Assembly (NCBI GenBank): GCA_030427885.1
Contig: JAUICM010000003.1
Span: 310,001 to 374,000 of the forward strand
DNA length: 64,000 bases
Direction of reading: 5' to 3'
DNA from: Rhodothermia bacterium
GTDB taxonomy: Bacteria; Bacteroidota; Rhodothermia; Balneolales; Balneolaceae
Positions 1 through 64,000 of the stretch are shown here, piece by piece. The stretch's first letter is position 1, and each line of letters opens with the position of its first letter. The translations under genes were made by a program, and so were the position numbers. The notes below the pieces were generated by a model. It ran no database searches. It was not told where the DNA came from and saw only the letters and a program-made list of their open reading frames with translations.

Positions 1-678
1 CGCATCCATTTCCGGAGTCAATGCTTTGGTAACTTCAATTCCTGAAAGCATGTTCGAGGAGATAAAACCTAATCCAGTGGATCTGTTGTTAGCATCTGTT
101 GACGGTAAACGTATTCCATTGACCATTACAACATTTTGCTTTGCCTGAATACCTCGAATTACAACCTTATCGCCACCCTCAAGTGAAATACCTGGAAGAC
201 GACTCACTGCCGTTGCCGCACTAGCATCTGGTAGTTCCCTTATCTTTTCTGATGAAACAACATTCTTTATCTCTCGCGCAGTTAATTGCTCATTTATTGC
301 CTGACGCTGACCCTGAGCCTGAGCGGAGATCACTACTTCTTCTCCTTCAATAGCTTCTTGTTCAAGCGCCACATTCACTTCTATTTTTTCACCGCTTACA
401 ACTTCTATTTCAATCTCTTGAGGTTTGTACCCTATTGAGCTTATCACTAACACATAAGAACCAACAGGCACCCGGTTGATAATAAACTCTCCATCAATAT
501 TTGTTGGAGACCCAAGACTTGTTCCCTGGATACCAACATTTACCCCTACAAGAAACTCTCCTGTACTAGCCTCACTAACAACTCCACTAATTGTTCCAAA
601 TCTGGAGTCCTGAGCGAAAAGCGCTCCCGTAATAGTTACAAACGACAGTATTAAAACTGTGAAAAATTTTTTCCGCAT
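1..678 (-). CDS. TonB-dependent outer-membrane receptor, N-terminal 226 codons (cut by window edge)
   Basis: Reading the minus strand from an ATG at 678 gives 226 open codons running off the window, so only the N-terminus is seen. Residues 1-23 are a signal peptide ending ALFAQ. Residues about 29-112 are a carboxypeptidase regulatory-like beta-sandwich (SGVVSEASTGE, GEFIINRVPVGSY). From about 137 a TonB plug domain begins (VSSEKIRELPDASAATAVSRLPG, shown here only in part: RELPDASAA), followed by VVIRGIQ and VMVNGIRLP. The stretch INEQLTAREIKNVVSSEKI resembles the receptor group typified by Caulobacter and Xanthomonas sugar receptors rather than classical SusC, and no SusD is visible. It probably imports xylan oligosaccharides across the outer membrane, inferred from the adjacent xylanase genes and shared operator-like sites. 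The family is clear; the substrate is inferred. Confidence 0.88.
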   Translation of the reverse strand, partial: MRKKFFTVLILSFVTITGALFAQDSRFGTISGVVSEASTGEFLVGVNVGIQGTSLGSPTNIDGEFIINRVPVGSYVLVISSIGYKPQEIEIEVVSGEKIEVNVALEQEAIEGEEVVISAQAQGQRQAINEQLTAREIKNVVSSEKIRELPDASAATAVSRLPGISLEGGDKVVIRGIQAKQNVVMVNGIRLPSTDANNRSTGLGFISSNMLSGIEVTKALTPEMDA

Positions 679-728
679 ATCAATTCACATCTGACTTTTA
701 AAAGTTAATATGTTTTTTCGCTCATATT

Positions 729-742
729 AAAAGCGCTTACAC
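729..742. promoter_or_regulatory. LacI-type operator-like palindrome AAGCGCTT upstream of the TonB receptor
   Basis: The sequence AAAAGCGCTTACAC has a perfect core palindrome AAGCGCTT (731-738) with the central CG typical of LacI/GalR-family operators. It lies about 50 bp upstream of the receptor start. The same core occurs at 5078-5085 and a related GAAAGCGTTTC at 5194-5204. Binding is inferred. Confidence 0.5.
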
Positions 743-781
743 ACTTGAATATATCAATTGGCTCGATCTAAAAAAAAAAAT

Positions 782-822
782 TTGAGCAATTTTTTTATAA
801 AAATGCGCAACTTTTTGCTCAA
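782..822. promoter_or_regulatory. Paired TTGAGCAA / TTGCTCAA operator-like sites upstream of the TonB receptor
   Basis: TTGAGCAA (782-789) and its reverse complement TTGCTCAA (815-822) lie 33 bp apart start to start, with TGCGCAA (804-810) between them. The identical arrangement with the same 33-bp offset occurs at 41732/41765 upstream of the xylB operon. The region is between the receptor start and the terminator of the neighbouring xylanase gene, where the receptor promoter must be. Proposed to bind the LacI-family regulator encoded at 41780-42796. Confidence 0.55.
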
Positions 823-827
823 CGAAT

Positions 828-857
828 AAAAGTGCCTGAATCACATCAGGCACTTTT
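828..857 (-). terminator. Rho-independent terminator after the GH10-T9SS gene
   Basis: A 12-bp perfect stem, AAAAGTGCCTGA with TCAGGCACTTTT, around a 6-nt loop, 14 bp past the stop codon of the 871-3303 gene. The A-rich and T-rich ends could let it act in both directions, but only the minus-strand unit ends here. Confidence 0.8.
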
Positions 858-870
858 ACAATTACTCCCA

Positions 871-3303
871 CTATTTTATAAGTGTCATCCTCCTAACAGC
901 CCTAAAAGAACCGGACTTAAGTTCATAAAAATATACACCTGAAGAAATACTTGATGCGTTAAAATTAACCGTATAGGTCCCTGCTATCTGATTCTTATTT
1001 ACCAGCGTTCGGATCAACCGCCCGGTAATGTCATATACTTTCAGAGTTACAAACTCGTTGTTGGGAACTGTATATGATATTTGTGTACTGGGGTTAAATG
1101 GGTTTGGATAATTCTGGGTTAGCTCAAAATCAGCGGGAATTTCTCCCTCTCCCAAGTCTTCATTACTTACGTTTAATACAACATTAGCAGTATCAACGTA
1201 TGCACGCAGCCATTCTAAGGCAGGTCTGATTTCATTATTGCTTCGAATTAGAAACGCTTCCTGGTCATTTCTCCACAACCCTGGTCTCCAACCCCACAGG
1301 GTTACCCCCATCACTTTGGGGTGTTCCCAAAATATTGGAAACACTCTTTGGTAACGTTGTAACTGTGCCTGATCTGATTGCTCATCAGTTCCAGCAGGAT
1401 TACCATCAAGATCCATTTCTGTAGCTTGTATTGGGAGTCCAGTTGCTCCTAACATATCCAGGGTTCGTTTTATATCACCTGAAGCCGAACCTGTTGAAAA
1501 GGCATGAGATTGAACACCAATAATATCGATCAAGCCCCGGTCTTTAAGATCCTCGATAATATTCAGATACACATTTGTTGCCCCAATATTTCCAACTATT
1601 CCATAATCGTTTATCATTAGTTTTGAATCCGGAAAATATTCCCTTGCCATTTCAAACGCTGTTATGATCCAGTCATGGCCTGTTTCTCCGGTACCACCCA
1701 ACGCTTCAATATAGTTTGCCTGACCACTTTGCCCATCCGGAAGCTGGTGACCATTAGAACCTTCATTTACAACTTCTACGTAATCTAGTTCCGGATATCG
1801 CTCTGCAACTGCAGCAAACCATTCTTCAATTTCCTCGAGCTGCTCTGCTGGCTCCAGATCATTAATCCAACCTGGCTGCTGCCCTCCCCATATTAGAATA
1901 TGAAAACGAATCGGAAAGCCGTTATCCTTGGCCAGGTCATACGCTGCATCCATACCGCCCCAGTTCATTTGGTCTCTGGTGCCTTCTACACTACCCCATT
2001 TCCCTGCATTTTCCGGAGTTACCTGATTCCAGTATTGCTCAAAGTCAACAACCTGAGCTGTGGAGTATATATTTCCAAGAAATTTTTGCTTCCCTTTTGC
2101 TATAGGTTCGTAGGTTACACCGGTATCTGTGGGATCAGTTAGAGAACCAGCTGTAAGGCTGTCTAAATTTTCGACCGTAAAGAATACCGCACTATCACCA
2201 AAGGCGAACTTGTCAATATCCAGGCCATCTTCCCGCGTACCTAGCTGGAAGGTCTTGGTCAGAGAGTCCCCTTCCTCGATGACGAATGTAACCGGATCGG
2301 TGAAGTAATTATTTCTTGAAAGATTCACCCATTTCCATACTTCGGATCCAGCACCACCTGGCCCACGAACCAAATCACCACTATTAGAAAATCCGGCTGC
2401 AGCCATTCCATTTACTACTACCCAATCAGAAGAGCTATCCGGATTCTGCTCACCAAAGCCAGCGCCATAGAAGAAGCTATCATCATCAAAGGTTCCTGAA
2501 CCTGTTCTTACTCTCGCAAACAAGTCATAACCTCCTGCTCCTGGAAATGTTACTGAATATGTTACAACCCTGTCTGGCGAGCCCGGTATGAGATCTGGAT
2601 TGTTTTGCGTGGTTCTGATAAACGAAATTTCACCCTGTTCCACAGTTGTAATCTGCGCACCGAGCTCACCCGTTTCAGCTTCCACTACTACCGGCAATAC
2701 ATTTGGCCCGGAAATTCGAACACTGTCTATATAGATTGTTTTTCCAACATTGGCAGCAAAACTAAAATGAAAAGGTGCTCTGGCTGTATCAGAACCAGCT
2801 GGAGCTGTAAAGCTAAGGCTGAACTCCTGCCATTCCGTACTTAAAGATACATCACCACTCCCAATTCTACCTAATTCTGTATAATCAGGGGCAGGCAAGC
2901 CAATTGTGAAATTTGCTGTTCCACCTGCTTCTGATGCCTTTGCCCACAATTTAACATTGTAAGTTGTACCTGGAGTTACCTTGAAAGGTTCGTTTACGGC
3001 GCCCAGACTCCACTCTTCTGTTCCTGTGCTATCAACTTTTATTGCCAAAGACTTGGAGCCATCTTTAAACACGCTGTCAACAATCGCATAAGATCCGCCT
3101 GCGCCATCCTGAACAAAGAAGTTCCAACCCTCAACACTTGCAGTATCTCCGGAAGTTGTTACTTCTGAAAGTTCAAAACTCCCATTACTGTTTATATTAA
3201 TGTATTGAGCATTCACATTAATAAAAGCAACTAATGCCACAAGCACCGCTAGACCCAGTTTAGCACTACCCTTAACTCCTTTTGTAATAGCTATATTCTT
3301 CAT
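871..3303 (-). CDS. Secreted multidomain GH10 endo-1,4-beta-xylanase with two carbohydrate-binding modules and a T9SS sorting domain
   Basis: Predicted to cut internal beta-1,4 bonds of xylan outside the cell. Of 810 residues, about 1-33 are a signal peptide ending NVNAQ. Residues about 35-200 look like a CBM4/9-type module (GSFELSE, VEGWNFF) and about 205-385 like a second, CBM6/35-type beta-sandwich (VEAETGELG). The GH10 barrel covers about 395-710, with acid/base Glu514 (VVNEGSN) and nucleophile Glu629 (ATEMDLD). The C-terminus (about 730-810) is a type A T9SS domain with NYPNPFNPST and ITGRLIRTL. Oddly, the usual HTLVWH motif reads HILIWGG, so the second conserved His is replaced. The gene lies 35 bp behind the GH43 gene at 3339-5030 and is probably cotranscribed with it. 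The family call is firm; the binding-module assignments are less so. Confidence 0.9.
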   Translation of the reverse strand: MKNIAITKGVKGSAKLGLAVLVALVAFINVNAQYININSNGSFELSEVTTSGDTASVEGWNFFVQDGAGGSYAIVDSVFKDGSKSLAIKVDSTGTEEWSLGAVNEPFKVTPGTTYNVKLWAKASEAGGTANFTIGLPAPDYTELGRIGSGDVSLSTEWQEFSLSFTAPAGSDTARAPFHFSFAANVGKTIYIDSVRISGPNVLPVVVEAETGELGAQITTVEQGEISFIRTTQNNPDLIPGSPDRVVTYSVTFPGAGGYDLFARVRTGSGTFDDDSFFYGAGFGEQNPDSSSDWVVVNGMAAAGFSNSGDLVRGPGGAGSEVWKWVNLSRNNYFTDPVTFVIEEGDSLTKTFQLGTREDGLDIDKFAFGDSAVFFTVENLDSLTAGSLTDPTDTGVTYEPIAKGKQKFLGNIYSTAQVVDFEQYWNQVTPENAGKWGSVEGTRDQMNWGGMDAAYDLAKDNGFPIRFHILIWGGQQPGWINDLEPAEQLEEIEEWFAAVAERYPELDYVEVVNEGSNGHQLPDGQSGQANYIEALGGTGETGHDWIITAFEMAREYFPDSKLMINDYGIVGNIGATNVYLNIIEDLKDRGLIDIIGVQSHAFSTGSASGDIKRTLDMLGATGLPIQATEMDLDGNPAGTDEQSDQAQLQRYQRVFPIFWEHPKVMGVTLWGWRPGLWRNDQEAFLIRSNNEIRPALEWLRAYVDTANVVLNVSNEDLGEGEIPADFELTQNYPNPFNPSTQISYTVPNNEFVTLKVYDITGRLIRTLVNKNQIAGTYTVNFNASSISSGVYFYELKSGSFRAVRRMTLIK

Positions 3304-3338
3304 TTCTTAAACTATTTAGTTTTATTAGATAATTAATT

Positions 3339-5030
3339 TCAATTTTTGGAATAGCCATACATTCCGATAACTGCTCCAACAAATCCGCCAGCAACTTCTG
3401 TACTCAGTATAGTTCCATCCGCTCCTTCATAAAACAATTCCCAGTCTGAATCACTTTCTGATACTGAATAATAGAAATCGTATTCGCTGCCCCGCGCCTC
3501 TATTTTCAAGGACACTGAAGAACCTTCGAATGCAATTGATTTTAAAACCTCTTCTTCGCGACGAGTTCGTTTTCTTAGCTCGAGAAGTGTTTCATTTTCA
3601 TCATTTTGATGCACTCCAAAAAAGTAATTAAAGTCTTTATTCTGAAATGCCACCAGACCGGCTTCATCTCCTATCTCCTCTGGTTTGTATCTCATATTCA
3701 CTGAAGCACTGGCATAGGCATGCTGCTGTCTTCTGCCAATAAATGAGGGTTGACCTAGTCCGGTAATATGATCCGGCCTTGATGTAATATTCAGGCTGCC
3801 ATTACCTGTGGAGTACCATTTCTCTTTTGGTGTCCTGATAAATAGCCAATAGTCCTGCAGATCGGGCGAATCAAATTGTTCAGTAATTTTAAAATTACCA
3901 TTCATAGGAATTGCAGGTTCAGGCTGGGCTGGCAGGTCTGGCTTTTTTGCTTTTACCGGAACAGCTTCATCCCCCTCCAGAATCACCGGCCATCCATCTT
4001 TCCAGGTTACTGGCAATAAGAAGGTTTCACGACCTGTATTAAAATTTCTTCCATCATACTGGCGCACACCTAAGAATATGGTCCACCATTCTCCCGATGC
4101 TGTTTCTACCATATCAGCATGACCTGTATATGCGACTGGGAAATCCCGCTCAATAGGAATATGGCGCTGAGTAAGAATGGGATTAATTGGCCCCGGAGTA
4201 AATGGCCCTAAAGGATTATCTCCTTTAAGAACAACCTGAGAGTGATTTACACTTGTTCCGCCCTCTGCGGCATGCAAAATGTACTCTCCATTTACTTTCA
4301 TCAGATGCGGCCCTTCAATCCAGATCGGCTTTTGGGAAAGATCAATTCCACCATTGATGATTACTTTAGGCTCGCTTATGCTTTTATTTGTTTCCAGATC
4401 ATATTCTCTGATCCAAACTGCACGGTGCCCCGGATAAAGAGGCCTTCCTTCTGGCCCATCATTATTTATTACATAAACCTTTCCGTCATCATCAAAGAAA
4501 ATTGAAGGATCTATTCCGCCAACACGGTCCAGCCAAATCGGATCAGACCATGGGCCTGCAGGATCTTTTGCTGTTACCATAAAATTTCCGCCGGCATCAA
4601 CCAAAGTATTTAATACATAAAACGTACCATCATGGTATTCAATGGTTGGGGCAAAAACACCTCTGGAAATTGTCAGACTATCTACCGGTAGCTGGGAGGG
4701 CCGGTCTAAAACGTTTCCAATCTGGGTCCAGTTTACCAGATCTTTACTATGAAAAATTGGAATTCCAGGGAAATACGAAAACGAAGAATGCACCATATAA
4801 TAATCATCGCCAGCCCTTGTAATACTCGGATCCGGATAAAAGCCGGCTAATATAGGATTCAAATATTCATCATTGCCGACCTGCAAATTTTCATAAATTG
4901 GATCACTTCCTTCATATGTGAACGATGTGAAAACAGGATCTGCACTTGGCTTATCCAAACCCTGATTTTTGCATCCGGTCAAAATTAAGACCAGCATTAC
5001 AATTCCAACAATCGGTTTAATTCTATCCAT
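3339..5030 (-). CDS. GH43 lipoprotein with C-terminal beta-sandwich (beta-xylosidase / alpha-L-arabinofuranosidase)
   Basis: A 563-residue lipoprotein with lipobox LTGC at Cys20, so probably anchored at a membrane surface. Residues about 55-360 form the GH43 five-bladed propeller. The likely catalytic triad is Asp67 (YPDPSI, general base), Asp174 (GGIDPSIFFD, pKa modulator) and Glu239 (WIEGPHL, general acid). Residues about 385-563 are a concanavalin-like beta-sandwich typical of the C-terminal domain of GH43 beta-xylosidases. Expected to release xylose or arabinose from (arabino)xylan oligosaccharides. It is the first gene of a minus-strand pair with the GH10-T9SS gene and diverges from the GH10 gene at 5322, sharing an operator-rich intergenic region. 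Xylosidase and arabinofuranosidase activities cannot be told apart from sequence. Confidence 0.9.
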   Translation of the reverse strand: MDRIKPIVGIVMLVLILTGCKNQGLDKPSADPVFTSFTYEGSDPIYENLQVGNDEYLNPILAGFYPDPSITRAGDDYYMVHSSFSYFPGIPIFHSKDLVNWTQIGNVLDRPSQLPVDSLTISRGVFAPTIEYHDGTFYVLNTLVDAGGNFMVTAKDPAGPWSDPIWLDRVGGIDPSIFFDDDGKVYVINNDGPEGRPLYPGHRAVWIREYDLETNKSISEPKVIINGGIDLSQKPIWIEGPHLMKVNGEYILHAAEGGTSVNHSQVVLKGDNPLGPFTPGPINPILTQRHIPIERDFPVAYTGHADMVETASGEWWTIFLGVRQYDGRNFNTGRETFLLPVTWKDGWPVILEGDEAVPVKAKKPDLPAQPEPAIPMNGNFKITEQFDSPDLQDYWLFIRTPKEKWYSTGNGSLNITSRPDHITGLGQPSFIGRRQQHAYASASVNMRYKPEEIGDEAGLVAFQNKDFNYFFGVHQNDENETLLELRKRTRREEEVLKSIAFEGSSVSLKIEARGSEYDFYYSVSESDSDWELFYEGADGTILSTEVAGGFVGAVIGMYGYSKN

Positions 5031-5077
5031 ATCTAAATTTTCTTGAGCTATAATCTACTTATGAAGGTTTACAGCGG

Positions 5078-5085
5078 AAGCGCTT
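5078..5085. promoter_or_regulatory. LacI-type operator-like AAGCGCTT upstream of GH43
   Basis: A perfect palindrome with central CG, 48 bp upstream of the GH43 start, inside GGAAGCGCTTTTAC. Same core as the site at 731-738. Confidence 0.5.
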
Positions 5086-5157
5086 TTACCGAATCTACAA
5101 AAAAAAAAGTGTTTATTTCACACTAAATGAAAAATAAACGCAATATTTGCCCACTTT

Positions 5158-5204
5158 ATGAGCAAACAAAGTAATCCGTTTTTGTTAATTTTCGAAAGCG
5201 TTTC
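5158..5204. promoter_or_regulatory. Operator-like sites ATGAGCAA and GAAAGCGTTTC in the divergent xylanase promoter region
   Basis: ATGAGCAA (5158-5165) is a one-mismatch copy of the TTGAGCAA motif. GAAAGCGTTTC (5194-5204) is a near-palindrome of the LacI/CcpA operator type. Both lie in the 291-bp gap between the divergent GH43 (start 5030) and GH10 (start 5322) genes, which holds no coding sequence. Confidence 0.45.
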
Positions 5205-5258
5205 TATGTTTATTCAACTAAAATGCATACATACAGACCAACATCACTTAGACAAATT

Positions 5259-5266
5259 TTGCTCAA
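5259..5266. promoter_or_regulatory. Operator-like TTGCTCAA upstream of the GH10 lipoprotein
   Basis: An exact copy of the recurring 8-mer, 56 bp before the preferred ATG at 5322. Its presence here supports the 5322 start over an ATG at 5223, which would put the site inside the coding region. Confidence 0.5.
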
Positions 5267-5321
5267 TTATCTCTCCAAGTCGAGAACACTTACCCTAATC
5301 CCACACACAAACTATCTGGTA

Positions 5322-6467
5322 ATGAAACGTTTCCTGCCAATAATAGCTGCCATTCTTTTTCTTAGTAATTGTGCCGAAACCAGTGATAAAGTGACACCTT
5401 CATCTCTTAAAGAAGCATACAATGGAGCCTTCCTGATAGGAACTGCTGTGAATGGAGGCATTACATCCGGCCGCGACTCAACTCTCCAAAAAATTGTTCT
5501 GGATCAGTTCAATACCGTCACTGCTGAAAATGTTTTAAAGGCAGCTCCGATAAATCCGGCACCGGGAGTCTATAATTTTGGCCCGGCTGATGAGTTTGTT
5601 GATTTCGGCGAGTCTAATAATATGTACATCATCGGGCATACCCTGGTTTGGCACAATCAAACACCGGGCTGGTTCTTTACAAATGAAAATGGAGAGCCTA
5701 ATACTCCTGCTCAACAGATCGAACAAATGCGGAGCCATATTGAAACCATTGCGAGCAGATATGTCGGACGGATCGATGCGTGGGATGTGGTGAACGAAGT
5801 AATAGACAACGACGGGTCATACCGGCCAACCACCTGGGTTAACGGCGTTGGTGATGGGGATGAAATGGTTAAAAATGCTTTTCTTTTTGCTCAGGAATAC
5901 GCCCCGGATGCAGAGCTCTATTATAACGACTTCAATGCATGGAGACCCGCTAAACGTGACGGGATCGTCAGAATGGTTCGGATGCTTCAGGATGAAGGAA
6001 TTCGAATTGACGGAATTGGAATACAAGGTCACTGGGGACTTAACTTCCCTAAGAATGAATATGTCGAGGCAGCCATTGATTCGTTTGCTTCACTTGGTGT
6101 GAAAGTAATGATCACCGAACTGGATGTGGATGTATTACCTCTTACTAAAGAAGGACAGATCATCGGTACAGGTATGATGCATCCTCAATTTCAACTGGAG
6201 GAGTTTGAAGAATTCCTTGACCCATATCCAAACGGTCTACCTGATGAAATTCAGCAACAGCTTACCGAACGTTATCAGGAACTATTTCAGATCTTTTATG
6301 ACAGAAGAGACAAGATCGATCGTGTTACATTCTGGGGTGTTCATGATAACATGAGCTGGAAAAATGGATATCCTATACCAGGGCGCACAAACTATCCATT
6401 ACCTTTCAATCGTGATCTAACCCCAAAACCTGCTGTTGAAGCGATCTTGAACATCCCAAACAAATAA
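5322..6467 (+). CDS. GH10 endo-1,4-beta-xylanase, lipoprotein
   Basis: The 381-residue product starts at the ATG at 5322 because that start gives a clean lipoprotein signal (MKRFLPII, lipobox LSNC, Cys17); the 33 in-frame codons upstream lack any signal character. The GH10 barrel fills the rest, with HTLVWHNQTP, acid/base Glu159 (VVNEVID) and nucleophile Glu266 (ITELDVD). As a lipid-anchored xylanase it probably shortens xylan chains at the cell surface or in the periplasm before uptake. The next gene, an alditol oxidase, starts 12 bp after the stop codon, so the two are probably cotranscribed. Operator-like sites upstream tie it to the xylan regulon. Confidence 0.93.
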   Translation: MKRFLPIIAAILFLSNCAETSDKVTPSSLKEAYNGAFLIGTAVNGGITSGRDSTLQKIVLDQFNTVTAENVLKAAPINPAPGVYNFGPADEFVDFGESNNMYIIGHTLVWHNQTPGWFFTNENGEPNTPAQQIEQMRSHIETIASRYVGRIDAWDVVNEVIDNDGSYRPTTWVNGVGDGDEMVKNAFLFAQEYAPDAELYYNDFNAWRPAKRDGIVRMVRMLQDEGIRIDGIGIQGHWGLNFPKNEYVEAAIDSFASLGVKVMITELDVDVLPLTKEGQIIGTGMMHPQFQLEEFEEFLDPYPNGLPDEIQQQLTERYQELFQIFYDRRDKIDRVTFWGVHDNMSWKNGYPIPGRTNYPLPFNRDLTPKPAVEAILNIPNK

Positions 6468-6479
6468 CGGTTCTTATTA

Positions 6480-7745
6480 ATGGGGAATATCAGAAGCAAG
6501 CATAACTGGTCTGGACATACTTCATTTACGGCCAGGCGTTACCACGAACCTACATCCGTTGAAGAAATTCAGGATATTGTTAGTAGTTCATCACAGGTTC
6601 GAGTGATCGGTTCCAGACATTCCTTCAATGGTATCGCAGATTCTTCGGTTGACCAATTGTGGCTCGGAGCAATGAACCAAAAGGTTATCATTGATACATT
6701 AAACAAGAAAGCCACAGTCCCGGCTGGTATTACCTACACCGAACTTTGCCCTGTTCTGGAAGAAACTGGTTTCGCTTTAACAAACCTGGCCTCTTTAAAA
6801 CATATCACAGTTGCAGGAGCTGTAACAACGGCAACCCATGGCTCAGGAAATGGCGTGGGAAACCTGGCGACGGTTGTAAGCGGTGTGGAGATGGTCTCAG
6901 CTAATGGTGATCTCGTTGAATATACCCGGGAACAAAACCCTGATATTTTTCCAGGTGTGGTTGTAAGCCTAGGCGCCCTTGGAATAATAACCCGATATAC
7001 ACTTGATCTGGTGCCAAGTTTCCTTATTCAACAGGATTCGTACGAAAATATCCCATTTTCAGAAGTATATGAGCACTATGGTGAAATTACGAACTCAGCA
7101 TATAGTGTAAGTTTATTTCCCACATGGCAGAATGATTACTGTGAGACCCTGGTATTGAAGCGGAAAGCAAGCTCAAAAGAACCATTATCCACTCCGGATA
7201 CTTTTTTTGGAGCCAGATCAAGGCCTCCTGAAAAAGCCCGCAAAGCATCTGAAGGCCGGTCATATTCACCATTTGGCAAACCTGCTACCTGGCATGAATC
7301 ACTGCCACATTACTCTCTCCATGAACCAGAGAAAATGGGTAATGAATTACAGAGTGAATATTTCTTACCCCGAGAAAATCTTGTTGAAGCGCTCAAAGCT
7401 GTTCAGTCTTTGAAAGAAGATCTCGAACCGATCCTTGGAGGCTCAGAAATACGATCTGTTGCCGCTGATGACCTATGGATGAGTCCGGCCAATGGACAGG
7501 ACATCGTAGGGATACATTTTAACTGGCTAAAAAAATGGGATGGGATCAAACTATTCCTCCCAAAACTGGAAGCAGCCCTCAGGCCTTATTCTGCTATGCC
7601 TCACTTTGGAAAACTATTTCATATGGGCCATGAAGAACTTAAGGAAGTATATCCTGCATTGAATAATTTCAGGAAGTTGATCCTTGAATCAGACCCTGAA
7701 GGAAAGTTCAATAATGATTTCATCAAAAAGTATATTCTGGGATGA
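6480..7745 (+). CDS. FAD-dependent alditol oxidase (xylitol oxidase type)
   Basis: Expected to oxidise a terminal alcohol of alditols such as xylitol to the aldose, giving H2O2. The 421-residue protein has a VAO-type FAD domain (about 15-190) and a C-terminal ARO-like cap. Compared from memory with Streptomyces AldO, the key residues line up: His47 in GSRHSFN (AldO His46, covalent FAD), Glu323 and Arg325 in SEIRSVAADD (Glu320, Arg322), and Lys378 in PHFGKLF (Lys375). ATHGSG is also kept. No signal peptide is seen, so it acts in the cytoplasm. It is placed between a xylanase and an alpha-glucuronidase gene, suggesting that xylitol or a related polyol is met during xylan growth. A plain sugar-lactone oxidase is a less likely alternative. 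Confidence 0.85.
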   Translation: MGNIRSKHNWSGHTSFTARRYHEPTSVEEIQDIVSSSSQVRVIGSRHSFNGIADSSVDQLWLGAMNQKVIIDTLNKKATVPAGITYTELCPVLEETGFALTNLASLKHITVAGAVTTATHGSGNGVGNLATVVSGVEMVSANGDLVEYTREQNPDIFPGVVVSLGALGIITRYTLDLVPSFLIQQDSYENIPFSEVYEHYGEITNSAYSVSLFPTWQNDYCETLVLKRKASSKEPLSTPDTFFGARSRPPEKARKASEGRSYSPFGKPATWHESLPHYSLHEPEKMGNELQSEYFLPRENLVEALKAVQSLKEDLEPILGGSEIRSVAADDLWMSPANGQDIVGIHFNWLKKWDGIKLFLPKLEAALRPYSAMPHFGKLFHMGHEELKEVYPALNNFRKLILESDPEGKFNNDFIKKYILG

Positions 7746-7906
7746 CATTCCTTACTGCACCAGATATATTACTAATGTAAACCTGACTTGGTGCTATGAA
7801 GATAATTGAGCATTTTAAATCTCAGGTTTGTAATCTCTCGCAAAACATTTGTTTTGGCACTGAACTTCGATTAATGCGACATATTTACTTCAACAAGGCT
7901 GTTTTT

Positions 7907-10750
7907 ATGAATTCTCGGTTGAATATCCGGGTACTGATCTTACCAATCTTATTGCTTCTCCCTGTGATCGGGGTCGCCCAAAACCCTGTATCCGGATGCT
8001 TTGATATCGCTGTCAATTCTAAGCCCGTTCCTCTTTTTATCAGTAATTACGATTACCCCGGTGTTATCAGAACCATGGAAGATCTACGGGATGATCTCGA
8101 ACGAGTAACAGGTGCTAAACCCGATCTTAATACTTCTACATTCAAACCTGCCCCGAGAATGGTCATAGCCGGCACGATCGGTAATAACCCTCAGATCGAC
8201 CAACTCATCCGCGAAGGCAAGATCAATGTCTCGGATATTAAGAGTGAATGGGAGGGATATCATATAGAAGTGCTCACCAATCCTTTTCCGGATGTTCAGG
8301 AGGCCCTGGTTATTGCCGGAAGTGATAAGCGCGGAACCATCTATGGAATTTACGAGATCTCAAGACAGATCGGTATCAACCCATGGTACTTCTGGGCTGA
8401 TGTTCCGGTTAAACCTCAATCGAATGTTAGTGTTCTTCCTGATTGCAAGTTAACTGATAAACCTTCTGTTCAGTACCGTGGTATTTTTCTGAATGATGAA
8501 AACCCTTCACTATATGGGTGGGTTAACGAACGTTATGGTGGCTTCAACCATGACTTTTATGCCGATGTATTTGAGCTGATCTTACGCCTGAAAGGCAATT
8601 ACCTGTGGCCGGCAATGTGGGGAAAGGCTTTTTACGACGATGATCCATTAAATGCCCGTACCGCGGATCTTTATGGTATTGTGATAGGCACTTCTCACCA
8701 TGAACCTATGGGCCGGGCTCATGTAGAATGGGAACGCTATGGTTCCGGTAACTGGAATTACCAAACCAATGAGGACACCCTCAAACAATTCTGGATCGAT
8801 GGCATCAAACGCATTGGAGAGTACGAAGCCAGTATCTCTTTGGGAATGCGTGGGGATGGCGATATGGCCATGAGTGAAGACACGAATATCGAACTGCTTC
8901 AAAAGATCGTTGCCGACCAGAGAGAGATCCTTGGCGAATATTCAAAGCAGGATCCTGAAAAAGAACTTCAACTATGGGCGCTCTATAAAGAGGTTCAGGA
9001 GTATTATGAGAAAGGCATGCGCGTGCCTGACGATGTTATGCTTTTGCTGGCTGATGATAACTGGGGGAACCTGAGGTTACTTCCTGAACCGGGTAAAGCC
9101 GATGATCATCCTGGTGGATGGGGCATCTATTATCATTTTGATTATGTAGGCGGGCCAAGAAATTACAAATGGATCAACACTAATCAAGTATCCCGAATTT
9201 GGGAACAAATGCACCTTGCCTGGGAATATGACGTTGACCGCATGTGGCTGGTGAATGTGGGAGACCTGAAGCCCATGGAATTCCCGATCTCTTTCTTCCT
9301 GGACTATGCCTGGGATCCGGAAGCAATGCAGTTAGAGGATATGGAGGATTATTCGGAACGATGGGCAACCGACATCTTCGGCCCGTATTATGGCGCTGAG
9401 ATCGCCCGTATTCTGGATACCTATACCAGATACAATGCCCGCAGAAAACCGGAACTCCTATCACCGAAAACCTATAGTCTTGCCAATTTTCTGGAAGCTG
9501 AAAACATTGTCAAGAACTACAATCGACTCGAAGAATATACCCAGGTGATGTATCAGCAGATACCGGCTGAATACAAAGATGCCTTTTATCAGTTAGTGCT
9601 TCACCCAGTGGAAGCAAGTGCTAATTTGAATGAGTTGTATGTTACAGCAGCCAAAAACCGCCTGTATGCCCAGCAAAAGCGATCGCTCACCAATGTAACT
9701 GCGGATCTCGTTAATGAACTTTTTGTAGAAGACCAGATCATCACTAACCGATACCATTCCATAAACGATGGAAAATGGAATCATATGATGGATCAGACTC
9801 ACATCGGGTATACCTACTGGCAACAGCCTGAACAAAATAATATGCCGGATACGGTTAAGATCCCGGTTCCGCAAGAAGCCAAAATGGGAATCTCCATTGA
9901 AGGTACTAATGACTACTGGACCGAAAACCCGGACAGTGCCATCACCCTTCCGGTGTTTGATAAATTCAACCAGCAGCGATTCCATTTTGAGATCTTTAAT
10001 CAGGGTGAAGAAAATTTCGACTATGCAATAACTACTTCCGTTCCCTGGATCGAGCTTTCATCAACTTCAGGAACTATTGTTGGTCAGAATCGGATCTGGG
10101 TAAATATTAACTGGGCTGAAGTTCCATCTGGGATGTTCAACGAAACGATCAGCGTGAATGGCACCGAAACCACCATCAATATTCAGGTTCCGGTATTCAG
10201 TCCTGAAACGGATCTGGATGATTTTACAGGATTTGTGGAAGGCAACAATTATGTGTCCATTGAACCTGAACATTTTTCCCGTAAGATCACACGCGGTGAT
10301 TCCGACTGGATGATCGTTCCACAAATGGGGCGTACGCTTTCAGCCGTAACTCCGACTCCGGTCACCGATTTCTCCGAAAAGAATCCGGGTGATATTTACA
10401 GCCCCAGACTGGAATATGATATCTATTTCTTCAGCACAGGCGAGTTCACGGTAAAAACAGACCTGATGCCGACCCTCGAATTCAACCAGTCTAAAGGCCT
10501 GCGTTTTGCCATCTCTTTTGATGATGAAGAGCCACAGATCATCAATGTTCATGAAGACTATAACTGGTACCAGATCGTGGCGGACTACCGCAACCAGATC
10601 GTAAGCAAACACACCATCACCGAGCCCGGTGAGCATGTCCTGAAGATCTGGACCGTAGATCCCGGCATCGCCGTTCAGAAGATCGTGGTTGAGACCGGCG
10701 AAGTGGGCGACTCCTACCTCGGCCCACCAGAGAGTTTCCGGAAGAAATAG
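7907..10750 (+). CDS. GH115 xylan alpha-1,2-glucuronidase, secreted
   Basis: Predicted to remove (4-O-methyl)glucuronic acid from internal as well as terminal xylose units of glucuronoxylan. The 947-residue product starts at the ATG at 7907, which opens a signal peptide (MNSRLNIRVLILPILLLL, ending GVAQ); the 37 codons upstream are not signal-like. The N-terminal domain (about 35-170) and central barrel carry GH115 hallmarks: GTSHHEPMGRA, LLADDNWGN and HFDYVGGPRNYKWINT (abridged here as DYVGGPRNYKW). The C-terminal third holds beta-sandwich domains (VPWIELSSTSGTI). Length is typical of the family. It follows the alditol oxidase by 161 bp on the same strand and may share its transcript or have its own promoter. 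Family call is firm. Confidence 0.92.
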   Translation: MNSRLNIRVLILPILLLLPVIGVAQNPVSGCFDIAVNSKPVPLFISNYDYPGVIRTMEDLRDDLERVTGAKPDLNTSTFKPAPRMVIAGTIGNNPQIDQLIREGKINVSDIKSEWEGYHIEVLTNPFPDVQEALVIAGSDKRGTIYGIYEISRQIGINPWYFWADVPVKPQSNVSVLPDCKLTDKPSVQYRGIFLNDENPSLYGWVNERYGGFNHDFYADVFELILRLKGNYLWPAMWGKAFYDDDPLNARTADLYGIVIGTSHHEPMGRAHVEWERYGSGNWNYQTNEDTLKQFWIDGIKRIGEYEASISLGMRGDGDMAMSEDTNIELLQKIVADQREILGEYSKQDPEKELQLWALYKEVQEYYEKGMRVPDDVMLLLADDNWGNLRLLPEPGKADDHPGGWGIYYHFDYVGGPRNYKWINTNQVSRIWEQMHLAWEYDVDRMWLVNVGDLKPMEFPISFFLDYAWDPEAMQLEDMEDYSERWATDIFGPYYGAEIARILDTYTRYNARRKPELLSPKTYSLANFLEAENIVKNYNRLEEYTQVMYQQIPAEYKDAFYQLVLHPVEASANLNELYVTAAKNRLYAQQKRSLTNVTADLVNELFVEDQIITNRYHSINDGKWNHMMDQTHIGYTYWQQPEQNNMPDTVKIPVPQEAKMGISIEGTNDYWTENPDSAITLPVFDKFNQQRFHFEIFNQGEENFDYAITTSVPWIELSSTSGTIVGQNRIWVNINWAEVPSGMFNETISVNGTETTINIQVPVFSPETDLDDFTGFVEGNNYVSIEPEHFSRKITRGDSDWMIVPQMGRTLSAVTPTPVTDFSEKNPGDIYSPRLEYDIYFFSTGEFTVKTDLMPTLEFNQSKGLRFAISFDDEEPQIINVHEDYNWYQIVADYRNQIVSKHTITEPGEHVLKIWTVDPGIAVQKIVVETGEVGDSYLGPPESFRKK

Positions 10751-10985
10751 TTTCTTTTCCTACATCCCATAACCTTTATAGTTATGCTGAATCAATACTG
10801 GTTCAGGCGGACGCTTGCGCTAGTAGGGGATTCATTTGTAATTCTCTGAAGTGGAAGCCGGAGCTTTCCGTATACATTCCCAAGCAGGAGCTTGGGAACA
10901 AGGTAAAAAAGTAATAAAAGATGGACCTTGGAATAGTTCATAAGACTCGTTGGTCTACAATTTTTTCATTAAGAAAATCTATTCC
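10751..10985. repeat. Intergenic stretch with REP-like hairpin TTCCCAAGC-AGGA-GCTTGGGAA (10877-10898)
   Basis: The gap between the convergent GH115 gene and the hypothetical lipoprotein gene has no open frame. It holds a perfect 9-bp stem with a 4-nt loop at 10877-10898. This sequence is a familiar dispersed hairpin in many bacterial genomes. It lacks a T-run on either side, so it is a poor terminator. A GC-rich patch (GGCGGACGCTTGCGCTAG, about 10817-10834) precedes it and also looks repeat-like. Confidence 0.5.
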
Positions 10986-11687
10986 TTATTGACTTATTTC
11001 CCTCAAATGATTTAGCAAAAAGGAATCTCCTGGAACAACCCATATTGCATCTAAATAATCCCCCATGAACTTAACAGGCATTCCTAGGTTCGCTACCTTT
11101 ATCGTTGGTGAAGTAACATAGGTAACTAATTTTTTATGAACTTTATATCTAATTCCAACCTCAGATTCAATTTTGCATTCTGTGATCTTAAACTTCCTTT
11201 CATTTCTAATTTTTTTGCACTCATCAATATTTTTTGATTGTGGGTTCTCCTTTGAGGTTAATAGGCTCCCTACATAATAAACCCCTTCATTAATTGCTTT
11301 AATGAAATTTGTTGAATCCGCTTCTTCTATTTCAAAATCGTCATTTGATGCAACTTTTTCTATCTTAAGAAAATCTAAGACAAACAATAATTTTGAATCC
11401 ATTTTTAATGAGTCATTAATAAATATATCAGAGGGGTTCTCAACTTTTTCTGGAGAAAAAACAACTGAGTTACGAACGCACCAATTTTTTCCCATATGTG
11501 TAGAAGTAGCTCCTGGACATTTAACTTGAAAAAATTCATATAAATAACCATTTAAATGTTCTATTGAAATTACTTTTGAATAAACCTTATCACTTGAAAA
11601 TTCAGGTTGGCGAACATGATTGATATTTTTACATGCTATAATCAGTAATAGCATTACCAATAAAGTATTTAATATGAATTTTGGCAT
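10986..11687 (-). CDS. Hypothetical lipoprotein, 233 aa
   Basis: Not recognised. The N-terminus (MPKFILNTLLVMLLLIIACKN) is a lipoprotein signal with Cys19, so the mature protein is probably membrane-anchored. The rest is a soluble mix of charged and beta-prone segments with three further cysteines in the first third (QVKCPG, NWCVRN) and CKKIRNE later. Its ATG overlaps the stop codon of the short reading frame at 11687-11884 in the arrangement TAATG. The DNA is very AT-rich: 17 G+C in the 60 bases 11161-11220, against 27 in a sample from xylA (39301-39360). Part of the probable acquired island. Confidence 0.6.
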   Translation of the reverse strand: MPKFILNTLLVMLLLIIACKNINHVRQPEFSSDKVYSKVISIEHLNGYLYEFFQVKCPGATSTHMGKNWCVRNSVVFSPEKVENPSDIFINDSLKMDSKLLFVLDFLKIEKVASNDDFEIEEADSTNFIKAINEGVYYVGSLLTSKENPQSKNIDECKKIRNERKFKITECKIESEVGIRYKVHKKLVTYVTSPTIKVANLGMPVKFMGDYLDAIWVVPGDSFLLNHLREISQ

Positions 11688-11884
11688 TACTCTTTAACCT
11701 GTAATTTTCCTTCTTTATAAATAAGTACCGGTGTACTTTTTGGAGTTCTTCTAATTGTTCTTCTAAATTTAGCACCTATTGATCCAACAACAATAACACC
11801 AAGAAGACACCCCCTCTTAGACCCGGTGTATGTCGAATGTCTAAAAACAGCTGCTGACTTCAAATAATTGCCTGTTCTTTTCAC
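11687..11884 (-). CDS. Doubtful 65-aa ORF between two hypothetical genes
   Basis: The frame fills the gap between the 212-aa gene (which it overlaps by 44 bp) and the 233-aa lipoprotein gene, and its TAA overlaps the next ATG by one base. It has one hydrophobic stretch (GCLLGVIVVGSIGA) and a basic C-terminal half (FRRTIRRTPK). The tight stop/start overlap favours a real coupled gene. The large overlap at its 5' end and lack of recognisable family argue against it. It could also be the decayed tail of a longer gene. Confidence 0.3.
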   Translation of the reverse strand: MKRTGNYLKSAAVFRHSTYTGSKRGCLLGVIVVGSIGAKFRRTIRRTPKSTPVLIYKEGKLQVKE

Positions 11885-12479
11885 TCATCTTTCCCTTCAA
11901 CTCCAACGTTTCATTTGGGCTTGTAAATTCTTCGATCCTGCATACGATATCCTTTCTAAGAAATTCATTTGTCTTACTTAAAGAATCCATGAATATATTT
12001 GGATCTACCAGGATTAGTTTTTTAAACAGATTGATAAACTCCCCAGACCATGAATATTCTGAAGAAGCATAATAGAATTGAAAAACTGGAGAATAATTAC
12101 CTGTAATTTCTGCTGCCCCGACAAAAGTTTTAAGAGAAATAGCATCAAGATCTACACTATTTTCCATTTCCTCTAATAGCTCGCTACCTTCGTTCCATAT
12201 TGCATTTTCAGTGAGATAATACCTCTGGGCTTCCGACTTACCTGAAGGGGTTATTTCCACTAACTTTTCCGCACTTTCTATATCCCTATTATGATAGAAC
12301 TTAAGCATTGCAGCAATCAGACTTCCTTCATACGAACATTCAGAATCATTATTAAAGTTTGATATCAGGGACTGTTCATCTTTGCTGAAGCTTTCGATCT
12401 CGTAATTACAATTCTGAGCTAAGATTGGTGTGTAATTACATCCAATAAAAAGTAGAAAAAGAAAAATCGATCTTGCCAT
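11841..12479 (-). CDS. Hypothetical exported protein, 212 aa
   Basis: Not recognised. The N-terminus (MARSIFLFLLFIGCNYTPILAQ) could be cut as a lipoprotein (Cys14) or after ILAQ by signal peptidase I. The mature part is mostly helical and acidic (ESFSKDEQSLISNF, GSELLEEMENSVDLD) with two cysteines near the start. It is preceded by the degenerate attC-like sequence at 12522-12558, which would make it a separate cassette, and is followed by the doubtful 65-aa frame. AT-rich like its neighbours. Confidence 0.6.
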   Translation of the reverse strand: MARSIFLFLLFIGCNYTPILAQNCNYEIESFSKDEQSLISNFNNDSECSYEGSLIAAMLKFYHNRDIESAEKLVEITPSGKSEAQRYYLTENAIWNEGSELLEEMENSVDLDAISLKTFVGAAEITGNYSPVFQFYYASSEYSWSGEFINLFKKLILVDPNIFMDSLSKTNEFLRKDIVCRIEEFTSPNETLELKGKMSEKNRQLFEVSSCF

Positions 12480-12521
12480 CGGTTCGGAAATAGTTTCTTT
12501 ATCAATTTATTCGTACTCAAA

Positions 12522-12558
12522 GCCTAGTTCAAGTATCCGCTTGAAATCCTTGTTATGC
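12522..12558 (-). other. Degenerate attC-like site overlapping the stop of the upstream gene
   Basis: Read on the minus strand this begins GCATAACAAGGATTTCAAG, matching the left arm of the better site (ACCTAACAAGCGTTTCAAG) in the block TAACAAG-nn-TTTCAAG. It continues with a 6-nt spacer into CTTGAA and then CTAGGC, a poor copy of a GTTRRRY end. TTCAAG/CTTGAA form a perfect inner stem. The TAA of the preceding gene lies inside GCATAAC, as is common for integron cassettes. The right arm is weak, so the site may be decayed. Confidence 0.4.
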
Positions 12559-13020
12559 CCAGTATTTGTTTAAACTTTGATCTGTAGCTTTTCCTATCAA
12601 GTATTCCTCAAAGTTATCAACCAAGCGAGATCGCTTTTTTATATAACCTTCAAAAATAAGATTATACCTATCCTTATAAATTTCCATTGCATCAGGTAGT
12701 GTTTCCCCAATTTTTGAGACAACAGACTTCAAAAAATCTTCATTGGTTTTCTTGAGTCTATCAATTTCATGTGAATAAGAAGAATAGTCTCCGACAACAA
12801 CAATTCTTGGCATGAAATCTTTGAACCAGTACAAGTGGCCTAAGCTGATATCTAAATATTGATCTCTCCTGTCCCAAGAAGTACCAAACCAAAGGTCATT
12901 CTTTCGATACAAAATTTCCGGTTTTATTAGATTGATCAACCTAATCTCATGGAACCCATTTTCAATTAATGTGGGTCTAAGAAACTTTTCCACGATTTTT
13001 TGATACTCAGATTTACTCAT
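12553..13020 (-). CDS. Hypothetical protein, 155 aa, probable integron cassette gene
   Basis: The frame is open from 13098, but the first 26 codons lie in the attC-like element, so the ATG at 13020 (MSKSEYQKIV) is preferred. The product is a small cytoplasmic alpha/beta protein without signal or membrane segment (FLRPTLIENGF, DLWFGTSWDRRDQ, LDISLGHLYWF). No family was recognised with confidence; its size and style resemble the unknown proteins common in cassette arrays and single-domain immunity-like proteins, but that is only an impression. It lies between the attC-like sites at 13023-13168 and 12522-12558, so it would be a complete cassette with its own site at its 3' end. Confidence 0.65.
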   Translation of the reverse strand: MSKSEYQKIVEKFLRPTLIENGFHEIRLINLIKPEILYRKNDLWFGTSWDRRDQYLDISLGHLYWFKDFMPRIVVVGDYSSYSHEIDRLKKTNEDFLKSVVSKIGETLPDAMEIYKDRYNLIFEGYIKKRSRLVDNFEEYLIGKATDQSLNKYWA

Positions 13021-13022
13021 GG

Positions 13023-13168
13023 GTATAACGACCCGACGTTTAAGCGGCGCAGGTTCTCGGTTTTTGTTGAAGTAACTGAATATTTTTATTGCCCACAAGC
13101 TTTCCAGCGAACCCTACCGGAGCCTGCACTGATGAAGATCAGGGCCCGACTTGAAACGCTTGTTAGGT
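13023..13168 (-). other. Integron attC-like recombination site (146 bp)
   Basis: Exactly fills the gap between two minus-strand genes. On the minus strand it starts ACCTAAC (fits RYYYAAC) and ends GTTATAC (near GTTRRRY). Inside, the left arm has CGTTTCAAGTCGG (13146-13158) and the right arm is complementary to CGTTTAAGCGG (13037-13047). The two arms therefore pair except for two bases, the C in TTTCAAG and the T in AAGTCGG, which would be extrahelical. An unpaired base in this arm is a defining attC feature and sets the orientation: the cassette gene is the one at 13174-14103. The middle, about 98 nt, is variable as in long chromosomal attC sites. Confidence 0.7.
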
Positions 13169-13173
13169 GCTTA

Positions 13174-14103
13174 TTAACTTTTATCAATCTCAGAATCAGT
13201 CTTAAGTTTTCTTACCGCAATATTTCCTGCTCCCTCTCTGGCTGGAATAATTTGTTGAATTTCTACAGTATCAAGGTGGAGTTTACTTCCTGATTCAGTT
13301 TTCTCAACTTTTGTAATGGTAATCATTAAACCAAGTGTACGTTCTTGTTCTTCTTCTAATGACCCCATATGTCCCATATATAAGGAAGATTCGAAACGTT
13401 TGGGCTTATATTCCAGCTTTTCTAAAACCATCGAAACTAAAGCATCAAGATGAATTAAACCATTAGCAATAGTTTCATAAGCATCTAGTTCATTTTTATA
13501 AAGAAATTTATCGCCCGATTTTGTTTCTGGGTTATCCGGAAGTAAAACTAGAATTTGACCCGGATCTTTTGTGTAACTGAAAAATGTATGGTCTACCAAA
13601 GCTATATAATGCTCATTTAGGTCTCGCAGATTCCTAATTAATAACCCGTTTTTTTCCCAATAAGCAGATACTAAAGTTGAAGTGTATTTATCAAATCCAT
13701 ACTTAGTAAGTCCATTCGTAACTGCCTTTCGAAAACTAGCAGGAACTGATTTCTTTATTTCAAAGAGACCTTGAAAAATTTCTAGTAGTAAATTTTGCAT
13801 GTTTACTAATTGAGAAAGAGCAGCAGGAATCTGTGAGTAAACTTCGAATAGTGGTTCAACAGAAACAGAGATTCTTCCGTTATCTGGAAATTTAATCTGT
13901 TTTATGTATGATCTAACAATGTTAACAGACGCCTGTTCAGCTGAATACATTCTTTCTAAGCTATAAAGAACACAAGAAGCCCTATAAAGAAAATGCTCGA
14001 TTTTAAGAGTGAGTTTTTCATTAGGTTTCTTAATGTTTTCAAGAGCGGAATTCAGTTCTTGAAAAAACTCTCGGTCATTCAGTAGTCTTGGTAAATACCG
14101 CAA
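13174..14103 (-). CDS. Hypothetical protein, 309 aa, probable integron cassette gene
   Basis: Not recognised. The longest frame begins with TTG at 14103; an in-frame TAA lies a few codons upstream and the first internal ATG is about 50 residues in, so TTG is the likely start. The product is mostly helical and cytoplasmic (SALENIKKPNEK, MQNLLLEIFQGLFEIKK, HLDALVSMVLEKLEYK), with a short beta-rich C-terminus (LGLMITITKVEK, LHLDTVEIQQI). The stop codon lies 6 bp from the attC-like site, the usual cassette layout. It resembles a nucleotidyltransferase-partner or other accessory helical protein no more than anything else; function unknown. Confidence 0.7.
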   Translation of the reverse strand: MRYLPRLLNDREFFQELNSALENIKKPNEKLTLKIEHFLYRASCVLYSLERMYSAEQASVNIVRSYIKQIKFPDNGRISVSVEPLFEVYSQIPAALSQLVNMQNLLLEIFQGLFEIKKSVPASFRKAVTNGLTKYGFDKYTSTLVSAYWEKNGLLIRNLRDLNEHYIALVDHTFFSYTKDPGQILVLLPDNPETKSGDKFLYKNELDAYETIANGLIHLDALVSMVLEKLEYKPKRFESSLYMGHMGSLEEEQERTLGLMITITKVEKTESGSKLHLDTVEIQQIIPAREGAGNIAVRKLKTDSEIDKS

Positions 14104-14475
14104 AATAAATATTTATTTAAAGCTTACTACCACCTGTTATATGCAAAGCACCTAGCTTAGTATTAAGCGAACAGAGGAAAATGGATATTGTTCGCATAAA
14201 ATCCTAAGAGTTTCATTGTTAATGAGATAAGTCCTCCCTTCAGGAGCCTGTGCTGAACTCGTTTCAGCAAGGTGAGGTTTTCCGCTTGCGGAAAAATCGG
14301 AGGGTGTTCGTTGGGGCTTTTGCTTTGTTCGAGTACCGCACACCCCTCCCCCGCATTCGCGGGTACTCCCCTCAAGGGGAGACTTTGTAAAGTTTGATAT
14401 AAAACAGGTGGATGAGCCTGTAAAACCCTCCTACTTAATTCGGCTTGTTTCCGTGTATTTATTTCTGCTTTTTTG
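14104..14475. repeat. Intergenic region with dispersed repeat copy 1 (14232-14385)
   Basis: This 372-bp gap holds no credible gene. Positions 14232-14385 carry a repeat built of nested palindromes, including CCGCTTGCGG and CTCCCCTCAAGGGGAG. Its last 115 bp (14271-14385) match 15754-15868 at 109 positions, in the same orientation. Compared with copy 2, the beginning carries an extra segment (about 14241-14270). The short stretch 14104-14170 next to the cassette gene contains GTTATATGC and GCACCTAGC, which loosely recall attC ends but form no convincing site. Confidence 0.75.
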
Positions 14476-14826
14476 ATGGGATCACAAATCCAACCAGGCA
14501 TGTCCTACGAAAAGAAGAAAGCATTATATACCAAGCTGATCGACAAATGTCCGCGATTTGAGCTGAAGGGGAAATCCATGTTATACACATCGGCTAACGG
14601 ACATATGTTTTCGCAACTGAATAAAGATGGAGAGCTGGGTATCAGGTTTTCAAAAGAAGTACAGCAAAAGTATTTCGAGGAGTGGGGGAGTGGACATTAC
14701 ATCTCTTACGGAGCCAAAATGAATGGCTATGTCCTGGTTCCTGAATCTTTTTGGGACGATCTCGAAACCTTAGCCGGATACCTGAATGAAGGCTATGATT
14801 TTGTGATGAGTCTGGAAACCAAATAG
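14476..14826 (+). CDS. Small TfoX-N-like protein (about 108-116 aa)
   Basis: A short cytoplasmic protein. The block LYTSANGHMFSQL, then GIRFSKEVQQKYFEEW, then GYVLVPESFWDD and YVMSLETK-type ending (FVMSLETK) resembles the family of small proteins related to the TfoX/Sxy N-terminal domain, from memory. The start is uncertain: ATG at 14476 or ATG at 14500 (MSYEKKKALY), the second fitting the usual family start better. Its molecular role is not known in this form; full-length TfoX/Sxy regulates competence in gammaproteobacteria, which should not be carried over. It is 9 bp upstream of the DUF6263-like gene, and the pair is bracketed by the two direct repeats. Confidence 0.6.
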   Translation: MGSQIQPGMSYEKKKALYTKLIDKCPRFELKGKSMLYTSANGHMFSQLNKDGELGIRFSKEVQQKYFEEWGSGHYISYGAKMNGYVLVPESFWDDLETLAGYLNEGYDFVMSLETK

Positions 14827-14835
14827 CTTACTACT

Positions 14836-15738
14836 ATGAAATCTTTTCTTTGTCTTTTAATCGCTCTAAATCTTTCACTTTCTGAATACGAGCTTGGTCT
14901 CAATCTTAAAGTTGGGGAAACCTATTTCCAAAATATGACGAGTGAATTAGAGATCGAACAAACTATTGAGGGAATGACTCAAAAAGTGACATTGAATATT
15001 TTCGGAAATATGGGATATAGAGTAACCGATTATATTAATAGCGAATACTCTATGACCGTATCATTCACTCAAATTGGGATGAATATGATCACACCTGAGG
15101 GTACTGTTATCATGTCCTCGGAAAATCCTTCTGAGGATATTTTTTCCTCTTTTATGAAAAATATGCTGGGAAGAGAGTATAACATCAAAATGAACAGAAA
15201 TGGAACCATCTCGGAAATAACCAATATAGACAGTCTTTTTTCAAATCTATTTAATGGTGTTCCCAAGGTGTCTGAGGAACAAAAACAGCTGATAGTTGAT
15301 CAACTTAAACCAGCCTTTGGGGAAAAGGCTTTTAAAGGAAATACCGAAATGATAACCGCAATATTTCCCTCAGGTAAAGTTTCTATTGGAGAATCCTGGA
15401 GCAACAATATTAAACTTGAATCGCGAATGAGTGGCAATCTTCAAAATACTTTTACACTGACCGAGTGGAATAGTAATGAAATTATCATCACAGGTATTTC
15501 TGAATTCTCCACAGTAGAAGAAACAGAAGATTCCCAGTATTTGGGATTACCATCTAAATATAATCTCACGGGAAAATTTACTTCAACCCATAAATTGGAT
15601 CCTGAATCGAACTGGATTCTTGAAAGTACGGTAGAACAGAATATTTCTGGTAATATTGAAGTTATTAGTTCTGCTTTTCCTGAGGATTGGATAATACCAA
15701 TGACAATAAAATCCAAAATGATCATTAGTTCTGAATAG
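14836..15738 (+). CDS. DUF6263-like exported protein, 300 aa
   Basis: A 300-residue protein with an N-terminal hydrophobic signal (MKSFLCLLIALNLSLS). The body is beta-rich with LKVGETYFQNMTSELEIEQTI-type pattern (LKVGETYFQNM), VTLNIFGNMGYRV and a late VGESWSN-like motif (IGESWSNN), which matches the Bacteroidota family DUF6263, proteins of unknown function with a lipid-binding-type sheet. It probably resides in the periplasm or at the outer membrane. It follows the TfoX-like gene by 9 bp, and repeat copy 2 begins at the base after its stop codon. Family assignment is from recall of the pattern, so moderate. Confidence 0.65.
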   Translation: MKSFLCLLIALNLSLSEYELGLNLKVGETYFQNMTSELEIEQTIEGMTQKVTLNIFGNMGYRVTDYINSEYSMTVSFTQIGMNMITPEGTVIMSSENPSEDIFSSFMKNMLGREYNIKMNRNGTISEITNIDSLFSNLFNGVPKVSEEQKQLIVDQLKPAFGEKAFKGNTEMITAIFPSGKVSIGESWSNNIKLESRMSGNLQNTFTLTEWNSNEIIITGISEFSTVEETEDSQYLGLPSKYNLTGKFTSTHKLDPESNWILESTVEQNISGNIEVISSAFPEDWIIPMTIKSKMIISSE

Positions 15739-15868
15739 TCCTCCCTTGAGGGAGGTGAGGTTTTCCGCTTGCGGGAAAATCGGAGGGTGTTCGTTGGGGC
15801 TTTTGCTTTGTTATCATACCGCACACCCCTCCCCCGCATCCGCGGGTACTCCCCTCAAGGGGAGACTT
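15739..15868. repeat. Dispersed repeat copy 2
   Basis: Begins directly after the stop codon of the DUF6263-like gene. It contains the palindromes CCTCCCTTGAGGGAGG, TTTTCCGCTTGCGGGAAAA and CTCCCCTCAAGGGGAG. Its last 115 bp match copy 1 at 109 positions. A remnant TCCTCCCTTGAGGG recurs at about 16011-16024. Confidence 0.8.
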
Positions 15869-15974
15869 ACCCCAAATCTTTTCAGTCTGTGACTTAAAAG
15901 AAGAAGCTCCCGAAGTCTCCAGACTTCCATACCAGTGACCATGTAGTAATTAATCACAGGAATTTAATTCGTTA

Positions 15975-15999
15975 GATTTCTCACTCCGCTCGAAATGAC
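15975..15999. repeat. REP-like fragment beside a third partial repeat
   Basis: GATTTCTCACTCCGCTCGAAATGAC is a short dispersed sequence I recognise from many Bacteroidota and Chlorobi genomes; on the minus strand its spurious translation is CHFERSEKS. It is a single partial copy, with no T-run, next to a remnant of the 15739-15868 repeat. The rest of 15869-16031 shows nothing. Confidence 0.5.
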
Positions 16000-16031
16000 A
16001 AAAGAAAATGTCCTCCCTTGAGGGCATAAAT

Positions 16032-17849
16032 TTAATTTCCGTAGTACAATATTCCTCCACCACGGGTACCGGAGAGGAATTCGGGAATGCCATCGTCATT
16101 GAGGTCGGCGAAGTAGGGACTGCCAAGCTGGGTGAATTTGACCTCAAAGGGGAATTCAGCTTCCACGAAGTTGGGCACTTCAGCAGTCCCGTCATTCCTG
16201 AAATACTTGTAGCCGTCGATCTTACTGCCGAGGAAGAGGTCCTGATCCCCATCGCCATCCCAATCGGTGAGTGCAGGGGCGCTTCGGTGGCGAACTTCGA
16301 TACCGGCAAAGGCATCTTTTTCTAACTCAAATACGGGAGAATCAATACCTCCTGTATTCCGGTACAACGCAATTTCACCTCCAGACTGACCTGCGATCAG
16401 ATCCAGGTCACCGTCGTTATCAATATCTGTTAAAGTGGGAACTACATTGCTTCCGCGGTCCAGCTCAGCAATCACTTCATTCACCAACTCAAATCCATTT
16501 CCGGTGTTTCGGTAGTAGGCCATCTTGCCTTTCCAGCTTCCCAGGATCATATCGGCCAGGCCGTCGTTATTAAGGTCGGCCAGTGCCGGAGCAAAGTGAT
16601 AGGCTTTAGGAAGATCAAGTGTGCCTGTTAAATGAAATTCGGGTGCTGTAGAAGTTCCTTTATTCTCATAGCGATATACTACCGATGTCTTACTGGCACT
16701 CGGGTCGATCTTATTTGCAAGTAGCAGGTCTAAATCTCCATCTCCGTCCAGATCTCCCGTTGATAGAATACTTTCATCACCGGCGTCCAGCATGGTCAGG
16801 AATTGCCTTGTGGTTAAGTGAAAGTCATTATCCTTCTGCTCGAAGAAATAGAAATTCTCTGATGTGGTTTCATTGGTATTATACGCTCCGCCGAGAACCC
16901 CCAGAAACAGATCCATATCTCCATCATTTTCCCAGTCCACCAGGCTCGGTACGTTATAGCCACTTGTCATAACGGGGTTGGAACGTGGAAATGAGATCGG
17001 CTCTCCTACGAACTGCGGGTTGGAACAACTTCCCCTGTTTTCAAGCAACAGAATACTTGGCTCAAAAAAATCACCCCAGAAAATATCCTGGTCCCCATCA
17101 CTGTCGATATCCATGAAAGCCATGGTATTTGCACCGTGCATGGTTCCGAACTGCTTCACGATCTCAATATTCTGAAACCGTGAGGTCACAAGCTCAAATT
17201 GCGGTATTTCATTTTCATCCCTTCCTTTTGATTCATACCGGGCAAGGGTTCCATCCAGGCTACCGATGAACAGATCCAGCTTTCCATCACAATCGATGTC
17301 TGTGACATTGGGAATATTCTGGCGGTCTGAGAATATGGGTGTTCCATTGATATCCCGAAGGGAATCTGCCGCCAATACGAAATTCGCTTCCTCTTTGGTT
17401 CCTTCATTCCGGTAATAACGGATGTAGCTATAGGGTTGTTCCGCAAGCAGATCGAGGTCGCCGTCCTGATCCATATCCACAAAACGGAACCACTCACCGA
17501 TATCGAGATCCTTGTACTTGTTTGTTTTCCATTCGAGTGGAGCTTCCGTTCCCGGAGCTGTGTTCTCGAAGAACATTAGGTCTTCCGAATTCTCCTGAAG
17601 AAACAGATCGGGGTCGCCATCATTATCGATATCTGCAAATACCGGGCGCGGAGTATTGAATCCGCCCATAAACGGATACGTGATCTTATTTCCCTGATCA
17701 TCAAAAAAAGGAAAAGGATTAACCTGTTGATAATAGTGTAAAGAACTCGACTCACCTTCTTTTACGAAACCCGAAGAAGTACAAGCAGAGGTGGTCAGCC
17801 CCGCAATCAGAACAACTGTCAGGGTCTTTAATAATCGGTTTTCAATCAT
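16032..17849 (-). CDS. FG-GAP/VCBS-repeat lipoprotein, 605 aa
   Basis: A surface or periplasmic lipoprotein with lipobox TSAC at Cys23. The rest is a run of about eight to nine repeats with the calcium-binding pattern DxDxDGDxD: DIDNDGDPDLF, DMDQDGDLDLL, DIDCDGKLDLF, DIDSDGDQDIF, DLDGDGDLDLL, DIDNDGDLDLI, DWDGDGDQDLF, DLNDDGIPEF. These FG-GAP/VCBS repeats form a calcium-stabilised beta-propeller like integrin alpha chains. The role, likely binding or adhesion, is not defined for the family. It lies 23 bp behind the YVTN-type propeller gene and is probably in one transcript with it. Confidence 0.85.
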   Translation of the reverse strand: MIENRLLKTLTVVLIAGLTTSACTSSGFVKEGESSSLHYYQQVNPFPFFDDQGNKITYPFMGGFNTPRPVFADIDNDGDPDLFLQENSEDLMFFENTAPGTEAPLEWKTNKYKDLDIGEWFRFVDMDQDGDLDLLAEQPYSYIRYYRNEGTKEEANFVLAADSLRDINGTPIFSDRQNIPNVTDIDCDGKLDLFIGSLDGTLARYESKGRDENEIPQFELVTSRFQNIEIVKQFGTMHGANTMAFMDIDSDGDQDIFWGDFFEPSILLLENRGSCSNPQFVGEPISFPRSNPVMTSGYNVPSLVDWENDGDMDLFLGVLGGAYNTNETTSENFYFFEQKDNDFHLTTRQFLTMLDAGDESILSTGDLDGDGDLDLLLANKIDPSASKTSVVYRYENKGTSTAPEFHLTGTLDLPKAYHFAPALADLNNDGLADMILGSWKGKMAYYRNTGNGFELVNEVIAELDRGSNVVPTLTDIDNDGDLDLIAGQSGGEIALYRNTGGIDSPVFELEKDAFAGIEVRHRSAPALTDWDGDGDQDLFLGSKIDGYKYFRNDGTAEVPNFVEAEFPFEVKFTQLGSPYFADLNDDGIPEFLSGTRGGGILYYGN

Positions 17850-17872
17850 GAATGGCTGAACTATATTCTGAT

Positions 17873-18922
17873 CTATTGTACATTGGTACCTAATCCGGTT
17901 GGATTCATTCCTATCTCCAGTACTTTCACGATCTCTCGTGTCTTCGTATCGATAATAACCAGCGTACCCGGCTTACCATGCGATGAATGATCATTCATAT
18001 CACTCATCTTCATATTGTTGTTGGAGATGTATAGATATTTTCCATCCGCTGACAATCCTGCACCATGTGGCTGAGCCAGGCCTTTTCCTTCAATTACAGC
18101 ATCTACTTTTTTAGCTTCCATATCCACCACAGTAACTGAATTCGCACCCTTGTTGGCAAAATATACATACATTCCATCAGCGGAATACACCGGATGCCAG
18201 GGTTCAGCATTCACACTGATCGTTTCAGTTAATTGAGGACTGGCCGGATCGGTGATATCAAATACCAGTAATTTTCCGGTTACCTGTCCGGTGGCAACCA
18301 TGGTTTTTTTATCGGGTGAGATCGCAAAATTCACGATCACGTTATTCATACCATCCAGATCTTTAAGGTCGAGTTCCTCCGTTTCAGTGTTCACCGAAAG
18401 AAACTGATTGGAAGACAAACTAGCTATAAAAACCCAATTTGTTTCCGGGATAGTGGCTATCGCGTGTGGTCTGCCAAAGAAAAGATCAACTTCCTGCAAT
18501 AACTCCATATCAGAGCGCCGGATGATACCGAAGCTTTGAGGTGGGTTCACTGCACTCATGGATCTGCCTACATACAACAGATCTGAATTTGGATCCATGG
18601 TCATAAGGCCTGGTACTTCAAACTCAGTAGATGCAACCAATTCATTATCGCGATTGAATTTAAGCACTTTATTCTCTCCTATCATTGTGATATACCAGAA
18701 TGATCCGTCTGGTTCTGCAATAGCATAATGTGGCTTCGCATTTGCTGAAAAGCCCAGCTTCTTTAGATCTACCGTAGCAGTTATCTCATTCGTTTTTGTG
18801 CTTATTATCGATACTGTAGCCGATCCCTGATTACATACATAGATGTTCTGCGTTTGTCCATATCCCTCACCAGAAATGATGGTAAGTAGAAGGGTCAGAC
18901 ATGCGATCAATAAAGCTCTCAT
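17873..18922 (-). CDS. YVTN/YncE-type beta-propeller protein, secreted
   Basis: The product is 349 residues from the ATG at 18922, which opens a signal peptide (MRALLIACLTLLLTII, ending GYGQ); 18 extra codons upstream are ignored. Repeats of the YVTN type are seen: IYVCNQGSATVSII near the start, VYFANKGANSVTVVDM and LYISNNNMKMSD later. This is a seven-bladed propeller of the kind found in exported surface proteins, and in dehydrogenase-like proteins without a known catalyst. The stretch MNDHSSHGKPG is His-rich and might bind metal. It comes after the terminator of the choice-of-anchor B gene, so it has its own promoter. Confidence 0.8.
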   Translation of the reverse strand: MRALLIACLTLLLTIISGEGYGQTQNIYVCNQGSATVSIISTKTNEITATVDLKKLGFSANAKPHYAIAEPDGSFWYITMIGENKVLKFNRDNELVASTEFEVPGLMTMDPNSDLLYVGRSMSAVNPPQSFGIIRRSDMELLQEVDLFFGRPHAIATIPETNWVFIASLSSNQFLSVNTETEELDLKDLDGMNNVIVNFAISPDKKTMVATGQVTGKLLVFDITDPASPQLTETISVNAEPWHPVYSADGMYVYFANKGANSVTVVDMEAKKVDAVIEGKGLAQPHGAGLSADGKYLYISNNNMKMSDMNDHSSHGKPGTLVIIDTKTREIVKVLEIGMNPTGLGTNVQ

Positions 18923-18951
18923 AATGATAGTATTCGGTTTTATTACAAAAA

Positions 18952-19001
18952 AAAGGCAGCTTAATGCCCCTCTCAAAGAAAGGGTACATACAGCTGCCTT
19001 T
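18952..19001 (-). terminator. Rho-independent terminator after the choice-of-anchor B gene
   Basis: On the minus strand AAAGGCAGCT (19001-18992) and AGCTGCCTTT (18961-18952) form a perfect 10-bp stem around a 30-nt loop, followed by a run of T. It starts 8 bp past the stop codon at 19009. Confidence 0.8.
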
Positions 19002-19008
19002 GTTCAAT

Positions 19009-21387
19009 TTATTGGTTGATGGCTTCTTCGTTTGTTTCCAGAACGAACATGCCTTCACGACCACTGGTCATTACAACCACTCCGCTTTTGAAGAACGGGT
19101 AGTTACTCCAAGTACCTGCAAATCCAGGTGCATCCTCAGTGAATGGGTTAGTATCGAATTCCCCAACTTTCTTTGGATTCGCGGCATCGCTTACATCGAT
19201 CACCTGAAGACCACTCACATAATTTGATTGGTACATCTTATCACCTTTGATATACAGGTTGTGATCAGATGAAGGAATATCGATGAAGAATTCTTTCAGC
19301 AATTGTGGATCATCCAGATCGGTTACGTCCCAAACCATTGTACGGGTACGCTCCACGCTTCCCATCAGCTCATCGAGCTCATCATTCTGGAAGAAGTAGC
19401 GATGATCCTCAGTCAGCCATCCCTGGTGAACATATCCGTAATCAGGATAAGAAGCGGTCGAAAGAGCAACCGGATTTTTCTTATCGGTTACATCTGCAAT
19501 ACTTACTGCGGTTTCATTAGCACCGAAGCAGATCTCACTTCCCTGGTGCTCTGCATCCGGACCCTGATAGATCACACACTGAGCATCATGAGAATACCCT
19601 GTTCCTGAACGGCCTGTTGATGGGTCGGAGAAACATCCTTCAAAAACCGGGTTTGCCGGATCCTGAATATTGACCATGTGAAGTCCGCCACCACATGTCA
19701 TTCCTCCACCGCTGCTACCAACGATATAAGCATATCCGGTTTCTTCATTAATAACCACGTTATGTGCACTGTGGATATTCTTGTACATCGCAGTTGCTTC
19801 AAGCTGGAGTGGCTCCCCTTTGAAGGTTTTCAGGATGCTGAGATCCAGAACCTGCATGCCATGCTCACCTGCACCATCGGCTACAATATAAGCGTGATCT
19901 TTATACGTTTTGATATCCCGCCATACATTTGCGCGAGAACCTTCTGTCATTGGAAGGTTAGCTACATAAACCGGGTTTGATGGATTACTTACATCAACAA
20001 ATGAAGTGCCTTCGTTACGTCCAACGATCGCATATTCTTTACCGGTTTGAGGATCAGTCCAGCCCCAGATATCGTTCAGGCGAACACCACGTTCTCCACC
20101 CATTTCGCTGATAGGAAGAAATGAGATGAGATCAACATTTGAACATCCGAACTGGTCAGCTTTTCCTTCTTTACATTGTACTTTATCACCAGTGATTGCT
20201 TTCAGATCGTCACCACCAGTACCGATGATCACTTTATCTGCTTTCCAGCCTGAGCCGGATTTTGTCATGATAACTGCAGAACCTGCACCATAATCGTCAC
20301 CGGTCATACCTACAACTGCAGTAGCCCCTTCAACAGCCAGTGAACCTGAGAAAGAATCTCCTGATTCCTGGTCAGCTGCAGCAAGCTTAGTTGAGCCTGA
20401 CCATGAGCCATCTTCGCCCATCTGGAATTGATAGATCATTCCTTTTGATCCATCTGCACCTGGTGTGCCTACCCAAAGCTCTGAACCTGCCACTGCAATA
20501 GAAGAACCGAACATGTATCGTGTTTGTCCGTCAAATGCGGATAGTGTGCCATCCTGATGCCACTCCCCATCTTCTTTTCCAAATACAAACACATTACCAG
20601 TTGCAAAACCAGTACGTGGAGCACCAACAAAGATCTTGTCACCATGAATGGCTAATGTTGAACCAAACTGGCTTCTTTCATCTGCCTGCTGGCTACTTAA
20701 AGTACCTGAGAAGCTCCAGTCATTTCCTTCTTTATTAAATACATATACTGCACTTCCGCTTCTGGAACCTGCAGTAACAGCAAGTGTAGAACCTTCTGCC
20801 GCCATCACTGCACCAAAACCAGAGTTGGCTGTATCAGGGTTTGCGATCGTAGTTAACAGAGACCACTTACCCCTGTTTGAGCGCTGATATACCATCACAG
20901 AACCAGCTCCACCTGCATGAACAGGTGCTCCTACAAACGCAAGATTTCCACTAAGAGCTACACTCGTACCAAACATACTTGCTGCAGTGTCACCTTCAAT
21001 GGATAGGTGTGCAGATTCAACCCATTTTGAACCAGATCGTTCAAATACATACGCTGCTCCATATCTTGAATTAGCAGAAGAGGCACCCACAAGTACCCGA
21101 TTGCCATCAGCTGAAAGTGATGCGCCAAAATTATCTCCAATGGAACCATCGGATGCCTTCAGGCGGCTTTTTTGTTCCCAGTTGGAACCAGACTTAGAAA
21201 ATACATACACGGCACCAGGCTCGTGAAAATTTGAAGGCTCTCCTATAAATACATTACCTCCGGCAATATCAACGGCACGGGCAAATCCCTGCATTGATCC
21301 CATTTCCCCATCTGCTGTTGACTGTGCGTTCAACACCGCAAAGGGAACTATTAATAGTATTAAACTCAAAAGTGATAGTCGTTTCAT
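19009..21387 (-). CDS. Choice-of-anchor B family protein with N-terminal FG-GAP propeller, secreted
   Basis: The 792-residue product starts at the ATG at 21387 (MKRLSLLSLILLIVPF, cut after LNAQ); 23 upstream codons are not signal-like. Residues about 25-370 are seven similar repeats with the pattern GDNFGASLSADGNRVLVGA, FGTSVALSGNLAFVGAP and FGSTLAIHGDKIFVGAP, an FG-GAP-type propeller. Residues about 400-790 match the choice-of-anchor B domain family: GVRLNDIWGWTDPQTGKEYA, FVDVSNPSNPVYVANL, HSAHNVVINEETGYAYIVG, SHDAQCVIYQGPD, with LVIVD-type repeats. Such proteins are surface-exposed in marine Bacteroidota and have no proven function. Followed by a strong terminator. Confidence 0.85.
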   Translation of the reverse strand: MKRLSLLSLILLIVPFAVLNAQSTADGEMGSMQGFARAVDIAGGNVFIGEPSNFHEPGAVYVFSKSGSNWEQKSRLKASDGSIGDNFGASLSADGNRVLVGASSANSRYGAAYVFERSGSKWVESAHLSIEGDTAASMFGTSVALSGNLAFVGAPVHAGGAGSVMVYQRSNRGKWSLLTTIANPDTANSGFGAVMAAEGSTLAVTAGSRSGSAVYVFNKEGNDWSFSGTLSSQQADERSQFGSTLAIHGDKIFVGAPRTGFATGNVFVFGKEDGEWHQDGTLSAFDGQTRYMFGSSIAVAGSELWVGTPGADGSKGMIYQFQMGEDGSWSGSTKLAAADQESGDSFSGSLAVEGATAVVGMTGDDYGAGSAVIMTKSGSGWKADKVIIGTGGDDLKAITGDKVQCKEGKADQFGCSNVDLISFLPISEMGGERGVRLNDIWGWTDPQTGKEYAIVGRNEGTSFVDVSNPSNPVYVANLPMTEGSRANVWRDIKTYKDHAYIVADGAGEHGMQVLDLSILKTFKGEPLQLEATAMYKNIHSAHNVVINEETGYAYIVGSSGGGMTCGGGLHMVNIQDPANPVFEGCFSDPSTGRSGTGYSHDAQCVIYQGPDAEHQGSEICFGANETAVSIADVTDKKNPVALSTASYPDYGYVHQGWLTEDHRYFFQNDELDELMGSVERTRTMVWDVTDLDDPQLLKEFFIDIPSSDHNLYIKGDKMYQSNYVSGLQVIDVSDAANPKKVGEFDTNPFTEDAPGFAGTWSNYPFFKSGVVVMTSGREGMFVLETNEEAINQ

Positions 21388-22604
<1,217 letters not shown>

Positions 22605-22677
22605 ACTGATATTTATACCATAAAGAATCAAACATCGCTCGATATTCATTACTTAATAACACCAACCCAAAGCTATT

Positions 22678-23991
22678 ATGAAAAAGCTGATCCTAATGCC
22701 ACTTATGCTGATAGTATCAATAAACATGCTATCAGCCCAAAACCCTCTGATCACTGATCAATTTACAGCCGACCCTACTGCACGGGTATTTGAAGGAAAA
22801 GTATATGTATATCCCTCTCATGATGTAAATTGTGATACTGGCTGGTTTTGCATGAAAGACTATCATGTATTTTCATCCGAAGACCTTGTCAACTGGACCG
22901 ATCACGGGGTAATTGTAGATCAGGAAGAAGTGGCCTGGGTAAATAGCGATGCAAATGCTATGTGGGCACCGGATGCTCATTTCAAGAATGGAACATATTA
23001 TTTTTATTTCCCTGCCATCGCAGATACCAATTCTGGTATTCGGGGTTTTGCAATTGGTGCAGCAACTTCGAAAACACCGTACGGGCCATTCACGCCCGAG
23101 GAAATGCCCATCAAGGGAGTTTCAGGAATCGACCCAAATGTATTTACTGATCATGACGGACAAACGTATTTATATTGGTCAGGCAGAGGTATTCATGGTG
23201 CAAAACTTGGTGATGATATGCTTCACATCACCACCGAACCTAAACGCCTCGATACTGATCATCCACAGGAAGGACTACGTGAAGGTCCCTTCATGTTTGA
23301 ACGAGATGGGATTTACTATCTGACTTATCCTCGTGTGGTTGAAAAAACGGAAGCCCTGGTTTATTCAACTGGTGATAATCCACTGGGCCCTTTTGAATAC
23401 AAAGGCATTTTCATGGATGAACATCCATCCGGCTGCTGGACCAATCATCATTCTATTGTTAATTACAAAGGGCAATGGTATTTGTTTTACCACCATAATG
23501 ACCTCTCACCTGATTTCGACAAAAATCGTTCTATCATGGCGGACAAGTTGTTCTTCAATGAAGACGGAAGCATTCAAAAGGTTGTATCAACGCATCGTGG
23601 AGTGGGTATTTCTAAAGCCTCTGATAAAATTCAGATTGATCGCTATAGTGACATCAGCGAATCCGGAACAAGCATAGCTTTCAATGATACTTCTGATACC
23701 TTTGCGGGATGGAAAACTCAGTTTTCCAACAATAATGCCTGGGTGAGCTATAATGATGTACAATTCGATTCAGCTCCAAAAAGTATCCGCATAAAAGTTC
23801 TGTCGAAATCAGGTGCTACTTTTAAAATTGAAACGATGGATGGAAAATCATCAGAAATAAAGATTCCTTCCACTTCAGCCTGGAAAGAAGTTTCTGTTCC
23901 TGTATCCGGACTAAGTGCAGGATTGAAAGACCTTAAACTGAGTCTTATCGCCGGAAATAATGTTGAAATAGACTGGGTACAGTTTAAATAA
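22678..23991 (+). CDS. GH43 enzyme with C-terminal CBM6-like module, secreted
   Basis: The product has 437 residues with signal peptide 1-20 (ending MLSA). The GH43 propeller spans about 25-310, with likely catalytic residues Asp32 (TADPTAR), Asp152 (GIDPNVFTD) and Glu202 (LREGPFMF). Residues about 325-437 look like a CBM6-type sandwich, ending in EIDWVQFK. Expected to be a beta-xylosidase, arabinofuranosidase or arabinoxylan arabinofuranohydrolase acting in the periplasm or outside. It follows the CE1 esterase and precedes a hairpin at 24009-24035. Close relatives act on arabinoxylan, but this is inference. Confidence 0.9.
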   Translation: MKKLILMPLMLIVSINMLSAQNPLITDQFTADPTARVFEGKVYVYPSHDVNCDTGWFCMKDYHVFSSEDLVNWTDHGVIVDQEEVAWVNSDANAMWAPDAHFKNGTYYFYFPAIADTNSGIRGFAIGAATSKTPYGPFTPEEMPIKGVSGIDPNVFTDHDGQTYLYWSGRGIHGAKLGDDMLHITTEPKRLDTDHPQEGLREGPFMFERDGIYYLTYPRVVEKTEALVYSTGDNPLGPFEYKGIFMDEHPSGCWTNHHSIVNYKGQWYLFYHHNDLSPDFDKNRSIMADKLFFNEDGSIQKVVSTHRGVGISKASDKIQIDRYSDISESGTSIAFNDTSDTFAGWKTQFSNNNAWVSYNDVQFDSAPKSIRIKVLSKSGATFKIETMDGKSSEIKIPSTSAWKEVSVPVSGLSAGLKDLKLSLIAGNNVEIDWVQFK

Positions 23992-24008
23992 ACTAATTAC
24001 TGAATTAT

Positions 24009-24035
24009 GAGATGTCTCACTTAGTTTGACATCTC
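24009..24035 (+). terminator. Possible terminator after the GH43-CBM6 gene
   Basis: GAGATGTC and GACATCTC form a perfect 8-bp stem around an 11-nt loop, 18 bp past the stop codon. The T-run after it is weak (GTGATTTTAC), so termination may be partial. Confidence 0.45.
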
Positions 24036-24171
24036 GTGATTTTACTTCTTCTTAAAATTCTCCCAATTTTCGTCGATTTTTCTGAAGACATGCTTAGATA
24101 ATGACTGGCTTCCATTGTCTATGAATCCTGAAGTTATCCCCCTCAACTCAATAATCCATTAATCTTATTTG

Positions 24172-25752
24172 ATGAAGAATTTTTTCACCGTCGTACTAAG
24201 CATATTTTGTTTATCAACCATTCTGCCTTTTAATTCTGCTTCTGCCCAGGATAGCCTTTCGATCGATCTGGTGGACAATTATAATGATTGGGGCTGGAAT
24301 ACCTGGGTCATGAAAAATGACCTGATCACCCTTTCAACTGTTCCTGCCATTGGCGCCCGCATTATGCAATATGATCTGGGGGATCATCCATCTATGTTCA
24401 TCAATGAGGACGAGTTTGGTAATACCTATACTCCGGGACCCAGCTTCACTTTTCATAATTTCGGGGGATTCAAAAACTGGCCTGCACCCCAGGAACGCTG
24501 GAACTGGCCTCCGCCTCCAAGCCTCGACTTTGGCGCATATGAATCAACTGCCGATACCTCCGCTGATTCCGTAAGCCTGGTGGTAACAAGTCCGGTGGAA
24601 CAATGGCTGACACCCGACCTTCAATTCAGCAGAAGAACCACCATGTTTAAGAATACGAGTCGTGTAAAAATTGAACAAACCATCATCAATCATGGCGATG
24701 CACCTCAAAGCTGGAGCGTTTGGGATGTAACCCAACAAATAACAAATCACCCTGGTGAAACTGACTTTGAGAACTTCTGGGTTTATTTTCCTATTAACCC
24801 TGATAGCCGCTACGGCAATTCCGGGGTTAGAAAAGACGGAAACTCTGATGCCTGGGTTGGTGAAGTTGCCCCGGGAGTCTATGGCGTTCAGTACCGCCCC
24901 GACAGTAAAAAGATCTTCGCGGATTCTCATATTGGCTGGATTAGTTATGTGGATGAACGCGATGGCTATGTGTATGTCAAAACCTTCGATATTGATGAAG
25001 AAGCAGAATACCCAGACCAGGGAGCACGGGTAGAAGTCTGGGTTCAGAATTCCCCTTACTATCTCGAAACCGAAGTCGTAAGTCCCATTGTTGAGCTTTC
25101 CCCGGAAGGAGGAAATTATACCTTCACCGAAAACTGGTGGGCGGCTAAAATTTCCGAAGGGCCGGTTCTTTCTGTAACGGATGCGGGGGTTGTGACTACA
25201 TTCGAATACCAGGATACAGACCGGTTAATCGGCTCATTTGGAGTCTTTTACAATGGCTTCGCAAGTCTTCAGTTTATGAACAGTTCAGGAGAACTCATCA
25301 GTGAAACGGAAGGGACCGAAGTTACTCCAACCGAAGCATACCATTTTGATATTCCCTTTTCTTATCCGGAAGAAGCCGACACTGTAAAGGTTGTCCTGCG
25401 TGATCTGGCCCAAAACCTGATTGGCACCTTAGCCGCTGAATCTATTGTAAGCCTGACCACTTCCAGTGAACAGGAATTTTCCATACCCGATAAAATGCAA
25501 CTCGCTCAAAACTATCCAAACCCCTTCAACCCTTCTACAGTGATCAGTTACCAGTTGGCAGAGAACAGCCAGGTTGAGCTTAAAGTGTTTGATATGACTG
25601 GAAGAGAGATCGCAGTACTTGTGGATGCATTTAAAAATGCCGGAACTCATCAGGTTACTTTTGATGCTGCTGGATTAGCTTCAGGTATTTATATCTACCA
25701 GATCAGGGCAGGAGATTTCTTTCAATCCAGAAAGATGCTGCTTGTTAAATGA
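24172..25752 (+). CDS. Secreted DUF4380-like (mutarotase-fold) protein with T9SS sorting domain
   Basis: The start is set at the ATG at 24172 (the preceding in-frame TTG is less likely). Of 526 residues, about 1-26 are a signal peptide (ending ASAQ). The region to about 330 is a beta-rich domain with WNTWVMKNDLITLSTVP, IGARIMQYDLG, FGGFKNWPAPQ and NWPPPPSLDFG, which recalls DUF4380, related in fold to aldose mutarotases. The C-terminus (about 440-526) is a T9SS type A domain with NYPNPFNPST and MTGREIAVL. The enzyme or binding function is unknown; sugar binding is suggested by fold and place beside xylan enzymes. It is 180 bp after the GH43 gene and convergent with the NHL-repeat gene. Confidence 0.7.
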   Translation: MKNFFTVVLSIFCLSTILPFNSASAQDSLSIDLVDNYNDWGWNTWVMKNDLITLSTVPAIGARIMQYDLGDHPSMFINEDEFGNTYTPGPSFTFHNFGGFKNWPAPQERWNWPPPPSLDFGAYESTADTSADSVSLVVTSPVEQWLTPDLQFSRRTTMFKNTSRVKIEQTIINHGDAPQSWSVWDVTQQITNHPGETDFENFWVYFPINPDSRYGNSGVRKDGNSDAWVGEVAPGVYGVQYRPDSKKIFADSHIGWISYVDERDGYVYVKTFDIDEEAEYPDQGARVEVWVQNSPYYLETEVVSPIVELSPEGGNYTFTENWWAAKISEGPVLSVTDAGVVTTFEYQDTDRLIGSFGVFYNGFASLQFMNSSGELISETEGTEVTPTEAYHFDIPFSYPEEADTVKVVLRDLAQNLIGTLAAESIVSLTTSSEQEFSIPDKMQLAQNYPNPFNPSTVISYQLAENSQVELKVFDMTGREIAVLVDAFKNAGTHQVTFDAAGLASGIYIYQIRAGDFFQSRKMLLVK

Positions 25753-25765
25753 GGATACTGCCCAA

Positions 25766-27205
25766 TTAATTAATTCTTTTTTCAAAGACTTTAACAGAAT
25801 AATTCTCTGACTCATCATCCATAACAAATAATTTTCCCTGCTCATCAAAAGCAGTTCCGGTTGGATTAAGCATGCCATTGACCTTTATCCTGGCATATAT
25901 CTTTCCGGAATAATCCATTTTAATGACCTCAAATCTCTTTGAAAGATACAAGAACCCATCATACTCAGTTATGTATACAACCCAATCTATGTTGTTTAAT
26001 CTGCTTTGAAAAACCCCGGTTTTATCAAAAAACCAGATTCCGCTCTTATCACTAACTACTATTTGTTCACCAATTACCTCGAGTCCGGATAACCCTTGTA
26101 ACTCCAGGGCGCCAACAACGGGTCCCCAACTTTTAATTAGGTTCCGGTTCTTATCAAATTTGCGAACCATATTATTAGTGATATCCGCGACATAAAGATT
26201 TCCTGATGCATCAAGATCGATCTCCCTGCTATTAAATGTATCTCTGCTCCATGCTTTTAATTGCTTTCCTGCTGCTGAAAATTCTTTTACTCCTTCCCCG
26301 CTAAAGGCCACTATTATTGAGTTATCCTTTGTTAAATGTATGCCTTTTGGGGTATAACCTTCAGCAACAATTCCTTTAGAAACCCCATTTTCGTCAAATT
26401 TTTGAACACGATAAGCCCCTCCTGACTCAGATACATAGAAATTATTCTCCTCGTCAAATGATATCCCATACGGATTGTGCAGTTGTCCTTCCTCACTACC
26501 AGGTCGTATCATCATTTTAGTCATTTGATACTCCTCATAAGGATAGGATTTGATTGCCTTGGTAAATTCGGTATATCCTACTTTTTCATTCCAGGCTCTC
26601 ATTTTATAGTAGTGATCGACAACTGGGGTGAGCCCCTCATCCTCAAATATATATTCTTCCTGAGTGGAAATTAATTCGAAATTAAGACTGTCTCCAATAG
26701 AACGATATAACTCGTAATGATCCGCGTATCTGGATCTTATCCATCCAATGTGTAATGAACTCTTTGTATCTATCTGCCGAACTTCGAAATACCAGCTTAG
26801 CTTAAATCTATACAAGCTACCTGTTGCTATCTCTGAAAACTCGCTTAATACGGAATCTGAACTTACTGCCCTGACTTTATAATAGTAGGGGACCTCTGGT
26901 TCTGACACTGTATAATCTTCGAAACCTAGTGAATCCGAACTTCCTACTTTAAGAAACTCCCCTTCCTCCGTTTCACTTCTGTGAATCTCATAGGACGTAG
27001 CGACTGAGTCCATTTCCCAGCTCAGCACAATCTTATCCAGAAAGAGATCCTCACTTGCACTAAGGTTATATGGGTTGCCCGGAACTTCTAATGGCTCCTC
27101 TGATATTGGCTCTTCCTCTTCAATAGGTTCGGGACCATTTGGAGCTTTACACTGATTAATCAATAAAATGAGTGGTAGAAAAAATACTAGATACGCTTTC
27201 TTCAT
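25766..27205 (-). CDS. Lipoprotein with two fibronectin III-like domains and NHL-type propeller
   Basis: A 479-residue lipoprotein; Cys19 in INQCKA is the likely lipidation site, followed by an acidic linker. Residues about 42-130 and 135-220 are fibronectin type III-like (LSWEMDSVATSYEIHRSE, YYYKVRAVS; ADHYELYRSIGDS, HYYKMRAWN). Residues about 225-479 are NHL-like repeats: LHNPYGISFDEENNFYVSE, YTPKGIHLTKDNSIIVA, REIDLDASGNLYVAD, PTGTAFDEQGKLFVMDD. The role is unknown; NHL propellers usually bind proteins or glycans. The gene is convergent with the T9SS gene and has no obvious partner. Confidence 0.75.
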   Translation of the reverse strand: MKKAYLVFFLPLILLINQCKAPNGPEPIEEEEPISEEPLEVPGNPYNLSASEDLFLDKIVLSWEMDSVATSYEIHRSETEEGEFLKVGSSDSLGFEDYTVSEPEVPYYYKVRAVSSDSVLSEFSEIATGSLYRFKLSWYFEVRQIDTKSSLHIGWIRSRYADHYELYRSIGDSLNFELISTQEEYIFEDEGLTPVVDHYYKMRAWNEKVGYTEFTKAIKSYPYEEYQMTKMMIRPGSEEGQLHNPYGISFDEENNFYVSESGGAYRVQKFDENGVSKGIVAEGYTPKGIHLTKDNSIIVAFSGEGVKEFSAAGKQLKAWSRDTFNSREIDLDASGNLYVADITNNMVRKFDKNRNLIKSWGPVVGALELQGLSGLEVIGEQIVVSDKSGIWFFDKTGVFQSRLNNIDWVVYITEYDGFLYLSKRFEVIKMDYSGKIYARIKVNGMLNPTGTAFDEQGKLFVMDDESENYSVKVFEKRIN

Positions 27206-27297
27206 GATCTCCTCATTTGCTATAAAACAATAGGTTGGATAGAAATATCAGCCATTATATATAAATGACTTACAAAAAAGAAATGATTACTAGCAAA

Positions 27298-28509
27298 TCA
27301 CCAGTTAAACAGCGTGCCGTCTTCTTTTCGGTTGATTGGGAGGTATGCGGGTTCATACGGGAACTTGGAAGCCATCTTTTCATCAATCTCTACTCCCAAA
27401 CCAGGATCATCTCCGGGATACATAAACCCATCTTCGAAGGTATAGCCAAAGCTGAATACTTCTTTAACGATCTCCTGATGTGGCATATGTTCCTGAATCC
27501 CAAAATTGTTGATAGCCAGGTCGAAGTGCAGGGCAGAAGCCATGGTCACCGGTGAAAGATCTGTAGCACCGTGAAAGCCTGTTCTCACATGATACAATTC
27601 AGCAAATGCTGCTACTTTTTTCATGTGTGTGATCCCGCCGCCTCTGGCAAGCGAGGTCCGGATATAATCGATCAGCATTTCGGAGATCAGGATATGGGCA
27701 TCCCAGATAGTGTTGAATACTTCCCCAACGGCAAGTGGAGTGGTGGTGTGTTGGCGTACTATCCTGAAGCCTTCCTGCAATTCAGCCGCAACGGCATCTT
27801 CGATCCAGAACAGGTGATACGGTTCCAGCTCTTTACCCAGTCTTCCGGCTTCTATCGGGGTCAGCCTGTGGTGGCAATCGTGCAGCAGGTGTGGATCATC
27901 CCCATACACATCCCGGATCTCTTTGAAGAGAGATGGAAGGAAGTTCAAATATTTTTCTGTAGACCACAGACTTTCGGTTGGAAGTCCGCGCTCGGCAGGC
28001 TCATACTCTTCTTTTCCTTTAGATACACCATAAGTTGCCGCTATTCCAGGAATCCCGCTTTGAGCGCGAACCGCTTTGTATCCCATATCAAGATGCCGGC
28101 CTACTTCATCTACCGTATGTTGCACATCCTTTCCATTGGCATGGGCATACACCATGATCTTCTCGCGGGATTTTCCACCCAACAGATTATACACAGGTGT
28201 GTTCAGCATTTTGCCTTTGATATCCCACAAAGCCATATCAACCGCAGCAATAGCCGACATCGTAACTGGTCCACGCCGCCAGTATGCTCCTTTATACAGA
28301 TACTGCCAGATATCCTCGATCTGCGATGGATCGCGTCCTATCAAACAGGGAACTACATGATCCTTGAGATAGGAAGCTACCGAGAGTTCGCGTCCATTCA
28401 ACGTGGCATCACCCAGGCCGTACACTCCTTCATCCGTCATGATCTTGAGGGTCACAAAATTTCGTCCGGGACTACAGACAATAACTTTGGCTTCGGTGAT
28501 TTTAGCCAT
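27298..28509 (-). CDS. manD: D-mannonate dehydratase of the enolase superfamily (ManD type)
   Basis: Converts D-mannonate to 2-keto-3-deoxy-D-gluconate, a step of glucuronate breakdown. The 403-residue product matches the ManD family through its whole length. Compared from memory with the structurally known Caulobacter/Novosphingobium enzymes, all key residues are present with a +1 offset: Arg148, Tyr160, metal ligands Asp211, Glu237 and Glu263, and His213 in HDCHHRL. Some family members have low activity or also use D-gluconate, but the xylan context and the nearby alpha-glucuronidase point to mannonate. No signal peptide, so cytoplasmic. Last gene of the ten-gene operon; 14 bp after the GH10 gene. 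Confidence 0.92.
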
Positions 28510-28523
28510 TTCGGTTTCGGTAG

Positions 28524-29714
28524 TTAATTTTTTAAGCGATTTTTTCCAAGCTCAATTAATGCATCAAAGGCTGGCTTTGGTTCATTGTCATAGCCGAAAA
28601 GTAACGGATAGTTCACTCTTTCAAACGGCAAATAGTTCAGCCAGGAACCTGCATCAGAAACTCCCCAGAGTGTTACTCTTTTGATTACATCTTTATGATC
28701 CATATATACACTGAACAAATCTGTATATGCCTTCGTCAATTCCTCCTGAACACTATCCGGCAGTGCTTCTGTGTACGCATTCGTATTCCAGTTGAACGAA
28801 CCATCTTCGTTCCTGAAACCAGGTAGTACGTTTATATCTAGTTCGGTGATCATCACATCGATGCCCAGCCCGGATAGATCTGTTATCATTTGATCAGTTT
28901 CTTCCATATCCGGCATGTTATTCAGGCTCAAATGACTTTGAGAACCAATCCCTGTTATTGGCACACCTGCATCAAGCATTTCCCGTACAGCTTTAATAAT
29001 ACCGGCTCTTTTTTCCGGATTTTCCATGCTGTAGTCATTGTAATATAGTTCCACATCCGGATCAGCCTCACGGGCAAATTCAAAAGCCTTTGCCAGAAAG
29101 TCATCCCCAATTATCTGTTGCCACTTTGATTCTCGTAGAGTTCCATCATCATTGAAAGCTTCATTGATCACATCCCAACCATCAATTCGGCCTTTATAGC
29201 GACCAACGATTGTATGAATATGGTCTCTCATTCTTTCAAGAAGTGCTTCTCTGGTAAGTGGTTGTCTGCGCTCATCCATAAACACCCAGTCCGGAGTCTG
29301 GCTGTGCCAGATCAGCGTATGAGCTGATATGAATTTATCATTCTGATCTGCCCAATCAACAAAACGATCAGCAGCCTCGAAATCATACACTCCGGGTTCA
29401 GGGTGAATTTCTTCCCACTTCATTACATTTTCAGGAGTAACGGCTTTGAAGTGTTTTGCACCAAGAGCAAGACCTTTTTCATCGGGAATGATCTTTCTTT
29501 CAACGAAATATCCCCTGCGATCCCAGCGAACAGTATCGGTTAAAGCCATGGGATCGCCCGACAGAATTTGTGCCTTGTTCAATGCCGTACCGATCATAAA
29601 GGCATCAGAATAAGCTTCGTACAAGGAAGGTACTTCAGGCTGCTTTTGAACCTGAGTACAGGAAATCATGAGCAATACCAATGCCACGATCTTAAATCTT
29701 ATCATTATTCTCAT
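28524..29714 (-). CDS. GH10 endo-1,4-beta-xylanase, lipoprotein
   Basis: A 396-residue GH10 enzyme with lipobox LMISC at Cys19 (an ATG three codons in could also serve). It has [10 protein letters not shown], acid/base Glu185 (VINEAFND) and nucleophile Glu291 (ITELDIN). An insertion before the barrel's first conserved block ([18 protein letters not shown], about residues 62-79) sets it apart from the neighbouring GH10 at 33573. It is a surface or periplasmic xylanase cutting oligosaccharides to a size for uptake. In the operon it sits 27 bp after the symporter gene. Confidence 0.93.
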
Positions 29715-29741
29715 GAGATCACCCTATGATATTCTTTTCAA

Positions 29742-31151
29742 TTAGTTTTCAGGAGCTTCTGAAGCTGCTTCTCGTGCTGTCAGGTCTTCCTCGATTTGAA
29801 CCATCATTTTATCATTTAATGGATAGAACAACATCAGAGCACCCCCAACGATACCAAATACCGCAGGAAATACACTCATCAATAATCTGATTCCCTGAAG
29901 AGATTCGGCTGATTGTATTGCGTTCGCTTCAAATCCATACCCCTGAAGAACCCAGCCTACGATTGAACCACCGACTGTGAGACCCATTTTCAAAGCAAAA
30001 AGTGATGCCGCCATGATCAATGCCGTTGCACGACGTCCGAACTTCCATTCCCCATAATCGGCTGTATCCGTGTAGATCGCCCATTGAGTTACTGAAACTG
30101 ACCCGAAAAAGAAGGAAACCAATGCATTCAAAACGTACATCAGGATCACGTTATCCGGTGCCAGGAAATAAAATGATAGTGAACAAAGTGCACTTATAAT
30201 TAAGAAACGGGAGTAGATCACGCTCTTTGAAAAGAATTTGGCAAAGGTATTAGTAAGCAATGCTCCGACAAATGTAGCTACCGTACCAGTAGTTATAAAT
30301 GAAGAAGCAAACAATGCATAGCCCAGGTCAATATGCATTCCAAGGAAATTAAGCTCCTGATCACCTACAAAATATCGGAAGTAATAAGTGGTTGATGAAC
30401 CCCTCATCACGATATAAGTAAGCTGGAAGAAGGTCGCCAGCCCGATCAAGACCCATGCTTTATTTTTCAGAAGATCTTTGAGGTCGTCTTTGATCTTGTT
30501 TCGTTTTTCTTTTGTCGGAAGCACCCGTTCTTTTGTAAGTGAGAAAGTTCCGAAAAGTAATGCCGCCGCAAATACACCATACAGCGCCATCACCATTTTC
30601 CAACCATAAGCTTCGTTACCACTACCAAAATATTGTACTAATCCAAGAGTAACGGCACCAACTACAAACTGACCAATAAAAGCAGCTGCAAAACGGTATT
30701 GAGAAACTGAGTTTCTTTCTGCTGAATTTGGACTGATAACTCCCATCAATGCAGCATAAGGCACATTAACCGCAGTGTACATCATCATTAACAGAATGTA
30801 TGTGACATAAGCATAAATCAATTTCCCTGTTTCACTCAAGTCTGGAGTGCTGAATGCAAAAAAGCCGGCAATAGCAATCGGGATGGCAAAACCAGCTATA
30901 TATGGCCGGAATTTACCCCATTTGGTTTGAGTCCGATCGGCGACCACACCCATGATAGGATCGTTAGCCGCATCCCAGAATCGGGAGAATAACATCATAG
31001 TACCCATTGCTGCAGGAGCCAGACCGAATACATCGGTATAAAATATGGGCATGAAAATTACAAAGGTCTGGAAGTACAGGTTTGAAGCCATATCCCCCAA
31101 ACTGTAACCGACTTTTTCTTTTACCGACAGCCTTTGTCTTATTGTACTCAT
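29742..31151 (-). CDS. GPH-family cation symporter for xylosides (XynB/YicJ type)
   Basis: A 469-residue membrane protein with about 12 hydrophobic segments. The start (KEKVGYSLGDMASNLYFQTF) and the FSRFWDAANDPIMGVVADRT block are hallmarks of the glycoside-pentoside-hexuronide:cation symporter family of MFS. It probably carries xylo-oligosaccharides or xylosides across the inner membrane with a proton or sodium ion. The adjacent GH3 and GH43 enzymes have no export signals, which fits uptake of short chains for cytoplasmic cleavage. Located 39 bp behind the GH3 gene. Confidence 0.9.
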   Translation of the reverse strand: MSTIRQRLSVKEKVGYSLGDMASNLYFQTFVIFMPIFYTDVFGLAPAAMGTMMLFSRFWDAANDPIMGVVADRTQTKWGKFRPYIAGFAIPIAIAGFFAFSTPDLSETGKLIYAYVTYILLMMMYTAVNVPYAALMGVISPNSAERNSVSQYRFAAAFIGQFVVGAVTLGLVQYFGSGNEAYGWKMVMALYGVFAAALLFGTFSLTKERVLPTKEKRNKIKDDLKDLLKNKAWVLIGLATFFQLTYIVMRGSSTTYYFRYFVGDQELNFLGMHIDLGYALFASSFITTGTVATFVGALLTNTFAKFFSKSVIYSRFLIISALCSLSFYFLAPDNVILMYVLNALVSFFFGSVSVTQWAIYTDTADYGEWKFGRRATALIMAASLFALKMGLTVGGSIVGWVLQGYGFEANAIQSAESLQGIRLLMSVFPAVFGIVGGALMLFYPLNDKMMVQIEEDLTAREAASEAPEN

Positions 31152-31190
31152 ACTGGTGTTATTAAATGTGATGGTTAAGTACCCTGAGTG

Positions 31191-33554
31191 TTACTCGGCT
31201 ACTGTTAAAATTACTTTTGTCAGGTCCTCATCTCTCGATGAATTTCCAATCATGATCTCGAATTCGCCCGGCTCTACAACATAATTCATTCTTACATCGA
31301 AAAAGGCCAGCGATTTTTTGTTGATATCCAGACTTACTTTTTTTGTGTCGCCCGGTTCAAGCCATATCTTTTTAAATCCTTTCAATTCTTTAACCGGTCG
31401 GGTTACGGAACTGAATATATCCCGAATATACATTTGTACTACTTCATGCCCCGCTTTATCTCCGGTATTAGTAACATCAACAGTTACAAGAGTTTTCCCG
31501 TCAACCGGAATCATACTCTTTTCAAGCTTTACATTTTCGAGTTTGAATGTGGTATAGCTCAGCCCAAAACCAAATGGATACAATGCTGAAACTTCGTCAT
31601 TCAGATAACCACGGCGGGCTGATGGCTTATAATTATAATACACCGGCAAATGCCCAACCGAACGAGGTATCGAAATTGGTAATTTACCACCCGGATTCAC
31701 ATCTCCAAACAGAACATCAGCTGCGGCTGCTCCGGCTTCCTGTCCGCCATACCAGCATTCAAGAACAGAGCTGGCTTTTTCTGCAATATTATTGATCGAC
31801 AGTGGACGGCCATTATAAATAAGTGCCACTAATGGTTTTCCCGTCGCAGCCATCGCATCTACAAGTTCATCCTGCAGTCCAAACAGGTTCAGGTCGGTGC
31901 GGTCACCCATGTGATTATTTGCCCATGCTTCTCGTGCAGTCTGGTCATTTCCGCCTACTGCAAGAATAATTACATCCGCATCCTTAGCTAACTCAACAGC
32001 CTCCGCTATCATTTTATGATCATTTTCCGGGCTGTTCTTAACAACAGCATCTTCCTCCCAGCGGCCGCCGACAGTGATCTTACATCCCTCACTGTAAACC
32101 ACGTCGGCCTTGTCCCCAACTTTCGATTTGATACCGTCAAGAACGGTTACATTATAGTTAGGTAAGCCGCTGTATCCCCCAATTAAACTGCAATTGGCAT
32201 TTGGGCCAATCACTGCGATCTTCCGGATCTTATTGAGATCAAGAGGAAGAAGGTCATCTTCATTTTTAAGCATTGTGATGGTTTCCTGAGCAGCCTGCAA
32301 AGCGATCTCTCTGTTCTTCTCTGAACCGGAGATCTCTTCTGCTTCATCAGGATTCATATACGGATCTTCAAATAGACCCATTTTAAATTTCCAGTATAGC
32401 AGGGGTGATACAAGATCATCGATCATTTCTTCTTTGATCCTGCCTTCCCGTACCAATTCGGTCACATTCAAATAGCAATCAGGCTCTGGAAGTTCAATAT
32501 TCACTCCTGCCTTTACTGCCAGTTCAGCGGCTTTTTTTCTGTCCTCCGCTATAAAGTGACCATGGGTCTCTGGTCGTTTATTGAGCTCCCAAATTGCATA
32601 ATAATCGGAAACCACAAATCCTTCGAAGTTCCATTCACCTCTGAGCACATCTCTTAGAAGCCATTCATTGGCATGTGACGGAATTCCATCTATTTCATTA
32701 TAAGAGGCCATCAAACTGATTGCGCCACCTTCCTGAATAGCTTCTTTGAACGGCGTTAGAAAAGTCTCCCTGAGAACTCTCTCTGAAATATTTACCGGAG
32801 CACAGTTCATGCCTGATTCCGGCTGGCCGTGAGCCGCAAAATGCTTCAGCGTTGCCACAACATGCTTTTTATTGTCGAAACTGGCATCGCCCTGAAACCC
32901 TTTGATCGCAGCAACTCCAAGTTGAGACACCAGATAAGGGTCTTCCCCGAATGTTTCCTCCACACGGCCCCAGCGTGGATCACGTGCCACATCAACTACC
33001 GGAGTCAATGCCTGGTGACCGCCTCTGGCCCTGGTTTCTTCTGCGGTCATCGCATAGAGTTTCTCAACGAGCTCAGGATTGAATGTTCCTCCCAAACCTA
33101 TTGGCTGAGGGAAACTGGTTGCATGTTTTGAAGCCAGTCCATGCAGACATTCTTCGTGAAAAAACACCGGTATGCCCAGTCTCGAGTTCTCAATAAAAAA
33201 CTTTTGAATGGCGTTGGTCAGTTCTACTGTTTGGCGGGCATCAAAACCTGCCTCATGGCCGGCCTGAGGATCTTTGCCAGCATCACTCGGACGGCCAACC
33301 TGACCGATCCCGTTCCCATGAGCAAAGGATTTACTAGCTTTTTGAAAATCGAAATTTCCGTTTGAATCTGTAAGAGCTTCTCTTTTATCATTCCAGATGC
33401 CCATCATTTGGGCTACTTTCTCTTCCAGAGTCATCCGGGACAACAGATCGTTTACGCGGTCTTCTACAGAGTAATCCGGGTCTTTATAGATGGCTGTATC
33501 TAAATCACTTTCCTCAGCCTGAGTGGTTGATATGTTGTCCGTATATGTTGCCAT
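31191..33554 (-). CDS. GH3 beta-glycosidase (probable beta-xylosidase), cytoplasmic
   Basis: A 787-residue three-domain GH3 enzyme: TIM barrel (about 30-385), alpha/beta sandwich (about 400-630) and fibronectin III-like C-terminus (about 690-785). The catalytic nucleophile is Asp317 in VVSDYYAIWEL. The substrate loop region has KHFAAHGQPESGMN. No signal peptide is present, which is less usual, since many Bacteroidota GH3 enzymes are periplasmic. It is likely to take xylose units from the non-reducing end of imported oligosaccharides; beta-glucosidase activity is possible. Lies between the GH10 gene (18 bp upstream) and the symporter gene. Confidence 0.9.
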   Translation of the reverse strand: MATYTDNISTTQAEESDLDTAIYKDPDYSVEDRVNDLLSRMTLEEKVAQMMGIWNDKREALTDSNGNFDFQKASKSFAHGNGIGQVGRPSDAGKDPQAGHEAGFDARQTVELTNAIQKFFIENSRLGIPVFFHEECLHGLASKHATSFPQPIGLGGTFNPELVEKLYAMTAEETRARGGHQALTPVVDVARDPRWGRVEETFGEDPYLVSQLGVAAIKGFQGDASFDNKKHVVATLKHFAAHGQPESGMNCAPVNISERVLRETFLTPFKEAIQEGGAISLMASYNEIDGIPSHANEWLLRDVLRGEWNFEGFVVSDYYAIWELNKRPETHGHFIAEDRKKAAELAVKAGVNIELPEPDCYLNVTELVREGRIKEEMIDDLVSPLLYWKFKMGLFEDPYMNPDEAEEISGSEKNREIALQAAQETITMLKNEDDLLPLDLNKIRKIAVIGPNANCSLIGGYSGLPNYNVTVLDGIKSKVGDKADVVYSEGCKITVGGRWEEDAVVKNSPENDHKMIAEAVELAKDADVIILAVGGNDQTAREAWANNHMGDRTDLNLFGLQDELVDAMAATGKPLVALIYNGRPLSINNIAEKASSVLECWYGGQEAGAAAADVLFGDVNPGGKLPISIPRSVGHLPVYYNYKPSARRGYLNDEVSALYPFGFGLSYTTFKLENVKLEKSMIPVDGKTLVTVDVTNTGDKAGHEVVQMYIRDIFSSVTRPVKELKGFKKIWLEPGDTKKVSLDINKKSLAFFDVRMNYVVEPGEFEIMIGNSSRDEDLTKVILTVAE

Positions 33555-33572
33555 CAGGCTTTAATACTTTCC

Positions 33573-34697
33573 CTACTTTGATCTAACCAGATCAATAATG
33601 GCATCAACAGCCGGTTTTGGTTGCCCTTGTCTGTCAAAAAGAAGCGGATAGTTCGTTCTTCCCGGCATGGGCCATCCATTTTTCCATGAATTTCCATCGG
33701 TAACACCCCAGGTTGTTACCCGGTTAACGGCATCTGAATGCTTAAGGAAGATTTCAAAAAACATTTTAAACTGAGCAGTTTGTGCTGCTGATACAGAATC
33801 AGGCAGGCCATTTTTGTATGGGTTTAATTCTTCTCTGAGTTCTTCTCTGCGACTTACATCAGCTCCCTGATAACCAAATGCTGAAGGCAACACATCCATA
33901 TCTAATTCTGTAATTGCTACTTTACCCAGTTTCTTGAATTTAAGAATACTTGCTTCCAGTTCATCTGCTGTAGGGAAGTCCAACGCATAATGCCCCTGCA
34001 TTCCAATACCTGTTACCTTTATTCCCTGATCCTGAATCGATTTTACCAATCGAACAGCGCCATCTGCTTTATCGGGATTATTTAAGGAGTAATCATTGTA
34101 GTAGAACTCTGCATCAGGGTCAGCTTCATTTGCAAACTGGAATGCTTTTGCAACAAAGTCTTCGCCAATAATCTGGTACCACAGTGAATTTCTCATGGTA
34201 CCGTCCTCGTTCAGAGCTTCATTTACAACATCCCAGGCATCAACTCTGCCCTTATATCTGGTGACGATTGTATGAATGTGATTCTCCATTCTTTCAAGCA
34301 ACTCATCACGGGAAAGCATACTTCCGTCTTCATGGAAGAATACCCATCTTGGGGTTTGACTATGCCAAACCAAGGTATGCCCTAGAATGTACATGTCATT
34401 CTTTTCTCCGAACTCTACAAACTGATCTGCACGATCAAAAAAGAAACTATCCGGTTGTGGATGCAGGTACATCCATTTCATATCATTCTCAGCTGTTATG
34501 GCATTAAACTGACTTTCTATAATCGGTAGGGCTAAAGTATCCCGCTCAGTGTATTGCCAGGTATTGAGTGCAGTACCTATATAGAATTCATCCTTAAATG
34601 CTTCTTTAAGTGACAACGGTTCGTCTGTGTTTTTCTGGCAGGCAGCAGCTACTATAACCAGGGCTGCAACCACAGCAAAGTTCTTTAAATTTTTCAT
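33573..34697 (-). CDS. GH10 endo-1,4-beta-xylanase, lipoprotein
   Basis: 374 residues from the ATG at 34697; this ATG overlaps the TGA of the GH43 gene as TGATG, favouring it over the TTG one codon upstream. The N-terminus is a lipoprotein signal (VAAAC, Cys21). GH10 motifs: HTLVWHSQTP, acid/base Glu160 (VVNEALNED) and nucleophile Glu264 (ITELDMDV). Length and motifs are typical. It closely resembles the 5322 enzyme in layout (both read WKNGWP or WKNGYP with PGRTNYPL at the end), suggesting duplication. Confidence 0.93.
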   Translation of the reverse strand: MKNLKNFAVVAALVIVAAACQKNTDEPLSLKEAFKDEFYIGTALNTWQYTERDTLALPIIESQFNAITAENDMKWMYLHPQPDSFFFDRADQFVEFGEKNDMYILGHTLVWHSQTPRWVFFHEDGSMLSRDELLERMENHIHTIVTRYKGRVDAWDVVNEALNEDGTMRNSLWYQIIGEDFVAKAFQFANEADPDAEFYYNDYSLNNPDKADGAVRLVKSIQDQGIKVTGIGMQGHYALDFPTADELEASILKFKKLGKVAITELDMDVLPSAFGYQGADVSRREELREELNPYKNGLPDSVSAAQTAQFKMFFEIFLKHSDAVNRVTTWGVTDGNSWKNGWPMPGRTNYPLLFDRQGQPKPAVDAIIDLVRSK

Positions 34698-35698
34698 CAA
34701 TCTTTTCCTCCTTCAACCGAGACACGATCGAGCTCGTGCACACCGGATATTGTTTTAATACTTCCGTTATTATTGTATTCCAATTCCACCACTTTCATGC
34801 TTCTCAGCCAGGTTTTTCCATTGGAAGGCACACAATCATGATAAAAGAGATACCACTTCCCTTTAAATTCAACTATGCTATGATGCGTAGTCCAACCCAC
34901 CACCGGGGTTAGTACCACTCCCTGATACACAAAGGGACCATATGGATTATCTCCCACAGCATAGCAAATCATGTGTGTATCGCCGGTAGAATAGGAGAAG
35001 TAATATTTTCCGTTGTATTTGTGCATCCAGGACGCTTCGAAAAACCTTCTTTCTGTATCTCCCTGAGTTATCGGTTCTCCATTTTCATCAACTATCAGCA
35101 GATCCCTTGGTTCTTCTGCAAATTCGAGCATTCCATCAGCTATCTTCACAACTTTTGGACATAAAGCTGGCTCATTATCATCCGGAAAGTTTTCGCGGCC
35201 AAGATGTTTGTTATTTCGATAGTGTTGCAGCTGTCCACCCCATATCCCACCGAAATACATGAAGTATTCGCCATCATCTTCAAATACACATGGATCTATG
35301 CTGTAACTTCCTTCTATCGGATTTGGTTGAGGTATAAAAGGACCTTCAGGTTTATCACTTATGGCTACCCCAATGCGAAAAATGTCGTTTTCATCCTTCA
35401 GAGAGAAATAGAGATAATACTTTCCATCTTTGTGTGCTACATCTGAATCCCATAATTGTCTACCTGCCCAGGGAATATCATCTACTTCAAGAATCTTCCC
35501 GTGGTCGATTACTTCCCCATTAATATCATCCATTGAAAATGCATGGTAATCCTTCATGTTGAAGTGATCGCCATTATCATTTTCAGGTACTCCACTTTCC
35601 CAATCATGAGATGGATAGATAAATAGTTTTCCATCAAATACATGAGCAGAAGGATCTGCCATGTAATCGTCTGGAAATAAATATCTTGGCTCTTTCAT
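34697..35698 (-). CDS. GH43 enzyme, cytoplasmic (beta-xylosidase / arabinofuranosidase)
   Basis: A 333-residue single-domain GH43 propeller with no signal peptide. Likely catalytic residues: Asp15 (MADPSAH), Asp135 (SIDPCVFED) and Glu221 (FFEASWMHKYN). This short exo-acting type usually removes xylose or arabinose from small oligosaccharides inside the cell, consistent with the symporter next door. It is 33 bp after the GH67 gene, and its stop codon overlaps the start of the GH10 gene, implying translational coupling. Confidence 0.9.
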   Translation of the reverse strand: MKEPRYLFPDDYMADPSAHVFDGKLFIYPSHDWESGVPENDNGDHFNMKDYHAFSMDDINGEVIDHGKILEVDDIPWAGRQLWDSDVAHKDGKYYLYFSLKDENDIFRIGVAISDKPEGPFIPQPNPIEGSYSIDPCVFEDDGEYFMYFGGIWGGQLQHYRNNKHLGRENFPDDNEPALCPKVVKIADGMLEFAEEPRDLLIVDENGEPITQGDTERRFFEASWMHKYNGKYYFSYSTGDTHMICYAVGDNPYGPFVYQGVVLTPVVGWTTHHSIVEFKGKWYLFYHDCVPSNGKTWLRSMKVVELEYNNNGSIKTISGVHELDRVSVEGGKD

Positions 35699-35731
35699 AA
35701 TTATATTTTTTAATGCTTAAACTGTTTTATT

Positions 35732-37909
35732 TCATCTATTATATCTGGGGTCTGGCACATACGCCTTCTGCTCTTGATCTATGTAATACTGAAGATCGTG
35801 TTCGGGTTTTTCATACCCCTCAGGTATTGGTTTTTCCGAAAATGTCTGGAAATACAGAACACATGAATTTCTCCACCTTACTGCATCTCTTTCCTGTATT
35901 TCCAGTAATGCTTTTACATATTCAAACCGGGCTTCATCGATCTTTCCTTCCATCTTTTGCCACTGCTTTTGCATATTTCGAACGGCTTCAACTCCGGAGT
36001 AATACTTGAATACCAACTCTTCCCAAAGAGTTCTTCCCGATTGCATCTCGTGACCCCAACTTACATGATGGAACCACAGTAAATATTTTTCGGGGGTGGT
36101 GGAAACGTTACTGAACATTGTTCTGAGTGGTTCTTTGTATTGCTCAATTGCATTTGAACCCGTTTTGGTACGATCGAACCCAATTCCGTTTTTATCTGCT
36201 TTATGATAGTATACCGCTGTCCAGTCTGGTCTTGGTAAATTTGCTGTCCATGGTGCCGGGCCATAATGATGGCCTTGAGCATAGAGATGTGTAAGCCCCA
36301 GAGGCATCCTGTAATTAACTCCCGCCTCTCTGGAATCCATCATCATTTCACGAACAGGATCCACAAAAGCAGGATCATTTGTAAAGGTCATTCTGACCCA
36401 TTCATCAGCAATATCTTCTGCTGATAATGTATAATCCCAGGCAAGGCGACCAAAAGCGTACCAACTTGATTGAACAAAAGGATGTCCGGTCCAGTTTCTG
36501 TCGTTTCCTATATTGATCACTCCGGCCATACCGGTATGTTTATAATCAAATACCTCTCCATCAATAACCCTCCCGACTGATGAGCCTTCCCCATCAGCAT
36601 AAGTGTCTGCTTCCAGTACTTCTTCAAACAGAGTGCCCTGATATGCAAGGTGATTAGCGAAACCAAAATACTCCTGGGTTATCTGGAGCTCCAGCATGGT
36701 ATTTGTGTTTTTCATCGCTCCGAATAATGGAGAAAACGGCTCTCTTGGCTGGAAATCAATCGGACCATTTTTAGTTTGAAGAATCACATTTTCATTGAAT
36801 TTTCCATCCAGAGGCACAAATTCATCATAAGCTTCCCTGAAACGATCTGATTGTTCCGGGCTGTACACAAACGCTCTCCAGATCACAATACCACCATGAG
36901 GAGCTACTGCTTCAGCAAGTACATTGGCCCCAACCGCATGATCTCTACCATAAGCAAACGGACCCGGTTGCCCTTCTGAGTCTGCCTTTACCAGAAATCC
37001 GCCAAAATCCGGTATAAGTGAATAGATCTCATCCGCTTTTTTCTTCCACCACTCACGCACACCAGGATCTAAGGGATCTGCTGTTTTTAAACCGCCAACC
37101 GTTATTGGAGACTGGTAATTAATAGAGATGAAGACTTTAATCCCATATGGTCTCAATGCTTTTGCAATAGTAACAAGTTTTTCCAGAAACTGATCTGTGA
37201 TCATTCTCGGGTCTGCATTCACATTATTAACTGCAACAGCATTCAAACCGAGTGAAGCATTCAATCGTGCGTAATCGGTGTAGCGCGGGTCGTTATATTC
37301 AGGAAGTGTTCCCCAATTCCATATCGAAAGACCGGCGTAACCACGCTCAACCAGCCTTCCCAGGTTATCCCAATGGTTCAACATCCGGTACTCTACTTTT
37401 GGAGTACTTTCAATGGATATACCATCCAGATCTGTATGTGTCTGAATTTTTCGAAGTAGCTCAAAAGTTCCGTATAGCAATCCGATATCGGTATTGGCCG
37501 CAACTACGACAGAACCTTCAATCTCTTCGATCAGGAATCCTTCATCACCTGCACCTGACAGAGAACCTTCAAAATCTGCCGAAGCTATATAGTCTGAACT
37601 TTCGGGTGTTCCAATGATCAGATCCGAGGAACCCTGCTTTCTGATGCTTACTTCTGCATCTAAAAGTCCCGGTAGCGCTTCCTGCAATTCATCAAAAATA
37701 ACTTCTGTTGTTGGGGAATCTCCTGACAGGGTTACGGTGCTCAGTTTGGACCGGTATTGATCTAGTAACTCACTGTCAGCAACTTTCTCATATCTGAGCC
37801 AGGCCCTATACCCGTCCTCGGCTTTATTTGTATTTGAATTCGGAGCTCCTGAACATCCGGCAATGATCAATACCAAAAGAATAATTATATGTAGTTTGAT
37901 CACTTTCAA
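35732..37909 (-). CDS. GH67 alpha-glucuronidase, predicted lipoprotein
   Basis: Removes (4-O-methyl)glucuronic acid from the terminal xylose of xylo-oligosaccharides. The 725-residue product has the three GH67 domains and the expected catalytic residues: Glu312 ([11 protein letters not shown], acid), Asp385 and Glu390 ([11 protein letters not shown], base pair). Length fits. The N-terminus is a lipoprotein signal, lipobox IAGC at Cys19, so the enzyme is membrane-anchored rather than cytoplasmic as in Geobacillus; anchored GH67 is known from Cellvibrio. Its ATG overlaps the stop codon of the SDR gene (ATGA). Complements the GH115 enzyme, which handles internal substituents. Confidence 0.93.
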
Positions 37910-38667
37910 AACCCGATCGAATTACCTCCATCCACCGGAAGGTTAACCCCGGTTACAAATTTTGCTGCATCCGAAGCCAGGTAAACTGCTGCTGCGGCAA
38001 TGTCATCAGGTTCTCCCAATCTCTTCATTGGGGTTCTTCCAAGAACTTTTCGCTGGCGCTCAGGATCAGAATCGAAAGCTTTTCTCAGCATAGGAGAATC
38101 AATGAAGCCCGGAGCAATCGCATTCACCCGAATTCCTTCACCTGACAGATCCACTGCAAGCGAACGGGTCATTCCTAATACCGCCGTCTTTGAAGCGGTG
38201 TAGGCTGTTACATCACTTATGCCATACAACGCTGCCATTGAAGTGATGTTGATAATGGAACCGGACTTCCTTGCAAGCATTTTTTTAGCTACTTCGCGAG
38301 TGAGTGAGAAAAGTCCGTTCACATTCGTATTTATGATCTTCTGAAATTCCTCATCAGAAACCTGAGTGAGTGGTTTTTTCATATTGATCCCGGCGTTATT
38401 CACCAATATATCAAGCGGACCAAAAACTGATTCCAGATTTTCAACAAAAGAGGGGAGAGCCTTGATGTCCGAAACATCGTTCACCAAATAACTGGCCCCT
38501 TTTCCAAGTTCATCAACAGCTTCCTGAAGCACCGACTCCCTACGACCTGTGATCACTACTCTTGCACCATGTGACAGAAAAGCCCTGGCTATTCCAAACC
38601 CAAGGCCGGTTCCTCCGCCTGTGATCAGTGCAAGTTTTCCTTTAAGATCAAAAAGAGATCGGGTCAT
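37906..38667 (-). CDS. SDR-family oxidoreductase, probable D-mannonate oxidoreductase (fructuronate reductase)
   Basis: A 253-residue classical short-chain dehydrogenase: NAD(P)-binding TGGGTGLG (16-23), NNAG (90-93), and catalytic Ser143, Tyr156 and Lys160 (YTASK). In this operon, with mannonate dehydratase and an alpha-glucuronidase, the best guess is reduction of D-fructuronate to D-mannonate, a role filled by SDR enzymes instead of UxuB in many Bacteroidota and Firmicutes. Gluconate 5-dehydrogenase-like activity is an alternative, since the families are close. Cytoplasmic. Its stop overlaps the GH67 start by 4 bp and its start is 12 bp after xylA. Confidence 0.75.
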
Positions 38668-38679
38668 TCTGCCAATATC

Positions 38680-40008
38680 TTAGATATACTGATTGATGAT
38701 GTTTTCGAATAATTCCTGCTTGCCGCTCTTAGGTTCAATATCCTGATTAGCAAGTGCATGCTTATAGAGACCCTCAAGAGTCAATTCTCCTTGTTCAAAA
38801 GCTTTACCCGCTCCACTATCGAATGAACTATATCTTTCTTTTCTTAGTGACTTATATGCAGATTTTTCCAGAATATCGTTTGCAATCATCAATGAGCGGG
38901 CAAAAACATCCATACCACCAATATGTGCGTGGAACAGATCTTCCAGATCAGTAGAGTTGCGACGTGTTTTGGCATCAAAATTTACGCCACCGCCTTGCAG
39001 CCCACCAGCTTCAAGGAATACAAGCATGGCCTGTGTTACTTCGAATAGATCAACCGGGAACTGGTCGGTATCCCAGCCATTCTGGTAATCACCACGGTTA
39101 GCATCAATACTACCTAGCAAGCCATTGTCGGCTGCAACCTGTAATTCATGTTCAAAAGTATGTTGAGCCAGTGTTGCATGGTTAACCTCGATGTTTAATT
39201 TGAAATCATCCATCAGGTCATATTTTTGAAGGAACCCAAGAACAGTAGCCGCATCAAAATCGTACTGATGTTTTGATGGTTCCATTGGTTTTGGCTCAAT
39301 GAAGAATGTTCCTTTGAAACCCTGGCCTCGGGCATAATCTTTTGCCATGTGTAGAAAACGAGCGAGATGATCCTGCTCACGCTTCATATCAGTATTCAGC
39401 AGAGACATATATCCTTCACGACCACCCCAGAATACATAATTCTCGCCATCTAGCTTTATAGTGGCATCGAGTGCATTTTTAACCTGAGCACCAGCATAAG
39501 CAACCACATTGAAGTCCGGATTTGTGGACGCTCCGTTCATATAACGCGGGTTGCTAAAGGCATTAGCCGTTCCCCATAATAATTTCACTCCTGATGCAGC
39601 CTGCTTTTCTTTTGCATAGTCTGTGATGAAATCCACTCTTTTGCCAAATTCTTTCAGCGTATCGCCTTCTGCAATAAGGTCAACATCATGGAAACAGTAG
39701 TATGGAGCACCGATCTTAGTAATGAATTCAAAAGCAGCATCCATTTTATCTTTCGCCTGCTGATACGGGTCATTACTCACCAGCCATGGAAATTCTTTTG
39801 TACCCACACCGAAAGGATCACCACCAGTTGCACACAGTGTATGCCAGTAAGCAATCGCAAATTTGAAATGCTCTTTCATGGTTTTCCCGGCTACGACCTT
39901 ATTCTCGTCGTAATACTTAAAGGCGAAAGGATTATCAGAGCCTTTACCTTCAAATTCTATTTTTCCGATACCTTTAAAGTATTCTTTATCTCCAATAAGT
40001 GGTTTCAT
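38680..40008 (-). CDS. xylA: D-xylose isomerase
   Basis: Isomerises D-xylose to D-xylulose in the cytoplasm. The 442-residue protein is a typical class II enzyme. Visible active-site features are His107 and Asp110 (CFHDVDL), the metal site around [17 protein letters not shown] and [17 protein letters not shown], and [12 protein letters not shown] near the C-terminal third. Located 32 bp after xylB in the operon, so xylose from the GH3 and GH43 enzymes is fed straight to xylulose 5-phosphate. Confidence 0.97.
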
Positions 40009-40040
40009 AGGTCAATAATATTATCTCAGGTAAACCTGAT

Positions 40041-41540
40041 TCATTTTGTGTTAAAAGAGTGTTTTTCAATGGTTGCCTGCCACTCATTGAGCAGGTCTCG
40101 GTAAGTTGAGCTCAACTCTGCATCGGGCTCATACTCACTTAATTTGGTTAGGCTGCTGAATGCTTCTTCTGCTGAAGAATAAAAACCAGAACCTAATGCA
40201 GCTCCACGGGCAGCACCTGCTGCTCCGTCAGTATCATAGATCTCCAAAGGGGTTCCTGTAACATTTACAAAGATCTCGCGAAATGACTCGCTCAGGAACA
40301 GGTTAGCTTGCCCAGCTCTTATCTTGCTTTGCGAAACTTCAAGATCAGAAAGCATCTCGAATCCAAGATTGAGTGCATATACAATACCCTCGAGGGAGGC
40401 TCTTAAAATATGACTGGTTTGATGACGGTTAAAATCCATATTCAGAAAATGCGACCCCACCAGTCTGTTCTCAAAAATACGTTCCGCCCCATTTCCGAAT
40501 GGAAGGCAACTCAGGCCTTCAGCGCCAGGCGCCACAGAATCTACCATCTGATTCATTTGGGTGTAGTCTATATTTCCTCTGCCGGAGTTAAGTACGTTCT
40601 TAAGCCAGCTGTACAAGATTCCCGTCCCGTTTATACAGATCAGGATTCCATTTCTTGGATCGGGTTCACTATCATTTACATGCAGAAAGGTGTTGATCCG
40701 TGATTTCTGATCATACACATTTTTATCTGTTACCGCATAAATAACACCTGACGTTCCCGCTGTTGATGCAATTTCGCCTGGCTTCAATACATTTAATGAA
40801 AAAGCGTTATTGGGCTGGTCACCAGCACGGTACGAAATTGTTGTTGATGCATTCATTCCTAATTCTGAAGCAATTTCAGCATCAAGGGTTAGATCAGCCC
40901 CGATAGCCGGCACTGTTTCGGCTACCATATCCTTCGTGAACCCAAATTCTTCAAGGAGTTCTGAACTTACTTCTCTTTTCTCAAAATCCCAGAATACACC
41001 TTCAGATAAACCTGTCTCTGTAGTCGTAATTTTTCCACTAAGTTTCATTGCGATGAAATCACCGGGCAACATAAATTTATAGACCTTCTCATATACATCC
41101 GGCTCATTTTGCTTAACCCACGCTAGTTTTGAGGCTGTAAAATTACCCGGTGAATTCAACAAATGTGGCAAACAAAAATCAGGCCCTAAAGAATTGAACG
41201 CCTTTTTGCCAACTTCTACTGCTCGGCTATCACACCATATAATTGATGGCCTTAATACCTGGTGGTCTTTGTCTACCAGAACCAGTCCATGCATCTGGTA
41301 AGAGATCCCAATCGATTTGATAGTGGATGGGGCAAGCCCGCTCTTTTGGATCAACAGAGAAAAAGCCTGGAGAAAATTTTGCCACCACATCTCGGGATCC
41401 TGCTCAGCCCATCCTTGTTCAGGAGCATCAATCTTCAACTCTTGTTTTGGATGAGTAACAGAAGCCTTAACCTGACCTAGTTTACCATCATATAATGACA
41501 ACTTGATTGATGAGCTCCCAAGATCTATTCCTAAAAACAT
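40041..41540 (-). CDS. xylB: Xylulokinase
   Basis: Phosphorylates D-xylulose with ATP to D-xylulose 5-phosphate. FGGY-family kinase of 499 residues: N-terminal phosphate-1 motif LGIDLGSSSIK, QMHGLV typical of xylulokinases, catalytic-base region AGDQPNNAFS (Asp241) and STAGTSG. First gene of the ten-gene operon; the 239-bp gap before it contains three TTGAGCAA/TTGCTCAA sites and one palindromic variant, so this is the likely control point for the whole 14-kb unit. Confidence 0.95.
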   Translation of the reverse strand: MFLGIDLGSSSIKLSLYDGKLGQVKASVTHPKQELKIDAPEQGWAEQDPEMWWQNFLQAFSLLIQKSGLAPSTIKSIGISYQMHGLVLVDKDHQVLRPSIIWCDSRAVEVGKKAFNSLGPDFCLPHLLNSPGNFTASKLAWVKQNEPDVYEKVYKFMLPGDFIAMKLSGKITTTETGLSEGVFWDFEKREVSSELLEEFGFTKDMVAETVPAIGADLTLDAEIASELGMNASTTISYRAGDQPNNAFSLNVLKPGEIASTAGTSGVIYAVTDKNVYDQKSRINTFLHVNDSEPDPRNGILICINGTGILYSWLKNVLNSGRGNIDYTQMNQMVDSVAPGAEGLSCLPFGNGAERIFENRLVGSHFLNMDFNRHQTSHILRASLEGIVYALNLGFEMLSDLEVSQSKIRAGQANLFLSESFREIFVNVTGTPLEIYDTDGAAGAARGAALGSGFYSSAEEAFSSLTKLSEYEPDAELSSTYRDLLNEWQATIEKHSFNTK

Positions 41541-41585
41541 ATACAGCTAGTTTATTCCTTTCATGGATATTCTTCCAAATATACC

Positions 41586-41594
41586 TTGAGCAAA
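41586..41594. promoter_or_regulatory. Operator-like TTGAGCAAA 46 bp before xylB
   Basis: An exact copy of the recurring 8-mer, the nearest to the xylB start codon. A repressor bound here would overlap the promoter or transcription start. Confidence 0.5.
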
Positions 41595-41648
41595 AAATCG
41601 TTCAAGTTTGTCCCTCAATCTTACCAAGACACCCCAACATTTCTGAAT

Positions 41649-41658
41649 TTGAGCTCAA
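41649..41658. promoter_or_regulatory. Palindrome TTGAGCTCAA upstream of xylB
   Basis: A perfect 10-bp palindrome sharing TTGAGC and CTCAA with the recurring motif, in the xylB operon promoter region. Confidence 0.4.
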
Positions 41659-41727
41659 TTAAATACAGTTTCGGTTTATTTCCCGAAATTGAATATTAGT
41701 ATATTTAAACGAGGAGAAAAAATAAAC

Positions 41728-41772
41728 AAGTTTGAGCAAACTTTTCCGTGTTTTTTGGTAAAATTTGCTCAA
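41728..41772. promoter_or_regulatory. Paired operator-like sites upstream of the xylB operon
   Basis: AAGTTTGAGCAAACTT (41728-41743) is a perfect 7+7 palindrome around a central AG. A second site, TTGCTCAA (41765-41772), follows with a start-to-start offset of 33 bp from TTGAGCAA (41732). The same offset is seen at 782/815. The pair begins 7 bp beyond the lacI stop codon. Confidence 0.6.
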
Positions 41773-41779
41773 TTATTGC

Positions 41780-42796
41780 CTACTCTTTAGAAGTTCTTAA
41801 GCTTGACTCTCTTATTTCCAGTGAAACTGGTACCATACTCACAATACCCTGATGGTTATTTGGCTTTCCTACGCGAGCCAATAGATTGTCCAATGTGTTT
41901 ACTGCAAGGCGTGTGTAATCGGTGTTTACTGATGTAATTTTAGGATAATGAGTATTACAAACAGGTAGGTTATCATATCCAACCAAAGCAATATCACGGG
42001 GAAACTCATATCCTGCTTGCCGTGCTGCTTCCATGAAGCCTACAGCCATTGCGTCATTTGCAGCAAAAACTGCTTCTGGTTTAATTTTTTTCTTTTCAAA
42101 GCTTTGAAAGGCCCTGGTTCCCGACTCGAGCGTGTAATCACCACGAAAGCTCCATACTATCTCTTCGTCTGCCACATGAGTAATATAATCGCTAAAACCA
42201 TTGGTTCTGAACCTCGATTCCGGCATTGCGGAAGGGCCTTCAATGATTCCCAGTTTTTTAAATCCCTGATCATGAAAATGTCTGGCAACCAGTGTAGCTC
42301 CCTGATATGCATCAAATGTAACCGTATCTAAAACCGAGTTATCAATATTTGAGCAGGATATTATTGGAAAATCATTTGGAGTGGAATGCAGTATATGCTG
42401 GTATTCCTGCTCCTTTAATTCCGGGACAAAGATTATCGCTGCGGTATACCCCAGTGCACGCAGGTTTTCGATCAGTTGATCGACCCGGCTGACATCATCA
42501 TCTATACTAAATAAACTTATATTTATGTTTTTCTTAACAGCCGCATTCGAGAAACCTACAAAGAAAGAAGAGTAAAATTCTCCAGTTCTGAATTTAGTTA
42601 TCAAAGCAATATAGGGCGGTTGGTTCTCAGGAATAGATCTGCCATTGGTTGGCAAGGGGTAACCTAATTTATGCGCACTGGCTAAGATTTTTCGACGGTT
42701 TTCCTCCGAAATCCGACCCTCACCCCGTACCGCTCTGGAAATTGTTGAAACTGAAAAGCCTGTGGCTTCAGATATATCCTTAAGTGTGACCTTCAT
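41780..42796 (-). CDS. LacI/GalR-family transcriptional regulator, probable xylan-regulon repressor
   Basis: A 338-residue regulator. The N-terminal helix-turn-helix is clear (LKDISEATGFSVSTISRAVRG, shown in part: TGFSVSTISRAVRG, about 11-24), followed by the hinge region (about 45-60) and a periplasmic-binding-like effector domain (FAANDAMAVGFMEAARQAG, VGYDN). The effector is unknown; xylose, xylobiose or a glucuronate compound is plausible. Self-control is suggested by a TTGAGCAA site 17 bp upstream of its start. It lies directly before the xylB operon on the same strand and diverges from the TIM-barrel gene. Confidence 0.9.
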   Translation of the reverse strand: MKVTLKDISEATGFSVSTISRAVRGEGRISEENRRKILASAHKLGYPLPTNGRSIPENQPPYIALITKFRTGEFYSSFFVGFSNAAVKKNINISLFSIDDDVSRVDQLIENLRALGYTAAIIFVPELKEQEYQHILHSTPNDFPIISCSNIDNSVLDTVTFDAYQGATLVARHFHDQGFKKLGIIEGPSAMPESRFRTNGFSDYITHVADEEIVWSFRGDYTLESGTRAFQSFEKKKIKPEAVFAANDAMAVGFMEAARQAGYEFPRDIALVGYDNLPVCNTHYPKITSVNTDYTRLAVNTLDNLLARVGKPNNHQGIVSMVPVSLEIRESSLRTSKE

Positions 42797-42812
42797 TTAT
42801 GCATCAGACTGA

Positions 42813-42831
42813 TTGAGCAAATTTTGCACAA
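42813..42831. promoter_or_regulatory. Operator-like TTGAGCAAATTTTGCACAA upstream of lacI
   Basis: A 19-bp near-palindrome starting with the recurring TTGAGCAA, in the 175-bp gap between lacI and the divergent TIM-barrel gene. Weaker partial copies lie at 42874-42884 (TTTGAACAAAA) and 42918-42924 (TTTGCTC). Confidence 0.55.
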
Positions 42832-42971
42832 AATAGAAAAACGCTGTCAAATTAGAAACAACTTATCTCACCATTTGAACAAAATACAATATGCTGGCAA
42901 GCTAAAGACGTTATTAATTTGCTCTTCTTTGTGAGCTTATTAACTTAATTTTGTAGTAAATCATATGCACT

Positions 42972-43922
42972 ATGAAGATAGATCGACTTGAATTCCTCAA
43001 AAAAACAGCCTTAACAGCTGGTTCTGTAATGATAGCACCTTCCCTATCTGATTCAAGAGATCATTATAAAAGCTCTTTTGACTTTAAGATATCATTAGCC
43101 GAATGGAGCCATCAGGCTGATATATTTGCCGGGAGATTTGATCATCTCGACTTCGCAAGCATCGCTAAACTTAACTATGGTATTGATGCCATTGAGTATG
43201 TAAATCAATTTTTCCCGGATAAAGCATCTGATATATCTTATATAAGGGAAATGAAGCGACGCGCTGATGATCATGGGGTACAGTCTGTACTTATCATGAT
43301 TGACAACGAGGGAGAGCTTTCTTCAGCTGATGATAAGACCAGAATGGCGGCTGTGCAGAATCATTATAAATGGGTCGGTGCTGCAAAACTTTTAGGTTGC
43401 CATGCTATCAGGGTCAATCTTTTTGGTGAGAATGATCCCGAAACCTGGATAAAAACCTCGGTAGATGGCCTGGGACGTCTAGCAGCTTTTGCGGCTGATT
43501 TTGAGATCAGTGTGATCGTTGAAAATCACGGAAGTCATTCCTCTCATGGAAAGCGCCTTACAGAAGTAATAAAACAGGTAAACAGCAAATGGGTCGGAAC
43601 TCTTCCTGACTTCGGCAATTTCTGTGTAGCCCGTAAAAATGGTCAATTATGGGGCTCTGAATGTATAGAGCAGTATGATGTTTACCAGGGAACAAAAGAA
43701 ATGATGCCTTACGCTAAAGGAGTGAGCGCCAAAACTTTCCGTTTTGACGATAATGGCAACGAGGCTGACCTCGACTATATGCGCCTGTTCAAGATCATCC
43801 GGGATTCCGGTTTTAATGGTGGATATGTTGGTATTGAATATGAAGGGCAAGACCTGTATCCGGCCGAGGGAATCATAAAAACCAAACGGTTGCTTGAGCG
43901 CGTTCGCAAAAACTTATCTTAA
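42972..43922 (+). CDS. Exported xylose-isomerase-like TIM-barrel protein (sugar phosphate isomerase/epimerase family)
   Basis: A 316-residue AP-endonuclease-2-type TIM barrel. The N-terminus (DRLEFLKKTALTAGSVM) resembles a Tat signal (consensus RRxFLKK) but the first Arg is Asp, so export route is unsure. Metal-site style residues are visible: Glu in GIDAIEYVN, NHG in VIVENHGSHSSHG, LPDFGNFC, and GYVGIEYEG at the end. Members of this superfamily isomerise or epimerise sugars and inositols; the substrate here is unknown. It shares an operator-bearing promoter region with lacI, so it probably belongs to the xylan regulon. Confidence 0.75.
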   Translation: MKIDRLEFLKKTALTAGSVMIAPSLSDSRDHYKSSFDFKISLAEWSHQADIFAGRFDHLDFASIAKLNYGIDAIEYVNQFFPDKASDISYIREMKRRADDHGVQSVLIMIDNEGELSSADDKTRMAAVQNHYKWVGAAKLLGCHAIRVNLFGENDPETWIKTSVDGLGRLAAFAADFEISVIVENHGSHSSHGKRLTEVIKQVNSKWVGTLPDFGNFCVARKNGQLWGSECIEQYDVYQGTKEMMPYAKGVSAKTFRFDDNGNEADLDYMRLFKIIRDSGFNGGYVGIEYEGQDLYPAEGIIKTKRLLERVRKNLS

Positions 43923-44032
43923 TCCTGCCTTTCTTCCTTAGATAATTTCTTTAATTCGCAAATCTATGTTTGTGAATAACAGAGATAATATTAAATTATT
44001 TAGGTATTATTATGATATTACTTAAATAATAA

Positions 44033-45466
44033 ATGAACAGATTATCAGAAACCTATACAGTTAATGGGCATTACGATGAGATGATGGTGAAAAAGGGGCA
44101 GTGTCGCGATCATTATTGTCCGTTTAATGAAGTATTGGATTCCATCCCATCCGGCAAACTCGCTGAACTGCAACAAGCTACTGATCGTGCCCAGATCGCT
44201 ATGGGTATGACTTTCAATGTGTATCATGATAATAAAGGTGTAGAAAAGATCCTTCCTCTGGATATCATTCCAAGGATCATCTCAGGATCAGAATGGAGCC
44301 TGGTCGAACAAGGATTGAAGCAACGGGTTCACGCACTAAATCTCTTCATTCAGGATATTTATAATAAACAAAGGATCATCAAAGATGGTATTGTACCCAA
44401 AGAGATGATCTATTCAAGTGGTAATTATTTGAAGCCCCTGGAAGACTGGACCCCGCCTCAGGGAATTTGGTGCCATATTTCGGGGTCCGATCTTGTACGT
44501 GATAACGATGGAACATTTTATGTTTTAGAAGATAACCTGCGTTGTCCTTCGGGTGTGTCGTATTTACTGGAGAACAGAGAGATTCTAAAACGAGTATATC
44601 CCAATCTGTTTAGTAATCTGGGCGTACGCCATGTTTCTGATTACCCCAGCAAGTTGTTGCGCATGCTTCAGTATTTATCAGGTAAAGACCAGCCGATTGT
44701 AGGTCTGTTGACACCTGGTGTTTTCAATTCCGCTTATTTCGAGCACTCCTATCTTGCTCAATTGATGGGAATAGAATTGGTTGTTGGTCAGGACCTGGTT
44801 ACCAATAATGATAAGTTGTACATGAAAACCACGCAGGGACTTCATCAGGTAGACGTATTATACCGAAGAATCGATGATACTTTTCTGGATCCACTCACCT
44901 TCAACCCTAGCAGTATGCTGGGTGCACACGGATTATTCAATGCTTACCGAAAAGGAAATCTTGCCCTTGCTAATGCGCCGGGAACTGGTATTGCCGATGA
45001 TAAAGCTGTGTATGCATATGTACCCCGTATTATAAAATATTATCTGGATGAAGATCCGATCCTGGCTAATGTTAAGACCTATATATGCGCTGAAGAGGAA
45101 GACAGGAAGTACGTACTCGAGCATATTGATGAATTAGTGGTTAAGGAAACCAATGCTGCAGGAGGTTACGGAATGCTGATAGGGCCAAAATCGACCAGGG
45201 AAGAACACGAAAAGTTCAAAAAATTAATAGCTGCTAACCCTAGAAACTATATCGCCCAGCCCACCTTGTCACTTTCTACTGTACCAACTCTGATAGATGA
45301 TATCATCGAGCCCCGGCATGTCGATCTCCGGCCATTTATTCTTTATGGTGAGGAGATCGAAGTTCATCCCGGAGCACTCACCAGGGTTGCCCTCAAAAAA
45401 GGTTCGCTTGTCGTGAATTCTTCTCAGGGTGGTGGCAGCAAAGATACCTGGGTGCTATACAACTAA
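44033..45466 (+). CDS. Circularly permuted ATP-grasp family protein
   Basis: A 477-residue protein of the circularly permuted ATP-grasp type. Hallmarks: VLEDNLRCPSGVSYLLENRE (nucleotide-binding acid cluster), HGLFNAYRKGNLALANAPGTG, VVKETNAAGGYGM, and the ending HVDLRPFILYGEEIEVHPGA with NSSQGGGSKDTW. ATP-grasp enzymes join a carboxylate to an amine through an acyl phosphate, and genome-context work has predicted this group to make a peptide or tag; the product is unknown. It starts a four-gene plus-strand operon with alpha-E, Anbu and transglutaminase-like genes. Confidence 0.9.
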   Translation: MNRLSETYTVNGHYDEMMVKKGQCRDHYCPFNEVLDSIPSGKLAELQQATDRAQIAMGMTFNVYHDNKGVEKILPLDIIPRIISGSEWSLVEQGLKQRVHALNLFIQDIYNKQRIIKDGIVPKEMIYSSGNYLKPLEDWTPPQGIWCHISGSDLVRDNDGTFYVLEDNLRCPSGVSYLLENREILKRVYPNLFSNLGVRHVSDYPSKLLRMLQYLSGKDQPIVGLLTPGVFNSAYFEHSYLAQLMGIELVVGQDLVTNNDKLYMKTTQGLHQVDVLYRRIDDTFLDPLTFNPSSMLGAHGLFNAYRKGNLALANAPGTGIADDKAVYAYVPRIIKYYLDEDPILANVKTYICAEEEDRKYVLEHIDELVVKETNAAGGYGMLIGPKSTREEHEKFKKLIAANPRNYIAQPTLSLSTVPTLIDDIIEPRHVDLRPFILYGEEIEVHPGALTRVALKKGSLVVNSSQGGGSKDTWVLYN

Positions 45467-45492
45467 TGATCAATAAAACGAACTGATATCTT

Positions 45493-46476
45493 ATGCTGAG
45501 CAGGGTTGCCGATTCTATTTACTGGATTGGACGCTACATTGAACGGGCAGAAAATTATGCCCGGTTTATTGATGTTAATTTCAATCTGATGCTCGATCTG
45601 CCTCCAAGTATGAAAGAGCAATGGGATCCCTTGATCTCTGCAACCGGCGACCGGGACGTGTTTGTCTCGCTGTATAAGAATTTCGACCGGGTAAGTGCCA
45701 TCCATTTCCTTGCTTTCGATCTTGAGAACCCAAATTCCATGTTTTCATGTATTTCCAATGCCCGGGAAAATTCACGCATGGTAAGAGAAAAGATCACCAA
45801 AGAAAGCTGGGAAAAATTAAACGAGATCTATCTCTTTATGAAAGAAGGAGCCGAAAGAGAGGTCTGGAAATTAGATGATCCCAGGAGTTTCATTAATGAT
45901 GTTAAATATGGGATCCAGCTTTTATATGGGATCAGTGATAATAGTGTGGCACGAACTGATGGCTGGCATTATCTTCGGCTGGGTCAGTACCTGGAGCGTG
46001 CAGATAAAACCTCAAGGATCCTTGATGTAAAGTATCATATCCTCCTTCCCTCAGTTCAGGAGGTTGGCAGCACTATCGATATCCTCCACTGGATGGCTCT
46101 TCTGAAATCAGTATCAGGGTTCAATATTTACAGGCAGGTTTATGGTAGTATTGAGCCTAAAAGTATTGTAGAGTTCCTGGTGCTCAACAAATACTTCCCC
46201 AGATCAATCTATTTTTCGCTTATGGAAGCCCAGGAATGTCTTCACCGGCTTACCAACTCAACGGGAAGAGGCTTTAAAAACACTTCTGAGAAACGGCTGG
46301 GATCACTTTGCTCTCAGCTGGAGTATTACGATGTAAATGACGTGATCGATATTGGAATACATGAATTTCTTGATGATTTACAGCTGAAAATCAACCATAT
46401 TTCTGATGCCATTCATGCTAATTTCTTTACGATCGGAGATTCCCTAACCATGCAAAAACAGTTTAATAATTCATGA
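45493..46476 (+). CDS. Alpha-E domain protein (DUF403)
   Basis: A 327-residue all-helical protein with the family start (MLSRVADSIYWIGRYIERAEN), NARENSRMVREKI, and WHYLRLGQYLERADKTSRILD. Its function is not known, but it accompanies the circularly permuted ATP-grasp gene in many phyla and is thought to act with it. It begins 26 bp after the ATP-grasp gene, and its stop codon overlaps the start of the Anbu gene (ATGA). Confidence 0.92.
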   Translation: MLSRVADSIYWIGRYIERAENYARFIDVNFNLMLDLPPSMKEQWDPLISATGDRDVFVSLYKNFDRVSAIHFLAFDLENPNSMFSCISNARENSRMVREKITKESWEKLNEIYLFMKEGAEREVWKLDDPRSFINDVKYGIQLLYGISDNSVARTDGWHYLRLGQYLERADKTSRILDVKYHILLPSVQEVGSTIDILHWMALLKSVSGFNIYRQVYGSIEPKSIVEFLVLNKYFPRSIYFSLMEAQECLHRLTNSTGRGFKNTSEKRLGSLCSQLEYYDVNDVIDIGIHEFLDDLQLKINHISDAIHANFFTIGDSLTMQKQFNNS

Positions 46477-47231
46477 CCTACTGCCTCGGAATAAAAACAA
46501 AATATGGCCTTGTTGGCCTTTCTGATACCAGAATCACTTCCGGTACTGAAACCACTTCTTCCAAAAAAGTATTTACCATTAATGGTAACAAACATTGTTT
46601 TTTTATCATGACCTCCGGACTGCGATCTGTGAGAGATAAAACCATCACCTATTTCGGTGAGATGATGGAAACGGAGGGCGACAATTTCACCAAACTCTAT
46701 AAAACAGTAAGTCGGTTTGGAGATCTGGTAAAACAAGTCGCAAAAGAGGACAAAGTATCTTTGGAAGAAAACGGGTTTTCGTTTAATCTGCACGCGATCA
46801 TTGGCGGACAGCTTGAAAATGACTCCGCTCCAAAATTATTCCTTTTATACCCTGAGGGGAACTGGATCGAGATCGGTGAAAGCACCCCGTTTGTGATTAT
46901 AGGAAATAAAGGCTCGGGACATCCTATTCTTAAAAGATCGGTTAGCTATAATGAAAACCTGGAATATGCACTCAAGTGTGCCTTCCTTTCTTTTGATGCC
47001 ACCCGTATTTCCGCTAATGATGTTGGCTATCCAGTTGACACCGTAGTTATGAAGAACAACTCTTTCTTCATTCAGGAACATCGTTTTGATGAGGGAGATC
47101 TGAGAGAAATGTCTGAGCTCTGGAATAATATGTTACGCCAAACTATTGATACACTTCCCAATACGTCTTTGGCTAAGGCTTTTACCGGGCCTGAAAAAGC
47201 CCCGATCAACCGAATTAGCCTTTCATCTTAG
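46473..47231 (+). CDS. Anbu-type proteasome-like Ntn hydrolase
   Basis: A 252-residue proteasome-fold protein. It begins MTYCLGIKTKYGLVGLSDTR; in the Anbu family (ancestral beta subunit, also called BPH) Thr2, exposed after removal of Met1, is the nucleophile, and Asp18 and Lys36 (SKKVF) or a nearby Lys are the expected partners. It is distinct from HslV. Anbu proteins assemble into helical or ring-like complexes; peptidase activity has been hard to show. Its neighbours, ATP-grasp, alpha-E and transglutaminase-like genes, are the classical Anbu companions. It overlaps the gene before by 4 bp and the gene after by 1 bp, so the operon is tightly coupled. Confidence 0.88.
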   Translation: MTYCLGIKTKYGLVGLSDTRITSGTETTSSKKVFTINGNKHCFFIMTSGLRSVRDKTITYFGEMMETEGDNFTKLYKTVSRFGDLVKQVAKEDKVSLEENGFSFNLHAIIGGQLENDSAPKLFLLYPEGNWIEIGESTPFVIIGNKGSGHPILKRSVSYNENLEYALKCAFLSFDATRISANDVGYPVDTVVMKNNSFFIQEHRFDEGDLREMSELWNNMLRQTIDTLPNTSLAKAFTGPEKAPINRISLSS

Positions 47232-48082
47232 TGGAACTCAATATTGTACATAGAACCCGTTACAATTATACCAAGCCGGTTAATCTGAGTCCGCACTATA
47301 TTCGCCTGCGCCCGCAAAGCAGATCGCATATCACTCTTAAGAAATTCGACCTTAGGATTACACCGGAACCCATGAGCATCTCGGAACGTATCGATGCTGA
47401 GAACAATCATTATTTCCAGGTTTGGATGGAGCCAGTTCCCGTGAAGGAGATATATATTAAAGCAGACCTGACCTTAGATGTAGAGCGCTTCGATCCTTTT
47501 CATTTTATCATAGATCCACCGATCCGCTTCTTTCAAAATCACTTTCATTATCCCGAGGTGCTCAGGGATCTTTTGATTCCGTATTTGCATGGCTATAATC
47601 AAACGTATTCTTACAGCTCATTCTTAAGTGGCCGGATCAAGGGATGTGATAATAGTTGCGTGCTTTTCATAACAGATCTGCTGCGGTATATCTTCAATAA
47701 TTTTACTTATGAGCCTAAAGATCAAAACGTGACACTTGATTCCGAATTGATCTATCAGCAACGTACGGGCTCTTGCAAAGAACTCTCCTGGATGCTTATT
47801 GAGATGCTGCGCAGCACCGGCCTGGCTGCTCGCTTTGTAAGTGGTTATGCATATAATCCCATTCTTGGCGACGGACATGAACTACATGGATGGGTGGAAG
47901 TCTTACTTCCCGGAGCAGGGTGGATCGGCATCGATCCCAGTTCGGGCTTACTTACCGATGAACATTATATCCCCGTTGCCACCAGTTTCGACCCTTCGTT
48001 AACAATGCCCATAACCGGTAGTTATACCGGTGAAGGAAACTCTAAACTTCGTGCCTCTGTCTCAATCTCTGAGGTTGCCTGA
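47231..48082 (+). CDS. Transglutaminase-like cysteine protease-fold protein
   Basis: A 283-residue protein starting with GTG at 47231, which overlaps the Anbu stop codon as TAGTG. The N-terminal domain (about 1-90) is the bacterial transglutaminase-like beta domain (IVHRTRYNYTKPV, SPHYIRLRPQS). The catalytic triad is visible: Cys182 (RTGSCKEL), His219 (HELHGWVE) and Asp235 (WIGIDPSSG). Proteins of this type are more likely peptidases or amidases than true crosslinkers. Genomic companionship with ATP-grasp and Anbu suggests it processes the peptide product. Convergent with the HtrA gene, 4 bp away. Confidence 0.9.
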   Translation: MELNIVHRTRYNYTKPVNLSPHYIRLRPQSRSHITLKKFDLRITPEPMSISERIDAENNHYFQVWMEPVPVKEIYIKADLTLDVERFDPFHFIIDPPIRFFQNHFHYPEVLRDLLIPYLHGYNQTYSYSSFLSGRIKGCDNSCVLFITDLLRYIFNNFTYEPKDQNVTLDSELIYQQRTGSCKELSWMLIEMLRSTGLAARFVSGYAYNPILGDGHELHGWVEVLLPGAGWIGIDPSSGLLTDEHYIPVATSFDPSLTMPITGSYTGEGNSKLRASVSISEVA

Positions 48083-48086
48083 AGAC

Positions 48087-49256
48087 TTATCTCCCGGCTA
48101 CACTTCTTCGGAGTACCATCTCAGTTTCGTATTCCTTGCCATCTCTGAATAGCCTGATCTTCATTTTCTCTCCCTCAGCAAATTCACGCATTAAAGCCCA
48201 TGCATGCATCTCGCTGGCAACTTTCTGATCCCCTATTCTAATGATGATATCAGCTGGCATGATTCCAGCATCAAAAGCAGGGCCGTCTTTGTTTACGGTC
48301 TTTACAAATAACCCCGGTACCGGTGGCAGACCATATCTATACACATGTTGGCGTGTCATTGCCTCAAATTCGAATCCAGGATCAAAATCTAATGAAACAG
48401 TACCTGATTCCTTCAGCTGAGTTATGATCTTCTGAACACGCTCACTTGGAATAGCAAAACCAAGCCCCACAAATCCGGCACTTGTTCCTCCTGTATAAAT
48501 AAAGGTATTTACTCCGATAACCTCCCCATCACTGTTTACCAGTGGTCCACCAGAATTTCCGCGGTTAATGGCCGCATCCGTCTGAATCATATCAATATAC
48601 ACGCGTGGTTCTTGTGGATTGGGACGGAAATCACGTTCTGTCGCACTTACAACACCCACCGTTACGGTTGGCTTACCATCTGCAAAAAGCCCGAATGGAT
48701 TCCCCATAGCTATGGCCCACTCGCCAACCATTACATCATGAGAATCGGCAAATTTGATGAATGGAAAATCTGTTTTATCACTTTTGAGTTTTAACAGGGC
48801 CAGGTCCGCAAGTTCATCAGAGCCTAACAGCTCAGCTTCATAGCTTTCTTCGTTTGCCAGAGTTACCATAATGGTTTTAGCGCTTTCACTGGCCACATGT
48901 TGATTAGTAACGATCAAGCCGTCATTACTTATGATGAATCCGGATCCCATACTTTGAACTTCCCGCTCAATGGGCTGATTGAAGAATCGAAATATCGACA
49001 TATCGAAATTACGGGTATAACCAGTCTGAAGTTCTGTAACCGTGATACTTACAATGGCCGGACTTGCTTCTTCAACCGCGTTCGTGATTGCATTATTTCT
49101 GCTGGCACTGATGGATTCATTAGCATTGGCTGGCTGATCAGTCACTGGCATTGTTAAGACAGCCGGGGCTTTGGCTGCAGAGTCTTGCTCTGATGGCTTG
49201 TTACAACCAAGTATCATAAACCCTGTGATTAATACGGCGCTAAGTAATCTCTTCAT
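48087..49256 (-). CDS. HtrA/DegP-family serine protease, lipoprotein
   Basis: A 389-residue envelope protease. The signal ends in ILGC (Cys18), so it is membrane-anchored. The trypsin-like domain (about 50-260) has His120 (VTNQHVAS), Asp151 (ADLALLKL) and Ser235 (GNSGGPLV). One PDZ domain follows (about 275-385; PADIIIRIGDQKV). It likely degrades or refolds damaged envelope proteins. The next gene on this strand upstream, nrnA, ends 18 bp away, so they may be cotranscribed. Confidence 0.93.
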   Translation of the reverse strand: MKRLLSAVLITGFMILGCNKPSEQDSAAKAPAVLTMPVTDQPANANESISASRNNAITNAVEEASPAIVSITVTELQTGYTRNFDMSIFRFFNQPIEREVQSMGSGFIISNDGLIVTNQHVASESAKTIMVTLANEESYEAELLGSDELADLALLKLKSDKTDFPFIKFADSHDVMVGEWAIAMGNPFGLFADGKPTVTVGVVSATERDFRPNPQEPRVYIDMIQTDAAINRGNSGGPLVNSDGEVIGVNTFIYTGGTSAGFVGLGFAIPSERVQKIITQLKESGTVSLDFDPGFEFEAMTRQHVYRYGLPPVPGLFVKTVNKDGPAFDAGIMPADIIIRIGDQKVASEMHAWALMREFAEGEKMKIRLFRDGKEYETEMVLRRSVAGR

Positions 49257-49274
49257 AGAGTAATCGGTTATGTT

Positions 49275-50237
49275 TTAAAGCTGTTCTTCTCCCAGCTTAA
49301 TTACTTCATCTATGGCTTTATCCAGCGGTCCCGGATGCCAGGCTCCCGCTGCTTTTTTATGGCCACCACCATTCAGGTTTCTGGCCCACCTATTTACATC
49401 TATCTCACTTCTGGAACGTAAACTCATTTTTATACGATCATCATCTTCCCGAAACAGTACACAGGCTTTCACACCAGTTATGCTCAACGGATAGCTCACA
49501 AAACCTTCCGTGTCTTCCTTAGCCGTTCCTGTTTCTTCAAACATGGCCTTGGTAACGTACATGCTGGCAATTTGTTGGTTTGCATGAAAAGTTATTGTCC
49601 CTAACGCTCTGCTAAGCAAATGAATCTGGTCGATCGTCTTGGTTGAATAGATCTTTTCGGCGATCTCATTCGGTTTGAATCCTCCTTTATCTAAAAGAAC
49701 CGATGCTGCACGGAGTGTATTCGGTGTTACACTATCAAACTGAAAAGAGCCTGAGTCTGTCAGTATTCCTGCGAACAAGGCCTTAGCTGCAGGTGCATCT
49801 ATCTGATCCGGATCGTGTTCAGCGTATAATTCATACACTAGTTCACAGGCTGATGAATAGTCTGTTCTTGAGACAAATTCCTCAAAAATATCATCCGGCT
49901 GGGGATGGTGATCGATCATATAAATAGGTTTCCCTGTTTCTTCGACCTTCATTGCCACTTCCCCAAAACGGTGAAGAGCATTCCCATCTACAACCACGAA
50001 TGCATCAAACTGATCCAGATCCTCATTACTGGGTTGTATTACAGGGAAAAGATCTGTCAACCAAACAAGGTTATCTGCTGGCACATCTTCATTATAGGCC
50101 GTAGCATCGATCCCATTTTTCTGAAGCCACAAACACAAACCTATCTGTGAACCGAGGCAATCACCATCAGGGCGTACATGTGAAAAAACGGCGACTTTTT
50201 TATGACGCGTTATCTTTGAAATAAACTCTTTGAACAT
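49275..50237 (-). CDS. nrnA: DHH-family oligoribonuclease / pAp phosphatase (NrnA type)
   Basis: Degrades short RNA oligonucleotides to mononucleotides and dephosphorylates 3'-phosphoadenosine 5'-phosphate. The start is put at the ATG at 50237 (MFKEFISKITRHKKV) because a strong AGGAGA lies 6 nt upstream; an earlier in-frame start at 50276 lacks this. The 320-residue product has the DHH motifs HVRPDGDCLGSQ, VVVDGN and MIDHHPQPDD, and the DHHA1 motif LNGGGHKKAAG near the C-terminus. Divergent from the thiamine pyrophosphokinase gene. Confidence 0.93.
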   Translation of the reverse strand: MFKEFISKITRHKKVAVFSHVRPDGDCLGSQIGLCLWLQKNGIDATAYNEDVPADNLVWLTDLFPVIQPSNEDLDQFDAFVVVDGNALHRFGEVAMKVEETGKPIYMIDHHPQPDDIFEEFVSRTDYSSACELVYELYAEHDPDQIDAPAAKALFAGILTDSGSFQFDSVTPNTLRAASVLLDKGGFKPNEIAEKIYSTKTIDQIHLLSRALGTITFHANQQIASMYVTKAMFEETGTAKEDTEGFVSYPLSITGVKACVLFREDDDRIKMSLRSRSEIDVNRWARNLNGGGHKKAAGAWHPGPLDKAIDEVIKLGEEQL

Positions 50238-50326
50238 AAATCTCCTTTTCTCAAAAATAGCCCAATCGTAAAGCAATTACATTTCTTTTGCCACGATTTT
50301 TTATCCTTGGGTAAAAACACGGATAG

Positions 50327-50962
50327 ATGCACACACTTATTGTCTGCGGAGGCACCCCTCCCACCAAAAAACTATTAGAACGTGAAGTTAACGAAGCCGA
50401 GCTTGTAATTGGCGCTGACAGTGGGGGCTATGCGTTGTTAGGGTATGGATTTACTCCTGATCTTGTGATCGGTGATATGGACAGTTTTGCTTATACCAAT
50501 CATGAAGGCATCAATATTCTTGAAGATCCGGACCAGGAAACGAATGACCTCGAAAAAGCACTCGAATATGTACTTAAAAAAGGAGCTAAAACCTGTACTG
50601 TTCTAGGAACATTAGGAAAACGCATTGATCATACCATGAAAAACCTTTCTGTATTCTGCCGGTACTGGGATCGCTTTGATTCTATTGTTTTCAGGGATGA
50701 TTACGGCGACACAATTTTAACCCGATCTCCTTATGAGCCCGAGTTGCCTGTAGGCACTAAGATCTCTTTCTTTCCGGTTGGAGCCCCGGTTGAAGAGTTT
50801 ACCTCAACCGATGTTCTTTACCCACTCACCAACAGCACCCTCGAATTTGGGGGACAGGATGGAACTTCAAATGAAATCACCGGACCACACATGAAAATTA
50901 CATTTAAAGAGGGTTTTCTGGGTGTTTTTATCGGAAATGGAGAAAAGATGAAAAAGGGTTAA
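50327..50962 (+). CDS. thiN: Thiamine pyrophosphokinase
   Basis: Transfers pyrophosphate from ATP to thiamine to give thiamine diphosphate. The 211-residue product shows the family motifs: GADSGGYAL, PDLVIGDMDSF, the acidic QETNDLEKAL and GTLGKRIDHTM, followed by the C-terminal beta domain. Cytoplasmic. A single gene 78 bp before pepP, with no thiamine riboswitch seen upstream. Confidence 0.93.
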   Translation: MHTLIVCGGTPPTKKLLEREVNEAELVIGADSGGYALLGYGFTPDLVIGDMDSFAYTNHEGINILEDPDQETNDLEKALEYVLKKGAKTCTVLGTLGKRIDHTMKNLSVFCRYWDRFDSIVFRDDYGDTILTRSPYEPELPVGTKISFFPVGAPVEEFTSTDVLYPLTNSTLEFGGQDGTSNEITGPHMKITFKEGFLGVFIGNGEKMKKG

Positions 50963-51040
50963 AGCTCTTTTCCCATCTCGATATTAGACCCGCGATTTAC
51001 TATCCTTATTTGAAATTATTTAAAACTATCCTATACAGTC

Positions 51041-52375
51041 ATGCATCATATTCACCGCGAAAAACTATTCTCACTTTTTGATGACAACCAAAACGGAGTC
51101 GTATTTATTCAGGGCGCTGACACCATGTATCGTTACAGCACAGATTATGAATTCCCTTTCCGTCAGGAATCGAATTTCTGGTATCTCACTGGTGCTAATG
51201 AAGCCGACTGTGCCCTTATTCTGGATCTGAAGAAGGAAGAATATCATCTGTTTGTTCCAAAGCGGGATGCACAATATGCAGTTTGGCACGGATATGTGAA
51301 AACGCTGGAGCAGTATCAGAAAGAATATAATCCGGATCATTTGCACTACTCAAATGAACTGCTTCATGTACTCAATGAGTTGAAACCAGACACTGTGTAT
51401 TGCCTTGATGAAGAGCAGGCTGAGTATATCGAAGACCTCGATCGTGGTTTTGAAGTAGAAACCGAAGCCCTAATTGACGCTCTGACATATTGCCGTGTTC
51501 TTAAAACTGACTGGGAGCTTGATCAAATGAGAGAAGCTTGCAGGGTTAACGACCTGGCTTATACAGAAGTGATGAAATCTATCAGACCAGGAATGTTCGA
51601 ATACGAACTCAAAGCCATCTTCAGCAAAGTAAATCTTGAGAACGGATTATTGCTTGATGCATACAATGGGATCTTTGCTTCCGGGGTAAATGCCTCTATT
51701 CTTCATTATGTTGAAAATAACAGCAAAGTGAATGATGGCGATCTCTTTTTAATGGATGCAGGATACGAATGTAATGGTTATGCTGCTGATTATACCAGAA
51801 CATTTCCTGCGAACGGAACCTTCACCGAAACACAGGCGGGTATCTATAATGCGGTTTTAAATGCCCAGAACCAGGTTATTGAAGAAGTAAAACCGGGCGC
51901 CAAAATGGAAGACCTTCACATGCTGGCTGCCAGAGTAATGATGCAGGGACTTCTGGACCTGGGCGTTCTAAAAGGAAGCCTTGATGAGATCATGGAAGAA
52001 AACATCTTTGCTTTATTCTTCCCGCATGGCCTGGGTCACTTCCTGGGACTAGATACTCACGATGTGGGCGGATATCCAAAAGGAGTTGACCGAATCGACC
52101 GACCAGGTATAAAATTCCTCCGGGCAAGAAGAGAACTACTTCCCGGAATGGTAATTACCATCGAACCAGGACTTTATTTTGTGCCAGCTGTTCTGGAACC
52201 AGCAATTGAAGATCCTGAAAAAGCAAAATATTTGAACATTGAACGAGTTAAGTCATTGATGAACTTCGGTGGTATTCGTATTGAGGATGATGTTGTTGTA
52301 ACAGAAACCGGATATGAAAATCTGACCAACGTTCCAAAGGCGATTGAGGAGATCGAGAAATTAATGTCCAATTAA
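51041..52375 (+). CDS. pepP: Xaa-Pro aminopeptidase (PepP, M24B family)
   Basis: Releases the N-terminal residue from peptides with proline in second position. The 444-residue protein has an aminopeptidase P N-terminal domain (about 1-130; FPFRQESNFWYLTGANE) and the pita-bread catalytic domain with metal ligands in MDAGYECNGYAADYTRTF (two Asp), PHGLGHFLGLDTHD (His), TIEPGLYF (Glu) and GIRIEDDVVV (Glu). Cytoplasmic. It is followed 9 bp later by the paralogue pair, possibly in one transcript. Confidence 0.95.
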   Translation: MHHIHREKLFSLFDDNQNGVVFIQGADTMYRYSTDYEFPFRQESNFWYLTGANEADCALILDLKKEEYHLFVPKRDAQYAVWHGYVKTLEQYQKEYNPDHLHYSNELLHVLNELKPDTVYCLDEEQAEYIEDLDRGFEVETEALIDALTYCRVLKTDWELDQMREACRVNDLAYTEVMKSIRPGMFEYELKAIFSKVNLENGLLLDAYNGIFASGVNASILHYVENNSKVNDGDLFLMDAGYECNGYAADYTRTFPANGTFTETQAGIYNAVLNAQNQVIEEVKPGAKMEDLHMLAARVMMQGLLDLGVLKGSLDEIMEENIFALFFPHGLGHFLGLDTHDVGGYPKGVDRIDRPGIKFLRARRELLPGMVITIEPGLYFVPAVLEPAIEDPEKAKYLNIERVKSLMNFGGIRIEDDVVVTETGYENLTNVPKAIEEIEKLMSN

Positions 52376-52384
52376 GCTCAAAAT

Positions 52385-53470
52385 ATGGTTCTACGGTTAC
52401 TGCTTTCAATATTATTGTTGCTTCTATTGAAACCTGTTTTGGCGCAAGAACAAATTCAGATAAAAGGAGTGGTTACCGACAGTAAAACCGGAGAACCTGT
52501 TCCCGGAGCAAATGTTTATCTATCCGGAACAACATCCGGGCAGCAGACAAATGCGGATGGCTCCTACTCGTTCAGGACAAAGCTTAAAGGTGGTTACACA
52601 TTGGTCGCCAGCTACATTGGGTACGAACCTCAAGCGGTCGATATCTTTGTAGATGATGACCCGGTAATCCACCAGAATCTGAGCCTGAAACTTACCGGTA
52701 TAGAACTTGATGAGATCGTCGTTACTGCTTCGAATGAAGGTTGGTTCAAACGATTTAAATCCTTCAGTCAGTTTTTTATTGGAATGGGTCGGTATAGTGA
52801 TGAGGTTACAATTTTAAATGGTGAGGTACTTGACTTCAGCGAGCCTGACGGAGATGGATTTATAACCGTAAGCTCAAAACTTCCTCTCAGGTTTATAAAT
52901 ACCGCTTTAGGATATGAAATCGCTGCCGACTTTCTAGATGTTGTATTTAATCCCAACACATACGATGGCCGATATGTAGTGTATACTAACTTCACTGAAA
53001 TGAACCCCTCGAACCTTCAGCAGCACGACCAATGGATTCAAAATCGTCAGTCTGCCTATATTGGTTCTCCCAAGCATTTTTTTAGTAGCTACCTAAGTGG
53101 AAATTACCGATCAGAGGGGTTCCGGATCCTTCGCGAGGGTGGACAGATCTCAGAGCTTGAAGACCGTAGCCTTGTTTATCAGTTTTACCCGGGGCAAGGA
53201 ACCCAAATCCTGAACAATTACCATGCATTAACCCTCACTGAATATCAAATGGCGATTGGACACGATATCAGGATTGAATCCTCCGGAAGAATTCAAAACC
53301 GGGAACAGATCAGTTACGTATCTTATGGCTCAGCTGAAGTTCCATTCTTTATTGTAAGTGATAACGGAAATCTATATGATCCAAAACAGCTGGAGTATTC
53401 CGGCAAATGGGGGTTGGAACGAGCTTCCGTACTTTTACCTTTAGAGTATATCCCGACAACCAGTAACTGA
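52385..53470 (+). CDS. Carboxypeptidase-regulatory-like domain protein, exported (paralogue 1)
   Basis: A 361-residue exported protein; signal peptide 1-20 (ending VLAQ). Residues about 24-110 are a carboxypeptidase regulatory-like domain (IKGVVTDSKTGEPVPGANVY, TLVASYIGYEPQ), as at the start of TonB receptors, but no plug or barrel follows. The remaining 250 residues form a domain seen also in the next gene: FFIGMGRYSDEV, ALGYEI, YIGSPKHFFSS, LYDPKQLEYSGKWG. The family occurs in Bacteroidota; its function is unknown. 9 bp gap to both neighbours, so likely in an operon with pepP. Confidence 0.8.
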   Translation: MVLRLLLSILLLLLLKPVLAQEQIQIKGVVTDSKTGEPVPGANVYLSGTTSGQQTNADGSYSFRTKLKGGYTLVASYIGYEPQAVDIFVDDDPVIHQNLSLKLTGIELDEIVVTASNEGWFKRFKSFSQFFIGMGRYSDEVTILNGEVLDFSEPDGDGFITVSSKLPLRFINTALGYEIAADFLDVVFNPNTYDGRYVVYTNFTEMNPSNLQQHDQWIQNRQSAYIGSPKHFFSSYLSGNYRSEGFRILREGGQISELEDRSLVYQFYPGQGTQILNNYHALTLTEYQMAIGHDIRIESSGRIQNREQISYVSYGSAEVPFFIVSDNGNLYDPKQLEYSGKWGLERASVLLPLEYIPTTSN

Positions 53471-53479
53471 TATTAGCAC

Positions 53480-54595
53480 GTGATCAGAAATACCTCAATA
53501 CTACTTCCTTTTCTGTTGGCACTATTAATTAGTGAGTTGTCATTCAGCCAAAGTCTGATCTATGGAAGAGTGATCGATGCAAAGACCCGTGAGCCTATTC
53601 CCGGTGCTAATGTATTTTTATCGAACACTACTATTGGTGCGCAAACTGATTCCGATGGGAAGTATTCGTTCACAACAAACGAGCACGGAAGTTATAATCT
53701 GGCTGCCAGTTTTATCGGGTATGAACCCGGTGGAGTGAATGTGATTATTGATGCCGGAAATAACGTGATCTGTAATTTCGAGCTTACCCAAACCGGCCTG
53801 GAAATGGAAGAGATCGTGGTTACTTCTTCCACCAAAAAATGGAGAGAGGCTTTTAGTGATTTCAAGATCTTTTTCATCGGGATGGGACTGTTCAGCCAGG
53901 AAGTAGAAATCAGAAATCCCCAGGTTATCGAGTTTGGAAATATGCGCCTTAATGGTTTTATCGATGTTACCACTAAGGCTCCACTTGAAGTAGAGAACAA
54001 AGCTATGGGATATATTATAAATATTGAATTTATAGGTGTATCCTTCAATCCGAAAACCTATTCCGGCAGATATATTCTCTACTCTAAATTCGAAAGTAAA
54101 AAACCAAGCTCCCCTGAAGAAGAAGAAACCTGGAAGGAAAACAGGAGAAAAGCCTATTATGGTTCACCGAAACATTTTTTCAAAAGCCTGGTTGATAAAA
54201 CTCTGGACGAAAATGGATTCACTCAAATGAGAGGAGGAGGGGTTGTGAAAAAACTGAACGACCTTTTTACCCTGGCCGAATATTATCCGGAGCGATGGAA
54301 TATGCTTAGTGAGAAATATCATTCTTTTATGCTAAGCGATGAACAGGTAAACATTGGGTACAAGGTTTCGTTTGACCAATCCGGCCGCATTGGTGACAGT
54401 GAAGGTATCAGTTACATCAGATATGGTACTAATGTTCCTTTCTTCCTGGTTAATGATGCTGGTAACCTCTACAATCCGGAACATCTACAGTATTCCGGGA
54501 AATGGGGTTGGGAACGGATCTCTACTATGCTTCCACTTGATTATGTTCCTGACAAGCCTCTTGAATCCGCTTTGAGCAATGAGAGTAATGAATAA
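53480..54595 (+). CDS. Carboxypeptidase-regulatory-like domain protein, exported (paralogue 2)
   Basis: A 371-residue protein with GTG start at 53480, 9 bp after the first paralogue. Signal peptide about 1-23 (ending SFSQ). It copies the layout of the neighbour: GRVIDAKTREPIPGANVF, NLAASFIGYEPGG, FFIGMGLFSQEV, AMGYII, YYGSPKHFFKS, LYNPEHLQYSGKWGWER. Conservation through the whole C-terminal domain shows a tandem duplication. Function unknown; shared motifs GSPKHFF and YSGKWG may mark a binding site. Confidence 0.8.
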   Translation: MIRNTSILLPFLLALLISELSFSQSLIYGRVIDAKTREPIPGANVFLSNTTIGAQTDSDGKYSFTTNEHGSYNLAASFIGYEPGGVNVIIDAGNNVICNFELTQTGLEMEEIVVTSSTKKWREAFSDFKIFFIGMGLFSQEVEIRNPQVIEFGNMRLNGFIDVTTKAPLEVENKAMGYIINIEFIGVSFNPKTYSGRYILYSKFESKKPSSPEEEETWKENRRKAYYGSPKHFFKSLVDKTLDENGFTQMRGGGVVKKLNDLFTLAEYYPERWNMLSEKYHSFMLSDEQVNIGYKVSFDQSGRIGDSEGISYIRYGTNVPFFLVNDAGNLYNPEHLQYSGKWGWERISTMLPLDYVPDKPLESALSNESNE

Positions 54596-54689
54596 GCATT
54601 CTTACAAAAATTTTATTCCTGCCTGTTAATTTTAGACTATATTTCTGCTTTAATAGTCCCTTTTAATTCTGCTTTCGCCTCCTATTACT

Positions 54690-56768
54690 ATGAAACGTTT
54701 ACTTTCTTTTCTGGTCCTTACCACCATTTCTGCATCAACCGCTTTTTCGCAAACAGGTACTGATGCTCTGAATTTAAAATCGATCTTTCACGAACCTTAC
54801 ATTCCCGGGAACAGGCCTTCCTTCGCCGGGTTTTCCCCTGACGGTAAAACACTGTACTACCGTTGGCAGTCACAAGATGATGAGAAAACCAAGACTCACA
54901 TGACGGATCTGAAAGGTAAAGATCTGGGCGTTGCACCGGATGATCTTCAACGCTTCTATACCACCTCCCCAAATGGAAAAATGCTGGTGTATCAACAGAA
55001 GGGAGACCTTGTGATTTCCGACGCAGAATTTAAAAACAGCAGAACCATTGTCGCTTCAAAAGCCTTTGACTATGATGCCACCTGGAGCTCTGATGGTACT
55101 CAATTGGCTTATGTAGCAAACGGGGACGTATGGATCACCGGAATCGGAGAATCTTATATCAAACAGGTAACAGGAAAAGACGATAACTCACCAAGCTATA
55201 ATATTGTAGACTGGGCAGGATCAAACCGACTCGTACTTTCACAATCTGATAATTCAGATGCTAAAGAGTATTACTTCCCCGAATATGTTGACACCTACGT
55301 AAAAACCGGAGCCTCAAAACGTGGACTATCCACTACCATAGTATCTGCAGTTGATATCAAGAGTGGTAAGATATCAGAACTATTCAGGGAGAAAGGATGG
55401 ACCTCCGTGAGGGTAAGTCCTACTGGTAATTTTGCTGTCACTGATTTTGCTGACCCAGCAATGAAGAAACGAGAGATCATATCTTACGACCTGGTTAATG
55501 ACACTTCATATGTCCTTTTTGAAGATTCTACCAAAGGCTGGTTGTATGGCCGAACTATCGAATTTGTACCTGGTTCTGATAAGCTGATGTTTCAAAGTGA
55601 GCGTGATGGATGGAATCACATCTATACAGTGAATTCTGATGGAACCGGAATGAAACAGCATACTCATGGTGCGTATGATATTCCTTTCGCCGAGTTCATT
55701 GATAACAAGACTATGGTAATCGCCACCAGTAAGAATGATCCGGGCGATATTCAATTGTACAAACTTGACCTGAATTCCGATAAACAGGAAGCACTAACCA
55801 GTGACGAAGGCCACCGCCGTAGCTTCTCTCTGGGTCCAAACAAACGATATGTGGTTTATGCAAAAACCTATTTCAATCAACCTGCCGACCTTTATCTGAT
55901 AGATATCAAAAAACCCGGAAAAGAGATCCAACTCACCCACTCTGTGCCTGAAAGCTTCAACGACATAAACTGGCAAAAAGAAGATTACGTGCGCTTCACC
56001 AGTCGCGATGGTGAGACACAGCTATCAGCTTCTATCCTCAAACCTGCTGTGATTGATGAAGAAAATGGAAACCCGGTTGTGGTGTTTGTACACGGCGCCG
56101 GTTCGCTCCAGAATGTATTTAAAGGATGGAGCTTTAGTTATTGGCGGGAATACATGTTCAACCAGTTCCTGACCCTGAACGGATATTATGTGATCGAAGT
56201 GGATTACCGTCACAGCACCGGATATGGTCGAAAGTTCCGCGAGGATGTAACTAATTGGATGGGTAAATATGAAACCGAAGACATCCAGGATGGATTGAGT
56301 TACCTGGCAGAAAACTATGCTTCCGTGGACACTTCAAATGTCGGGATCTATGGAGGAAGTTACGGTGGCTTTATGGCACTCTATGCTGTGGGTGTTGCTC
56401 CTCAATCATTTGATGCCGCCGCAGGACTCCGATCCGTAACGAACTGGGAAAATTACTACCACACTAATCCATGGTACACACTTCCAAGACTTGGAACTCC
56501 TGAATCGGATTCCCTTAATTACGCCCGTAGCTCACCAATCACTTATGCAGACTCTCTTACCAAACCTGTGCTCTTGCTTCATGGTCTCATCGATAATAAT
56601 GTCGGCTTCCAGGATGCTGCGCAATATATCGAGCGCCTTATTCAATCTGGCAACGAGAATTTTGAGATGATGATGTATCCAAGTGAACGGCATAGTTTTC
56701 AGGATCCTGATTCCTGGTACGATGAATACCGCCGGATCTTTGAATTTTTTGAGAAACATTTGAAATAG
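54690..56768 (+). CDS. Prolyl oligopeptidase-family serine peptidase (S9), exported
   Basis: A 692-residue S9 peptidase with signal peptide 1-21 (ending AFSQ). Residues about 30-440 are a beta-propeller (ATWSSDGTQLAYVANGD, LMFQSERDGWNHIY), which gates access. The alpha/beta-hydrolase domain follows with Ser557 (GGSYGGFMA), Asp635 (HGLIDNNVG) and His668 (SERHSFQD). The fold and motifs resemble dipeptidyl peptidase IV-like enzymes of the envelope that trim peptides. Followed by no clear terminator. Confidence 0.93.
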   Translation: MKRLLSFLVLTTISASTAFSQTGTDALNLKSIFHEPYIPGNRPSFAGFSPDGKTLYYRWQSQDDEKTKTHMTDLKGKDLGVAPDDLQRFYTTSPNGKMLVYQQKGDLVISDAEFKNSRTIVASKAFDYDATWSSDGTQLAYVANGDVWITGIGESYIKQVTGKDDNSPSYNIVDWAGSNRLVLSQSDNSDAKEYYFPEYVDTYVKTGASKRGLSTTIVSAVDIKSGKISELFREKGWTSVRVSPTGNFAVTDFADPAMKKREIISYDLVNDTSYVLFEDSTKGWLYGRTIEFVPGSDKLMFQSERDGWNHIYTVNSDGTGMKQHTHGAYDIPFAEFIDNKTMVIATSKNDPGDIQLYKLDLNSDKQEALTSDEGHRRSFSLGPNKRYVVYAKTYFNQPADLYLIDIKKPGKEIQLTHSVPESFNDINWQKEDYVRFTSRDGETQLSASILKPAVIDEENGNPVVVFVHGAGSLQNVFKGWSFSYWREYMFNQFLTLNGYYVIEVDYRHSTGYGRKFREDVTNWMGKYETEDIQDGLSYLAENYASVDTSNVGIYGGSYGGFMALYAVGVAPQSFDAAAGLRSVTNWENYYHTNPWYTLPRLGTPESDSLNYARSSPITYADSLTKPVLLLHGLIDNNVGFQDAAQYIERLIQSGNENFEMMMYPSERHSFQDPDSWYDEYRRIFEFFEKHLK

Positions 56769-56973
56769 AATTCGATCTCAGACTATTTCCAGGGAACTTC
56801 CAAGAAAAACCACCTGTTGGGCACCCGGGAAGATTACGCTCTTTTTGGATCATTATGTCAGTTTGTTGATCACGGGTTCAATGTAACGAGTGTTTGGTAT
56901 GTTATTTGCTCACAGCATTTCATTAATAATTTCATTCATTCAATACTTCTTGGATTCAACCTCACTCATTAGC

Positions 56974-58008
56974 ATGACTTTACTTTGGATATTGGGCGTT
57001 CTCTCCATCATCATTCTACTTATTCTTTCAATTGGTGGCTGGATGTCTGCTCCTGTATACAAAGGACCAACATCAGCTCATTTCGATGGCAAAAAATTCA
57101 TCAATAATGATGGCTATGATGAAAAGGGAACTATTGATCTCCTGAAATGGGCATTTACCCGAAAACCGGGTGAGTGGAAAGAAATAACGGAAACAGATAT
57201 TGAATACGGTCCAAAACCAGTGGAACGTGTGAACGATTCAACCCAGGTGTTTACGTATGTAAATCACTCTTCTTTTCTGATCCAGACTGATGGATTGAAT
57301 ATTCTCACTGATCCGGTATGGAGTATGCGTGTTAGTCCATTTAGTTTTGCCGGCCCTAAACGTATGAGGCCTCCGGGAATTCGTTTCGAAGACCTTCCCC
57401 CCATCGACCTGGTATTGATCAGCCACAACCATTACGATCATCTGGACATCAGTACTCTAAAGAAGTTAAAAGCCGATCATGATCCTTTATTCATAACACC
57501 ACTTGGAGTCGATCTATATCTGAATAAAGAAGGCATCACAAAAACCACCTCCCTTGATTGGTGGCAGGAAACAGAAATTTCTGAATCTGTAGATGTTGCC
57601 GCTGTTCGAGCTCAGCATTTTTCGAGCCGTGGAATGTTTGACCGGGACAAAACTCTATGGGCTGGTTTTGTGATCAAATCCCAAAAAGGGAATATTTACT
57701 TTGCCGGAGATACCGGATATAACAGCTTCTTTAAAGAGATAGGTGAACGCTATTCACCAATCAAAACATCACTGATCCCAATTGGCGCATATATTCCCCG
57801 ATGGTTTATGAGTCCGGTTCATGTTGACCCGCAGCAGGCAGTACAAATTCATAATGATGTGGGTTCAGAACTCAGTATCGGGATGCACTATGGAACTTTT
57901 CCTTTGGCTGACGACGGCCATGATGAACCGATCAACGAGTTCAATGACGCCGTTGGAGATGAAAATTTTGTCCTTATCGGAGAAGGAGAACGATTGGTTC
58001 GGGATTAA
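56974..58008 (+). CDS. Membrane-anchored MBL-fold metallo-hydrolase (NAPE-PLD-like)
   Basis: 345 residues from the ATG at 56974, which begins a single membrane segment (LLWILGVLSIIILLILS); a frame extension to 56890 would add 28 residues of unclear value. The metallo-beta-lactamase domain has HxHxDH as SHNHYDHLD, further ligands in AQHFSSRG, FAGDTGYN and IGMHYGTF. The YVNHSSFLIQTDGLNILTDP block and GPKRMRPPGI are typical of the N-acyl-phosphatidylethanolamine phospholipase D-like group. It might act on lipids or on other phosphodiesters; substrate unknown. Confidence 0.88.
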   Translation: MTLLWILGVLSIIILLILSIGGWMSAPVYKGPTSAHFDGKKFINNDGYDEKGTIDLLKWAFTRKPGEWKEITETDIEYGPKPVERVNDSTQVFTYVNHSSFLIQTDGLNILTDPVWSMRVSPFSFAGPKRMRPPGIRFEDLPPIDLVLISHNHYDHLDISTLKKLKADHDPLFITPLGVDLYLNKEGITKTTSLDWWQETEISESVDVAAVRAQHFSSRGMFDRDKTLWAGFVIKSQKGNIYFAGDTGYNSFFKEIGERYSPIKTSLIPIGAYIPRWFMSPVHVDPQQAVQIHNDVGSELSIGMHYGTFPLADDGHDEPINEFNDAVGDENFVLIGEGERLVRD

Positions 58009-58117
58009 TAATCTGTAATACTGTTGACATGTTCTATGTCTATTGACGAAAAAACTTCCTGAAACCCTTGTTCATTTTATTCGTGCTATGTTCAATACCT
58101 TAACAAATTTTATTCTT

Positions 58118-58564
58118 ATGAGATATCTCTTTGGTCTTGTTCTGTCAATTCTATTCATCAGTAATATTTCAGCTCAGGAGTCTGCAGATAAGAACGCTGT
58201 TATGAGATCTGCAATGAATTATATTGAAGGGTTTTATGAGGGTGATACTTTGAAGCTGCAGGAAAGCCTTTCCCCACAATTACTAAAGTTCGGATACTGG
58301 AAAAGTCGTGAGACGGGCGAATATGGAGAGAAAGACTTTATGACTTTCGACCAGGCAGTTCAATATGCAAAACGGGTAGCTGAGTCTGGTAATCATCCTC
58401 CTGAAAATGCTCCAAAAAATGCTGAAGTTCTTGATCTGATGGACAAAATTGCTGTTGCTAAGGTAACCGCCTGGTGGGGATACGATTACCTTTTACTGTC
58501 AAAAGAGGATGGCAAATGGATGATTCATCAGGTTATTTGGCAGGGACCTTTTGTAGCCGAATAA
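58118..58564 (+). CDS. Exported lumazine-binding-like (NTF2-fold) protein
   Basis: 148 residues from the ATG at 58118, which opens a signal peptide (MRYLFGLVLSILFISNISAQ); the frame extends 25 codons upstream without signal features. The mature part matches the putative lumazine-binding family (Lumazine_bd_2): AMNYIEGFYEGDTLKLQESL near the start and DYLLLSKEDGKWMIHQVIWQ at the end. NTF2-fold proteins of this group have no settled function. Single gene. The 241-bp gap after it, before dnaX, shows no gene, RNA or clear terminator. Confidence 0.8.
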   Translation: MRYLFGLVLSILFISNISAQESADKNAVMRSAMNYIEGFYEGDTLKLQESLSPQLLKFGYWKSRETGEYGEKDFMTFDQAVQYAKRVAESGNHPPENAPKNAEVLDLMDKIAVAKVTAWWGYDYLLLSKEDGKWMIHQVIWQGPFVAE

Positions 58565-58805
58565 GAATTTTGTTTTCCTGATAGAATATTTTTTGAATGA
58601 TTGCTTCTACGTATCTGCACATATGAATAAAATACCTGCCAGAACAAGTCTTTTTGTTTAAAAGATCACTTGGTGGTATCTCACTTCCGTTTCTGCAATT
58701 GTCAACGCAACTGCTCATTACAAAAGTGAATCAATCTTTATTCATTATTACTATCCAAGCCCATCATTTTGTACATTCCATCAGTTAGCAAAACGATCGC
58801 AAAGA

Positions 58806-60584
58806 ATGTCAGAAACCTACCGAGCACTTACCCGAAAATACCGCCCGCAAAGTTTTGAGGATATTGTATCTCAGGAGCATGTCAGCAGTACGCTGATGAA
58901 TGCAATCCGGCAAAATCGTTTGTCTCATGCCTATATGTTTTGCGGACCTCGTGGCGTTGGTAAGACCACTATGGCGCGTGTACTTGCCCGTGTGATAAAC
59001 CAGATCGATTCAACTGTTGACGGCGAATCACTGAACCAGACCCTGAACGTCCTTGAGATGGATGCCGCTTCAAACAATAAAGTTGAAGACGTCCATCATT
59101 TACGTGAAAGCGTTCGAATTCCTCCATCCAATGGCCGTTACAAAGTGTATATCGTGGATGAGGTTCACATGCTTTCGAAAGCAGCTTTCAATGCTTTGCT
59201 TAAAACACTGGAAGAACCCCCGGAACACGCTATTTTTATATTTGCCACCACTGAACCACATAAGGTTCTGCCAACTATTTTATCGAGGGTTCAGCGTTTC
59301 GACTTTAAACGCATTGCGGTTGATGAGATCGTGCACCGGCTTCGTAAGATCGCTATAGACGAAGAGATCGCTATTGATGAAGAATCACTGCATGTGATCG
59401 CCAAGAAAGCAGACGGAGCTCTTCGTGATGCTCTTGGATTGATGGATCAGGCAATCGCCTTTTGTGGAGATACCATCACCCATAAAGAATTGCTTCAGGC
59501 GCTGAATGTGGTTGGTACCGATCGCCTGTTTCAGTTCATGAATTGTGTTAAGGAACATGATGCTGATGCCGGACTTGAGCTCATCAATACCCTTCTTCAG
59601 GAGGGATATGATATCCAGGAATTTCTGATTGGTTTAGCCGAACACTTGCGAAATTTGTATATCTCACATCACAGTCCGCAGCTTTACTTGGTAGAAGCAT
59701 CAGAAGAAACAAAGAAAAAGTATTCTGCAACTGCTTCCGATTTTTCGCGGGATGATCTGATGAGAATGCTTCATATTGTAAGTGAAGCACAGATAAAACT
59801 TAAAGACGCAAGCCAGCCAAGAATACAGTTTGAGATCACCCTGCTTAAGCTGATCCACATGGAGAGAACTGAAAGCCTGAATAAGCTTTTATCGGAGCTG
59901 GGCGAATTAAAAAAAAACTTCAGTAACCAACCAATCCTCATAAAAGAAGCTTCCGAAGCCCCGGAGAAAAAAGCTGAAGAACCCGTCTCAGAAAAACAGG
60001 AAGAAAATAATGAGCAGGAATTAGTCGAGCCCGAACCTGTTCCTGAGATCGTACCCGAGCCTGAGCCTGTAAACGATGAATATGATATGGGGCAGCCTGC
60101 TTTGGTTACGGAGATCACCCAAAAAGCACGTGTTCTGCACTTTCCAAATGGAAACGGAAATAGTACACCAGCACCGGTTTCTGAAGTTTCAATTAATGCT
60201 GATGATTCTCCGGTAAAGAAACTTATTATAGAAGATGTGAGAGCTGTTTGGGACGATTACCTTAATTCGCTGAATAATCAGGTTCCAAAAATGCTCGAAC
60301 TTCAGGTACAGCGCGCTAAACCTGCCAGGCTGAAAGGACACGAACTGATCCTTGAATGCGATAACTCATTTGCCCAGAAAATGCTGGAAGAGCAAGCCCA
60401 TGATCTTTCTTTACGAATGAAGGAACAGATTGGAGTGATGTTACGTTTTAAAGCTGAAGTGGTAAACAATACAGAAAAACAGTCAACCGCGCGTAATCCG
60501 TACGAGCGGTTTAAAGAAATACAGGAAAAAGACCCCATGGTTCGTGAACTCGTTGAACGATTTGGGGCAGAATTGGAATACTAA
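58806..60584 (+). CDS. dnaX: DNA polymerase III subunit tau/gamma
   Basis: The clamp-loader ATPase of the replicase, 592 residues. AAA+ motifs: Walker A GPRGVGKTT (47-55), Walker B region VDEVHML (117-123), sensor 1 IFATTEPHK and arginine-finger motif LSRVQRF. Residues about 370-460 are a low-complexity acidic Pro/Glu linker (EPVPEIVPEPEPV), and about 465-592 is a DUF-type C-terminal domain. Oddly, the four-cysteine zinc module normally found after Walker A is absent: residues 56-115 have no cysteine, with ARVINQIDSTVDGESLNQTL in its place. First gene of dnaX-ybaB-recR. Confidence 0.96.
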   Translation: MSETYRALTRKYRPQSFEDIVSQEHVSSTLMNAIRQNRLSHAYMFCGPRGVGKTTMARVLARVINQIDSTVDGESLNQTLNVLEMDAASNNKVEDVHHLRESVRIPPSNGRYKVYIVDEVHMLSKAAFNALLKTLEEPPEHAIFIFATTEPHKVLPTILSRVQRFDFKRIAVDEIVHRLRKIAIDEEIAIDEESLHVIAKKADGALRDALGLMDQAIAFCGDTITHKELLQALNVVGTDRLFQFMNCVKEHDADAGLELINTLLQEGYDIQEFLIGLAEHLRNLYISHHSPQLYLVEASEETKKKYSATASDFSRDDLMRMLHIVSEAQIKLKDASQPRIQFEITLLKLIHMERTESLNKLLSELGELKKNFSNQPILIKEASEAPEKKAEEPVSEKQEENNEQELVEPEPVPEIVPEPEPVNDEYDMGQPALVTEITQKARVLHFPNGNGNSTPAPVSEVSINADDSPVKKLIIEDVRAVWDDYLNSLNNQVPKMLELQVQRAKPARLKGHELILECDNSFAQKMLEEQAHDLSLRMKEQIGVMLRFKAEVVNNTEKQSTARNPYERFKEIQEKDPMVRELVERFGAELEY

Positions 60585-60601
60585 TTAAATGAATTAGGAC
60601 A

Positions 60602-60949
60602 ATGAGTGATTTTAATATGGCCGATATGTTCGGCAAGATTCAGGAAATGCAATCTAAAATGCAGGAAGCCCAGACTAAACTTGGTGAAATAGAAGTAGAG
60701 GCTGAGGCTGGCGGTGGTATGGTTAAAGTAAAGGCGAACGGAAACCGTCAGTTACTTTCCATCACGTTTGATAAAGATGTGATCGACCCGGATGACAAAG
60801 AAATGCTGGAAGACCTTGTGGTTGCCGGCGTTAATAAAGCTCTTGAAAAAGCTGACGAAGCTGCTAAAAGCCAGATGCAGGACGCCTACAAAGGAATGAT
60901 ACCCGGTGGCGGACTTCCCGGAATGGACCTTTCTAAATTTGGACTCTGA
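60602..60949 (+). CDS. ybaB: YbaB/EbfC nucleoid-associated protein
   Basis: A 115-residue DNA-binding dimer-forming protein. It has the family pattern: MFGKIQEMQSKMQEAQTKL (coiled-coil start), GGGMVKVKANGNRQLLSITFD, and a C-terminal helix with VNKALEKADEAAKSQM. The order dnaX-ybaB-recR is widely conserved. It starts 17 bp after dnaX. Confidence 0.95.
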   Translation: MSDFNMADMFGKIQEMQSKMQEAQTKLGEIEVEAEAGGGMVKVKANGNRQLLSITFDKDVIDPDDKEMLEDLVVAGVNKALEKADEAAKSQMQDAYKGMIPGGGLPGMDLSKFGL

Positions 60950-61032
60950 TGGAATTTAAAATTCAAGATGAAAAATTGAGAATGAAGTTCCTCCAATTTT
61001 TCATTTTAAATTCTTCATTTTTAATTCCATCA
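60947..61032. repeat. Long imperfect inverted repeat filling the ybaB-recR gap
   Basis: The end arms TGATGGAATT (60947-60956) and AATTCCATCA (61023-61032) are perfect complements, beginning at the ybaB stop codon and ending at the A of the recR ATG. Most of the inner sequence also pairs (AAAATTCAAGATGAAAAATTG against CAATTTTTCATTTTAAATT, cited in part). AT-rich, 86 bp. It looks like one dispersed repeat unit of the type whose spurious translation reads KFKIQD. It could fold in the mRNA and affect recR translation. Confidence 0.7.
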
Positions 61033-61634
61033 TGCAGATAACCTCCGAATATTTAGAGCGGGCTATTGAGCAGCTTTCCAAGCTTCCGGGAACTGGTCGC
61101 AAATCAGCCCAGCGTATTGCCATTCACCTTCTGAAGCAAAACGATGAATATGCTCTCAAACTTGCTAATGCCATCATCGATCTGAAAAATAAAGTTACCC
61201 GTTGTTCGGTTTGTGGGAATGTAAGTGATTCCGATCCCTGCAAGATCTGTGATAATCCAAAAAGAGAAAACGGGCAGATATGTGTGGTTGAGGAATTCAA
61301 TGATGTCTATATCATCGAGAAGACCAATGAGTTCCGTGGTCGCTACCATGTTCTGGGTGGGGTTATCTCGCCTATGGATAACATCGGACCTGATCAGCTC
61401 AGAATTCAGGATCTCCTCAAGCGCGTGGGAGGAAATGAACATATTGATGAGGTGATCCTGGCATTGAACCCCGATGCAGAAGGCGAGGCTACTTCATACT
61501 ACGTTAATAAACTGCTGATTCCCTATGAAGTGAAAGTAACCCGAATTGCCTACGGTATCCCAATGGGTACTGAACTGGAGTTTATTGATGAAGCCACATT
61601 AAGCCGTGCTTTCACAAGCAGAAGTAGTTTCTAA
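61032..61634 (+). CDS. recR: Recombination protein RecR
   Basis: A recombinational repair protein working with RecF and RecO to load RecA at gaps. The 200-residue product has the helix-hairpin-helix near the start (LSKLPGTGRKSAQRIA), the zinc finger Cys58-Cys61-Cys70-Cys73 and the Toprim domain (VVEEFNDVYIIEKTNEFRG, NPDAEGEATSYY). Typical length. It follows ybaB with the inverted repeat in between, which includes the bases upstream of its ATG. Confidence 0.97.
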   Translation: MQITSEYLERAIEQLSKLPGTGRKSAQRIAIHLLKQNDEYALKLANAIIDLKNKVTRCSVCGNVSDSDPCKICDNPKRENGQICVVEEFNDVYIIEKTNEFRGRYHVLGGVISPMDNIGPDQLRIQDLLKRVGGNEHIDEVILALNPDAEGEATSYYVNKLLIPYEVKVTRIAYGIPMGTELEFIDEATLSRAFTSRSSF

Positions 61635-61719
61635 ACTGCACTTAAAAAGTGTAAAACGGGTGGCTTCTTTATGAATTTGTGGCTTCCTTTTAGCTGATTT
61701 AACCTGAACAATATTTACC

Positions 61720-63594
61720 ATGAAAAAATTACTATCACTTTTTCTTTTAACGATTATATCCTATTCGCTTTCTGTAGCTCAGCCTGCTGATTCCTATTGG
61801 CAACAAGAAGTGGATTATACCATGGAGATCGATGTTGATGCTCCGAACCATCAATTCACTGGTAAGCAGAAGCTGGTGTACACAAATAATTCTCCTGACG
61901 AGCTAACCCGGGTGTACTACCATCTTTATTTCAACGCTTTTCAGCCCGGAAGCATGATGGACGTTCGCTCCAGAACCATTGAAGACCCTGATCGTCGTGT
62001 GATGGACCGAATCTACAATCTCCCTGAAGATGAGATCGGGTATCATCACATTCTTTCACTTAAGCAGGATGGCAAAGCTGTTGACTATGAAGTGGACGGA
62101 ACGATACTGGTTGTTGAACTTAATAAGCCTATCAAGCCGGGAAAGAAATCTACCTTCGAAATGGAATTCGAATCTCAGGTTCCTCGTCAGATCCGTCGTT
62201 CCGGTTGGGATAATGCAACTGGTGTTGAATTTTCAATGAGTCAGTGGTACCCAAAAATGTCCGAATATGATGTTCGGGGATGGAATCCGAATCCATATAT
62301 AGGTCGTGAATTTCATGGCGTATTTGGAAACTTTGACGTAAAGATCAGTATCGACAACAAATATGTTCTTGGTGGAACAGGAGTTGTGCAAAACCCAAAT
62401 GAAGTGGGTCATGGCTATGAGAATGACGGCCATCAGATCAAGTATAAAAACGATAAGATCACCTGGCACTTCAAAGCCGAAAACGTACTCGATTTCTTCT
62501 GGGCCGCTGACCCCGATTATATCCATACCACCGCACAGGTTCCTGGTGGAGCTACCATGCATTTCCTCTATCAGGAAAATCCCGACGAAAATGCTTCTAC
62601 TCAGGAAAATGCCGTTTACCGTAAAGCCTGGGAAGATCTTCCTGAAATTGCTGTGCGGGCAATGACTTATGCTAACGAACATTTTGGCAAATACCCATAC
62701 CCCCAGTTCTCAGTAATTCAGGGTGGCGATGGTGGAATGGAATACCCAATGGGTACTCTGATCAGTGGTGCAAGCCGAAGCGTTGTAGGAGTTACCGTAC
62801 ACGAAATGTTCCACAGCTGGTACCAGAATGTATTGGGTACAAATGAATCTCTGTATGCATGGATGGATGAAGGTTTTACCAGTTTTGCCACTTCTGAAAC
62901 GATCGCTGGTATCTCAGGAATAACCGGAAATCCTCATGGAGGTTCATACCGTGGCTACCGATTTATCGCAACTTCCGGAGACGAAGAGGCTCTAACCACA
63001 CACGCTGATCACTTCGTAACAAATCAGGCTTACAGTATTGCCTCTTATTCTAAAGGGGCAGTTTTCTTATACCAGCTGAGTTACATCATTGGTGATGAAG
63101 CTTTCAGAAAAGGCATGTTAGACTATCACAAAACATGGCAGCTTAAACACCCGACGGATCTGGATTTCATTCGTCTTATGGAAAGAGAATCTGGTATGAT
63201 CCTGGACTGGTACTACGAGTACTTCGTTCAAACCACAAAAACCATTGATTACGGAATCCATTCTGTTCTTGGAGATGGATCAAAAACCAAAGTAGAGATT
63301 GAGAAGATCGGATTGATGCCGATGCCACTCGATGTTGAAGTTGAATACACCGACGGCTCAAAAGAGATCTTTTATATTCCTCTTCGCATTATGAGAGGGG
63401 AAAAACCGGCTGAAAATGATACTAAAAGAACGGTCCTGGAAGACTGGCCATGGGTTCAGCCTTCTTATACCTTCACGATCCCTGCCGCTGCGTCATCTAT
63501 CAAAAGCATCACGATCGATGCAACAGAACGCCTTGCTGATGTTGAGCTTTCAAATAATACATTTGATGTTGCTGAACGTCTGATGCAGGACTAA
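61720..63594 (+). CDS. M1-family (gluzincin) metallopeptidase, exported
   Basis: A 624-residue zinc peptidase with signal peptide 1-20 (ending SVAQ). The N-terminal beta domain (about 25-240) is typical of M1 enzymes. The zinc site is complete: His361, Glu362 and His365 in VHEMFHSW, and Glu384 in MDEGFTSF, with the correct 18-residue spacing. The exopeptidase motif GGMEYP (in GDGGMEYPMGT) is present. It is probably an aminopeptidase in the periplasm that trims peptides. Followed by a clear terminator. Confidence 0.93.
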   Translation: MKKLLSLFLLTIISYSLSVAQPADSYWQQEVDYTMEIDVDAPNHQFTGKQKLVYTNNSPDELTRVYYHLYFNAFQPGSMMDVRSRTIEDPDRRVMDRIYNLPEDEIGYHHILSLKQDGKAVDYEVDGTILVVELNKPIKPGKKSTFEMEFESQVPRQIRRSGWDNATGVEFSMSQWYPKMSEYDVRGWNPNPYIGREFHGVFGNFDVKISIDNKYVLGGTGVVQNPNEVGHGYENDGHQIKYKNDKITWHFKAENVLDFFWAADPDYIHTTAQVPGGATMHFLYQENPDENASTQENAVYRKAWEDLPEIAVRAMTYANEHFGKYPYPQFSVIQGGDGGMEYPMGTLISGASRSVVGVTVHEMFHSWYQNVLGTNESLYAWMDEGFTSFATSETIAGISGITGNPHGGSYRGYRFIATSGDEEALTTHADHFVTNQAYSIASYSKGAVFLYQLSYIIGDEAFRKGMLDYHKTWQLKHPTDLDFIRLMERESGMILDWYYEYFVQTTKTIDYGIHSVLGDGSKTKVEIEKIGLMPMPLDVEVEYTDGSKEIFYIPLRIMRGEKPAENDTKRTVLEDWPWVQPSYTFTIPAAASSIKSITIDATERLADVELSNNTFDVAERLMQD

Positions 63595-63612
63595 TTGATC
63601 TTTTTAACAGAT

Positions 63613-63647
63613 AAAGGTGTAGGAGTAAAATTCTACACCTTTTTTTA
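63613..63647 (+). terminator. Rho-independent terminator after the M1 peptidase gene
   Basis: AAAGGTGTAG and CTACACCTTT form a perfect 10-bp stem with a 10-nt loop, followed by a run of T, 18 bp past the stop codon. Confidence 0.85.
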
Positions 63648-63673
63648 TTTACGCTGCTTCTGCCGTCAGTATT

Positions 63674-64000
63674 TTAGAACAAACTTGTCTGTTCTTTATC
63701 TCTCTTCTGTGCCTGCTCGATCTTCGGCTCTTCGCGAACGGGTTCGTCACTGATCATTTCGGGAAGGAATCTCTTTTCATATATCCTTCTGGCTATCCCA
63801 TGCAGTGCTTTTTCTCCACGTGGTGTTATCCTGAGAAATCCACTGTCATCTTCTGAAAGGAAACCAAAGGTTCTTAAATCGCTAACGATGAGGTAGGCCA
63901 GTTTTTCAGTTACACCAGCATTCTTCTCAACAAACTCGCGATGGGGTACATCCTCCTCACTCATATAAACAACACCGAGCACATTAAGCTCTATATCGGT
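63674..64000 (-). CDS. Winged-helix-like hypothetical protein, C-terminal part (cut by window edge)
   Basis: The minus-strand frame is open to the right edge (109 codons seen); a GTG at 63982 and ATG at 63964 exist but neither need be the start. The visible part has a winged-helix look (EKLAYLIVSDLRTFGFLSEDDSGFLRITPRGEKALHG), with a basic-acidic tail ending KRDKEQTSLF. No family recognised. It converges on the M1 peptidase gene, and may share the terminator at 63613-63647. Confidence 0.55.
   Translation of the reverse strand, partial: TDIELNVLGVVYMSEEDVPHREFVEKNAGVTEKLAYLIVSDLRTFGFLSEDDSGFLRITPRGEKALHGIARRIYEKRFLPEMISDEPVREEPKIEQAQKRDKEQTSLF

Follow-up and report, generated by a model that had tools for sequence, protein, structure and literature searches.

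A gene-cassette cluster headed by an attI-like site without an adjacent integrase gene in a Balneolaceae genome

Based on our analysis of a 64,000-nucleotide stretch of a Balneolaceae genome (the window, C5:310001-374000), we conclude that positions 13023-13168, minus strand, are a genuine integron attC site. The site belongs to a cluster of two gene cassettes, which probably arose by IntI-type recombination into a stand-alone attI-like site (14156-14205, minus strand) with the distant IntI acting in trans. An earlier note on this DNA had described the attC element; it had overlooked the attI-like site, a second cassette that ends in half an attC, and the recurrence of stand-alone attI sites across the family, a pattern to which the window conforms.

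The element lies at 323023-323168 of contig C5 and reads, on the minus strand from 13168 to 13023, ACCTAAC-AAG-CGTTTCAAGTCGG ... CCGCTTAAACG-TCGGGTC-GTTATAC. Its parts are R'' (ACCTAAC, 13162-13168), L'' (CGTTTCAAGTCGG, 13146-13158), L' (CCGCTTAAACG, 13037-13047) and R' (GTTATAC, 13023-13029), and it displays the AAC...GTT core boxes with a G|TT crossover. The earlier note spoke of inner arms that pair around unpaired bases, and this description stands: in the predicted bottom-strand fold the two arms form 11 paired bases, with A 13149 and G 13153 extrahelical. R' is one base away from GTTRRRY, like several sites of the main array of this genome, and a strict GTTRRRY pattern scan misses most true sites here because many of them end in GTTATxx. 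The identification is carried by a covariance model (R1) built from 15 main-array attC sites of the same genome, with the window site excluded. This model matches 13023-13168 with 71.6 bits and a genome-wide E of 9.1e-12, as one of 36 matches over the genome at E <= 1, which confirms the 146-bp attC-like element as first delimited. A near-identical sibling is found in the main array at C5:534233-534378. The folding energy of the site is at chance level (z -0.65 and -0.95, not significant); the hairpin alone is thus no evidence and was left out of the argument. A scan of the whole window with Rfam returned no family at threshold and is uninformative on this point, since to our knowledge Rfam holds no attC model. 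The ordinary energy for the composition would suit a chance palindrome, an unrelated repeat or a terminator, but this reading is refuted by the match of the held-out model, the tandem sibling sites, the complementarity at the cassette boundaries and the presence of an IntI in the genome, and we give it practically no credence.

The genome (4.15 Mb, 13 contigs) encodes a complete integron, made up of IntI, attI and a divergent attC array, at C5:529-540 kb. The intI gene (C5:529079-530041) is on the same contig as the window attC, 206 kb from it. It matches the integron integrase family TIGR02249 at C5:529082-530026 with 436 bits (cut-off 265), and the remaining matches to this family in the genome are tyrosine recombinases under the cut-off. 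The protein has 320 residues, aligns over its full length with Vibrio cholerae IntI4 (PDB 2a3v, the closest structure; E 1.7e-82) and is 48.7% identical to the plasmid class 1 IntI1; its nearest counterparts are in Gracilimonas mengyeensis (80%) and an uncultured Balneola (76%), which makes a Balneolaceae bacterium the most likely host. The region peculiar to IntI between the catalytic boxes and the R, H-R and Y blocks are all present, and it is the single active-looking IntI of the genome. A tyrosine recombinase encoded on C10 was considered as a second integron integrase and ruled out, being XerC/D-like and not IntI. The description of the window as an integrase-less cluster therefore holds locally, where no intI is present, but not for the genome, which has one 206 kb away. 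A covariance-model match, a true integrase and further attC sites in the genome and its relatives, whose joint absence the earlier note had named as grounds for giving the site up, have all been found.

The main array runs divergently from intI and comprises, over 10 kb, small genes each followed by a palindromic site of 90-146 bases (AACAAGCGTTT[CT]AAG...CCGCTTAAACGCCGGGTCGTTA), with 15 complete attC sites (14 by pattern and one more divergent). Its first cassette starts G|TTATGCTT and the attC of that cassette starts AAGCATAAC, in keeping with the cassette rule. One two-gene cassette of this array encodes the anti-phage defence system Septu (PtuA 538 bits, PtuB 241 bits; L011 3412-5306, C5:538412-540306). 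The cassette gene at L009 19387-19782 is by eye a candidate small GIY-YIG nuclease, with no match in PADLOC. Judging from the R1 matches there are about 36 attC sites over the genome, and those outside the main array are found on C10, C8, C2, C3 and elsewhere on C5.

The window cluster consists of two cassettes on the minus strand. Cassette 1 extends from crossover to crossover over 13029-14155 (start ...AAG|CTAGGTGC, end ...GGGTCG|TTATAC) and contains a gene for 309 amino acids at 13174-14103, with a TTG start as listed. This cassette owns the complete attC, so that the orientation and the cassette gene proposed at the outset are upheld. Its start, at 14148-14156, complements the extended R'' in 8 of 9 positions (GCTAGGTGC vs GCACCTAAC) at a distance of 986, as is the case in integrated cassettes. 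Cassette 2 begins G|TTATACCC-ATG, the start codon of its 155-residue gene (12553-13020, minus strand) following directly on the boundary, and finishes GGGCATAAC-AAGGATTTCAAGCGG. This end is the left half of an attC (GCATAACAAGGATTTCAAGCGG, 12537-12558, minus strand), recognized in the sequence and by pattern scan, with the L'/R' half missing. The protein of cassette 1 belongs to no Pfam, NCBIfam or PADLOC family, and family and PADLOC searches likewise assigned that of cassette 2 to no known family. No homologue of the cassette 1 gene exists in 129 genomes of the order, and a direct sign of its movement between species is therefore absent. A left half-attC without L'/R' also closes the main array (L011 ~5710), so both of the distal ends inspected have this form; a mirror case, a right half-attC that has lost R''/L'', is located behind a stand-alone attI-like site at L158 7255-7342 (C8:27255). 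With one complete and one half attC, the window falls outside the CALIN definition of IntegronFinder 2, which asks for at least two attC sites and no neighbouring integrase.

The two cassettes begin exactly at the attI-like site (ATTTTATGCGAACAATATCCATTTTCCTCTGTTCGCTTAATACTAAG|C, 14156-14205). No intI adjoins it, the nearest being 206 kb away, and no intI remnant was detected upstream. The 47 bases ahead of the crossover correspond in length and motifs to the main attI. A position weight matrix (PWM) built from 12 intI-adjacent attI sites was run over 368,880 positions of loci from this genome, which had been preselected for attC content, a cassette head being only one position per locus. Its top five positions are the main attI, the C10 head, the C2 head, window 14156 and the C8 head; the window thus ranks fourth, with a modest attI score. 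Two further PWM positions, C8:27583 and window 15183, are inside coding sequence and were judged to be chance. An attI profile model (R3), from whose training set the window and C8 sites were left out, has its sole match of the 64-kb window at 14158-14205 with an E of 2e-4, a value to be taken as rough, as for all models this short. The attI-bearing module (14157-14238, minus strand) is 88% identical to C8:26727-26807, also located directly ahead of a cassette, and the two copies diverge at the crossover point. The last 45 bases of the module are 82% identical to the head of a single perfect cassette in a genome of another genus (G023), in which no intI was found at E <= 1e-60. The crossover of the window copy reads G|CT and not G|TT, which is intact at C10, C2, C5 and C3 and in relatives. 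Upstream of the site, 14270-14385 is occupied by an intergenic repeat with many partial copies over the genome, and the interval 14110-14475 has 33 matches in the same genome. This repeat family (AAGTCTCCCCTTGAGGGGAG...), present in the window at 14270-14385 and 15753-15868 and elsewhere in dozens of partial copies, flanks the attI-like site both here and at C8. Phage records contained no match to the site.

Could the cassettes have been placed by IntI into an unrelated, G|TT-like genomic position, an attG site? Off-target insertion by a distant IntI is one of the routes proposed for CALINs (PMC8618304; Loot et al. 2024, as cited in PMC11023631), and an intI does exist 206 kb away. However, about 50 bases of the left flank of the window cluster show homology to attI and keep its spacing, a feature common to two other cassette heads, whereas attG sites are said to diverge from the classical att sites (PMC12901181). 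The attI homology of the target makes this reading very unlikely.

The arrangement is seen at six other places in the genome and in relatives; this is read from the sequence, as are the identity of the attC, the boundaries of the cassettes, the homology to attI and the lack of a detectable intI remnant nearby. Away from the main array, seven clusters of this genome, the window among them, have a 5' end that could be located, and all seven start at an attI-like site; outside this count stand a cluster at a C8 contig end with no visible head and two C10 sites at 253.7-254.5 kb with no assigned head. An additional attI-like site, C12:248273, has no attC that we could find behind it. In 16 relatives a second model (R2) recognized 29 attI-like sites at E <= 0.1, seven of which adjoin intI or a partial intI. 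Of the other 22, 13 are followed on the same strand by an attC no more than 5 kb downstream, against a chance expectation of about 1.2% per site, and none by one on the opposite strand. The complementarity of cassette start and R'' is perfect in many of the cassettes behind these stand-alone sites. When R3 was applied more widely, to 127 genomes of the order, 28 of them proved to contain attI-like sites, with at most ten in any one genome; the R3 training sites are included in this count, and attC was checked behind only part of the matches. At G003:C4:764008 (L155 4008-4060) an attI-like site is present at the far side of an array, where it has its own attC downstream and is separated by 6 kb from the main attI of that integron. 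Another intI-less attI, well preserved, heads the C10 cluster (L094 11381-14413, C10:262.4-265.4 kb), which has a recombinase gene of the xerC/D type about 2 kb away.

How did such sites come to stand alone? One possibility is that a full second integron existed here and lost its intI, leaving the attI end and two cassettes as an ordinary CALIN. CALINs have been proposed to arise by loss of intI (PMC8618304), and remnants of the gene do occur at three other stand-alone attI sites, so that some clusters descend from integrons now devoid of intI. C2:670564 (L096 ~3300-3564, C2:670.3-670.6 kb) keeps the first seven residues of IntI, MGKSKLL, 193 bases from attI, near the position expected from the 206 bases of the main integron, and one relative (G017) has a partial intI and a 40-residue remnant at two stand-alone sites. 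C10:262381 retains the region between intI and attI. For some clusters, namely that at C2:670564 and two in G017, loss of intI is the correct explanation. Against it stands the picture at the window and at most other stand-alone sites, which have no intI remnant. Most stand-alone sites follow an unrelated gene of the same orientation at a distance of about 55-500 bases. Within a genome, copies are 88-97% identical (window and C8 88%; G031 97% over -130 to +3; G017 about 96%) and begin at -74 to -137, extending further up in G017, and run to the crossover; the intI part is absent from them and a different cassette follows each near-identical copy. These three features, sites without remnants, intI-free modules and differing cassettes, favour attI copies dispersed around the genome, and for the window we lean towards this explanation; loss of a local intI, followed by its complete deletion, is a possibility to which we assign a clearly smaller share. 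No empty copy of the window locus was found in relatives, and the DUF6263 neighbour was unusable as an anchor for synteny, its homologues being only 22-26% identical. The G023 locus, a dock at an M1-peptidase gene, has no clear orthologue in its genus and hence offers no pair of filled and empty sites.

According to the preferred explanation, IntI (C5:529079-530041) would bind the folded bottom strand of attC and join cassettes to attI at G|TT. Extra copies of attI without intI around the genome would also receive cassettes, the window being one such place, where the distant enzyme would act in trans. A single enzyme may in this way serve many docks around the chromosome, while some of the clusters are possibly, in part, leftovers of integrons that lost intI. 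We tentatively extend this into a broader proposal, to which we give somewhat less than even weight, of a distributed integron: the Balneolaceae attI would be a dispersing module of about 75-135 bases that ends at the crossover and is copied behind unrelated genes, and a single trans-acting IntI would load different cassettes at up to about ten docks per genome. The window copy itself is now probably inactive or nearly so, its present state frozen, in view of its G|CT crossover and of a last attC cut in half.

The notion that integrons are exotic in these bacteria and were acquired by this lineage proved too strong. Of 59 relatives, 28 have an intI at E <= 1e-60, in 27 cases above the cut-off, and 42 have attC sites of the same type. 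In a tree of 28 IntI, made with a quick method, the Balneolota proteins form one group (support 98) next to Ignavibacteriota. By this spread and this tree, integrons are old and widespread in the order and long-standing in the group. In four relatives (G023, G018, G005 and G033) attC is present with no intI match at E <= 1e-60, and cassettes thus seem to persist after the integrase is lost. Bacteroidota had already been listed as hosts of integrons (PMC8618304), and complete integrons are on record for the Bacteroidetes/Chlorobi group, such as that of Salinibacter ruber M1, a related non-proteobacterial host (PMC9024848). Our literature search, conducted largely outside the subscription journals, found no publication naming both integrons and Balneolaceae.

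Sedentary chromosomal integrons such as the Vibrio cholerae superintegron (IntI4/IntIA) share with the present system the IntI family, a divergent array, attC sites that are homogeneous within a genome, the G|TT crossover and an R'' complementing the cassette start. Here, in contrast, much of the attC content is off the main array, in clusters headed by attI-like sites that lack intI, whereas the usual view assigns one attI to each integron (PMC3607928). CALINs, as defined by IntegronFinder, resemble the window in having cassettes and attC sites with no intI nearby and an intI elsewhere in the genome; however, the window is below the two-site threshold of IntegronFinder 2 (PMC9024848) and possesses an attI-like head, a feature of which we found no description for CALINs. 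Sites of the attG type (Loot et al. 2024, as cited in PMC11023631 and PMC12901181) likewise receive cassettes away from the integron, but the target here is a homologue of the native attI and, going by those citing papers, not a divergent genomic site. The delta-attI of class 1 and class 2 integrons (PMC12901181) are also attI sequences outside their canonical place; those are fragments inside cassettes of mobile integrons, unlike the modules of about 50-135 bases described here, which are at chromosomal loci and head clusters. In the literature covered, which was mostly that outside subscription journals and did not include the attG paper itself, several or orphan attI sites were represented only by attI-like off-target cores and delta-attI fragments. 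Provisionally, stand-alone attI docks at the head of cassette clusters are apparently undescribed.

What are the implications of such docks for integron biology? Genome surveys find cassette clusters without an integrase about as often as integrons (PMC9024848), and the origin of these clusters, by off-target insertion, intI loss or rearrangement, is unsettled (PMC8618304). Nearly all the clusters of one genome, and many in its relatives, are headed by a recognizable attI. This points to capture at real docking sites rather than at random ones and opens the question to testing. Were many docks served by one integrase, the integron would be a genome-wide system and not a single platform, and tools that seek only intI or attC would overlook the docks. 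Should the broader proposal of a distributed integron be true, cassettes could enter many expression contexts rather than a single array.
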